Shown here in pieces: positions 1-35,112 of a stretch of DNA of 35,112 bases. Source of the DNA: an uncultured Clostridium sp. (GTDB taxonomy: Bacteria; Bacillota; Clostridia; Lachnospirales; Lachnospiraceae); assembly GCA_945915475.1 (NCBI GenBank), contig CAMEFI010000033.1:1-35112 (forward strand), read 5' to 3'. A model generated the notes under the pieces. It saw only the letters and a list, made by a program, of their open reading frames with translations, searched no databases and was not told the DNA's origin. How positions within the stretch are numbered: the stretch's first letter is position 1; each line of letters opens with the position of its first letter. The translations under genes were made by a program, and so were the position numbers.

Positions 1-122
1 GCAGTAGAATTTCTTAGAGGGCGAAAACAGCGCAGAAAAAATATAGAAACATCGTTCTGTAGCATTTAAAGAAATCTAATGTGTTTTAAAAAGTATGCGA
101 TCATATACCAAATGTTTCGCAA
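1..122. other. Window edge, no gene recognised
   Basis: AT-rich stretch downstream of the glycosidase stop codon. I see no convincing terminator, coding frame or RNA here; a weak CAGAA/TTCTG pairing around positions 33-58 has no following T-run. Confidence 0.4.
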
Positions 123-1307
123 TCACCTAAGCCCTAATTGTAATTTACACCGAAGAATCCGCATCACAGACGCATCTATCTCCTCTTCCGTGATCCTGCC
201 CTCTTGCAAAGCTGCTCTGGCCCCTCTCATGGATGCTGCAAAATCTGCCGAGAACACCATATCATTTCCGGCTTCAAAAGCCTTACCGGTGGCTTCCTCT
301 ATTGTCATTCGTTTCCGGATTGCCTGCATATTGAGGTCATCTGCAATCACCACTCCTTCAAAATGCAGCTCATCCCGAAGCAGCTGATGCACAGCAGGAG
401 ATAGCGATGCCGGATTCTTATCATCTACTGCCTGCATGGTAATATGGGATACCATCACCATGTCCGCTCCCGCTGCAATGCCTGTTTCAAAGGGGAGAAA
501 ATCCTTCTCCCGGTATGTCTGAAGACTTCTTTTATCCGTTACAGACACTGCATGGGTATTCCCATTATTTCCATATCCCGGAAAATGTTTGAGGCAGCTT
601 CCCATCTTGTTATCCCGCATAACAGAAACTACCTGTTCCACATATCGGGCAACCTCTTTTGCGTCTCCACCCGCACTTCGCTGATACATATAAGCACCCT
701 TGTCCGTCACTACATCTGCCACCGGTTCATAATTCAGATTGATTCCTAACTGCTGCAATAATGTTACCTTCTGTCTGGTATCTTTGACGACAATGTCCTT
801 TCCCTTTTTATTCAGTTCCCTGGCACTCTCAAACACCGGAATACTTTCATCCCACAGCCCTTTTACCCGGCTGATGTCTCCCCCTTCTTCATCCACTCCC
901 ACAAACAATGGCATATCCACAGACTTCTGCAAGGAATCCACTCTTTCCGACACCTCGGCAATGGTTTTATGATTAAAATCCACGCCAAAGAAAATGACTC
1001 CACCAGGCTCATAAGTACTCAGATTCCATGCCGTCATATCCTTTTCATTGGTAAGGATCATGCACTGTGCCAGTTTCTGGTCTATTGTCATCCCTTGCAT
1101 CCATTCCCGGATCACCCTGTCCTGTTTTTCCTTTTCCACCTGTTTCTGCTTCTCCAGCTCCGTGAGATTCAAGCCCTCCGGATGTCCCTTTCCCACAGCA
1201 TCTTTTTCAATTCCTTTTTCAAATTCATAGGGTTTCTCTGTTGTTGTAATGCCAGCCACACCAAGCAAAATGACAATTCCCAGTATCGCTACGATTCTTT
1301 TCCACAT
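123..1307 (-). CDS. Membrane-anchored GH3 glycosidase, beta-N-acetylhexosaminidase-like
   Basis: Family GH3 (NagZ-like) proteins remove N-acetylglucosamine from muropeptides or similar glycans. The 394-residue protein opens with a hydrophobic segment (residues 5-21), so it is probably exported and anchored, followed by a charged linker (about 30-65) and the TIM barrel. The substrate loop KHFPGYG lies at 240-246 and the nucleophile is likely D323 in IADDLNM. The Asp-His pair of NagZ enzymes, which supplies the acid/base, reads N250-T-H252 here: Asp is replaced by Asn (codon AAT). The length fits an N-terminal-domain-only GH3. It is the last gene of the run starting at the MIF gene; its ribosome binding site AAGAGGTAAT overlaps the stop of the transglutaminase gene. 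The family is sure; activity on GlcNAc is inferred. Confidence 0.85.
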   Translation of the reverse strand: MWKRIVAILGIVILLGVAGITTTEKPYEFEKGIEKDAVGKGHPEGLNLTELEKQKQVEKEKQDRVIREWMQGMTIDQKLAQCMILTNEKDMTAWNLSTYEPGGVIFFGVDFNHKTIAEVSERVDSLQKSVDMPLFVGVDEEGGDISRVKGLWDESIPVFESARELNKKGKDIVVKDTRQKVTLLQQLGINLNYEPVADVVTDKGAYMYQRSAGGDAKEVARYVEQVVSVMRDNKMGSCLKHFPGYGNNGNTHAVSVTDKRSLQTYREKDFLPFETGIAAGADMVMVSHITMQAVDDKNPASLSPAVHQLLRDELHFEGVVIADDLNMQAIRKRMTIEEATGKAFEAGNDMVFSADFAASMRGARAALQEGRITEEEIDASVMRILRCKLQLGLR

Positions 1308-1315
1308 AGCCCATA

Positions 1316-3742
1316 TTACCTCTTACATAATTTGACACGCTTTCCAATGGTTGCTTTCTTCCAGACTGCCTTACTAAGCGTGTGAATCATCCCTTCCAGC
1401 CGTTCCCGTTCTGTTTCTTCCGCCTGATTCATACTGAAGCTCATCCGCTCCAGCAATTCACAAACAGATTCTACCTCTAACCTTTCATCATAATGTTCTT
1501 TCATATACTCTAATTGTTCTTTATGACTTCTGCAAGCATCAAAAGAGGCATCGCATACACGGATCCCATTGCAAAGTTCCCCATACTGCGCTATCACCGC
1601 CTCCTGACGGTTTCGCTGATGACACCTGCCATATCTTCTGACTTTTCTTCCAATCAGACAGATCATTTGATAGAGGAAAAGCAGGAATAACAGCGCCAAT
1701 ACTGCATAGATAATCCAGATCATTTTTGACAGCTCCAGATCTCCCAGAACATTGGACGCATTTCCACCACCGGTACCCATCTCTCTGACTGCCGATGTGA
1801 ATGCATCCCAGAAATTATCTTCATCTGTCTCTTCGGCACTTCCCGGTGTGACCTCTGCCACTTTCCAGCCAAAGCCCTCTACATATACTTCTACCCATGC
1901 ATGTGCCATGGCATCTGTTACTTCCACATCCATAACCGGCGACTCTCCCAGTTGGGAATACCCACTATAGTAATCTTTTGCATTTTCTTCCTCATTCATT
2001 TCAGATGCCAATACATTTTCCAAAGAGAAGGCATATCCTTCCACATAACGGGCCGGAATACCCATTTCCCGGAAAATGAGAGTCGCGGCAGATGCAAAAT
2101 GCGCACAATATCCCTTCCGGTTCTTTGTAAGAAAATAGTTGATAAAATCTTCATTTCGGGGTGTTGCACCGGGACTTAATGTATAAGGAATATTATCTTC
2201 AAAATACTGCGAAACCGCCTCTATGATCTCATTTTCCGACATGGCATCCGTTAAACCGATGTTATCAATCTCTGCATCAATGACGCTTTTGTTTTCCTCC
2301 GGCACATCAAGATAAATGCCATTCACCCCGGTGGTATCCATTTCCACAGGCCGCTTACTTCCCAATTCTTCCTCCCACACAATCTTCGGATAGTACATAT
2401 ACCATCCAGTGTCTGATTGCTGAAGTCCCTGACTGGACGAAAACATGGCATGACGCTCATAGATATTGTAATCCGGAAACTTCGTATAATAGGGATAATA
2501 CAGATAGGATACATTGGCACCCACATTTTTTACCCGCATCATTCCGGATGCATAGTATTTCCCATTATCCTGTTGTAGTTCGGATGCCTCCCGTTTCATA
2601 CTTTCATCTTCAAAATCTGACCTGTCCTCTTTGATATCTGTATTAGTACTATACAGATCCAGCCACTGGTTCCGGCTATAGATTCCACCTGTATATGCCT
2701 TCAGATAAACCGCCTGGTTACTATAGGGTGTATAAGAGACCACCAGATCTGTCATATAATCCGGCCGGACATTAGAGATTCCTCCAAGTTTTCCCCCGCT
2801 CATACCACCAACCGATGCATACTGGTTATATAACGCGGAAAAACCCAACAGAACAAAATTACCTATGGTATCTGCCGTCTTCTCTCTCAACCTGTCATTT
2901 TCAAATTTTCTTTCAAAGGAAGCTGGTGTCACGATGAGCTGTAACAGAAACACCACACAGACAAGGAATCCCATTATAGATACCAGCACATTCTGAAATA
3001 CACCTGCATCCTGTGTATAGGACACCTTACCTGTTCCGGCATTTTTTATCTTAAATGGTTTATCCCAGGCAAATGCAAGGTAATGACCATTTGCCTTAAA
3101 TACCACAACCATCATATATCCGATGGCAAGCAACAGCATATACAGAGTGTCCGGTGTCAGTTTCATATAAATAGGGATCATCAAAAGTGGAAATGTCAGT
3201 CCAACTGCCCAGATCAGGCTCATCCTTGAATACAGCCAGATATTCAGAATAATAATCAGAACCATACCAATGAAGATAGCAACAATAGCTACAGTGAGAT
3301 AATCATTGTCTATCTGTGTTTCATACTCACGTACACCGGAAAGGTGAAAAAAGGACTGTGCCTGCTGCAATACATGATTGACAATCACATAAAGTCCCGA
3401 ATTTGCATGAATCCGGAACAGGTAGATTGCTCCTACAAAAACACCAAAGAATACTATATAACCGATATCCCGGTACACAAGTTTTGGTAAAGCATACAGA
3501 AAAGAGAAATACAGAGATAAGATCAGATACGCAACAATCACCATAACATAATTATATGAAATATCCATCGCAGATAAAAAACCACCAATAGCACCAAGTA
3601 CAAGAAAAAAGGCAATTAATGCTCTTAAAAAACAACTGTATACAATATTGCCTATCTTTATTTCCGGTGTTCTGAGATAGGCTCCATCTGCCAACAACAG
3701 ATCTTCTTTATGCAATTGTTCTTTCTTCTTTCTGCCAAACAT
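1316..3742 (-). CDS. Membrane transglutaminase-like protein (TgpA/DUF3488 type)
   Basis: A large integral membrane protein with an extracytoplasmic papain-like transglutaminase domain. From an ATG at 3748, residues 35-270 hold about seven or eight membrane segments, residues 280-490 an extracellular region, and about 500-640 the transglutaminase core: C548 in GYCAHFA, H616 in AHAWVE, and E632 in AEVTPG where an Asp is usual. A last membrane segment (676-698) leads into a cytoplasmic tail. I prefer the ATG at 3742 because AAGGAG then lies 9 bases upstream, against 3 bases for the ATG at 3748; the difference is two residues. MoxR, DUF58 and transglutaminase genes are a widespread conserved trio. 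Substrates are unknown; a protease or cross-linking role at the envelope is inferred. Confidence 0.88.
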   Translation of the reverse strand: MFGRKKKEQLHKEDLLLADGAYLRTPEIKIGNIVYSCFLRALIAFFLVLGAIGGFLSAMDISYNYVMVIVAYLILSLYFSFLYALPKLVYRDIGYIVFFGVFVGAIYLFRIHANSGLYVIVNHVLQQAQSFFHLSGVREYETQIDNDYLTVAIVAIFIGMVLIIILNIWLYSRMSLIWAVGLTFPLLMIPIYMKLTPDTLYMLLLAIGYMMVVVFKANGHYLAFAWDKPFKIKNAGTGKVSYTQDAGVFQNVLVSIMGFLVCVVFLLQLIVTPASFERKFENDRLREKTADTIGNFVLLGFSALYNQYASVGGMSGGKLGGISNVRPDYMTDLVVSYTPYSNQAVYLKAYTGGIYSRNQWLDLYSTNTDIKEDRSDFEDESMKREASELQQDNGKYYASGMMRVKNVGANVSYLYYPYYTKFPDYNIYERHAMFSSSQGLQQSDTGWYMYYPKIVWEEELGSKRPVEMDTTGVNGIYLDVPEENKSVIDAEIDNIGLTDAMSENEIIEAVSQYFEDNIPYTLSPGATPRNEDFINYFLTKNRKGYCAHFASAATLIFREMGIPARYVEGYAFSLENVLASEMNEEENAKDYYSGYSQLGESPVMDVEVTDAMAHAWVEVYVEGFGWKVAEVTPGSAEETDEDNFWDAFTSAVREMGTGGGNASNVLGDLELSKMIWIIYAVLALLFLLFLYQMICLIGRKVRRYGRCHQRNRQEAVIAQYGELCNGIRVCDASFDACRSHKEQLEYMKEHYDERLEVESVCELLERMSFSMNQAEETERERLEGMIHTLSKAVWKKATIGKRVKLCKR

Positions 3743-3802
3743 CTGCATTCTCTCCTTACACTCCCGTGTGATACCTCTTACCCTATCCTCTTGTTTCCTA
3801 CA

Positions 3803-4864
3803 TCATATAAGAACAGCAGCCACACCCTGTTCTCCCATCATACAGTCCTGCGGTATATCTGCTCCATCCGGCAGTCCAATATATAGGAAACTTCCGGCAG
3901 AGGGATATTCTTTCAGGAACAGTTCTTTCGCTCTTGTGTCATTGTCATAACAAATATCATACAGCATAAGTTCCATCCACTGTCTTTGTTCCACTTCATT
4001 CCCTATATACATCTGTTGCAGCCTACCCTGCTTCACACTGTAATAATGCACCGTAAATGGCATATTCTGTTTCACAAATGCTTTTGTGATACTGTCTGCA
4101 AGCTGAAGTACACTCTCCACACGCATCTTCTCATCATTTGCCAGTTCCACCAGAACATGAAGCTGCATTGCCGATACACTGACACGCTCTTTTACCATCA
4201 ACTCATCCTTTTTCGTAGAGAGCTTCCAATGGATATTTTGCAGTTTATCCCCCGGAATATATTCCCGAATTCCGGTAATATCCGAAAAGTCATATCCTTT
4301 TTCCCTGCTTTCCATTGCTTCTGACACACCCTTTTGATACAGAGTTCCCGCTTCCTGCTCTCTACATTCTCCAGCCGGCAACACCAGGCATTCCGTCTGT
4401 TTCTTAAGGGGAATCTGTACAACATACATACCTGACAGGTCCATACAGGTAATCCGTTCCGCTGTAAGCACAAAATGCCCGCATCGTTCCATCACAACCG
4501 GATATACAATCTCTGTCTTATGATGTGCCCTTAGGGGAACATTTAATTCATGTTCTCCCCTGCTTCCATAAAATGCATTCTCCACGCGCAAAGATAATGT
4601 TACATTCACTAAGGGAAACCATGTGGGATTATCTATATCCACATAGACATGAAATTCCTCGTTCTTCACCATATCCTCCCTGGGGCACCGCAATGTCACC
4701 TGTAGATGCTGTCCCGCCCGGTATACCCCATATATGCTGTATGCAGGAAATAAAACCATGCCCACTAACAAAACCAGATTCACATAGCTGTGAAATGCAA
4801 GCATGATAAATATATTCAAAGCAAACGCTACCAAATAGCGCAATACATTTCGAATTCGTATCAT
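3803..4864 (-). CDS. DUF58 family protein
   Basis: DUF58 proteins form a module with MoxR ATPases and membrane transglutaminases; the fold is von Willebrand A-like but the biochemical role is not settled. The 353-residue protein has two membrane segments near the N-terminus (about 8-45), a beta-rich middle region, and the family signature DITGIREYIPGD followed by IHWKLS (about residues 195-215). The start has GGAGG 7 bases upstream, and the gene begins 15 bases after the ATPase stop, which supports co-transcription. A further 60 or so bases separate it from the transglutaminase start. Confidence 0.9.
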   Translation of the reverse strand: MIRIRNVLRYLVAFALNIFIMLAFHSYVNLVLLVGMVLFPAYSIYGVYRAGQHLQVTLRCPREDMVKNEEFHVYVDIDNPTWFPLVNVTLSLRVENAFYGSRGEHELNVPLRAHHKTEIVYPVVMERCGHFVLTAERITCMDLSGMYVVQIPLKKQTECLVLPAGECREQEAGTLYQKGVSEAMESREKGYDFSDITGIREYIPGDKLQNIHWKLSTKKDELMVKERVSVSAMQLHVLVELANDEKMRVESVLQLADSITKAFVKQNMPFTVHYYSVKQGRLQQMYIGNEVEQRQWMELMLYDICYDNDTRAKELFLKEYPSAGSFLYIGLPDGADIPQDCMMGEQGVAAVLI

Positions 4865-4879
4865 ATTGCCTCCTCTTTC

Positions 4880-5806
4880 CTATGTCCTCGGCACTCTGAT
4901 ACCTTGAAAGAGATCGTCCAGCGCTTCATGGATTGTCTTGCCTTCGGCACGGGCCTTCGTGCTTAATTTCACGCGATGACCAAGGACATCATGGAATACG
5001 TTACGGATATCTTCCGGTGTTACGTAATCTCTGCCATAGAGAACGGCCATTGCTTTCGCCATACGAAGCAGTGCAATACTTCCTCTTGGGCTGGCACCCA
5101 TAGAAAACCACTCGTGATATCTGGTTGCTTCCACAAGGGTTACAATGTATTCGTAAATGGAATCGTGTACATACATATCGTTTGTCTGTTTTCGAAGTGC
5201 TCTGAATTCATCTGTCGTAATGGCCGCCACCAGTTTTGAAAGCGGTTTTCCGGCATTTTCTTTCAAAATATCCACCGCTGCTTCATGTTGCGGATATCCC
5301 ATGGAAAGACAGACCATAAAGCGGTCTAACTGGGACTCCGGTAACATCTGTGTTCCGGAAGAACCAAGGGGATTCTCTGTTGCGATGACAGTAAAAGGAT
5401 CCGGCAATTCTCTTGTCACACCGTCCACAGTAACCGTTCCTTCCTCCATTACCTCCAAAAGTGCCGACTGCGTCTTTGGAGAAGTCCGGTTAATCTCATC
5501 CGCTAAGAACAGATTGCACAGTACCGCTCCCGGCTGATACTCAAAGCTCCGGTTTTCCTGATTATACATGGAAAATCCAACAATATCACTTGGCAGTACA
5601 TCCGGTGTAAACTGTACCCTGCGATAACTTAAAGACATGGAGCGGGCAATTGCCATTGCAAGGGTTGTCTTACCTACACCCGGAATATCCTCTAATAAGA
5701 CATGCCCTCCTGCAAGCATGGCAGCTAAAACCTTCTCCACAACTTCATTTTTTCCTTTCACCGCTTTCTCAATCTCCGCCTTCACATCTAACATCTTATT
5801 ACTCAT
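4880..5806 (-). CDS. MoxR family AAA+ ATPase
   Basis: AAA+ ATPase that likely acts as a chaperone for the DUF58 and transglutaminase partners encoded next to it. Visible are Walker A GVGKTTLA, the MoxR signature FTPDVLPSDIVGF, Walker B LFLADEINR, sensor 1 ATENP and the arginine-containing QLDRFM. The C-terminal lid follows. About 308 residues is the normal family length. The reading frame extends to a TTG at 5812, but the ATG at 5806 has GAGGG 7 bases upstream and is preferred. Confidence 0.93.
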   Translation of the reverse strand: MSNKMLDVKAEIEKAVKGKNEVVEKVLAAMLAGGHVLLEDIPGVGKTTLAMAIARSMSLSYRRVQFTPDVLPSDIVGFSMYNQENRSFEYQPGAVLCNLFLADEINRTSPKTQSALLEVMEEGTVTVDGVTRELPDPFTVIATENPLGSSGTQMLPESQLDRFMVCLSMGYPQHEAAVDILKENAGKPLSKLVAAITTDEFRALRKQTNDMYVHDSIYEYIVTLVEATRYHEWFSMGASPRGSIALLRMAKAMAVLYGRDYVTPEDIRNVFHDVLGHRVKLSTKARAEGKTIHEALDDLFQGIRVPRT

Positions 5807-5827
5807 ACACAAACCCTCACATTATTT

Positions 5828-7114
5828 CTATCTCGTATGTTTGTTAACATATTTGGCCTTATACTTCGAATATACAATCGTCTGGTCTTTGTACAGACTA
5901 TAATATCCGGACACCGCATAACTTATGGATACTGCAATCAGATAATAGGATACCCCCTCAAAGCCAAACAATTCGAAGGCAATCAAAATAGATGTAATGG
6001 GACAGTTTGTCACCCCGCAAAATACGGCAACCATTCCTGCCGCTGCACAAAGCGATGGGGAAATTCCGATAAAATGTCCCAATTCACAACCAAGTGCTGC
6101 TCCAATACAAAAGGATGGCACAATCTCTCCTCCCCGGAATCCTGCCCGCATTGTAAGGACCGTAAGCAGCATTTTCCAGAAGAAAGCAAAATTACTCACT
6201 TCTCCCTGTTCAATTGCTTGTTCAATAATATTTGTACCTGCCCCCATATACTCTGTTGTCCGAAGACAGCACGTCAATACAATGATCACAATACTAACCC
6301 CCACAATCCGGATATATGGATTCTTAAGATACTTCTGCAACAGTACATTGGTCTGTTTCAACGCAATACAGAAAATCGTACTTAGCAGTGCACAACAAAG
6401 TGCAATCACACCCATCTTGAAACCATCCACCAGTGTCAGTTCCGGTATCCCTGTAACGTGAAACAGTTCGGGATGAATTCCCAGGCTGGCTGCAAAGTTA
6501 GATGCAATCAAAGATGAGATCATACACGGCATCAATGCAGTATAATACATAACACCAACACTTACCACTTCCAATGCAAATACCGCTGCTGCCATAGGTG
6601 TCCCAAACAACGCCGAGAACGCAGCACTCATACCGCACATAACGATAACATGCATGTCTTCCTCATCTAACTTAAGCCATCTTCCCAACTGGTTGCCAAT
6701 ACTTCCACCAAGCTGGATTGCTGCCCCCTCACGCCCTGCCGAACCACCTGCTAAATGAGTTAGTGCAGTGGTTATAAAAATCAATGGTGCCGAGCGAAAA
6801 GGCACTTCATCCCGGGCTTTCACTGTAGAAAACACCTGATTGGTGCCGCCATCCTCTTTTCCAATCCATCTGTACAGGAATACGATCACAACTCCTGCCA
6901 CCGGCAAAAGGAAAAACACCCATAAATGTTCCGTCCGAAACGTAGTCACTTTTGTAAGAACAAAGGAAAAGGCACTGCTTACTCCTCCCACCACAAATCC
7001 GGTTAAAAAGGCAAGAAAAAGCCACTTTACAAAGCTTCCTGCATCTTTCCGGAATCGTCTCTCATAATAAGGTACAAATCCTTCTCCATTATGGTAATTC
7101 TCCCAGTCAATCAT
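5828..7114 (-). CDS. CLC family anion channel or antiporter
   Basis: Integral membrane CLC protein of 428 residues with many hydrophobic helices and no C-terminal CBS domains. The conserved helix-N-cap motif GGSAGREG lies at 123-130, with E129 in the position of the gating/proton glutamate, followed by AAIQLGG. The first selectivity motif, GSGIP in chloride transporters, reads GGTNQ (89-93) here. The later region GEIVPSFCIGAALG corresponds to the GxFxP motif in diverged form. The GGSAGREG context recalls the fluoride/proton CLC subgroup, but I cannot assign the ion from motifs alone. GGAAGGG-like ribosome binding site with 9-base spacing; it begins 18 bases after the MIF-family gene. Confidence 0.9.
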   Translation of the reverse strand: MIDWENYHNGEGFVPYYERRFRKDAGSFVKWLFLAFLTGFVVGGVSSAFSFVLTKVTTFRTEHLWVFFLLPVAGVVIVFLYRWIGKEDGGTNQVFSTVKARDEVPFRSAPLIFITTALTHLAGGSAGREGAAIQLGGSIGNQLGRWLKLDEEDMHVIVMCGMSAAFSALFGTPMAAAVFALEVVSVGVMYYTALMPCMISSLIASNFAASLGIHPELFHVTGIPELTLVDGFKMGVIALCCALLSTIFCIALKQTNVLLQKYLKNPYIRIVGVSIVIIVLTCCLRTTEYMGAGTNIIEQAIEQGEVSNFAFFWKMLLTVLTMRAGFRGGEIVPSFCIGAALGCELGHFIGISPSLCAAAGMVAVFCGVTNCPITSILIAFELFGFEGVSYYLIAVSISYAVSGYYSLYKDQTIVYSKYKAKYVNKHTR

Positions 7115-7132
7115 CTTCTCTGTCCCTTCCGG

Positions 7133-7477
7133 TTAGAAATTGCTGCCATTCCAGCCCCAATTTGTTACCGCTTCGTATTTGATATAGATATGGTCCGGTG
7201 CTATTCCCAACACCTCATGAAATATCTTCGTAATCTCCGCCGTCATGGCATCAAAGGCAGCCGGATTCTCCTTACCGAATACCTTGACCTCAATAAATGC
7301 AGAAGGCTCACTGTTATCTCCCCGGAAATACAAATGATAATTATCCTCAAATCCTGTCATCAGCCAGGATTCACTCTTTCCCGGGATCAGGGAAATGGCC
7401 TGTCCTAATCTTGTCTTCAATTCCGCTTCCTGCTGGTCACCCAGTGTTACACTTACTTTTGAATTAATAAATGGCAT
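7133..7477 (-). CDS. MIF/tautomerase family protein
   Basis: Small protein of 114 residues of the macrophage migration inhibitory factor family (phenylpyruvate or dopachrome tautomerase fold). The start is fixed by AGGAGG just upstream of ATG and by proline directly after methionine, since Pro1 is the catalytic base after removal of Met. The KSESWLM stretch matches the conserved lysine region, and the C-terminus WGWNGSNF is typical. A longer frame to 7537 would run through a hairpin and is rejected. First gene after the hairpin and probably co-transcribed with the CLC gene. Activity in this organism is unknown. Confidence 0.9.
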   Translation of the reverse strand: MPFINSKVSVTLGDQQEAELKTRLGQAISLIPGKSESWLMTGFEDNYHLYFRGDNSEPSAFIEVKVFGKENPAAFDAMTAEITKIFHEVLGIAPDHIYIKYEAVTNWGWNGSNF

Positions 7478-7500
7478 AATATTTCCTCCTTTACTATTGA

Positions 7501-7532
7501 AAGAGACCGGACAGTCTGGTCCGGTCTCTTTT
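7501..7532 (-). terminator. Hairpin between kinase-like and MIF genes
   Basis: Perfect 12-bp stem AAGAGACCGGAC / GTCCGGTCTCTT (7501-7512 and 7519-7530) with a 6-base loop. It follows the kinase-like gene on the minus strand; only three T residues follow on that strand, so it may be a weak terminator or attenuator. Confidence 0.6.
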
Positions 7533-7577
7533 GACACTATTCCTTTCAGGACTCCCTCGCAAAATTGTACTCAGTAT

Positions 7578-8180
7578 CTATTCTGCTAAAAACCGGTCAA
7601 TGTATGCGATTAAGGACTCTACCGTCTTCTCCACACCAAGGGTAGAACTGTTGACACAGACATCATAGCTTCTGGAATCGCCCCACTTTCCATCTGCATA
7701 GAAGTTGTGATACGTCTTACGCATCTTATCTTCTTTGCGCATCCGGCTTAATGCAGCCTTCTCATCTAACTGGTACTTCTCCATAACACGTTGCTTCTTT
7801 GTCTCCTTATCCCCGAGGATAAAGATGCTCACCACATTGGGATTATCCCGAAGTACATACTCCGCACACCTGCCAACAATGACAAAGGATTCTTTCTCCT
7901 TATCTCCCTTTGTACGGATAAAATCAAATATATGATTCGCCACCGTCTGCTCTAACGGAAGATAACTTCCATCCATAGATACCGGATAGAAAATCGGATT
8001 CACCGGTTTCTCATCAAAATACTTTGCAACATCTGCATTGATGGACCCTTTCTTCTCTACATGATCAAAGATCTCCTTATCATATAATGGAATATTATAA
8101 TGCTTTGCCAGACATTCGGCAATCTCATGACCGCCACTACCAAATTCTCTTCCCACTGAAATAATAATCTGCTTACCCAT
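7578..8180 (-). CDS. Cytidylate kinase-like family protein
   Basis: A 200-residue P-loop protein of the cytidylate-kinase-like family common in Clostridia; its true substrate is not known. The N-terminal GREFGSGGHEIAECLA (about 10-25) is the modified P-loop, followed by YDKEIFD; FVIVGRCAEYVL and a lid-like arginine-rich stretch (LSRMRKEDKMRKTY) come later. ATG start with a GAAGG-type site. It has its own extended -10 promoter and is followed by a hairpin, so it may be monocistronic or lead into the MIF-CLC-MoxR run. Confidence 0.85.
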   Translation of the reverse strand: MGKQIIISVGREFGSGGHEIAECLAKHYNIPLYDKEIFDHVEKKGSINADVAKYFDEKPVNPIFYPVSMDGSYLPLEQTVANHIFDFIRTKGDKEKESFVIVGRCAEYVLRDNPNVVSIFILGDKETKKQRVMEKYQLDEKAALSRMRKEDKMRKTYHNFYADGKWGDSRSYDVCVNSSTLGVEKTVESLIAYIDRFLAE

Positions 8181-8262
8181 AACCCATACCTTCTTTCTGC
8201 CCTGTCAATTCTGTTGAAATGATACATAATTCCTGCGTCCCGATTTCTCTGTCGATAGGGAT

Positions 8263-8271
8263 ATTATAGCA
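8263..8271 (-). promoter_or_regulatory. Extended -10 promoter of kinase-like gene
   Basis: Minus strand reads TGCTATAAT, a perfect extended -10, about 85 bases before the start codon; the -35 is poor (TTTAAA at 17 bases). Confidence 0.55.
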
Positions 8272-8319
8272 TATATTGTCAGATTTTTAAAGAATTTTTA
8301 AAAGCATTTTGCGGCAATT

Positions 8320-9627
8320 CTACAACTTCTTACACTCCATATAGTAACGTTTCTCATTGGCCTCTCCCATGGAGAATGTCTTACGTGGAAGGACTCCATC
8401 CTTAACCACACCAATAAACAGATCACCCTTCTCCACCTCCGGTAAACGAATTCCGAGGTTCCCTTTCTGAAGTGCCAGCTTTCTCACCGTATCTGTTCCG
8501 TGAATATAATCAATCTTACACTGTGGATGTGCTAACAGATAGTCATCTAGAAAATTCTGTATGGTTGCTGCTGCAATCCCCCATACCGGGTGAATCACCT
8601 CCATGCACCGTTCTCCGTCCACACTGCAGATTGAAAATACATGATGTTCCTTATCTGCATAGGGTTCTCTTTTCCCTTCCCGCACTTCTACCCGGCATCC
8701 ATGTTCTTCATAATATGCAACAGCTGCTGCAAGGAAATCATCCTCCTCCACTCCAAAAAGCACGCGATGAATCGGTTCAATTTCCAGGCTCCGGTCATGC
8801 ACATTCACAATCTCACAAAGACAGAAACGAGCCGGATGATTCTTGCGTTCTTCCTCACTTAAATTCTTCTTGATATTCTCCCATGCAGCCTTCGCTGTTG
8901 CCATGGAATGATTCCCATCTCCCACTGCAAGGTTAAGAAGCGGATATTCCTTATCCAGTTCGTATTTCTTTTGAAATGCTTCCGGATCGGCAAGTTGTTC
9001 AATCGCCTTCATAATCTTTGACGTCTCATCCCCTTCCGGAATCAGCCATCCCGTGATATGTCCGCCTTTTTGCATCAGATCTGTATCATATATCTGCCGG
9101 AAATCCTTTGTTCTTTCCAGCAAAGGTTCGATAATGGAACAGTCCGGGTCATCAATTAACAGCATGATATGTGGGAGTTCCACACTTGCAGTCTGTCTTA
9201 CCTTAAGTCTCGGCGGGATTCTTTCCTCCACCGTCATCTCCGTCGGCCGAATCAGGCTTGTTGAACCCTTCTTATACTCATAAGTTTCCAGATCTATCTC
9301 CACCACCAGACCTGCTCTCGCATACTGCTTCTGAAAACTTCTTTCCACCAGCATGAATCCCTTGGGAAGCTTCTGCAAAGTTCCTTCCTTCACATAAGTA
9401 TCCATACAATTATGAATCTGATCAATTCTTGTCTCTTCATCCTCGCTTTCCAAATATACTTCCGGTAAGATCATATGTAACGTAGAAGGTTCCTCTCCTA
9501 CTATGGACTCACTTTCCTTCCAGTAATCCGGCTGCGATGTATATTGATCGCATGCCACAACCGACCATTTGTACAAATCTGTTCCTGCCTTAGGCATCCA
9601 TATTTCAGGTACTCGTAAACAATTCAT
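8320..9627 (-). CDS. DUF1015 family protein
   Basis: A 435-residue cytoplasmic protein recognised as DUF1015 by the AVGDGNHSMATAKAAWE motif (about residues 232-248) and the opening pattern ending VACDQYTSQPDYW. The family is widespread in anaerobes and poorly characterised; it is sometimes found near serine/3-phosphoglycerate metabolism genes, which is not the case here. GGAGG lies 7-8 bases before the ATG. It appears monocistronic and is divergent from the XRE/S24 regulator, with a 170-base shared control region. Confidence 0.85.
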   Translation of the reverse strand: MNCLRVPEIWMPKAGTDLYKWSVVACDQYTSQPDYWKESESIVGEEPSTLHMILPEVYLESEDEETRIDQIHNCMDTYVKEGTLQKLPKGFMLVERSFQKQYARAGLVVEIDLETYEYKKGSTSLIRPTEMTVEERIPPRLKVRQTASVELPHIMLLIDDPDCSIIEPLLERTKDFRQIYDTDLMQKGGHITGWLIPEGDETSKIMKAIEQLADPEAFQKKYELDKEYPLLNLAVGDGNHSMATAKAAWENIKKNLSEEERKNHPARFCLCEIVNVHDRSLEIEPIHRVLFGVEEDDFLAAAVAYYEEHGCRVEVREGKREPYADKEHHVFSICSVDGERCMEVIHPVWGIAAATIQNFLDDYLLAHPQCKIDYIHGTDTVRKLALQKGNLGIRLPEVEKGDLFIGVVKDGVLPRKTFSMGEANEKRYYMECKKL

Positions 9628-9661
9628 TCTGCTTCCTCCCGGTATCTTTTGTTATTGGTTT

Positions 9662-9690
9662 ATTATACACAATATTCCCCCTGAAAACAA
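9662..9690 (-). promoter_or_regulatory. Promoter of DUF1015 gene
   Basis: Minus strand TTGTTT, 17 bases, TATAAT, ending about 35 bases before the start codon. Confidence 0.6.
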
Positions 9691-9724
9691 CGTATAGCAT
9701 ATGTTAACATTCCTTTTCTTGAAA

Positions 9725-9753
9725 TTGACAGATTAAAATGCAAGTGATAAACT
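9725..9753 (+). promoter_or_regulatory. Likely promoter of XRE/S24 gene
   Basis: Consensus TTGACA at 9725-9730, then 17 bases, then TAAACT (four of six matches to TATAAT). Confidence 0.5.
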
Positions 9754-9761
9754 TATAGCAT

Positions 9762-9773
9762 TGACGTTTGTCA
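9762..9773. promoter_or_regulatory. Inverted repeat, possible autoregulatory operator
   Basis: TGAC-GTTT-GTCA lies just downstream of the likely +1 and just before the ribosome binding site of the regulator. A related TTGACA is in the -35. Operator role is inferred. Confidence 0.35.
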
Positions 9774-9799
9774 GTTAAATATTAAGGAGGGGTGTTCCA

Positions 9800-10576
9800 T
9801 TGGACGAAGAATTACTACAAAAACTTTCTAAACAATTAGTAACAGACAGCGACAATTACATGAACAGTTTACGTAAAAACCTCGACTTATATGTGGCGCA
9901 GAAGGATATTACCATACGGGAGATTGCAGAGGAAGCCGACATTTCTCTTAATACTTTGAACTCCATTTTATATGGGAATGTAAAAGATTGCAAATTATCA
10001 ACTATCATTGCATTATCCAAAGCATTTCATATCAGCATTGATGAATTAGTGGGCTGTGAAACAATAGAGCCTTCCATGCGGGAATGCATCCAGATTTCAA
10101 GAAATCTTCCGAAGCAGTCCCGATATCTGGTGCAGTGGTTTATTCATCATCAGAAACAGCTGATGCAACGTCCCAATCGACGTCATCTGTTAAATGTTGT
10201 ACAGCCAATTCTCACAGATAACGGTAACCTTAAGATGAGTTCTGAGTATACTCTGCTTGATATCAGCACAATTCCGGAATCCATTCGTTCTAAGGTTTTT
10301 GTGGGAATGAAGTTAAAATGCGATCACTATATGCCAACTTACAGTCCATATGACATTCTGCTAATTGCCAATGACCGCAATCCATTTTTAAGTGAAAATT
10401 GCGTTATTTTAGCATCTAACAGTATTTTTATCGCAAAAAGAAAAACAGAGACTGTTAATGGTAAAGAAGTCGTGCGTTTTTATTCAATCCGGGATGAAAA
10501 GCCCCGTCTATACGAAGATGAAGTGGAAGAAGTGATTGGATATATTGCCGGCGTATATACGGACTCAGAAATATAA
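9800..10576 (+). CDS. XRE-type regulator with S24-like C-terminal domain
   Basis: A 258-residue DNA-binding protein. Residues 36-86 form an XRE helix-turn-helix (REIAEEADISLNTLNSIL followed by LSTIIALSKAFHISIDELV). Residues 165-255 resemble the LexA/S24 fold: VGMKLKCDHYMPTYSPYDILLI aligns with the GDSMxP region, but the serine is replaced by Y177, while a lysine (K213 in IFIAKRK) is kept. It is therefore probably a regulator without self-cleavage. The start is TTG at 9800, with AAGGAGGGG 7 bases upstream; no ATG is better placed. A strong hairpin terminator follows, so the gene is monocistronic. Its targets may include itself and the divergent DUF1015 gene. Confidence 0.85.
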   Translation: MDEELLQKLSKQLVTDSDNYMNSLRKNLDLYVAQKDITIREIAEEADISLNTLNSILYGNVKDCKLSTIIALSKAFHISIDELVGCETIEPSMRECIQISRNLPKQSRYLVQWFIHHQKQLMQRPNRRHLLNVVQPILTDNGNLKMSSEYTLLDISTIPESIRSKVFVGMKLKCDHYMPTYSPYDILLIANDRNPFLSENCVILASNSIFIAKRKTETVNGKEVVRFYSIRDEKPRLYEDEVEEVIGYIAGVYTDSEI

Positions 10577-10585
10577 CATAATGGA

Positions 10586-10628
10586 AAAGAGTGGTAAACA
10601 CCAACCGGGTGATTACCACTCTTTCTTT
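10586..10628 (+). terminator. Rho-independent terminator of XRE/S24 gene
   Basis: Stem AAAGAGTGGTAA (10586-10597) pairs with TTACCACTCTTT (10613-10624), followed by CTTTCT; it starts 10 bases after the stop codon. Confidence 0.8.
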
Positions 10629-10649
10629 CTCACTACCATATCATCATGC

Positions 10650-10720
10650 AGCAGATAACGGGAGTCGAACCCGCCTTTCCAGCTTGGGAAGCTAGCGTTC
10701 TACCGATGAACCATATCTGC
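10650..10720 (-). tRNA. tRNA-Gly (anticodon CCC)
   Basis: Folds as a full cloverleaf on the minus strand: acceptor GCAGATA/TATCTGC, D arm GTTC...GAAC, anticodon stem CTAGC/GCTGG with loop TTCCCAA (anticodon CCC), T arm GCGGG/CCCGT with TTCGACT. Discriminator base is T, as expected for glycine. CCA is not encoded. Confidence 0.93.
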
Positions 10721-10733
10721 ATTCACATCTACT

Positions 10734-10762
10734 ATTATAGAATCACAGACTCCATTTTGCAA
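10734..10762 (-). promoter_or_regulatory. Promoter of tRNA-Gly
   Basis: Minus strand TTGCAA, 17 bases, TATAAT, ending 13 bases before the tRNA 5' end. Confidence 0.65.
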
Positions 10763-10798
10763 GTATTATTTCTTCCATTCCAATCCTGTGTTCTCTGT

Positions 10799-11632
10799 CT
10801 AAAATGATAAAATGACTCCACCATCACTTGCGTAAAGCGAACTGATTCCCTTTGTATCAATGACGATTGCTTCCTGAAAGGGATACCGTTCCATCACCTT
10901 AGTCTTCACAAACTGTGCTCGCTCCAGGCAATTGCAATGTGCAATTACTATCACCTTATCCTCTAGATACTTTCCAATCTGTTCAATATAATCTATCATT
11001 TTGCCAATTGCCTGCTTCACGCCTCTTGCCTGTCCCACCTGGAGAATATTTCCCTCTTCCGCTTTCATGTAGGGCTTAATATTAAGGGCTGCTGCTGCCA
11101 GCGCCTTCACCTTCGATAAGCGTCCATTCTTACGTAATGTTTCCAGGGATTCTAATACAAACAGTGTCTGCATCTCATCCCGAAATGTCGTTACCTTTTC
11201 TACAATATCCGCAAATGCCATACCCTGCAGCGCATACTGTTCAATCAGGCGTGCAATCAGATACTGACCACAGGATGCAGATTCCGAATCAAATACATGA
11301 ATGAGAACCTCCGGGTGTTGTTCCTCGTACATGGACTTTGCCAGCATGGCACTATTATAAGAACCGCTAAGCTGTCCGGAAAGGGTCACTACAAATACCA
11401 TATCGGCTCCCTCAAAACATTCCATATACATCTCCGGAGAAGGACAAGCTGATTTGGGGCATTCCGGGTATTCTGCCACCCGTTGTAGAAAATCTTTCTG
11501 ATCAAAGGTCTCATCATCCACTATTTCTGTATCTCCAATGGTAATGGTAAGTGGAACAGACACTATATATTCTTTTTCCAGATCCTCCGGCAAGAAATCC
11601 GTACAACTATCCCCAACTATTCTAAAATTCAT
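10799..11632 (-). CDS. DegV family fatty-acid-binding protein
   Basis: DegV proteins bind fatty acids; the FakB members present them to the kinase FakA for phospholipid synthesis. The 277-residue protein has the N-terminal IVGDSCTDFLPEDLE, the TCPSPEMYMECFE-like motif (ACPSPEMYMECFE), the fatty-acid loop LSGQLSGSYNSA, and GRLSKVKALAA. The ATG at 11632 follows a G-rich ribosome binding site (GGGGGCAGAT); the frame extends another 26 codons upstream without a better site. It has its own promoter with a palindrome over the start site. No FakA gene is in the window. Confidence 0.9.
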   Translation of the reverse strand: MNFRIVGDSCTDFLPEDLEKEYIVSVPLTITIGDTEIVDDETFDQKDFLQRVAEYPECPKSACPSPEMYMECFEGADMVFVVTLSGQLSGSYNSAMLAKSMYEEQHPEVLIHVFDSESASCGQYLIARLIEQYALQGMAFADIVEKVTTFRDEMQTLFVLESLETLRKNGRLSKVKALAAAALNIKPYMKAEEGNILQVGQARGVKQAIGKMIDYIEQIGKYLEDKVIVIAHCNCLERAQFVKTKVMERYPFQEAIVIDTKGISSLYASDGGVILSF

Positions 11633-11687
11633 ATCTGCCCCCTGATAAATGCAAATCATTACAATGTAGTTGCAAAAACCCGCAACA

Positions 11688-11702
11688 TAGTATTCTATAC
11701 TA
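11688..11702. promoter_or_regulatory. Palindrome at DegV transcription start
   Basis: TAGTAT-TCT-ATACTA, a perfect 6-bp inverted repeat with a 3-base centre, positioned about +1 of the promoter at 11706-11734. A repressor operator is inferred. Confidence 0.4.
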
Positions 11703-11705
11703 CAT

Positions 11706-11734
11706 ATCATAGCACATGATATGATATTTGTGAA
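11706..11734 (-). promoter_or_regulatory. Promoter of DegV gene
   Basis: Minus strand TTCACA, 17 bases, TATGAT with TGC directly before it (extended -10). This separates the DegV gene from the upstream run. Confidence 0.6.
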
Positions 11735-11746
11735 GAGTGAATTTGT

Positions 11747-12718
11747 CTAATATACGTTAAATCCCAAATCCTCTAAAAAAACACTTAATTTCTTATAGCC
11801 ATATTCCTTATACTGAAACTGTGGAAACTGATTCTTTAACTTTCGTCCCAATGACCCGATTTCATGTTGGCCAATGACTTTCCGCGGATACAATTCAATC
11901 ATAAACCGGCAGACTTCTTCTAACTGGCTATCCACTCCGGATTCTTTCTTGCCAGACATTACAATGGCATGTGTACCCTCCTGATAAACCTTGAATTTGG
12001 TCTCCTTATCAATCAGCTCCCGGATAGACTTATATCCATAATCCTTCTCATCAAATCCAGGATAACGAAGCTGTATACGGCTCTTGATTCCACCAAGATC
12101 CGGTTCCTTTCCTGCATTCTCATCCATCTGTACCAGCTCATTTAATGCCATCTTAATATTTTTCAGCGGAATCTTTTTATTATTCTGTGCCGCTTTCTGA
12201 TTCTTGTCCGGTTTCCGGCTGTTCTGCTTTGGTGTTTTATTCTCTTTTATGTTTTTGTTATGTTCTTCCTTTTTCGTTTTATCTGTAAGCTGTTCCAATC
12301 CGACATATTCACTGCATGCCCTGCGAAGCCGTGGAGAGGCATCCTCTTTTCCCATACCTATCACTTCAATGTTTTCCTTGCGGATTCGTTCCACTAAACG
12401 GGTAAAATCCCCATCTGAAGTAATAATACAGAAGATATCTGCGTGATTCTCCTTATGTAGAAAATCCATGGCATCAATAACCAGTGCAATATCTGCTGCA
12501 TTTTTTCCTGCTTTTGTAGTATCTGCCTGATATCGCTGCAGATTATACTGCACAGCCTTACCGTTCCATTGCTTTGTGTTATTGTTATCAATAAAATCTC
12601 CATAAATCTGGGCAGAAATGATATCGCCCTGCTTTGTCAGATATTTCATAATTCCATCCGCAAACTTTGCACTAGTATTCTCTGCATCGATTAATAATAC
12701 GATTTTCTTTTCCTGCAT
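11747..12718 (-). CDS. NYN (PIN-like) domain protein with two LOTUS/OST-HTH domains
   Basis: Residues 1-145 are a LabA/limkain-type NYN domain, a PIN-like nuclease fold: D11 in LLIDAEN, D76 in AADIALVID, and D102/D104 in TSDGDF are the usual acidic metal-site residues, all present. A lysine-rich linker (146-183) follows. Residues 184-256 and about 264-323 are two OST-HTH/LOTUS domains, each ending in the YGYKSIRELI or YGYKKLSVFLEDL pattern; the family binds RNA, including structured G-rich RNA. The protein is therefore probably an RNA-targeting nuclease or RNA-binding regulator. It starts 27 bases after the protease gene with GAGGGTG upstream. Its RNA target cannot be inferred. Confidence 0.88.
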   Translation of the reverse strand: MQEKKIVLLIDAENTSAKFADGIMKYLTKQGDIISAQIYGDFIDNNNTKQWNGKAVQYNLQRYQADTTKAGKNAADIALVIDAMDFLHKENHADIFCIITSDGDFTRLVERIRKENIEVIGMGKEDASPRLRRACSEYVGLEQLTDKTKKEEHNKNIKENKTPKQNSRKPDKNQKAAQNNKKIPLKNIKMALNELVQMDENAGKEPDLGGIKSRIQLRYPGFDEKDYGYKSIRELIDKETKFKVYQEGTHAIVMSGKKESGVDSQLEEVCRFMIELYPRKVIGQHEIGSLGRKLKNQFPQFQYKEYGYKKLSVFLEDLGFNVY

Positions 12719-12745
12719 ATTTCACCCTCTGTTTCCAGTCTCCTC

Positions 12746-14740
12746 TTACCGGAGGCTCACCTTCTTAATTGCAGAAAAGCTTCCATATAATTTCTGCGAA
12801 TTCACCACTTTATATGGTCGCATTTTCACATAATAGGTTCCCTTTTTCATTTTCTTTGTATAAGAAGTAGCCGCTGCTTTGGAAATCGTCGCCAGCTTCT
12901 TATATTTCCCCTCTTTCGAGGATGCATAGAAGATCTCATATCCATTGACTCCGCTTCCCTTTTTCCATTGCAGTTTCAGCTTCTTACCACCTTGGGCCTT
13001 ATAATTCTTCACCTTAGCCGGGCCCACCGTCACCTTGCATTTCAAAGTTTTCGTCTTGTTGCCTGCTACAAAGGTCGCCTTTACAATAGTTGATCCATAT
13101 GCCTTCGCCTTTATCTTACCATTGCTGTTCACCGTAGCGATGTTCTTATTGGCTGATTTCCATTCTACCTTCCGATACACATCCTCTGATGTCTTCAATG
13201 ATAACTTGTATGTTCCACCCTTGGAAATGCCCAGACTCTTATCACTGAGCACAAATTTGGACTTCGTTTGTGTCACATCGGTATAAGCCTTAATTCGAAA
13301 ATTTGCTTTTTTCTTCAATACCCTTCCACTATCCTGGTAGGGAATTCCCTCATTGCCATCATACCACTTACCATCCACCTGGAAAAAGGACTGATTCTCT
13401 CCAACATTTGCAATGAACGTAATCCAGCTGCTTTGCAGCGAAGAATCTACACCGATATATGCTCTATTCCCATAGGAATCCTTCAGTTTCACCAAAACAG
13501 CAAAGGATTCACCCGCTGTCAGGGAAACCGGACTTGGCAATGAAATCGTCTGATAGCCTGCATCCGTCAACATACCGGAAACCGGCGTGTCAAACACCTT
13601 CGTTCCGCTTGTAGGTTTGCTTTTATCTTTCAGTCCGGTATATATCTGGACTTCATAATTACAATATGTTGTAAGGCAGTACACACCAACCGCTTTCAGC
13701 TCCTCATTATATCCATTCGCTCCTTTGGCCTGAAATACATTGGCATACCACTCCCCACCATTATAGGCATACGCCGGATTTGCCGAGCCATCGTACTGAT
13801 AATTATTATCATACTGTTCCCCGGCGGTAACCGCCTCAAATGCGATAAATTCGGTGATGGAACGATCCTCGTAGGACACATAGAAATATCCATCCTTACC
13901 AAACCGGGTTCCATAACTGTTCTTCACAATCCATGCTCCATCAGAAGCCGGTTTCACATTGAAATTATCCTTTGAATAAGAATCATCCCATCCTACAATG
14001 GTAACCGCATGATTCCCTCCCGTTGTCTGGCAGTTATAGGATGCATTGAGCATATTATAATAAGCTGCCTGCATATTGATACCGCAGGCAACTGCCCCAT
14101 GATCCGTTACTGCCTGCTTAATGGTCGCAACGGATTTGCTCAGATTCTGTACATTGTAGTTATACAGATATACATTCCGCACAGAATAGTCTGCAGCATA
14201 ACACAGAGATACATCCGGTATCGTCATATAAGGACTCCTTGCCTCTGTCGTTACCCCGGCCCAGGTCGCCAACGCAATGCCTGTGCCCTGCAAAGTTCCT
14301 CCTGCCGCCAGATAGTCCCCTTTTGCCGTTGTATTATAATCTCCTGCTGTATATCCTAACCTGTCCGTCTGGCGGTTATAGAAAAAATAGGCGAACTGGT
14401 TCTCGGACAAATCAATGGAATTATCCGCTTTTCCATTCTTTACAAGGTTGGCTTCAATGGCTGCAATGGAAGAAAACGACCAACAGCTTTCATTGTTCCC
14501 CTGATCCTTCACCGGTGTGATCCAGCCTTTCTCCCTTGCATCAAAATATGGAAGGGCTGCATTACCTCTTCTTACAATGGAACTCCCATCCCCACCATCG
14601 TGAACCTCTGCCGCCGGTAACCATGTATCACTGACCACAAATTCATCCTGTGCCGCATATGCCTTATCCACATTTCCACCTAGCAATCCCAAAGCAGCTA
14701 TACCGAGAAATGCTGCTGCATATATCTTCTTTCTTATCAT
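12746..14740 (-). CDS. Secreted papain-like (C1) cysteine protease with Big2 and FN3-like domains
   Basis: A 664-residue exported protein. Residues 1-30 form a signal peptide ending AYA. The mature protein starts with a papain-type catalytic domain: Q80 oxyanion residue and C86 in QGNNESCWSFS, H244 in GGNHAVTIVGW, N274 in IVKNSYGTRFG. Residues about 310-490 resemble the lectin-like domain that follows C1 domains in Clostridia (WYANVFQAKGANGYNEELKAVGVY at its start). A bacterial Ig-like (Big2) domain spans about 498-577 (ISKGGTYKLSLKT, ATVNSNGKIKAKAYG) and an FN3-like module about 580-664. No LPXTG anchor is visible. GGAGG lies 7 bases before the ATG. It shares the run with signalling genes, 23 bases from the upstream gene. 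Confidence 0.9.
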   Translation of the reverse strand: MIRKKIYAAAFLGIAALGLLGGNVDKAYAAQDEFVVSDTWLPAAEVHDGGDGSSIVRRGNAALPYFDAREKGWITPVKDQGNNESCWSFSSIAAIEANLVKNGKADNSIDLSENQFAYFFYNRQTDRLGYTAGDYNTTAKGDYLAAGGTLQGTGIALATWAGVTTEARSPYMTIPDVSLCYAADYSVRNVYLYNYNVQNLSKSVATIKQAVTDHGAVACGINMQAAYYNMLNASYNCQTTGGNHAVTIVGWDDSYSKDNFNVKPASDGAWIVKNSYGTRFGKDGYFYVSYEDRSITEFIAFEAVTAGEQYDNNYQYDGSANPAYAYNGGEWYANVFQAKGANGYNEELKAVGVYCLTTYCNYEVQIYTGLKDKSKPTSGTKVFDTPVSGMLTDAGYQTISLPSPVSLTAGESFAVLVKLKDSYGNRAYIGVDSSLQSSWITFIANVGENQSFFQVDGKWYDGNEGIPYQDSGRVLKKKANFRIKAYTDVTQTKSKFVLSDKSLGISKGGTYKLSLKTSEDVYRKVEWKSANKNIATVNSNGKIKAKAYGSTIVKATFVAGNKTKTLKCKVTVGPAKVKNYKAQGGKKLKLQWKKGSGVNGYEIFYASSKEGKYKKLATISKAAATSYTKKMKKGTYYVKMRPYKVVNSQKLYGSFSAIKKVSLR

Positions 14741-14763
14741 TCTTAGCCTCCTATACTGACTCT

Positions 14764-15807
14764 CTAAAGAGCTGTCCCTGTCATATTATCATGTGTCTGT
14801 ATTACTTTTTCTTCATATGTCTGTGCAAAGATATCTCCTTGAATGATATATATATCCGTGAGATCCTCCTCCCGGACTGCCATATAATCTCCCGGTCTGC
14901 CCAGATAGTATTCTTCCTCCCCGTTGGTAGGAAATACCTTTGTTCTCTCATCCAACATAACTGCATAGATTGCATTTCCCTGTCTTGGATAGCACAGATG
15001 CGCCAGCTCATCCAGGCTGACATAGCTGCCATCTGCAATCAATTCCGCCTCCGGAATAAAATCAAGCATCTGTTCAAATATATCTAACACTTCACCGGTA
15101 ACTTCATAGGTTCTCTCAAATTTGTGCCGGTTAATATCATAGGCTTCTCCCCTGCAGCCAATCATAATATACAGATCCGGCTGCGCCGTTAAGACAATTC
15201 CGGATTCATTTTCTAAGGAACGGATACGAAATGTCTCTCCCTCCTTTGTGATATCGGTGGATTTCACAAACGCCCATGGTATCTTCTTCTTCCGATATCG
15301 TGGAAGCTTTCTGATGGCCTCCTGTTGTCTGGTTCCATATTCCTTTGCATCTACAATCTGGGTCATGGTAAAATAAGAGGATATTCTGTCCAGATAATAA
15401 TCCATCGCATCTTCCATATCCATGCCAGACATCTGCACCTTCAGGATGGTAGAAGAGATTCTTCCGGCTGCCACCTGTGCATCTCCTGTTACAAGACCGA
15501 ATTCCGATATCATATAATCCATAAATTCAATCGCCCGTACTCTCTTCGTATCGCTAAAGAAATATAATCGGTCTTCTTCCTGTTCTTTCCAGACAAGTAA
15601 TAAGAAATGACAGTTTGTCTGCTTCCGGAACCTTTCAAAAACCTCCTGTTTAATTCCTGCTTCTTCCACCAGACCATTCCGATTCTGCCTATAAATAACC
15701 TCTGTTACCTCTGCAACTGCAAAGCCCAGTTTTCGGTTTTCAAAGCAACGCATTATTCCGGGAAATTCCTCTATATTGCTTGTTTCAAATCCATATTGTT
15801 CTTTCAT
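14764..15807 (-). CDS. Unrecognised protein, last gene of signalling cassette
   Basis: I do not recognise this 347-residue family. It is soluble, acidic and without membrane segments. The N-terminal third alternates beta and helical stretches (GFAVAEVTEVIYR, HFLLLVWKE, RLYFFSD). Near the C-terminus a stretch reads GRPGDYMAVREEDLTDIYII and then GDIFAQTYEE, which resembles the DY-x-D-Y-I-x-DIF-x-TYE pattern in small phage and regulatory proteins. The frame opens with GTG at 15822, but the ATG at 15807 has GAGG 5 bases upstream and is preferred. It lies 30 bases after the cyclase gene, so a role connected with the cyclase or the TIR protein is inferred from position only. Confidence 0.75.
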   Translation of the reverse strand: MKEQYGFETSNIEEFPGIMRCFENRKLGFAVAEVTEVIYRQNRNGLVEEAGIKQEVFERFRKQTNCHFLLLVWKEQEEDRLYFFSDTKRVRAIEFMDYMISEFGLVTGDAQVAAGRISSTILKVQMSGMDMEDAMDYYLDRISSYFTMTQIVDAKEYGTRQQEAIRKLPRYRKKKIPWAFVKSTDITKEGETFRIRSLENESGIVLTAQPDLYIMIGCRGEAYDINRHKFERTYEVTGEVLDIFEQMLDFIPEAELIADGSYVSLDELAHLCYPRQGNAIYAVMLDERTKVFPTNGEEEYYLGRPGDYMAVREEDLTDIYIIQGDIFAQTYEEKVIQTHDNMTGTAL

Positions 15808-15837
15808 GTCTACCTCATTCACTGTACTGCATCTTCC

Positions 15838-17394
15838 TTAGGGATTCACAGATTCCATAACCTGTCCTTCCACCGTTTGCGGCATAATATCCTCTGCGAA
15901 CTGCCGAAAATCATGATTCACGTGTGTAAAATGCAGAACTAACCGATTCTCCTTGACATCCACAATCTTTGCATATACCCCATCAAACAAAGGACATCCA
16001 TCCTCACGGGTTGCAGAAATTGCCACATCCGAGTAGATCTCTAACCGTTCCGCCATTGGTTGTCCGGGTACTTTCTGCTCCACAGTTGCCACCACCGCCC
16101 GTTTGAGAGAAAATTGTTCCAGTCTCGCCATAACCTTCTTTTCTGTTATGACTTTCTCCCGGATCCGGTATAAATGAAATAAAATCTTTTCAGTAACCGG
16201 AACCACTGCATCAAACTTGATATTTGTGATCACACAGCCATAATCTCCTCCAAGCGCTGTCACTTCACATACAGAAACCGGATTCTGGATTCCTTTTGCC
16301 ATGATCTTCATATGGTTATGTACTTCCACCGGTATTCCTATCTTATCCAATGCCTCCCGGGACACTAAAACCTGTCCGCCAACACTATAGCTTTCGATTC
16401 TGGAACATTCATTCACAACTTTACCCACAACATTATATCGCATCATCTTTTCCGATCCGACATTTCCAATAAAGGCCTCTCCGGAATGGATTCCAATTCC
16501 CATCTCCAAAAGCGGATATCCCTGTTCTTTGCAAAAGCCGTTCACATCACTCATCCTGTTCTGCATCTCAATTCCTGCTGCCACCGCATCTGCAATATGA
16601 TTCCCGGAAGAAAGGGGTGCCCCAAATACCGCAAGTACACCATCCCCTAAAAACTCAATAATGGTTCCCCGGTATTGGGTAATCACATCTGTCATCTGGT
16701 CAAAATAATAATTCAGCAGCCGTGTCACCGCTTCCGGCTCTAATTCCTCTGAAAGAGAGGTAAATCCACGCAAATCCGAAATCAAAACAGTCAATTCCCT
16801 CTTCTCTCCGCCAATGGAAGCGCCTTCAGCATGTTCTAATATCACCTCTAGTACCTTATCCGAAAAATATCGTCCGAACACATGATAAAGCAGTTCATTT
16901 CTGGACTTAAGTTTCTGATTAAGACGCATAATCTCCCTTGCTGCCTGCAGATCTCCCGCCTGTTTCTGTAACATCTTCTCATAATTCCGCGTCACCTCAT
17001 GCTGCCAGGCAACCCGCTCAATACGCAGAATACCGGATTGGGAAAATGGTTTGTGAAGTACAACCATTGCCCCCTTCGAAAAACATATCTCATCCAGTTC
17101 CTGATTGCGTTCTTCTGTCATGAAAAAAAGGGGCACCCCTGCCAATGCTTCCTGTTGTCTAATACTGGAAAGTGTAGAAAAATCTTCTTTGGAAGCCATC
17201 TGATAATCCATAATGATCAATGACGGAAAACTTCCGAAATCCGGTTTATCACTATTCTGCACTGCAATTGCCTTATGCACAGCCGCTGAAGACAACATAC
17301 AGAAAGCTCTCATGCTGCCTGTGGAATTAATCTTTCTTTGTGCCAGGACCATATCCTGCCTATTATCTCCAATTATCCAGATTACATGTTGCAT
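15838..17394 (-). CDS. REC-like / class III nucleotide cyclase
   Basis: A 518-residue cytoplasmic signalling enzyme. Residues 1-128 resemble a receiver domain: D63 in LIIMDYQ in the phosphoacceptor position and K115 in LHKPF, though the acidic pair at the N-terminus is incomplete. A coiled-coil linker (about 135-170) follows. The class III cyclase domain is at about 195-375: metal-binding D207 (LISDLRG) and D251 (FLGDGVLAVFGAP), transition-state N328 and R332 (VVNECSRIES). The residues that select ATP in adenylate cyclases, Lys and Asp, are E247 and N321. The C-terminal 140 residues are beta-rich and PilZ-like at best. The product could be cGMP, cAMP or another cyclic nucleotide. ATG with AGGAT 8 bases upstream; 25 bases after the TIR gene. 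Confidence 0.88.
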   Translation of the reverse strand: MQHVIWIIGDNRQDMVLAQRKINSTGSMRAFCMLSSAAVHKAIAVQNSDKPDFGSFPSLIIMDYQMASKEDFSTLSSIRQQEALAGVPLFFMTEERNQELDEICFSKGAMVVLHKPFSQSGILRIERVAWQHEVTRNYEKMLQKQAGDLQAAREIMRLNQKLKSRNELLYHVFGRYFSDKVLEVILEHAEGASIGGEKRELTVLISDLRGFTSLSEELEPEAVTRLLNYYFDQMTDVITQYRGTIIEFLGDGVLAVFGAPLSSGNHIADAVAAGIEMQNRMSDVNGFCKEQGYPLLEMGIGIHSGEAFIGNVGSEKMMRYNVVGKVVNECSRIESYSVGGQVLVSREALDKIGIPVEVHNHMKIMAKGIQNPVSVCEVTALGGDYGCVITNIKFDAVVPVTEKILFHLYRIREKVITEKKVMARLEQFSLKRAVVATVEQKVPGQPMAERLEIYSDVAISATREDGCPLFDGVYAKIVDVKENRLVLHFTHVNHDFRQFAEDIMPQTVEGQVMESVNP

Positions 17395-17419
17395 GCTGTC
17401 ATCCTGCTCTTTCTATCCT

Positions 17420-18340
17420 CTACCAAAGTGTATGCCATTTTCCTTTATAATCTGCCTTCTGCTTCTTTTGCGGATCCGCCTTGCATTTATCGCATAAGGT
17501 TCCTGTCCGGATCGGGGCTCCGCACGCTGCACACGGAACGCGAACCGAAGAACTCTTAGGAATCTCAAGATATTCATTCCGAAAAAAGTATTCAATAATT
17601 CTCCGTGGGACTCCAGTCTCCCGTTCGATCACGATTGCGGAAGTTGCACCTGCTTTCTCTAAATAATTCCTTATCGTCTGAAAATCATCATAGTTATCTC
17701 TGCCACACCGGACACAGCGGTAGGTACCAATCGTAATATTCTCTAAATCTTTGCAGCCGCAATACTGACAGGCAAGGGGGATCCTGTTCATCCGTAATGC
17801 ATTGGAATTACTCCGATTGCGGTTATTTCCGGAAGAAATAGCCGTAAGAACCCTTTTCTTCGGGTCTCCCGGTTCCATATTCCTGTCAGCTTCTCTTACC
17901 TGTTGAGGCGCCTTACCCGGTTCCGGCTGTTGCAAATCCGGTAATATCTGATAAATCTGTTTCTGCAGCTGTTCAAATGCACGCTCGGGATTCCTCGCAT
18001 AAGAAATCATCTGCACATTATTCAGATAAAACCGAAAAGTATCATTGATGACTACCTCCCGTATTTCAAAGGGAATAATGGTTTTTCGATTACAGATTGC
18101 ATTATCAATCTCCTTCTCCACCCAGATAGAATCCTGGGACATCGGAGATAACACCAGCAAAAAAAGACTACACTGCTGGATTGCTTTCGGTATCTCTCTT
18201 GCATAACTCGATCCTGCAGGTATCATTTCCGGTGCTTTCCAGTAACTTACACCCATACTGTCCAGCTGCTTCACTATTCTCTTAACAAACTCCTCATCAC
18301 GGGAGCTGTAACTGATAAAAACGGAATGTTCCTGTGCCAT
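17420..18340 (-). CDS. TIR domain protein with two zinc ribbons
   Basis: A 306-residue protein. Residues 4-118 form a bacterial TIR domain (VFISYSSRDEEFVKRI at the start). The motif W73-V-E-K-E77 matches the WVxKE motif of NAD-cleaving TIR domains such as SARM1, so E77 is the probable catalytic glutamate. A low-complexity linker (135-185) leads to a C-terminal module: zinc ribbon C191/C194/C209/C212, a helical HTH-like part (218-262, ending TGVPRRIIEYFFRNEYLEI), then a second ribbon C270/C273/C283/C286. The HTH plus second ribbon resembles the YvyF-type flagellar-operon protein. GGAGG lies 9 bases before the ATG. NADase, scaffold or effector roles are all open; the neighbouring cyclase suggests signalling. 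Confidence 0.85.
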   Translation of the reverse strand: MAQEHSVFISYSSRDEEFVKRIVKQLDSMGVSYWKAPEMIPAGSSYAREIPKAIQQCSLFLLVLSPMSQDSIWVEKEIDNAICNRKTIIPFEIREVVINDTFRFYLNNVQMISYARNPERAFEQLQKQIYQILPDLQQPEPGKAPQQVREADRNMEPGDPKKRVLTAISSGNNRNRSNSNALRMNRIPLACQYCGCKDLENITIGTYRCVRCGRDNYDDFQTIRNYLEKAGATSAIVIERETGVPRRIIEYFFRNEYLEIPKSSSVRVPCAACGAPIRTGTLCDKCKADPQKKQKADYKGKWHTLW

Positions 18341-18368
18341 ATCTCTTCCTCCTGCCTGTTTCCATTCC

Positions 18369-19373
18369 CTATGAGGCCATCACCCGGTTCCGTCCGGACA
18401 TCTTTGCCTTATATAAGCGGGCATCTACCTCTTCCACATTCTCATTCAATGACTGATTCCGGTCTACCTGCTTCACTCCAAAGGACATGGTAATCCGTAT
18501 CTCATTTCCCTCAAAGTCACAAACGGATTCCTCCACTTCTTTGCGTATGGTATTTGCAAAAATGACGGCTTTTTCCTCCGTGAAGTCATTCAAAAGCACA
18601 ATAAATTCTTCTCCTCCCCATCTTGCAGCCAGTCCCTTTCCTGCGGTGGCCATCCGCAGTCTGTCCGCCACCGACACCAAAACCGCATCTCCTGCATTAT
18701 GGCCATATGTATCATTGACCTTTTTGAAAAAATCAATGTCACACATTACAAGGGATGTTGTACATGCTGCCGCATCCGGTTTCTGAATCTCCCCATAATA
18801 ATCGTGGAATCCCCGCCGGTTCTTCAGATGGGTAAGGGGATCTAACTGGGTCTCCTCGTACAAAATATGTGACTCCAATGTCTTACCGCAAAATACTGCT
18901 GCCAGCGTCAGATGTTTGACGTCCTGTGCATCAAAGGAGCTCTCCTCATCCTCCCCGATCTTGTTGATTGCCTGGTATGCGCCGATGACATCCCCCCTGG
19001 CATTGGTCACCGGAAGACATAAAATAGACTTCGTTGTATATCCGGTACTCTTATCCACCTGAGGATTAAAGCGTCCATCCTCATACGGATTATTGATGAC
19101 GATTGTTTTTTTATTCTCAATGGATGCCCCAACTATGCCGGATCCTTCCGGCACTACAATCCGTTCACTGCCAAGTGCCGCTAATGTCCAATACTGTTTC
19201 TTAGCACGATCCCAGTACCAAAAAGATGCCCGTTCAGAATTCACAAGTGTTCTTCCCAGATCGGTCAACAGCAATATGGTTGGTATAAATTCCTTCTCCT
19301 CTACCAGCTGATTCATATAATAGAAAATCTGTTCCAGCATTTCTTCTGCCTGCAGCAATTGCTTATTGTGCAT
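18369..19373 (-). CDS. GAF-GGDEF diguanylate cyclase
   Basis: A 334-residue protein predicted to make c-di-GMP. Residues about 20-165 form a GAF domain (VPEGSGIVGASIENKKTIVI, then SILCLPVTNARGDVIGAYQA). The GGDEF domain is at about 175-334: DPLTHLKNRRGF at its start, metal site CDIDFFKKVND (D212), and the active loop RWGGEEF at 251-257. The product-inhibition I-site (RxxD just before the loop) is missing: the positions hold A244 and G247. GGAGG lies 7-8 bases before the ATG; it begins 25 bases after the TIM-barrel gene and is followed 28 bases later by the TIR gene. Confidence 0.92.
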   Translation of the reverse strand: MHNKQLLQAEEMLEQIFYYMNQLVEEKEFIPTILLLTDLGRTLVNSERASFWYWDRAKKQYWTLAALGSERIVVPEGSGIVGASIENKKTIVINNPYEDGRFNPQVDKSTGYTTKSILCLPVTNARGDVIGAYQAINKIGEDEESSFDAQDVKHLTLAAVFCGKTLESHILYEETQLDPLTHLKNRRGFHDYYGEIQKPDAAACTTSLVMCDIDFFKKVNDTYGHNAGDAVLVSVADRLRMATAGKGLAARWGGEEFIVLLNDFTEEKAVIFANTIRKEVEESVCDFEGNEIRITMSFGVKQVDRNQSLNENVEEVDARLYKAKMSGRNRVMAS

Positions 19374-19398
19374 ATTCGCTCCTCCAATGTCTTGTATT

Positions 19399-20181
19399 CT
19401 AGGATAAAAAACCTTTGAAATGATTCTTTAAATATTCCAAGGAACGCCTCTGGTTTTCTGGTGACGTTGTCTCAATTAAAATGCTGGAATCATAAAAATA
19501 CCGCTCCCGATATTTCATAAACTGACCCCAGTTAATCTGTCCATCTCCTACTGCAAGATGCTGATCCTTCCGAAAATCGTTATCATTAATATGAACATGT
19601 TTGATATAAGGGGACAATCCCTGCACCCAGAGTTCCATCGGTGAATGGGAAATACTGGCATGGGCATAGTCAAAACACACACCATAATTACCATATGCAC
19701 TTAACCGCTCCGAAATAGCAATCATAAGCTCCGGATCCGTATCAAACATGTTCTCTAAATAGATCTCGGTATCCGGATATCTCTTCAATAGACACTCCAT
19801 GTACCGGGATGTCAGCTCTACTGCCCGTTTGTCATATTCCTCACCGGAAAGCATGGGACTATAGTTCGTGTGAAAAACAACACCCTTTGCGCCAAGGCGC
19901 ACTGCAACCTTCATACTCTGTTCCATCCGAAGCTCCGAAATCTCTCTTATTCTCGGATCATAACTGAACACCACAATGTCGAAAAAAGCCCCATGCATCG
20001 TGCTTCCTTCCGGTAAACCATTCTTCTGATAAAGTGCAATTAACCGGTTCATCTCATCCTGATTCTCAAGTGCGTCCGGATGATAGAAATCATTCACTTC
20101 AAACCCAACGTTATACTCCCTTGCCAAAGCTTTATATTCCTCTATATCCTTTGCAAGTGATACAATCAATATCTTTCCCAT
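19399..20181 (-). CDS. Sugar phosphate isomerase/epimerase-like TIM-barrel protein
   Basis: A 260-residue protein of the xylose-isomerase-like / AP endonuclease 2 TIM-barrel superfamily. Conserved metal-ligand positions are visible: E in FEVNDF, H in VFHTNYSP, E in IYLENMFD, D and H in CFDYAHA, H and D in KHVHINDND, and E in ILIETTSPE. The substrate is unknown. The ATG at 20181 has AGAGGGG 5-6 bases upstream; the frame also opens with TTG at 20214, which has no site. It is the first gene of the run that continues through the GGDEF, TIR and cyclase genes, divergent from the dehydrogenase gene. Confidence 0.85.
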   Translation of the reverse strand: MGKILIVSLAKDIEEYKALAREYNVGFEVNDFYHPDALENQDEMNRLIALYQKNGLPEGSTMHGAFFDIVVFSYDPRIREISELRMEQSMKVAVRLGAKGVVFHTNYSPMLSGEEYDKRAVELTSRYMECLLKRYPDTEIYLENMFDTDPELMIAISERLSAYGNYGVCFDYAHASISHSPMELWVQGLSPYIKHVHINDNDFRKDQHLAVGDGQINWGQFMKYRERYFYDSSILIETTSPENQRRSLEYLKNHFKGFLS

Positions 20182-20227
20182 AATACCCCTCTGTACAAAT
20201 TCAACCAACTCCAACTCGCTATTTTCT

Positions 20228-20233
20228 ATTATA
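20228..20233 (-). promoter_or_regulatory. -10 element for TIM-barrel/signalling run
   Basis: Minus strand TATAAT about 47 bases before the preferred start; the -35 (TTGCTT at 17 bases) matches only TTG. Likely promoter of the run down to 11747. Confidence 0.45.
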
Positions 20234-20290
20234 CTATCTTGTCCTCATGAAAGCAACGAAACTTGAATAAAAATTCTCTCTAAGTTATAG

Positions 20291-20296
20291 TATAAT
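20291..20296 (+). promoter_or_regulatory. -10 element of glycerol-1-phosphate dehydrogenase-like gene
   Basis: TATAAT 33 bases before the ATG; no good -35 at standard spacing, TTGAAT lies 22 bases upstream. Confidence 0.4.
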
Positions 20297-20329
20297 GTAT
20301 GTAAACTACGTTACGCAAGGAGGCACATC

Positions 20330-21394
20330 ATGAGTAAACAATGCAACGCATATATCGCAATCCCTACCCTGTTGAAGGTGGAACCGGGTGCACTCTGTAA
20401 TCTGGGCAGTTATTTCAGACAGGTTAATATCCGGAAGGTGGTTATTTTCTTTGGCAACGGTCTCATCGACATGTTCGGTTCTCTTGTTATGAAATCTTTA
20501 TCCGATGCCCACATTGATGTATTAGAATATCAGGAATTAGATTCCATCAAACTCGAAGATATCACATCTCTTGCTTTTAACCTTCCAGTCAAAACCCAGG
20601 CTGTAGTAGGAATCGGAGGCGGCAAGGTTATAGATGCTGCCAAATACATGGCATTTCTCCGTAAGCTTCCATTTATCAGCATTCCCACCTCTGCTTCCAG
20701 TGACGGATTTTCCAGTGCCAGTGCTTCTTTACTGGTGGACGGCAGGCGGAATTCTGTACCCGCTAAGATGGCATATGGAATCATAGCAGATACCGAAGTT
20801 ATCAAAAGTGCTCCGGAACGTTTCCTATACTCCGGCATTGGTGATATGGTTTCCAAGATCACAGCGCTTTATGACTGGCAGTACGAGGAAGACCAAGGCT
20901 ATGATGAAGTCAATGACTTTGCCATGATGATTGCCAAAAAAGCTGTCAACAGTTTTGTCCGCACTCCATTTCAAACCATCAAAGATGACTTATTCCTGAA
21001 AGAATTACTGGATTCCTTAGCCATGAGTGGTATTGCCAACGAGATTGCCGGAAACAGTGCTCCTACAAGTGGAAGCGAGCATCTAATCTCCCATGCCCTC
21101 GATAAAATGCTTCCCAATCCACAGCTCCACGGTATTCAGGTAGGTATTGCCACTTATTTGATGAGTCTCGTGCAGGATCATCGTTACAAACGGATTCATA
21201 CCATCTTAACAGACACAGGATTCTTTGACTATGTAAAGACATTGCAGTTAGACATTCATGACTACGAACAGGCCATTGATCTTGCTCCAGGCATCAAGCC
21301 ATTCCGTCATACCTATCTGCATGAGGAAAAATACAGAAAGATTGCAAAACAGATTCTTTTCGAAGACGAAACTTTACAATATATTTTCAATTAA
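20330..21394 (+). CDS. Glycerol-1-phosphate dehydrogenase-like (AraM family)
   Basis: An iron-alcohol-dehydrogenase-fold enzyme of 354 residues, closest in motif pattern to bacterial sn-glycerol-1-phosphate dehydrogenase AraM, which reduces dihydroxyacetone phosphate with NAD(P)H. Visible are the dinucleotide-binding GIGGGKVIDAAKY, IPTSASSDGFSSASASL, the metal Asp in SGIGDMVSK, and the metal His residues in SEHLISHALD and LHGIQVGIAT. Start ATG with AAGGAGG 6 bases upstream. It is the only plus-strand gene in its neighbourhood and appears monocistronic. A different polyol phosphate substrate cannot be excluded. Confidence 0.85.
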   Translation: MSKQCNAYIAIPTLLKVEPGALCNLGSYFRQVNIRKVVIFFGNGLIDMFGSLVMKSLSDAHIDVLEYQELDSIKLEDITSLAFNLPVKTQAVVGIGGGKVIDAAKYMAFLRKLPFISIPTSASSDGFSSASASLLVDGRRNSVPAKMAYGIIADTEVIKSAPERFLYSGIGDMVSKITALYDWQYEEDQGYDEVNDFAMMIAKKAVNSFVRTPFQTIKDDLFLKELLDSLAMSGIANEIAGNSAPTSGSEHLISHALDKMLPNPQLHGIQVGIATYLMSLVQDHRYKRIHTILTDTGFFDYVKTLQLDIHDYEQAIDLAPGIKPFRHTYLHEEKYRKIAKQILFEDETLQYIFN

Positions 21395-21454
21395 CTCAAA
21401 GCTAATATTATACTCAAGATAGCTTCACCATCGCTCCGGACTGTTCCATTGATT

Positions 21455-22399
21455 TCAGTTCAAAAGGGATGACACATAAGCTGTCACCTGTTCCAGAACC
21501 ATCTGCATCAGCCGTTTTCTTGCTTCCACGCTTGCCCATGCAGCATGTGGTGTAATGAGCAGCCTCCGGCTATCCCGTATCTGAAGAAGCGGATTATCAG
21601 GAGTAACAGGTTCTTTGCAAAGCACATCCAGTCCCGCTGCCGCTATCTCCCCATCTCTTAACGCTTCATATAAGTCCTGTTCAACCACAATCGGTCCTCG
21701 CCCCAGATTTAAAAAAATACAGGATGATTTCATTTTGGAAAATGCTTCCCTATTCATTAAACTCTGGGTATATTCATTTAACGGTGCATGCACAGATAGA
21801 ATATCAGCAGCTTCAAGAAGGGTGTCAAAGTCTACCTGTTCATATCCCACCTGAGGCGCCCTGCCGGATGCGGAATAATAGATCACATGGGCGCCAAACG
21901 CCTCTGCAATATCCGCCACCCGTCTTCCAATGGCACCAAGACCGATAATTCCCCATGTTTTACCCTGTATTTCTGTAAAGGTTTCTGCAAAATGCGTAAA
22001 AATCGGACTCTTTGCATATTCACCATTTTTCACATAATCATCATAATATCGTAGCTTTTCCAGAAGATAGAACAACATCGCAAAGGTATGCTGTGCTACC
22101 GTCTCTGTCGAATATCCTGCCACATTATGCCATTGGATTCCTCTTTCTTCCAAATATTCCTTATCCAGATTATTGGTTCCTGTTGCCGTTACACAAACAA
22201 GTTTCAGTGCATTGGCTGTTCCAATGGTCTGCGCATTTACCGGCACCTTATTCACAAGAATAACCTCTGCGTCCTGTACCCGTTCCGGCACTTCTTCCGA
22301 TAACGAATAATCATATCTTACCACTTCTCCTAATTTTTCAAATCCCGACCAGTCAATATCTTCTCCCACTGTCCGGGCATCCAGAACCACTATTTTCAT
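21455..22399 (-). CDS. D-2-hydroxyacid dehydrogenase (NAD-binding)
   Basis: A 314-residue member of the D-isomer specific 2-hydroxyacid dehydrogenases (glycerate/hydroxypyruvate reductase type). The Rossmann motif is GIIGLGAIGRRVADIAEAFG, with catalytic Arg in LNLGRGPIV, Glu region in VLCKEPV, and His in ITPHAAWAS. The ATG at 22399 is chosen because AAGGAG (22409-22414) lies 9 bases upstream; the frame extends to 22426. It follows the short-chain dehydrogenase gene by 46 bases on the same strand without a visible terminator, so the two are probably co-transcribed. Exact substrate uncertain. Confidence 0.9.
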   Translation of the reverse strand: MKIVVLDARTVGEDIDWSGFEKLGEVVRYDYSLSEEVPERVQDAEVILVNKVPVNAQTIGTANALKLVCVTATGTNNLDKEYLEERGIQWHNVAGYSTETVAQHTFAMLFYLLEKLRYYDDYVKNGEYAKSPIFTHFAETFTEIQGKTWGIIGLGAIGRRVADIAEAFGAHVIYYSASGRAPQVGYEQVDFDTLLEAADILSVHAPLNEYTQSLMNREAFSKMKSSCIFLNLGRGPIVVEQDLYEALRDGEIAAAGLDVLCKEPVTPDNPLLQIRDSRRLLITPHAAWASVEARKRLMQMVLEQVTAYVSSLLN

Positions 22400-22445
22400 C
22401 TTCTGCCACTCCTTCCTGTCATCCATAACCGGCTAAAACATCATC

Positions 22446-23219
22446 TTACAGGTGTTGCTGCCGCAGCCAGATCTTCATCATGATTCTCTGTGGTAATATC
22501 TTCGCAACTAAATGTGCCAATTTTACATAGAAACTATACACAGAGATATCCTTATTCTTATCTGCATCCCGGATTGCTTTCTTTGCCACCACATCCGGTG
22601 TTACCATCATACAAAACCGGCTTGTTGCTTTTGCAGCCCCGATCAGACCATTGTCAATGAGATCCGTCTTCATCCATCCCGGGCAGACAGCCGTTGCAAC
22701 AATCCCCTTATCCCGTAATTCTACATTTAATGCCCTTGTATAGTTCCGCACAAACGCCTTTGTAGAACTATAAATATTCTGATAAGGCAGCGGTTGAAAG
22801 GATGCCTGGGATGCAATATTGATCAAATGGCTCCCACGTTTCATGTAGGGAATACATACAAGCCCCATCGCCACCAATCCCTTGACATTCAAATCAATCA
22901 TATCAAGGGATTCATCCACTGACAGATCATCATAGGAACAGAACTTAGCAAAACCCGCATTATTGATCAGGTACCGGATCATGACTCCTTCCCTCTCAAT
23001 CGTACCCGCAAACTCCTTAATCTGTTCTTTATTCGACAGATCTCTTGAAAACACTTTTACCTTATTGCCAAATTCATTGACTAATGCATCTAATTTCTGT
23101 TGATTTCTTGCAATTGCCCAGATCTCATCCAGTTCTTCCCGTTCTACCAGGATTTTCACAAATTCTCTTCCAAGTCCTGCACTTGCCCCGGTTACAATTG
23201 CAATTATTTTATTCTTCAT
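22446..23219 (-). CDS. Short-chain dehydrogenase/reductase (SDR)
   Basis: A classical SDR of 257 residues. Cofactor motif TGASAGLG, NNAG, catalytic serine in NIASQAS and the YSSTK motif (Tyr and Lys) are all present, as is the PGWMKTD loop. The ATG at 23219 has AGGAT 8 bases upstream; the frame runs on to 23291 but the extra residues overlap the promoter. Divergent from pckA. Substrate unknown. Confidence 0.9.
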   Translation of the reverse strand: MKNKIIAIVTGASAGLGREFVKILVEREELDEIWAIARNQQKLDALVNEFGNKVKVFSRDLSNKEQIKEFAGTIEREGVMIRYLINNAGFAKFCSYDDLSVDESLDMIDLNVKGLVAMGLVCIPYMKRGSHLINIASQASFQPLPYQNIYSSTKAFVRNYTRALNVELRDKGIVATAVCPGWMKTDLIDNGLIGAAKATSRFCMMVTPDVVAKKAIRDADKNKDISVYSFYVKLAHLVAKILPQRIMMKIWLRQQHL

Positions 23220-23252
23220 AATCAGATCCTCTAAATCATAAATATTGTTATC

Positions 23253-23282
23253 ATTATAATAAGAAACTTCAGAAAAAATCAA
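23253..23282 (-). promoter_or_regulatory. Promoter of SDR/2-hydroxyacid dehydrogenase genes
   Basis: Minus strand TTGATT, 18 bases, TATAAT, 33 bases before the start codon. Confidence 0.5.
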
Positions 23283-23312
23283 TAAAAACAAAAAAATTTT
23301 AATTAGATTTTA

Positions 23313-23340
23313 TTGATTTTATATTTCATTTATGTATAAT
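23313..23340 (+). promoter_or_regulatory. Promoter of pckA
   Basis: TTGATT (23313-23318), 16 bases, perfect TATAAT (23335-23340) in an AT-rich region. It gives a leader of about 90 bases. Confidence 0.65.
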
Positions 23341-23437
23341 TAGAAGGTGGGTGTCAAGAAATCATTCCCATAAGGATATCATTTATCTGCATTTGCAGAT
23401 GATTATCAATACAAAAAGAAAAGAGGTTATAAGTAAC

Positions 23438-25051
23438 ATGGCAAACATCGATTTAAGCAAGTATGGTATTACCGGAACTACTGAGATTGTTTACAACCCT
23501 TCTTACGATTTACTTTTCGAGGAAGAGACAAAGTCTTCAAATGAAGGTTATGAGGTTGGTCAGAACACAGAACTTGACGCTGTCAATGTTATGACAGGTA
23601 TTTACACAGGACGTTCTCCTAAAGACAAATTTATCGTTGAAGATCAGAACTCCAAGGATACAGTGTGGTGGGATTCAGAGGAATATCACAATGACAACCA
23701 CCCTATGTCAGAGGATACATGGAAAGCTGTTAAGGAGATTGCTCAGAAGGAGCTTTCTAACAAGAAGTTATTCGTAGTAGATGCATTCTGCGGAGCAAAC
23801 AAAGATACTCGTATGGCTGTACGTTTCATCGTTGAGGTTGCTTGGCAGGCACACTTTGTTGAGAACATGTTCATCAAGCCAACTGCTGATGAGTTGAAAG
23901 ACTTCGAGCCAGACTTCGTTGTATACAACGCTTCTAAGGCCAAAGTTGAGAACTACAAAGAATTAGGTCTTAACTCTGAGACTTGTGTAGCATTTAATAT
24001 CTCAAGCAGAGAGCAGGTTATTATCAATACATGGTACGGTGGAGAAATGAAGAAAGGTATGTTCTCTATGATGAACTACTACTTGCCACTTAAGGGTATT
24101 GCTTCTATGCACTGTTCTGCTAACACAGATATGGAAGGTAAGAACACAGCAATCTTCTTCGGTCTTTCAGGAACAGGTAAGACAACCCTTTCTACAGATC
24201 CTAAGAGATTATTGATCGGTGATGACGAGCACGGCTGGGATGATAACGGCGTATTCAACTTCGAGGGTGGATGCTACGCTAAGGTTATCGGCCTTGACAA
24301 AGAGTCTGAGCCGGATATCTACAACGCCATCAAGAGAGACGCTCTTCTTGAGAACGTAAGTGTTGCAGAAGATGGTAAGATTGATTTCGACGACAAGAGT
24401 GTGACAGAGAATACTCGTGTATCTTATCCAATCGACCACATTGACAATATTGTTTCTAAAGTAAATGGTATCTCTGCAGGTCCTGCTGCTCAGAATGTTA
24501 TCTTCCTTTCAGCAGATGCATTTGGAGTACTTCCACCAGTATCTATTCTGACACCAGAACAGACACAGTACTATTTCTTATCAGGATTCACTGCAAAGCT
24601 TGCTGGTACAGAGCGCGGAATCACAGAGCCTACTCCTACATTCTCAGCATGTTTCGGACAGGCTTTCTTAGAGCTTCATCCTACGAAATACGGTGAAGAG
24701 CTTGTTAAGAGAATGGAGAAGAGCGGTGCTAAGGCTTACTTAGTTAACACCGGATGGAATGGAACCGGTAAGCGTATCACTATTAAGGATACTCGTGGTA
24801 TCATCGATGCAATCTTAAGCGGTGACATTAACAAGGCTCCTACTAAGAAGATTCCTTACTTCAACTTTGAAGTTCCTACAGAACTTCCTGGTGTAGATTC
24901 CGGTATCTTAGATCCTCGTGATACTTATGCGGATGCTTCTGAATGGGAGACAAAGGCTAAGGATTTAGCTGCAAGATTCAACAAGAACTTCAAGAAATAT
25001 GAGACCAACGAAGCTGGTAAAGCTTTAGTATCTGCTGGTCCTCAGCTTTAA
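23438..25051 (+). CDS. pckA: ATP-dependent phosphoenolpyruvate carboxykinase
   Basis: Interconverts oxaloacetate and phosphoenolpyruvate with ATP/ADP; in gut anaerobes it often runs in the CO2-fixing direction. The 537-residue protein shows [12 protein letters not shown] (about 56-67), the kinase loop GLSGTGKT (242-249), the metal motif GDDEHGW (261-267) and the EGGCYAK motif that follows. The frame opens with GTG at 23351, but the ATG at 23438 gives the normal family length and N-terminus; its AGAGG site is a little far (about 11 bases). Codon choice is visibly biased (AAG, CTT, GGT), unlike neighbouring genes, which fits high expression. Own promoter and terminator. Confidence 0.97.
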
Positions 25052-25071
25052 TACAATCTGATTACAGATGT

Positions 25072-25104
25072 AAAAAGGACGATTCCGGAGAATCGTCCTT
25101 TTTT
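25072..25104 (+). terminator. Rho-independent terminator of pckA
   Basis: Stem AAAAAGGACGATTC / GAATCGTCCTTTTT with loop CGGA, ending in a T-run, 20 bases after the stop. Confidence 0.92.
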
Positions 25105-25147
25105 GTTATGTTTCGAATGGATTGACGTAAGATGTACTCATACCAGA

Positions 25148-25561
25148 TTACAAAACCATGAGCAGCGTTCCTACCCCAATCAATATACAACCAACCACCG
25201 ACTTTGTGGTAACCTGTTCATGTAAAATCAGAAACGCCAGCACCAATGTAATTACAACACTAAGCTTATCAACCGGCACCACTTTAGATGCCTCTCCAAT
25301 CTGCAATGCTTTATAATAACATATCCAGGATGCACCAGTTGCCAATCCTGACAGAATCAGAAACATCCAGCTTTTCCTACTAATATCTCCTAATCCTGTC
25401 TGTGCATTGGTTAAAAAGACCATCCCCCATGCCATAAGCAATACAACCGCCGTGCGGATTGCCGTTGCCAGATTTGAATTCACTCCATCAATTCCTACCT
25501 TTGCAAGAATCGATGTCAATGCTGCAAATATAGATGACAATAATGCCAATACAAACCACAT
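25148..25561 (-). CDS. Half-size EamA (DMT) transporter
   Basis: A 137-residue protein made of a single EamA domain, with about five hydrophobic helices, a conserved basic/aromatic pattern (GASWICYYKALQIGEASKV) and the ending ILIGVGTLLMVL. Single-domain DMT proteins of this size probably function as dimers; the substrate is unknown. GAGG lies 8 bases before the ATG. Confidence 0.85.
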   Translation of the reverse strand: MWFVLALLSSIFAALTSILAKVGIDGVNSNLATAIRTAVVLLMAWGMVFLTNAQTGLGDISRKSWMFLILSGLATGASWICYYKALQIGEASKVVPVDKLSVVITLVLAFLILHEQVTTKSVVGCILIGVGTLLMVL

Positions 25562-25607
25562 ACCTTACACCTCTTATTATTTCTTTCGCAATTTTTATTG
25601 TCTTTCA

Positions 25608-26975
25608 TTATACTCCTTCTTTCATCCCACGTATAGCCTTACGGAACTGAAATACAAATAAAATCACGGTAAATGTCACTGCCATCGCATCTGCAATGGG
25701 TTCTGCCATATATACACCATTGGTCTTATTTGTCACAAAGTGTGGCACAATATAAATGAGTGGCAATAACAGCACAAACTTCCGTACAACTGCCACAATA
25801 ACAGAACTTACAGCATTACCAATTGCCACAAAGGTCATCTGGCAGGCAATCTGAATGCCAAATAAAAACATCACTCCACAATATATCCGCAATGCCTTTG
25901 CCGTAAAGTCTACCAACGATACATCAGAAGTAAATACCGACGCAAATACCCCGGGTACACTTTGTACCGCAAGCCAGATCAAAACAGAATAGGAAAGCGA
26001 TGCCGTAAGCAACAGCCGATAGGTCTTCTTCACACGTTCTGCATTTCCTGCACCATAGTTATAACTGGTAATGGGCTGGGCACCCTGACCCAGCCCCTGT
26101 AATGGAAGCAACGCAAACTGCATCACACTGGTAAGAATCGTCATAGCTCCTACCGCCACATCCCCACCATATTTCAACAAAGACGAATTGAAGCAAACCG
26201 ATATCACACTCTCACTTGCCTGCATCACAAAGGTCGACACACCCAAAGCCATGCAGGGAAGAATAATCTTTGTTTCCGGCATCAGATTCTTCCTTCGAAT
26301 CCGTAAAAATGTCTTCTTACCCAGCAGAAAAGATATTACCCATATACAGGAAACTCCCTGAGAAAGGATGGTTGCCAACGCTGCTCCCCTCACTCCTAAA
26401 TGAAGAACAAAAATAAAGATCGGATCCAGAATAATGTTGCATATCGCCCCAATCACAACTGTTAACATACCTGTTTTCGAAAATCCCTGACCGGTTACGA
26501 ATGCATTCATTCCCAGTGTCAGTTGTACAAATATGGTACCAATGGCATAAATATTCATATAAGCTACTGCATACTCAATGGTATTGTCACTGGCACCAAA
26601 TGCCATTAGAAAACTCCGGTTACCAATCAGCAAAATAATCGTCAGCAGAATGGAAATAAGAATCTGCATTGTAAAACAATTTCCCAGCGTCTTCTCTGCA
26701 GATTCCATATCATCTTTTCCCATAAAAATAGATGCCCTCGGTGCTCCACCAAAACCAACCAGGGCCGCAAAGGCAGAGATGATCATAATAATCGGCATAC
26801 AAACGCCCACACCGGTCAGTGCAAGACTTCCTTCTCCCGGAATGTGGCCAATATAGATTCGATCCACTATGTTATACAGCATATTCACCAGCTGCGATAC
26901 AACAGCAGGTAACGCCAGCTTTGCCAATAACTTCCCCACCGGTTCCGTTCCTAGAAATTCCTTGTTGTCACTCAT
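25608..26975 (-). CDS. MATE family efflux transporter
   Basis: A 455-residue membrane protein with about 12 hydrophobic helices. The opening TEPVGKLLAKLALPAVVSQLVN and the repeat pattern of MATE proteins (VGFGGAPRASIFMGKDD, and QGLGQGAQPITSYNYGAG in the second half) are clear. These antiport drugs or metabolites with Na+ or H+. The ATG at 26975 has GGAAGGAAG 8 bases upstream; the frame extends to 27017. It has its own TATAAT promoter. Confidence 0.92.
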   Translation of the reverse strand: MSDNKEFLGTEPVGKLLAKLALPAVVSQLVNMLYNIVDRIYIGHIPGEGSLALTGVGVCMPIIMIISAFAALVGFGGAPRASIFMGKDDMESAEKTLGNCFTMQILISILLTIILLIGNRSFLMAFGASDNTIEYAVAYMNIYAIGTIFVQLTLGMNAFVTGQGFSKTGMLTVVIGAICNIILDPIFIFVLHLGVRGAALATILSQGVSCIWVISFLLGKKTFLRIRRKNLMPETKIILPCMALGVSTFVMQASESVISVCFNSSLLKYGGDVAVGAMTILTSVMQFALLPLQGLGQGAQPITSYNYGAGNAERVKKTYRLLLTASLSYSVLIWLAVQSVPGVFASVFTSDVSLVDFTAKALRIYCGVMFLFGIQIACQMTFVAIGNAVSSVIVAVVRKFVLLLPLIYIVPHFVTNKTNGVYMAEPIADAMAVTFTVILFVFQFRKAIRGMKEGV

Positions 26976-27025
26976 TCTACTAACTTCCTTCCTTTTATAC
27001 GCAAGCACAGATTCCAATACTGACT

Positions 27026-27053
27026 ATTATACTCAAAAAATCAGCGAATACAA
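27026..27053 (-). promoter_or_regulatory. Promoter of MATE gene
   Basis: Minus strand TTGTAT, 16 bases, TATAAT, 50 bases before the start codon. Confidence 0.5.
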
Positions 27054-27192
27054 TCCTAATTTCCAGGATACCTGTGCATGCGAAAAAAGGAAGGAATCAA
27101 ACATATCCTAATCGATTCGTTGTAATTCGATGCAGCCCATACCATTTTCACTGCATCTTTCCCCATTCGGAGACTTCACGATTTCGTTATAT

Positions 27193-28344
27193 TCACGATC
27201 TATATCTGCCATGTTTCTCAATAATGTATTGTCCAAGTAACTGCAGCCTTTCCCATGTGTGTGCAAAAAACATCTCGTAGGCCGGGCAAAGATAATTCAC
27301 ATCCAACCAACCATTCGTTGTTGTTTCTTTCCACCTTCTACATCCCCCTTTGCACAAAGAGAAATACGGACAATCCTTACACTTTGAAGCAATCTCTTTG
27401 GAACAATCCACAAACTGCTTTGCTTTTTCCGAACCAATCAGCTTCTGAAAAGAATCCGCTACCGATCCCAGTTTCCACTCATCCATGCAGTAGAAATCAC
27501 ATGGATAAACGCTTCCATCCCCCTCTACCACAAAGTAGCAGGTACAATATCCATTCATTCCGCATTCTTCTGCAGGATAACCCGCTGCCACCTGTGCCAG
27601 ATTCGAAAACATACGAATATCCATCTGCTCTCCTTTACAAAAGTCATCATACCACAGATCAAAGAATTTACATAGAAATCCGCCGTACTGCTCCGGCTTC
27701 ACCGCATATTCCTTCCTTTCTTTGGAATATGCATGCTCACAAGCCCGAATCTGTTCATCCATACAAGGTATGAACTGAACATACCGAAATCTGTTTCTTT
27801 TATAAAAGTGATACAGGTAGGAAGCCTTATCTGCAGAATCATTAGTAATCACACTCAAAATATTATACTCCACATGATATTGTTCAAACAAACTCACCGC
27901 ACGCATCACCTTTTCAAAAGTTGGATTGCCGGATACATCCAACCGGTATCGATCATGAATTTTCTTCGGTCCGTCTAATGACAATCCCACCAGAAAATGA
28001 TTCTCTGACAGGAACTGCGCCCATTCTTCATCGATCAGAATTCCATTGGTCTGTATGGTATTCTCAATGGTGAGATTCTTTGTATTGTATTTTCTCTGTA
28101 ATGCCACTACTTTCCGAAAGAACTCCACCCCCGCAAGTGTTGGTTCTCCACCTTGAAAGGCAAAGGCTACATATCCTTCTGCATAATCAATTGCCTGAAC
28201 AATCAACCGTTCCAAGGTCTCCTCACTCATAAATCCTTTACTGTACTCCTCCCGATTGCTGCTCAAACATTTGTAGAAACAGTATTTACAGTCTATATTG
28301 CAATTTGCGGATGATGGTTTGATCAAAATGCTTGCTGCCGGCAT
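27193..28344 (-). CDS. Radical SAM/SPASM protein, anaerobic sulfatase maturase-like
   Basis: A 383-residue radical SAM enzyme with the cluster motif C15-x3-C19-x2-C22 in SANCNIDCKYC, then QGGEPTLAG and LSLDGPKKIHDRYR, the latter typical of anaerobic sulfatase-maturating enzymes. The C-terminal SPASM-type cysteine set includes CGMNGYCTC, YPCDFYC and CKDCPYFSLCKGGC, for two auxiliary 4Fe-4S clusters. The family oxidises a Ser or Cys of a sulfatase to formylglycine. AGGAGG lies 10 bases before the ATG. The gene immediately upstream is a C-terminal sulfatase remnant, which supports this assignment. The protein is intact and may now serve a sulfatase elsewhere, or modify a peptide. Confidence 0.9.
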   Translation of the reverse strand: MPAASILIKPSSANCNIDCKYCFYKCLSSNREEYSKGFMSEETLERLIVQAIDYAEGYVAFAFQGGEPTLAGVEFFRKVVALQRKYNTKNLTIENTIQTNGILIDEEWAQFLSENHFLVGLSLDGPKKIHDRYRLDVSGNPTFEKVMRAVSLFEQYHVEYNILSVITNDSADKASYLYHFYKRNRFRYVQFIPCMDEQIRACEHAYSKERKEYAVKPEQYGGFLCKFFDLWYDDFCKGEQMDIRMFSNLAQVAAGYPAEECGMNGYCTCYFVVEGDGSVYPCDFYCMDEWKLGSVADSFQKLIGSEKAKQFVDCSKEIASKCKDCPYFSLCKGGCRRWKETTTNGWLDVNYLCPAYEMFFAHTWERLQLLGQYIIEKHGRYRS

Positions 28345-28358
28345 ATGTATATCTCCTC

Positions 28359-28760
28359 CTATTCAACCGAAGATAATTTCTTTAATTCCTCTTCCGGATC
28401 GATTACAGATGGATACTGGTGAAGTACAATCTTATCCGCGCGACCTGTAAACTCAAATGGCGATTCATAATCCGATGTAATCGGACTATATGGATTCGCC
28501 AGAAGACTGGAAGAAAATCCAACCATATAGGCAAGTTCTGTTACAGCGGTGGATCCCACTGCACGATCATCCACATAAAGTGTTACTCTGGCATTTTTCG
28601 TTGTCTCATCAAATACAAAAGAAAATGAAACCTTTACATCTCCTAAAGGTATCTCCTCCTCAGAAACCGCTTTATAATAATGCATTTTATTCTGATTGTA
28701 TACATATTGAAGTTTATTGTCCTTGATATAGAATGTAACTCCAGATGTTCTATAACTTTC
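28359..28760 (-). pseudogene. Arylsulfatase C-terminal remnant
   Basis: Only the last ~130 residues of a sulfatase remain. The frame reads back past the ATG at 28685 as TFYIKDNKLQYVYN, a typical arylsulfatase stretch, and continues with VKVSFSFVFDE, ARVTLYVDDRAVGS, a SPITSDYESPFEFTG ending and a closing beta strand IVLHQYP. The catalytic N-terminal domain with the CxPxR or SxPxR motif is absent. The upstream edge (about 28735-28760) is joined to an ABC ATPase fragment in another frame. Confidence 0.75.
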
Positions 28761-29125
28761 TGTTCCCTCTCTTCTTTTGGAAGATCTCTGAGACCAAATC
28801 CTACATTATCTTTTATCTTCAACCACGGAAGCAACCGGTGATCCTGAAATACCATTCCACATCGAGGTCCGGGACTAACGACTGCATGACCATTTCTCTC
28901 AACGATACCGTCTTCATAGTCCACCAGTCCACACATAATCTTAAGTAATGTGCTCTTTCCACATCCACTGTGCCCCACAATAGTAATAAACTCACCTTTC
29001 TTAATCTGGAGATTAATATCTTTCAGCACATCTATCGGCTGTTTGTCCACCAGAAACTGTTTATTCAAATGTTCAATGTTAATAATATATTCGCTCTTTT
29101 TTTCATTCTGTGCCGCATCTCCCAT
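28735..29125 (-). pseudogene. Truncated ABC transporter ATPase (nitrate/sulfonate type)
   Basis: The first ~131 residues match an SsuB/TauB-like ATPase: Walker A GHSGCGKST (51-59) and Q-loop MVFQDHRLLPWL (91-102). The signature LSGG and Walker B are missing; after LEL the frame runs 29 unrelated codons to a stop at 28643. Normal length is about 250. AGGAGG lies 7 bases upstream and the promoter is intact, so a short dead protein may still be made. It is consistent with a former sulfate ester or sulfonate uptake locus. Confidence 0.85.
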
Positions 29126-29158
29126 TTTTCTTCCTCCTGTTCTCTTCGATATGTCCGT

Positions 29159-29187
29159 ATTATATTGTCACTTTTCCTATCAGTAAA
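29159..29187 (-). promoter_or_regulatory. Promoter of the ABC/sulfatase remnant operon
   Basis: Minus strand TTTACT, 17 bases, TATAAT, 33 bases before the start codon. It would still transcribe the intact radical SAM gene. Confidence 0.55.
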
Positions 29188-29196
29188 GTATGTTTT

Positions 29197-29212
29197 GAGA
29201 AAACGTTTTCAA
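29197..29212. promoter_or_regulatory. LacI/CcpA-type operator
   Basis: Perfect 12-bp palindrome GAAAACGTTTTC (29199-29210) just upstream of the -35. The 14-base core AGAAAACGTTTTCA differs from the cre consensus TGNNANCGNNWNCA only at the first base. Confidence 0.45.
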
Positions 29213-29278
29213 CTCATTGCCGTAAAACGTCACTTTTTTTGAGTTTTCTTATATGATTCTTTCATAATCCAAGCATAT

Positions 29279-29710
29279 TTATCCGTCATTATATATTTTC
29301 ATGAAAACGTAATCAGTCAATAAATTCAATACTTTCAGCAGTTTTAAAGCAAAAAAACAGACCGGAACAGAATTTTTTATCCCATTCCGGTCTGTTTTCA
29401 CAAACAAAAATTCAATTTTATCCCCCACATCAATCGCAATAATCTCTTTTACAATATCTCTTATTGTATCCTCTTCCATCGGTATGTCTTTGACTGTCGT
29501 ATCCATATCCATCGTAGTACGCTCTGTAATACCAATCATAGATGAAATCAAAAGACCACCCTTTAATATAATATTTTTCTTATACCTTGAAACAGAAAGT
29601 CTTTCCAATATTCTTTCAAACAAAAACATTTGCAAAACCTCTTGTGGCATAAGACTATTCTTCTTTGCAACATTACGGATTGCCCCTTTTAGCTGCTCTG
29701 GTGTCTTCAC
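29279..29710 (-). pseudogene. Truncated AbiEii nucleotidyltransferase toxin
   Basis: The toxin of a type IV AbiE system, cut short. Residues 1-106 match AbiEii: the opening region, ILKGGLLISS (48-57) with the KGG motif, and TTMDMDTTVKD (65-75) with the metal Asp residues. Normal length is about 280-300. From residue 107 the frame reads through a strong terminator hairpin and ends after 37 non-family residues. The C-terminal half with the helical domain is lost, so it is probably inactive. It starts 11 bases after AbiEi. Confidence 0.8.
29351..29398 (-). terminator. Strong Rho-independent terminator inside truncated toxin frame
   Basis: Perfect 14-bp stem AAAACAGACCGGAA (29354-29367) and TTCCGGTCTGTTTT (29385-29398), 17-base loop, and seven T on the minus strand. 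It starts where toxin homology stops. Confidence 0.85.
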
Positions 29711-29721
29711 ACTAGCTCCTC

Positions 29722-30339
29722 CTATGTTAATACATCCATATAATCGCGAATCTTTTCTTCCACTCCAAATACTTTCGCATATTTAAGTAGTCTTCTGGCA
29801 TTATATTCTCCGTTAAAATACTCTTTGATAGCTTGAATATACAATTGCTTATCAACTTCGTTTTTTAACATTACTAAATCGCAAATACATCTTTCTTTAT
29901 CATAAAGTATTACTTTATTTCCTAGACTGGTATCTGTATAAGTAATACCTAAATCCCATACCTTCTTTTGAACATAATGAAATTTAATTTTTTCATTATC
30001 CTTCTTAATTCTCGTGCTGTTAAAACCTTGCGGAACGGTCACTGATATGATATGCGGAACTCTGTCTGACATCCCCCATAAATACAAAGCTGTACCATAG
30101 GAAAAAACCATTTTCTCACTTCTTTTTTGTAGGACTGCATATTCATCCGGAAATTCACCTGCCAGCGAGTACAATCCTTTCGCTTCCTTAATCAATCTGC
30201 CATCCTCTACAAAAGATTTAATTAAACCTCTATATAGCCCTGCAGCTTCTATCTGCTTTGTAGTGACGATTCCAGAATTCTTTTTTCCGATTCTTTCAAT
30301 GATTTGAAATATTTCATCCATATTATTTCTGATAGTCAT
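29722..30339 (-). CDS. AbiEi-type antitoxin
   Basis: A 205-residue protein of the AbiEi antitoxin/transcriptional regulator family: N-terminal winged-helix (VTTKQIEAAGLYRGLIKSFV, GRLIKEAKGLYSLAG), then the conserved SYGTALYLWGMSDRVPHIISVTVP and the C-terminal domain with DKERCICDLV. AbiEi represses its own operon by binding inverted repeats and antagonises AbiEii. It looks complete, while its partner is truncated. GGGGGCGAT site 7 bases before ATG. Confidence 0.88.
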   Translation of the reverse strand: MTIRNNMDEIFQIIERIGKKNSGIVTTKQIEAAGLYRGLIKSFVEDGRLIKEAKGLYSLAGEFPDEYAVLQKRSEKMVFSYGTALYLWGMSDRVPHIISVTVPQGFNSTRIKKDNEKIKFHYVQKKVWDLGITYTDTSLGNKVILYDKERCICDLVMLKNEVDKQLYIQAIKEYFNGEYNARRLLKYAKVFGVEEKIRDYMDVLT

Positions 30340-30371
30340 TTTATATATCGCCCCCTTACAATCGTGCTTTT

Positions 30372-30400
30372 ATTTTACCATTCTAAATGCCAAATGTAAA
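30372..30400 (-). promoter_or_regulatory. Promoter of AbiE operon
   Basis: Minus strand TTTACA, 17 bases, TAAAAT, 33 bases before the AbiEi start. Confidence 0.6.
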
Positions 30401-30518
30401 CATAATTATATTATTTCAAACAATACTTTAATTTATACTGCAATCAAATACCAAAATATTGCTTTTTTTTAACTATGTATATCCTGTGTACTCGTTTAGT
30501 CTCCATATAATAAATCGT

Positions 30519-30537
30519 TGTCACCAAAATGGTGACA
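30519..30537. repeat. Inverted repeat TGTCACC-AAAAT-GGTGACA
   Basis: Perfect 7-bp arms with a 5-base centre, in the 290-base AT-rich gap between the AbiEi and XRE genes. A second, imperfect inverted repeat (TTGCTTGCATA ... TATAAGCATGCAA, 30554-30582) follows. Operator sites for AbiEi or the XRE protein are inferred. Nothing else is seen in this gap. Confidence 0.5.
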
Positions 30538-30632
30538 TGCTGTTTTCAAGGCGTTGCTTGCATATTTTTTATAAGCATGCAACAATTGAATAGAACTTGC
30601 AAGTGAAAACAATAGGAAAGGAGCTAAAATTT

Positions 30633-30929
30633 ATGGCAGAATTTGGAGAACAACTTAGAAAGGCACGGGAAGCGAAAGGAATGACTCAACAAACACTCGC
30701 TGAAAAAGTATATGTAACAAGGCAGGCTGTTTCAAGGTGGGAATGCGGAGACCGATATCCTGATCTGATTACTACTAAAAAGATATCTGTGATTTTGGAT
30801 GTAAGTATTGATGAACTAGTATCTAAAAATGAAATGACTTTTATCGCGGAAAGAAATCCAATTATCGACAAATCTGCAATCAATAATTTGATTGTACCGA
30901 TTGTGCTTGCACAAATCGGTATAATGTGA
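30633..30929 (+). CDS. Short XRE family regulator, possibly truncated
   Basis: A 98-residue protein with an XRE helix-turn-helix (residues 5-60: LRKAREAKGMTQQTLAEKV and VTRQAVSRWECGDRYPDL). Relatives continue into a membrane-spanning region; here the chain ends after NNLIVPIVLAQIGIM, at the point where that segment would begin, so a 3' truncation is likely. The ATG at 30633 has AAAGGAG 10 bases upstream and is preferred to the TTG at 30597. Confidence 0.8.
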   Translation: MAEFGEQLRKAREAKGMTQQTLAEKVYVTRQAVSRWECGDRYPDLITTKKISVILDVSIDELVSKNEMTFIAERNPIIDKSAINNLIVPIVLAQIGIM

Positions 30930-30978
30930 AAACCACATGGAGCCGGCAGGCGACATGATATAATGTATTATAAAAAAA

Positions 30979-31569
30979 ATGAGGAAAACAGTTCAAAACG
31001 ATGGATTAACCAGCGAACATACAATCCATTTACCCAAAATTATAGCTACATATATAGTGACAGTCACAGGAATTGGATTGATAATCTATGGAATCGTAAA
31101 AGTTGCATTCTATTATATTGCTATAAATGCTGATGTAAAAGTCGTAGTAACATTTTTTTGTATATCTTTTATCCTCATTGTTTTTTTGATTTGGCTATTA
31201 CTATTTCCAATCACCAAAAGAATGGATGCGAAATGCCATATTCCAATGAGAAACATTTTTGTAATAGTCCTGGCATATTTAATGTTTTTATTCGGAGCAA
31301 TTATGTGTGTCCAAAACCTTATAAAAGCACAAAAGGATATTGTATGCGGACGCCAAAGTATGATTATCTATGATTGCTACTATATTTCTTCCCATAGCAG
31401 GTACAAAGGAACCACCTACGATTTGTCTGGAAATTGTGAAAGTGGACATGTTGAATTTGATATAACAGGAATCGGAAAAGATACGTTAGAAAAAATGAAA
31501 GGAAAAAGTGTGCGAGTTTCTTTCTATCCAAATACCCAGTGCGTTTACTTTGCGGAAATTGTGGAATAA
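30979..31569 (+). CDS. Small membrane protein of unknown function
   Basis: A 196-residue protein with three hydrophobic segments (about residues 20-45, 55-77 and 90-108) and a soluble C-terminal domain with GTTYDLSGNCESGHVEFDITG. I do not recognise the family. The ATG at 30979 has no ribosome binding site and follows a poly-A run, so the N-terminus may be lost or wrong. It follows the XRE gene by 49 bases, which include an unusually GC-rich patch (GGAGCCGGCAGGCGACATG). Confidence 0.6.
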   Translation: MRKTVQNDGLTSEHTIHLPKIIATYIVTVTGIGLIIYGIVKVAFYYIAINADVKVVVTFFCISFILIVFLIWLLLFPITKRMDAKCHIPMRNIFVIVLAYLMFLFGAIMCVQNLIKAQKDIVCGRQSMIIYDCYYISSHSRYKGTTYDLSGNCESGHVEFDITGIGKDTLEKMKGKSVRVSFYPNTQCVYFAEIVE

Positions 31570-31597
31570 TAAAGAAATCATCTCTGATAGACATAAT

Positions 31598-31630
31598 GGG
31601 ACATATCACTATATGATATGTCCCCTCTTT
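31598..31630 (+). terminator. Hairpin after small membrane protein gene
   Basis: GGGACATATC (31598-31607) pairs with GATATGTCCC (31615-31624), followed by CTCTTT; the T-run is short. Lies between convergent genes. Confidence 0.6.
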
Positions 31631-31651
31631 GCACTCATCTAAATATTCTCC

Positions 31652-33199
31652 TTAACGTATTCTCTCAATCATACACTCATGATGTTTCTTCTCATCATAA
31701 TTGATTGCAACCAGCAATACCTCCGGATATTGTTCTACTTTCTGGATATAGTTTCTATCCTTAATCTGTTTCATTGCCTCTTCACAGGAAGCATTTACCT
31801 TAAGTTCCAAAATAATAGCAGGCTTATCTTTCTTTCGTGGAATAAAAATATAATCGCAATATCCTTTTCCTGCCTTTGCTTCCCTCTCTATCCTGTATTC
31901 ATCCCTTGCCGCAAGATAGCATAGCGTTATCACACAGGATAATGAGTTTTCATCACTATACTTCAAAAATGGTATTTCCCTGTCATGAACCTTCTCTAAC
32001 ATTGCTGCAACCTTCTTTTCGTCACATGCCAATGTTGCCTCTAATATTTCTTTCGAACTATCAACAATTTCTTTTACTTCACCCATGCTTTTTCTGGCTA
32101 ATACTTCCTGATATTTTTCCATCAATTCAAAATTGGGTATTCGCAAACATTCATCATGATAAGAAAGAAATCCATATACCACCATAGCAGACAATATCTC
32201 ATCGCGGCTATTGAGTTCCTGTTCCGCCGCACTATAACCATTCAACTTGACCCGAACCGCTAGTCCCGATACCATTTTAACGATATCCTCTCTCACCGCA
32301 TCCACGTTATGTTCAATACAGTGTGCTATTTCATTCATCGGTCCTGTCTCCGTCCAGTAATTTGCACATTTACCATCTGTTAAAGCAAAATGAACCGAGC
32401 GAGGATTAAACAATCTTCTACCATCACTCAGATAATAACCATCATACCATTCAGCCAATTCCGCATAAGAAACCGTTTGATGTTTCTCTGTCAATTCTTT
32501 CACTTCAGTTTCGTTAAAGCCAAAATAGATATCATAAGTATTATCGTTCATAAAATTATACTCACGAAACATATTTAATTCAGAACCACTGGAATACTTT
32601 GCAATTGGCAGCACTCCTGTCATATATGCCAGTTCTACATATGGTTGATCCTTCAGTAACCCTTTCAAAAATTCCAAATAGGAAGTCTGGTCATTTCTTG
32701 ACATGAAATCCTTATAAAATATAGAATCCCACTCATCTATAATAAATATAAAAGAATCCCCGGTATTCAGCAGCATATCACTTAGCGAAAAGTATTTTTT
32801 TCCATTCAGTTTCGGATATACCTCTAATAAATCCTGCTTTAATTTCTCCATCACGCTTAGTATATAATCACGATAGGAAGAGCACATATCCGGTATCCGG
32901 CTCAAATCCATATAGATTACATTATGCTGATTTAAATCCTTCTCATACAAAGCGGATGCCGCAACCTGCAAGTCATCAAACATAATATGTGCATCATACC
33001 CTTTTGTATAGTAGGCACCCAACATATTCGCGTTTACTGTTTTTCCAAAGCGTCTTGGTCTTGTGATACAAATGTATTTACTTTTCGTATTCATGTTCCG
33101 GGATATATCGGCAATAAGCATACTCTTATCTACATAAATTTCATCATTTAATGCATCCTGAAACAATCGTTTTGGAATATTTGTATTTAAATAGTTCAT
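31652..33199 (-). CDS. AAA-ATPase-like / PD-(D/E)XK nuclease protein (DUF1703 type)
   Basis: A 515-residue protein of a family often present in many copies in gut Firmicutes and Bacteroides. The N-terminus has a P-loop-like RPRRFGKT (about 46-53), a Walker B-like FIIDEWDSIF, and the conserved YMTGVLPIAKY pattern. The C-terminus has the nuclease core YCDYIFIPRKKDKPAIILELKV with Asp and ExK residues in place. The function is unknown; roles in defence, transposition or genome maintenance have been suggested for relatives. AGGAGG lies 6 bases before the ATG. It appears complete and monocistronic. Confidence 0.88.
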   Translation of the reverse strand: MNYLNTNIPKRLFQDALNDEIYVDKSMLIADISRNMNTKSKYICITRPRRFGKTVNANMLGAYYTKGYDAHIMFDDLQVAASALYEKDLNQHNVIYMDLSRIPDMCSSYRDYILSVMEKLKQDLLEVYPKLNGKKYFSLSDMLLNTGDSFIFIIDEWDSIFYKDFMSRNDQTSYLEFLKGLLKDQPYVELAYMTGVLPIAKYSSGSELNMFREYNFMNDNTYDIYFGFNETEVKELTEKHQTVSYAELAEWYDGYYLSDGRRLFNPRSVHFALTDGKCANYWTETGPMNEIAHCIEHNVDAVREDIVKMVSGLAVRVKLNGYSAAEQELNSRDEILSAMVVYGFLSYHDECLRIPNFELMEKYQEVLARKSMGEVKEIVDSSKEILEATLACDEKKVAAMLEKVHDREIPFLKYSDENSLSCVITLCYLAARDEYRIEREAKAGKGYCDYIFIPRKKDKPAIILELKVNASCEEAMKQIKDRNYIQKVEQYPEVLLVAINYDEKKHHECMIERIR

Positions 33200-33225
33200 A
33201 GACGCCTCCTTCTCGCATTTTCTAT

Positions 33226-33255
33226 ATTATATACCACAAATCACCATAAAGTAAA
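33226..33255 (-). promoter_or_regulatory. Promoter of DUF1703-type gene
   Basis: Minus strand TTTACT, 18 bases, TATAAT, 26 bases before the start codon. Confidence 0.5.
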
Positions 33256-33298
33256 CACATCTCTTACACCAGACTCATCATAATCGCAACTCTAATAC

Positions 33299-33324
33299 GA
33301 AAAACAACCCGCTGTACCAGCGGG
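33299..33324 (-). terminator. Rho-independent terminator of bioBY
   Basis: Minus strand CCCGCTG-GTA-CAGCGGG followed by TTGTTTTT, about 140 bases after the bioY stop. The stretch between them holds no recognised gene. Confidence 0.75.
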
Positions 33325-33461
33325 ATCCTTTGGCATCCTCTATACCAAACGAACCTCATTAACCGGTACACCGGGTTTTGTTCTTCTATCCATAACATTT
33401 CCCTTGGATAAGTTATAACATATTCCAGAGAAAAAGAAAAGAAAGCTATTTAAGTATTTTT

Positions 33462-34064
33462 CTACGCCTCTAATCCTGCCATCTTCAAAGCCTTCCGAAT
33501 CTGCGGTCCGAAAAATGCTGCCAGCACCATCTTGATCAAATCTCCAGGAATAAATGGAATCACACCTGCCCATAAAGCTGCCATAAAATCCATTTGTGCC
33601 TGATAAGCCAGCCATACTGTTCCCAAAGCATAACAAACAATGATTCCCACCACCATGCCAATCATACTTTGCACAAACTTGCCATGAAACTTATCAATGA
33701 GAATTCCCGCAATGACTGCCATAGGAATAAATCCAATCAGATAACCGCCTGTCGGACCAATCAGTTTAGCAGGTCCTCCTGTAAAACCGGAAAATACCGG
33801 TACACCCACCAGACCAATTGCCAGATAAACAATATAACTAAGGGTACCTTTCTTCATTCCCAGAATATAGAGTGCAAAATAAACTGCAAGATTCGTCAGG
33901 GAAATCGGCACAGGACCAATTGGAATGGATAACGGTGCCAATACACAGGTAACTGCCGTCATTACTGCGATTAATGCAAGGGTTTTCGTTGCAATCTTCT
34001 GTTTGCCGGAAGTATTCACTTCCGTAGTTTCATTTGTCATATTTACTTCTTTTGCCTTACTCAT
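33462..34064 (-). CDS. bioY: Biotin transporter S component BioY
   Basis: The biotin-binding membrane component of an ECF transporter. The 200-residue protein has a short polar N-terminus and then about six hydrophobic helices; GLVGVPVFSGFTGGPAKLIGPTGGYLIGF and the C-terminal FIPGDLIKMVLAAFFGP are the BioY signatures. No ECF ATPases (EcfA) or EcfT are in the window, so it probably uses a shared module. Its ATG overlaps the bioB stop as ATGA, showing translational coupling. Confidence 0.95.
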   Translation of the reverse strand: MSKAKEVNMTNETTEVNTSGKQKIATKTLALIAVMTAVTCVLAPLSIPIGPVPISLTNLAVYFALYILGMKKGTLSYIVYLAIGLVGVPVFSGFTGGPAKLIGPTGGYLIGFIPMAVIAGILIDKFHGKFVQSMIGMVVGIIVCYALGTVWLAYQAQMDFMAALWAGVIPFIPGDLIKMVLAAFFGPQIRKALKMAGLEA

Positions 34065-35029
34065 CTTTGTACCTCCAAATCAAATCCCATATCCTGTAAC
34101 ATTTCCATGTCCTGTTTTGTATTATTGCCAACGGTCGTCAACATATCGCCGGTAATGGTTGCATTGACCCCAGATTGAAACAACCGTCTGCCTCCATCCT
34201 TAAAATAGTTCCGTCCCGCTGCCATACGGATATATGCCGTCGGATTGATGTACCGAAACATTGCCACTGTACGGATAATCTCATCCTCCGTTAGCGGGGT
34301 CAAATCTCCAAGGGGAGTTCCCTTTACTGGAATCAAGGCATTGATTGGAATGGATTCAATCTCTAATTCTGCTAACGAAACCGCCATATCCAATCGATCC
34401 TGCCATGTCTCGCCCATGCCAATGATTCCGCCGGAACAGACCGTCATCCCTGCCGCCTTTGCAAGCTTAATCTCCCGAATCTTATCTTCATATGTATGCG
34501 TGGTACAGATATTTGGAAAATTGCGCTTCGATGTCTCAATGTTTGCATGATACATTTCCACCCCTGCTGCTTTCAGTCTTGTAAATGCTTCTTCACTGAT
34601 CAGTCCATGGGATGCACATAACCGGATGTTACACTCTTTATGGAGCAGTGCATAGGTATCAACCAATGTGTCCAGTTCTTCTCCTTCCACCGTGCGCCCT
34701 GCCGTTACAATGGAATAGGCATGCACTCCTGCCGCTTCTCTTTTCTTGCAATCTTCTAATACTACCTCCGGCTCTAACATGCCATGCTCCTCACAGCCGG
34801 TATGGTTATGTGCGGATTGTGCACAGAATTTGCAATTCTCACTGCAGCGTCCTCCTCTGCCATTGATAATCGTACACAAATCCACATGATTATTACAAAG
34901 TGCTTCCCGGATTGCATTGGCACCAATTGCCAATTGTTCCAAATCCACTTCCTCAAAGAAAGACAAATCCTCATCCCTTGTAAGCCTTCGTCCTGCGATA
35001 ATCTCTTTTGCTAATTGCTGTATGTCCAT
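34061..35029 (-). CDS. bioB: Biotin synthase
   Basis: Radical SAM enzyme that inserts sulfur into dethiobiotin. The 322-residue protein carries C62-x3-C66-x2-C69 in RCSENCKFCAQS and the HANIETS-like MYHANIETSKRNF; the motif IGMGE and the auxiliary-cluster region with the conserved Arg follow (YIRMAAGRN). It ends ATGA with bioY. AGGAAC lies 5 bases before the ATG. bioA, bioD and bioF are not nearby, so biotin is likely made from imported precursors, or the rest of the pathway is elsewhere. Confidence 0.96.
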   Translation of the reverse strand: MDIQQLAKEIIAGRRLTRDEDLSFFEEVDLEQLAIGANAIREALCNNHVDLCTIINGRGGRCSENCKFCAQSAHNHTGCEEHGMLEPEVVLEDCKKREAAGVHAYSIVTAGRTVEGEELDTLVDTYALLHKECNIRLCASHGLISEEAFTRLKAAGVEMYHANIETSKRNFPNICTTHTYEDKIREIKLAKAAGMTVCSGGIIGMGETWQDRLDMAVSLAELEIESIPINALIPVKGTPLGDLTPLTEDEIIRTVAMFRYINPTAYIRMAAGRNYFKDGGRRLFQSGVNATITGDMLTTVGNNTKQDMEMLQDMGFDLEVQR

Positions 35030-35058
35030 CTTCTGTTCCTTTCTATGTATTATGTACT

Positions 35059-35077
35059 AGGCATTTGCGAAACGCCT
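35059..35077. promoter_or_regulatory. Imperfect palindrome upstream of bioB
   Basis: AGGCATTTGCGAAACGCCT: outer AGGCnTTT and AAAnGCCT arms are complementary around a 3-base centre, 30-48 bases before the bioB start. It does not match the BirA operator; a repressor site is inferred. Confidence 0.35.
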
Positions 35078-35112
35078 GTTTCTTCTATAAACGTTGTGCA
35101 ATTTGACAATAT

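Follow-up and report, generated by a model that had tools for sequence, protein, structure and literature searches.

The direct adjacency of a class III nucleotide cyclase gene to a gene for a TIR protein raises the question of whether a locus serves antiviral defence or the everyday signalling of the cell. Such a pair lies in the window analysed here (the whole stretch of 35,112 nucleotides from an uncultured Clostridium sp.), where the first-pass annotation had described four minus-strand genes with gaps of 25-30 bases and had weighed a Pycsar-type, possibly two-nucleotide, immune system against a housekeeping signalling module. Here, I argue that everyday signalling of the cell suits the operon better than a role against viruses and, with moderate confidence, that it is probably a chromosomal guanine-nucleotide signalling operon in which a phospho-signal would lead to cGMP and cGMP to c-di-GMP, with the TIR protein and the fourth protein, hereafter U, as partners.

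The four genes are real and their spacing agrees with that description: 28 bases separate GGDEF from TIR, 25 TIR from cyclase, and either 15 or 30 cyclase from U, depending on whether U starts at GTG 15822 or at ATG 15807, which suits the homologues better. The extent given to the unit fell short, for a fifth gene upstream, AP, belongs to it too (Table 1). The signalling unit is contained in a same-strand run of eight genes, from AP to DegV (10799-20181), in which all gaps are below 40 bases. Terminator-like sites in the window number 7 against a mean of 6.8 in shuffled sequence, and promoter-like sites 34 against 24.3 (sd 4.8), so no operon boundary was drawn from such scans. No c-di-GMP riboswitch exceeded the Rfam thresholds in the window, the sole Rfam match being one tRNA.

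Table 1. Features of the signalling unit, in positions of the window
Feature	Position	Strand	Basis
AP: EndoIV-like TIM barrel (AP_endonuc_2), predicted metal-dependent cyclic-mononucleotide phosphodiesterase	19399..20181	-	Pfam, nine ligands, cyclase neighbourhood
GAF-GGDEF protein, predicted cGMP-responsive diguanylate cyclase	18369..19373	-	Pfam, solved-structure matches, motif alignment
GAF domain, cyclic-nucleotide type, NKFDE residues N137 K138 F147 D151	18870..19373	-	Structure matches, alignment
GGDEF domain: GGEEF, D212/D214, N220, D229	18375..18854	-	Residues invariant in 26/26
TIR protein: N-terminal TIR with catalytic-type Glu77 and C-terminal YvyF-like zinc-ribbon/HTH region	17420..18340	-	
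YvyF-like region, residues ~184-297 of TIR protein	17450..17791	-	NCBIfam TIGR03826, below cut-off
REC-class III cyclase-barrel protein, predicted guanylate cyclase	15838..17394	-	
Receiver-like domain of cyclase, Asp63	17029..17394	-	Pfam Response_reg, below cut-off
Class III catalytic domain: D207, D251, E247, N321, N328, R332	16222..16812	-	
Cyclase C-terminal domain, six strands and a helix predicted	15886..16185	-	AlphaFold2 model
U: orphan degenerate DHHA1 domain with a seemingly duplicated C-terminal region; likely ATG 15807	14764..15822	-	

Among 250 genomes of the family, one and the same set of seven yields the long matches to TIR, cyclase and U, the three genes being adjacent in 7/7, which is more than chance would give. 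Conservation in the core genomes of all Lachnospiraceae, which the first-pass annotation had named as a refuting observation, is not seen, the module being present in those 7 of 250 genomes. A cyclase ORF was called in 40 genome-contig loci: U adjoins the cyclase in 34 of them and is fused to it in 6, TIR-YvyF lies directly upstream of the cyclase in 38, a GGDEF gene immediately precedes TIR in 26, and AP is present in 24 (3 of them AP-GGDEF fusions), with median intergenic gaps of 13-23 bases; locus L145, where a long antisense ORF and neither a cyclase nor a U ORF is called, is excluded from this count. The gene order is maintained across Lachnospiraceae, with fusions of AP to GGDEF and of cyclase to U. 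Of the 38 loci with TIR upstream of the cyclase, 12 (among them L114, which ends at a contig edge) lack a GGDEF gene beside TIR, and therefore the c-di-GMP arm is not obligatory.

Within the genus, close copies of U are found in 14 of 16 good genomes (completeness at least 90%, contamination at most 5%), with TIR and cyclase beside U in all 14. The module tree shares 8 of 20 splits with the rpoB tree, in which a partial rpoB represents genome G271. Five strong module splits, out of 14, are contradicted by strong rpoB splits, and in four of these cases the opposing splits contain genome G125; inside the genus, module and rpoB give a rho of 0.38, a value as high being reached in 39 of 2000 permutations. 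The module follows rpoB only in part and, because agreement between the trees is only partial, some transfer occurs. No relatives of U were found among the plasmid records or viral contigs searched, and 2 of 50,697 phage records held one, both weak. Being near-core in its genus, with a tree that partly follows rpoB and with nearly no relatives of U in the plasmid, viral and phage records searched, the module fits best the housekeeping option among those first put forward.

The cyclase had rightly been placed in class III (Pfam Guanylate_cyc, E 3e-25), but two further parts had been overlooked, a receiver-like domain and a barrel at the C-terminus. The former falls below the Pfam cut-off (Response_reg, E 3e-6; 27.6 bits against 30.2), and its D63 is almost invariant across the cyclase alignment (A5). 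The latter, modelled by AlphaFold2 as six strands plus a helix, is absent from L128 and L129; this modelled shape prompted a comparison with PilZ, which was rejected, as 0 of 19 members matched PilZ in a Pfam search to E 10 in which HMMER filters discard most weak matches. Fold searches barely covered this domain and the C-terminal half of U, so no new fold is claimed.

At the base-selecting position, Glu replaces the adenylate-type Lys in all 41 cyclase copies examined (33 + 8). The 19 longer cyclases of the same family (L090-L108), which I take to be of CHASE2 type, have Lys or Thr there (19/19). At the second base-selecting position, however, the copies carry Asn or Ser and so depart from the E/G cousins, which have Gly there. 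The nearest solved natural protein is Cya2 (2w01), with 47% identity over 198 residues of the catalytic domain; in the accessible text on Cya2, the E488K mutation led to adenylate cyclase activity (PMC5995499). Sequence and modelled fold suggest a guanylate cyclase, which would convert GTP to cGMP.

The neighbouring protein had been taken for a putative c-di-GMP synthase, a view that its GGDEF domain (Pfam E 4e-38) sustains but that left out an N-terminal GAF domain (GAF_2, E 4e-7). The GGDEF signature residues do not vary (Table 1), N220 and D229 presumably being those that recognise guanine, and the inhibitory RxxD site appears to be absent, as judged by eye. Solved structures matched by the GAF domain are, in 20 of 22 cases, named as cyclic-nucleotide phosphodiesterases (PDE5A among them) or as adenylate cyclase 1ykd, whose GAF domains I assume, beyond what the record names say, to bind cyclic nucleotides; the top match, 4mcw, belongs to the metal-dependent phosphohydrolases rather than to the cyclic-nucleotide PDEs. 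The N, K, F and D of the NKFDE motif are kept in 26/26 copies, the final E in 1/26 and lost in 25/26; D107, T110 and T114, presumed contact residues by analogy with the PDE2A GAF-B structure, are conserved in 25, 21 and 25 of 26. Altering N, K or D of the motif reduces the cGMP affinity of PDE5 GAFa, and every one of the five residues was required for cGMP binding by PDE2 GAFb, as stated in the available part of PMC11977230. The protein is predicted to be a cGMP-responsive diguanylate cyclase.

AP (AP_endonuc_2, E 1e-23; start at ATG 20181, residue numbering following ORF 19399-20187) has nine metal ligands, H65, H106, E145, D173, H176, H199, D208, H210 and E239, which align with those of endonuclease IV structure 5zhz and are invariant in 28/28 module or operon copies and in all 40 sequences of a second alignment (30 loci plus 10 overlapping re-fetches); the ligand set was compared against the accessible part of PMC13113976. 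With all nine endonuclease IV ligands kept, a sugar isomerase was rejected. A class III cyclase lies within 4 kb for 25 of the 29 best AP family matches, and on account of this pairing a cyclic-nucleotide phosphodiesterase is predicted. Within modules, AP is present in 22 of 26 with GGDEF versus 2 of 12 without, and given this association c-di-GMP may be the substrate; that assignment is less favoured, for AP homologues adjoin cyclases of both Lys and Glu type, which makes a mononucleotide likelier.

U had been left unrecognised, and Pfam indeed finds nothing above cut-off; a PNPOx match (E 0.006, below cut-off) was dropped for DHHA1. Fold and alignment nevertheless identify U as an orphan degenerate DHHA1 domain whose catalytic DHH half is lost, the DHH domain and the GGGH motif both missing from the 7 U sequences of an alignment that also included 14 intact DHH-U proteins. 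Around the full-length DHH-U cousins, a TIR gene lies at most two genes away in 35 of 65 places (L179, whose cut ORF shows no DHH, being included, and the WD40-only neighbour at L193 not counted as TIR), against 3 of 259 genes further off in the same loci (or 6 of 269 when a slightly different set is counted), and the catalytic Glu is intact in 35/35 of the TIR neighbours. The DHH-U set comprises 64 distinct intact sequences; alignment A6 leaves out DHH-U rows L151, L156 and L169.

These neighbourhoods speak for an unlikely reading in which the TIR protein stands upstream and would make an NAD-derived nucleotide sensed by U, a dead phosphodiesterase, which would control the guanylate cyclase and then c-di-GMP. 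The missing DHH and GGGH and the six cyclase-U fusions point the same way, but the genomes behind many of the DHH-U loci are related to one another, 30 of the 65 places have no TIR within two genes, and DHHA1-like C-Ala domains can, to judge by titles of papers, act as plain dimerisation domains. The idea can be extended to a three-tier relay, in which the TIR signal would reach the fused or adjacent guanylate cyclase through U, a phosphodiesterase turned receptor, cGMP would open a PDE5-like GAF-GGDEF switch for c-di-GMP synthesis and a novel kind of cyclic-mononucleotide phosphodiesterase on the EndoIV barrel would reset the chain. This extended form is also unlikely; if true, TIR chemistry would serve everyday signalling instead of cell death. 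In the preferred model of a guanine-nucleotide signalling operon, U would work together with the cyclase, either by sensing a nucleotide or by regulating it, as the fusions and the fold of U suggest.

The TIR protein matches TIR_2 (E 1e-21), only TIR-type domains scoring above the Pfam cut-off, and its catalytic-type E77, within WxxxE, is invariant in 38/38 aligned copies, consistent with the NADase glutamate described earlier. Also as described, the C-terminus bears a zinc ribbon (CxxC pairs C191/C194 and C209/C212) in place of a nucleotide-binding domain: Pfam finds no cyclic-nucleotide-binding domain, and the remainder is YvyF-like. Against NCBIfam YvyF (TIGR03826) the tail reaches E 5e-15 and 55.7 bits, the curated cut-off being 124.15; judged by sequence, it is a region related to flagellar YvyF, not a YvyF member, and might conceivably act on motility or on gene expression. 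Another alternative to the preferred model, as unlikely as that with TIR upstream, regards the whole as a motility module whose role is mainly structural or regulatory: flagellar genes would be the target of TIR-YvyF, and the nucleotide enzymes would only tune it. Apart from the tail, it can invoke the YvyF-like gene of the source genome, which is followed by flgM, flgN, flgK and a flagellin-type gene, and the common control of motility by c-di-GMP; yet the tail scores far under the YvyF cut-off, the function of YvyF itself is, as far as I know, not established, and flagellar genes are not seen by Pfam or NCBIfam among the operon's own.

As for immunity, PADLOC at E 1e-15, applied to proteins of 100-700 residues, 140 of 194 from the flanks and 140 of 172 from control stretches, gave generic mad3 8 times in flanks versus 6 in controls, other families having one member each in flanks (among 25 of 39 listed) and one or two in controls; no defence-gene enrichment around the module relative to control stretches is visible among the flank families listed. 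Where EaPycC has the cytidylate-type residues F100/R142/Q144 (PMC11224242, accessible part), the window has I205/E247/L249, the positions being located by their distance from the pair of metal Asp residues and the EaPycC set being the only one compared. No model of Thoeris ThsA matched among the ten window proteins scanned. A filing under Pycsar or other defence was rejected on the specificity residues, the missing effector domain and the lack of a ThsA partner among those ten proteins. Pycsar-like immunity, in which phage would switch on the cyclase, its product activate TIR, NAD be destroyed and growth stop, is very unlikely: the cyclase does directly adjoin a TIR with intact Glu and matches the PADLOC PycC model PDLC00734 (E 2e-23), the TIR domain is hit by models for SAVED-TIR (E 4e-11) and ThsB (E 1e-8), and there are signs of transfer involving G125, but the active site is guanylate-type, the TIR lacks a cyclic-nucleotide domain in Pfam, the module is near-core in its genus, defence enrichment is not visible among the flank families listed and U has no plasmid or viral-contig relatives among those searched. 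The Pycsar-type proposal thus finds no support; of the proposed two-nucleotide immune system, the two nucleotides survive, as predicted cGMP and c-di-GMP.

The preferred signalling operon would work as follows. A partner kinase would phosphorylate the receiver domain of the cyclase, which would make cGMP from GTP; cGMP would bind GAF-GGDEF, the neighbouring protein, at its GAF domain and switch on c-di-GMP synthesis, and the EndoIV-like barrel would reset the system by hydrolysing the cyclic mononucleotide. U would sense a nucleotide or regulate the cyclase, and the TIR protein, its catalytic motif intact, would be a partner whose YvyF-like tail could perhaps lead to motility or gene expression. 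Conservation, gene order, fusions, motifs and homology are the evidence from which I infer every enzymatic step. If right, the model offers gut Clostridia a cGMP pathway that is genetically compact and open to testing, makes a GAF receptor resembling that of human PDE5 the link between cGMP and c-di-GMP, points to a cyclic-nucleotide phosphodiesterase of endonuclease-IV type, and places a TIR with intact catalytic motif in near-core signalling, not phage defence. Among the literature matches listed (titles and abstract openings, from partial listings with few subscription papers), neither a TIR-cyclase-GGDEF operon nor an AP-type cyclic-nucleotide phosphodiesterase appears, and to my knowledge no described system brings together cGMP and c-di-GMP enzymes with a TIR protein and the remnant of a phosphodiesterase.

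Known systems resemble the operon piecewise. AP has the TIM barrel in common with endonuclease IV and CbiR of the AP endonuclease 2 superfamily (accessible parts of PMC7733943 and PMC13113976) and the nine-residue trinuclear metal site with endonuclease IV; unlike in those enzymes, its genomic partner is a nucleotide cyclase, so that a cyclic nucleotide is its likely substrate. U differs from the DHH-DHHA1 phosphodiesterases GdpP, DhhP and NrnA in having neither DHH domain nor GGGH motif. Cya2 of Synechocystis shares the base-selecting Glu of the window cyclase (PMC5995499, in the text available), whereas it has a CHASE2 membrane sensor instead of the receiver-like domain and Gly instead of Asn at the second base-selecting position. 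Pycsar, as far as the accessible text of PMC11224242 goes, likewise encodes a class III cyclase together with a TIR protein; the window operon departs from it in its guanylate-type active site, its TIR without CNB domain and the lack of a visible defence-gene context. A relay from cGMP to c-di-GMP is formed by XC_0250/XC_0249 of Xanthomonas campestris, where a class III guanylate cyclase gene is linked to a GGDEF gene with an N-terminal domain of cyclic-nucleotide-binding type (PMC3770947, in the part available). To judge by sequence, both elements of such a relay are present in the window, namely a class III cyclase of apparent guanylate type and a linked GGDEF protein with a GAF of probable cyclic-nucleotide type. 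The receptor is a CNB domain in Xanthomonas and a PDE5/CyaB2-like GAF in the window, and the window operon adds TIR, DHHA1, receiver-cyclase and EndoIV-like genes, which the available part of PMC3770947 does not mention for the Xanthomonas relay.

The four ORFs that the first-pass annotation had placed in this cassette, on the minus strand with short intergenic gaps, are all present. Pfam and NCBIfam give the GGDEF-encoding gene a GAF-GGDEF architecture, the TIR protein a TIR domain and a YvyF-like C-terminus, and the cyclase a receiver-like domain and a class III cyclase domain, while protein U has no significant match in either collection. Twenty-five bases upstream of the cassette lies a gene which that annotation omitted, here AP, encoding an AP_endonuc_2 TIM barrel; a single same-strand run of eight genes extends from AP through DegV.

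Coordinates of module genes and of related loci (L numbers, loci other than the window)
Feature	Location	Remark
AP	window 19399-20181	minus strand
GAF-GGDEF	window 18369-19373	minus strand
TIR-YvyF	window 17420-18340	minus strand
Cyclase	window 15838-17394	minus strand
U	window 14764-15822	minus strand
C-terminal half of U	window 14809-15300	apparent tandem duplication (by eye); two stretches end in IFxxTYE or KFExTYE
AP barrel with full metal site near class III cyclase, Lachnospiraceae	window 19399-20181, L173, L174, L302-L307, L311	
Variant module	L134:2945-8677	cyclase-U, then 778-residue TIR protein downstream; no TIR-YvyF
1073-residue ORF near module	L035, L213, L214, L224, L225	five genus members
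Second stand-alone YvyF-like gene, window's genome	L208:7014-7544	beside putative Methyltransf_4-family methyltransferase gene
DHH-DHHA1-U (longer cousins of U) beside TIR genes	L041, L043-L045, L047, L049, L152, L154-L157, L159-L164, L166, L167, L169-L171, others	
GGDEF-EAL protein, about 880 residues (Pfam-checked)	L042:6457-9105	at most three genes from DHH-U; no TIR gene near
GGDEF genes of similar length near DHH-U	L040, L151, L168, L195, L204	no TIR gene near
NACHT-pentapeptide protein	L047:5396-8170	weak ADP-ribosyltransferase match; near DHH-U/TIR-WD40 pair
GAF fused to ABC-transporter ATPase	L176:11554-12765	two genes from guanylate-type PAS-cyclase
U relatives, unannotated human-faecal phage records	MT836910.1:3665-4402, MT836060.1:5206-5766	

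Across 250 Lachnospiraceae genomes, from 248 genera besides the window's, long TIR, cyclase and U matches all fall in the same seven, adjoining one another in 7/7. Scanning one genome per species (84,980 species) with the U alignment returned 64 loci, 41 with close-type U (L109-L149); gene-order counts rest on the 40 of these where a cyclase ORF was called. The cyclase has U as its neighbour in 34 and as a fusion partner in six, TIR-YvyF lies directly upstream of the cyclase in 38 (the exceptions being L134 and L138, the latter interrupted by a contig end), and median gaps within modules are 13-23 bases. A GGDEF gene is found upstream of TIR in 26/40 and AP in 24/40, with AP-GGDEF fusions in three; these and the cyclase-U fusions argue for a joint function of the parts. 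Since no GGDEF gene adjoins TIR in 12/38 loci, TIR-cyclase-U is regarded as the core and c-di-GMP as an attached arm. L121 (JAMPFJ010000002.1), labelled Bacteroidales, carries a module matching that of a genome of the window's genus (G188) and is probably mislabelled.

Between the two options offered initially, housekeeping signalling is preferred to Pycsar-like immunity: among 16 genus genomes (completeness at least 90%, contamination at most 5%), 14 carry close U, all with TIR and cyclase. Defence-gene enrichment is not visible around the module relative to controls (PADLOC, 140 versus 140 proteins; 25 of 39 flank families listed), strong matches being mad3 in 8/140 flanking proteins, with other families at one member each among the matches listed, versus mad3 in 6/140 controls alongside six other families of one or two members each. 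Neither 72,556 plasmid records nor viral contigs yielded any relative of U; 2 of 50,697 phage records match weakly (26-29% identity). Module and rpoB distances correlate over 23 genomes (rho 0.71; 0/2000 permutations as high) and inside the genus (rho 0.38; 39/2000), and the trees have only 8/20 splits in common; five of 14 strong module splits contradict strong splits of the rpoB tree, and in four of these five the rpoB split contains G125, a sign of transfer. Near-core in its genus, partly congruent with rpoB, and lacking visible defence enrichment and plasmid or viral-contig U, the module is read as chromosomal signalling with occasional transfer.

The longer DHH-DHHA1-U genes have a TIR gene within two genes in 35/65 places, mostly TIR-WD40 or TIR-DUF6273, a second TIR pairing, without cyclase; the NACHT-pentapeptide gene of L047 is possibly a defence gene.

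In the TIR protein E77 is invariant (38/38), and NADase activity is possible; its C-terminus distantly resembles YvyF, and a YvyF-like gene in the window's genome adjoins flgM, flgN and flgK. A profile built from 23 GAF domains gave matches to 22 solved sequences, of which 20 are named as cyclic-nucleotide phosphodiesterases (PDE5A, PDE2A, PDE6 and PDE10A included) or adenylate cyclase (1ykd); the list is headed by the metal-dependent phosphohydrolase 4mcw and ends with a PEP-protein phosphotransferase. The NKFDE motif keeps N, K, F and D in 26/26 copies and E in 1/26. According to PMC11977230, mutating N, K or D in PDE5 GAFa reduces cGMP affinity, and PDE2 GAFb requires all five residues individually, so the lost E weighs against cGMP binding. 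The GGDEF signature is undamaged (26/26), and the sequence fits a cGMP-gated diguanylate cyclase.

AP keeps all nine endonuclease IV metal ligands (as given for CpEndoIV in PMC13113976) in 28/28 copies, its profile aligning them with those of 5zhz. Of the 29 best AP matches among the 250 family genomes, which include those of the window and of two other modules, 25 have a class III cyclase within 4 kb (exceptions in G004, G014, G190 and G080); the count is 25/40 when matches extend to E 5.3e-21. The partner cyclases are of both Lys and Glu base types, and genes resembling cyclic-nucleotide-binding proteins adjoin AP homologues at L302 and L303. Metal site and gene neighbourhood together suggest that AP is a candidate for a new type of cyclic-mononucleotide phosphodiesterase.

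Taken as a whole, a relay is somewhat favoured in which the receiver would control a guanylate cyclase, cGMP would gate c-di-GMP synthesis, AP would act as the metal phosphodiesterase, and U and the TIR protein would be partners; its probability is lowered by the need for the lost E in PDE2 and by the only partial tree agreement. A signal running from TIR to U to cyclase is a possible, more novel order. The favoured, cGMP-gated relay has a logic equivalent to that of the system in PMC3770947, but the receptor there is a CNB domain and here would be a GAF domain.
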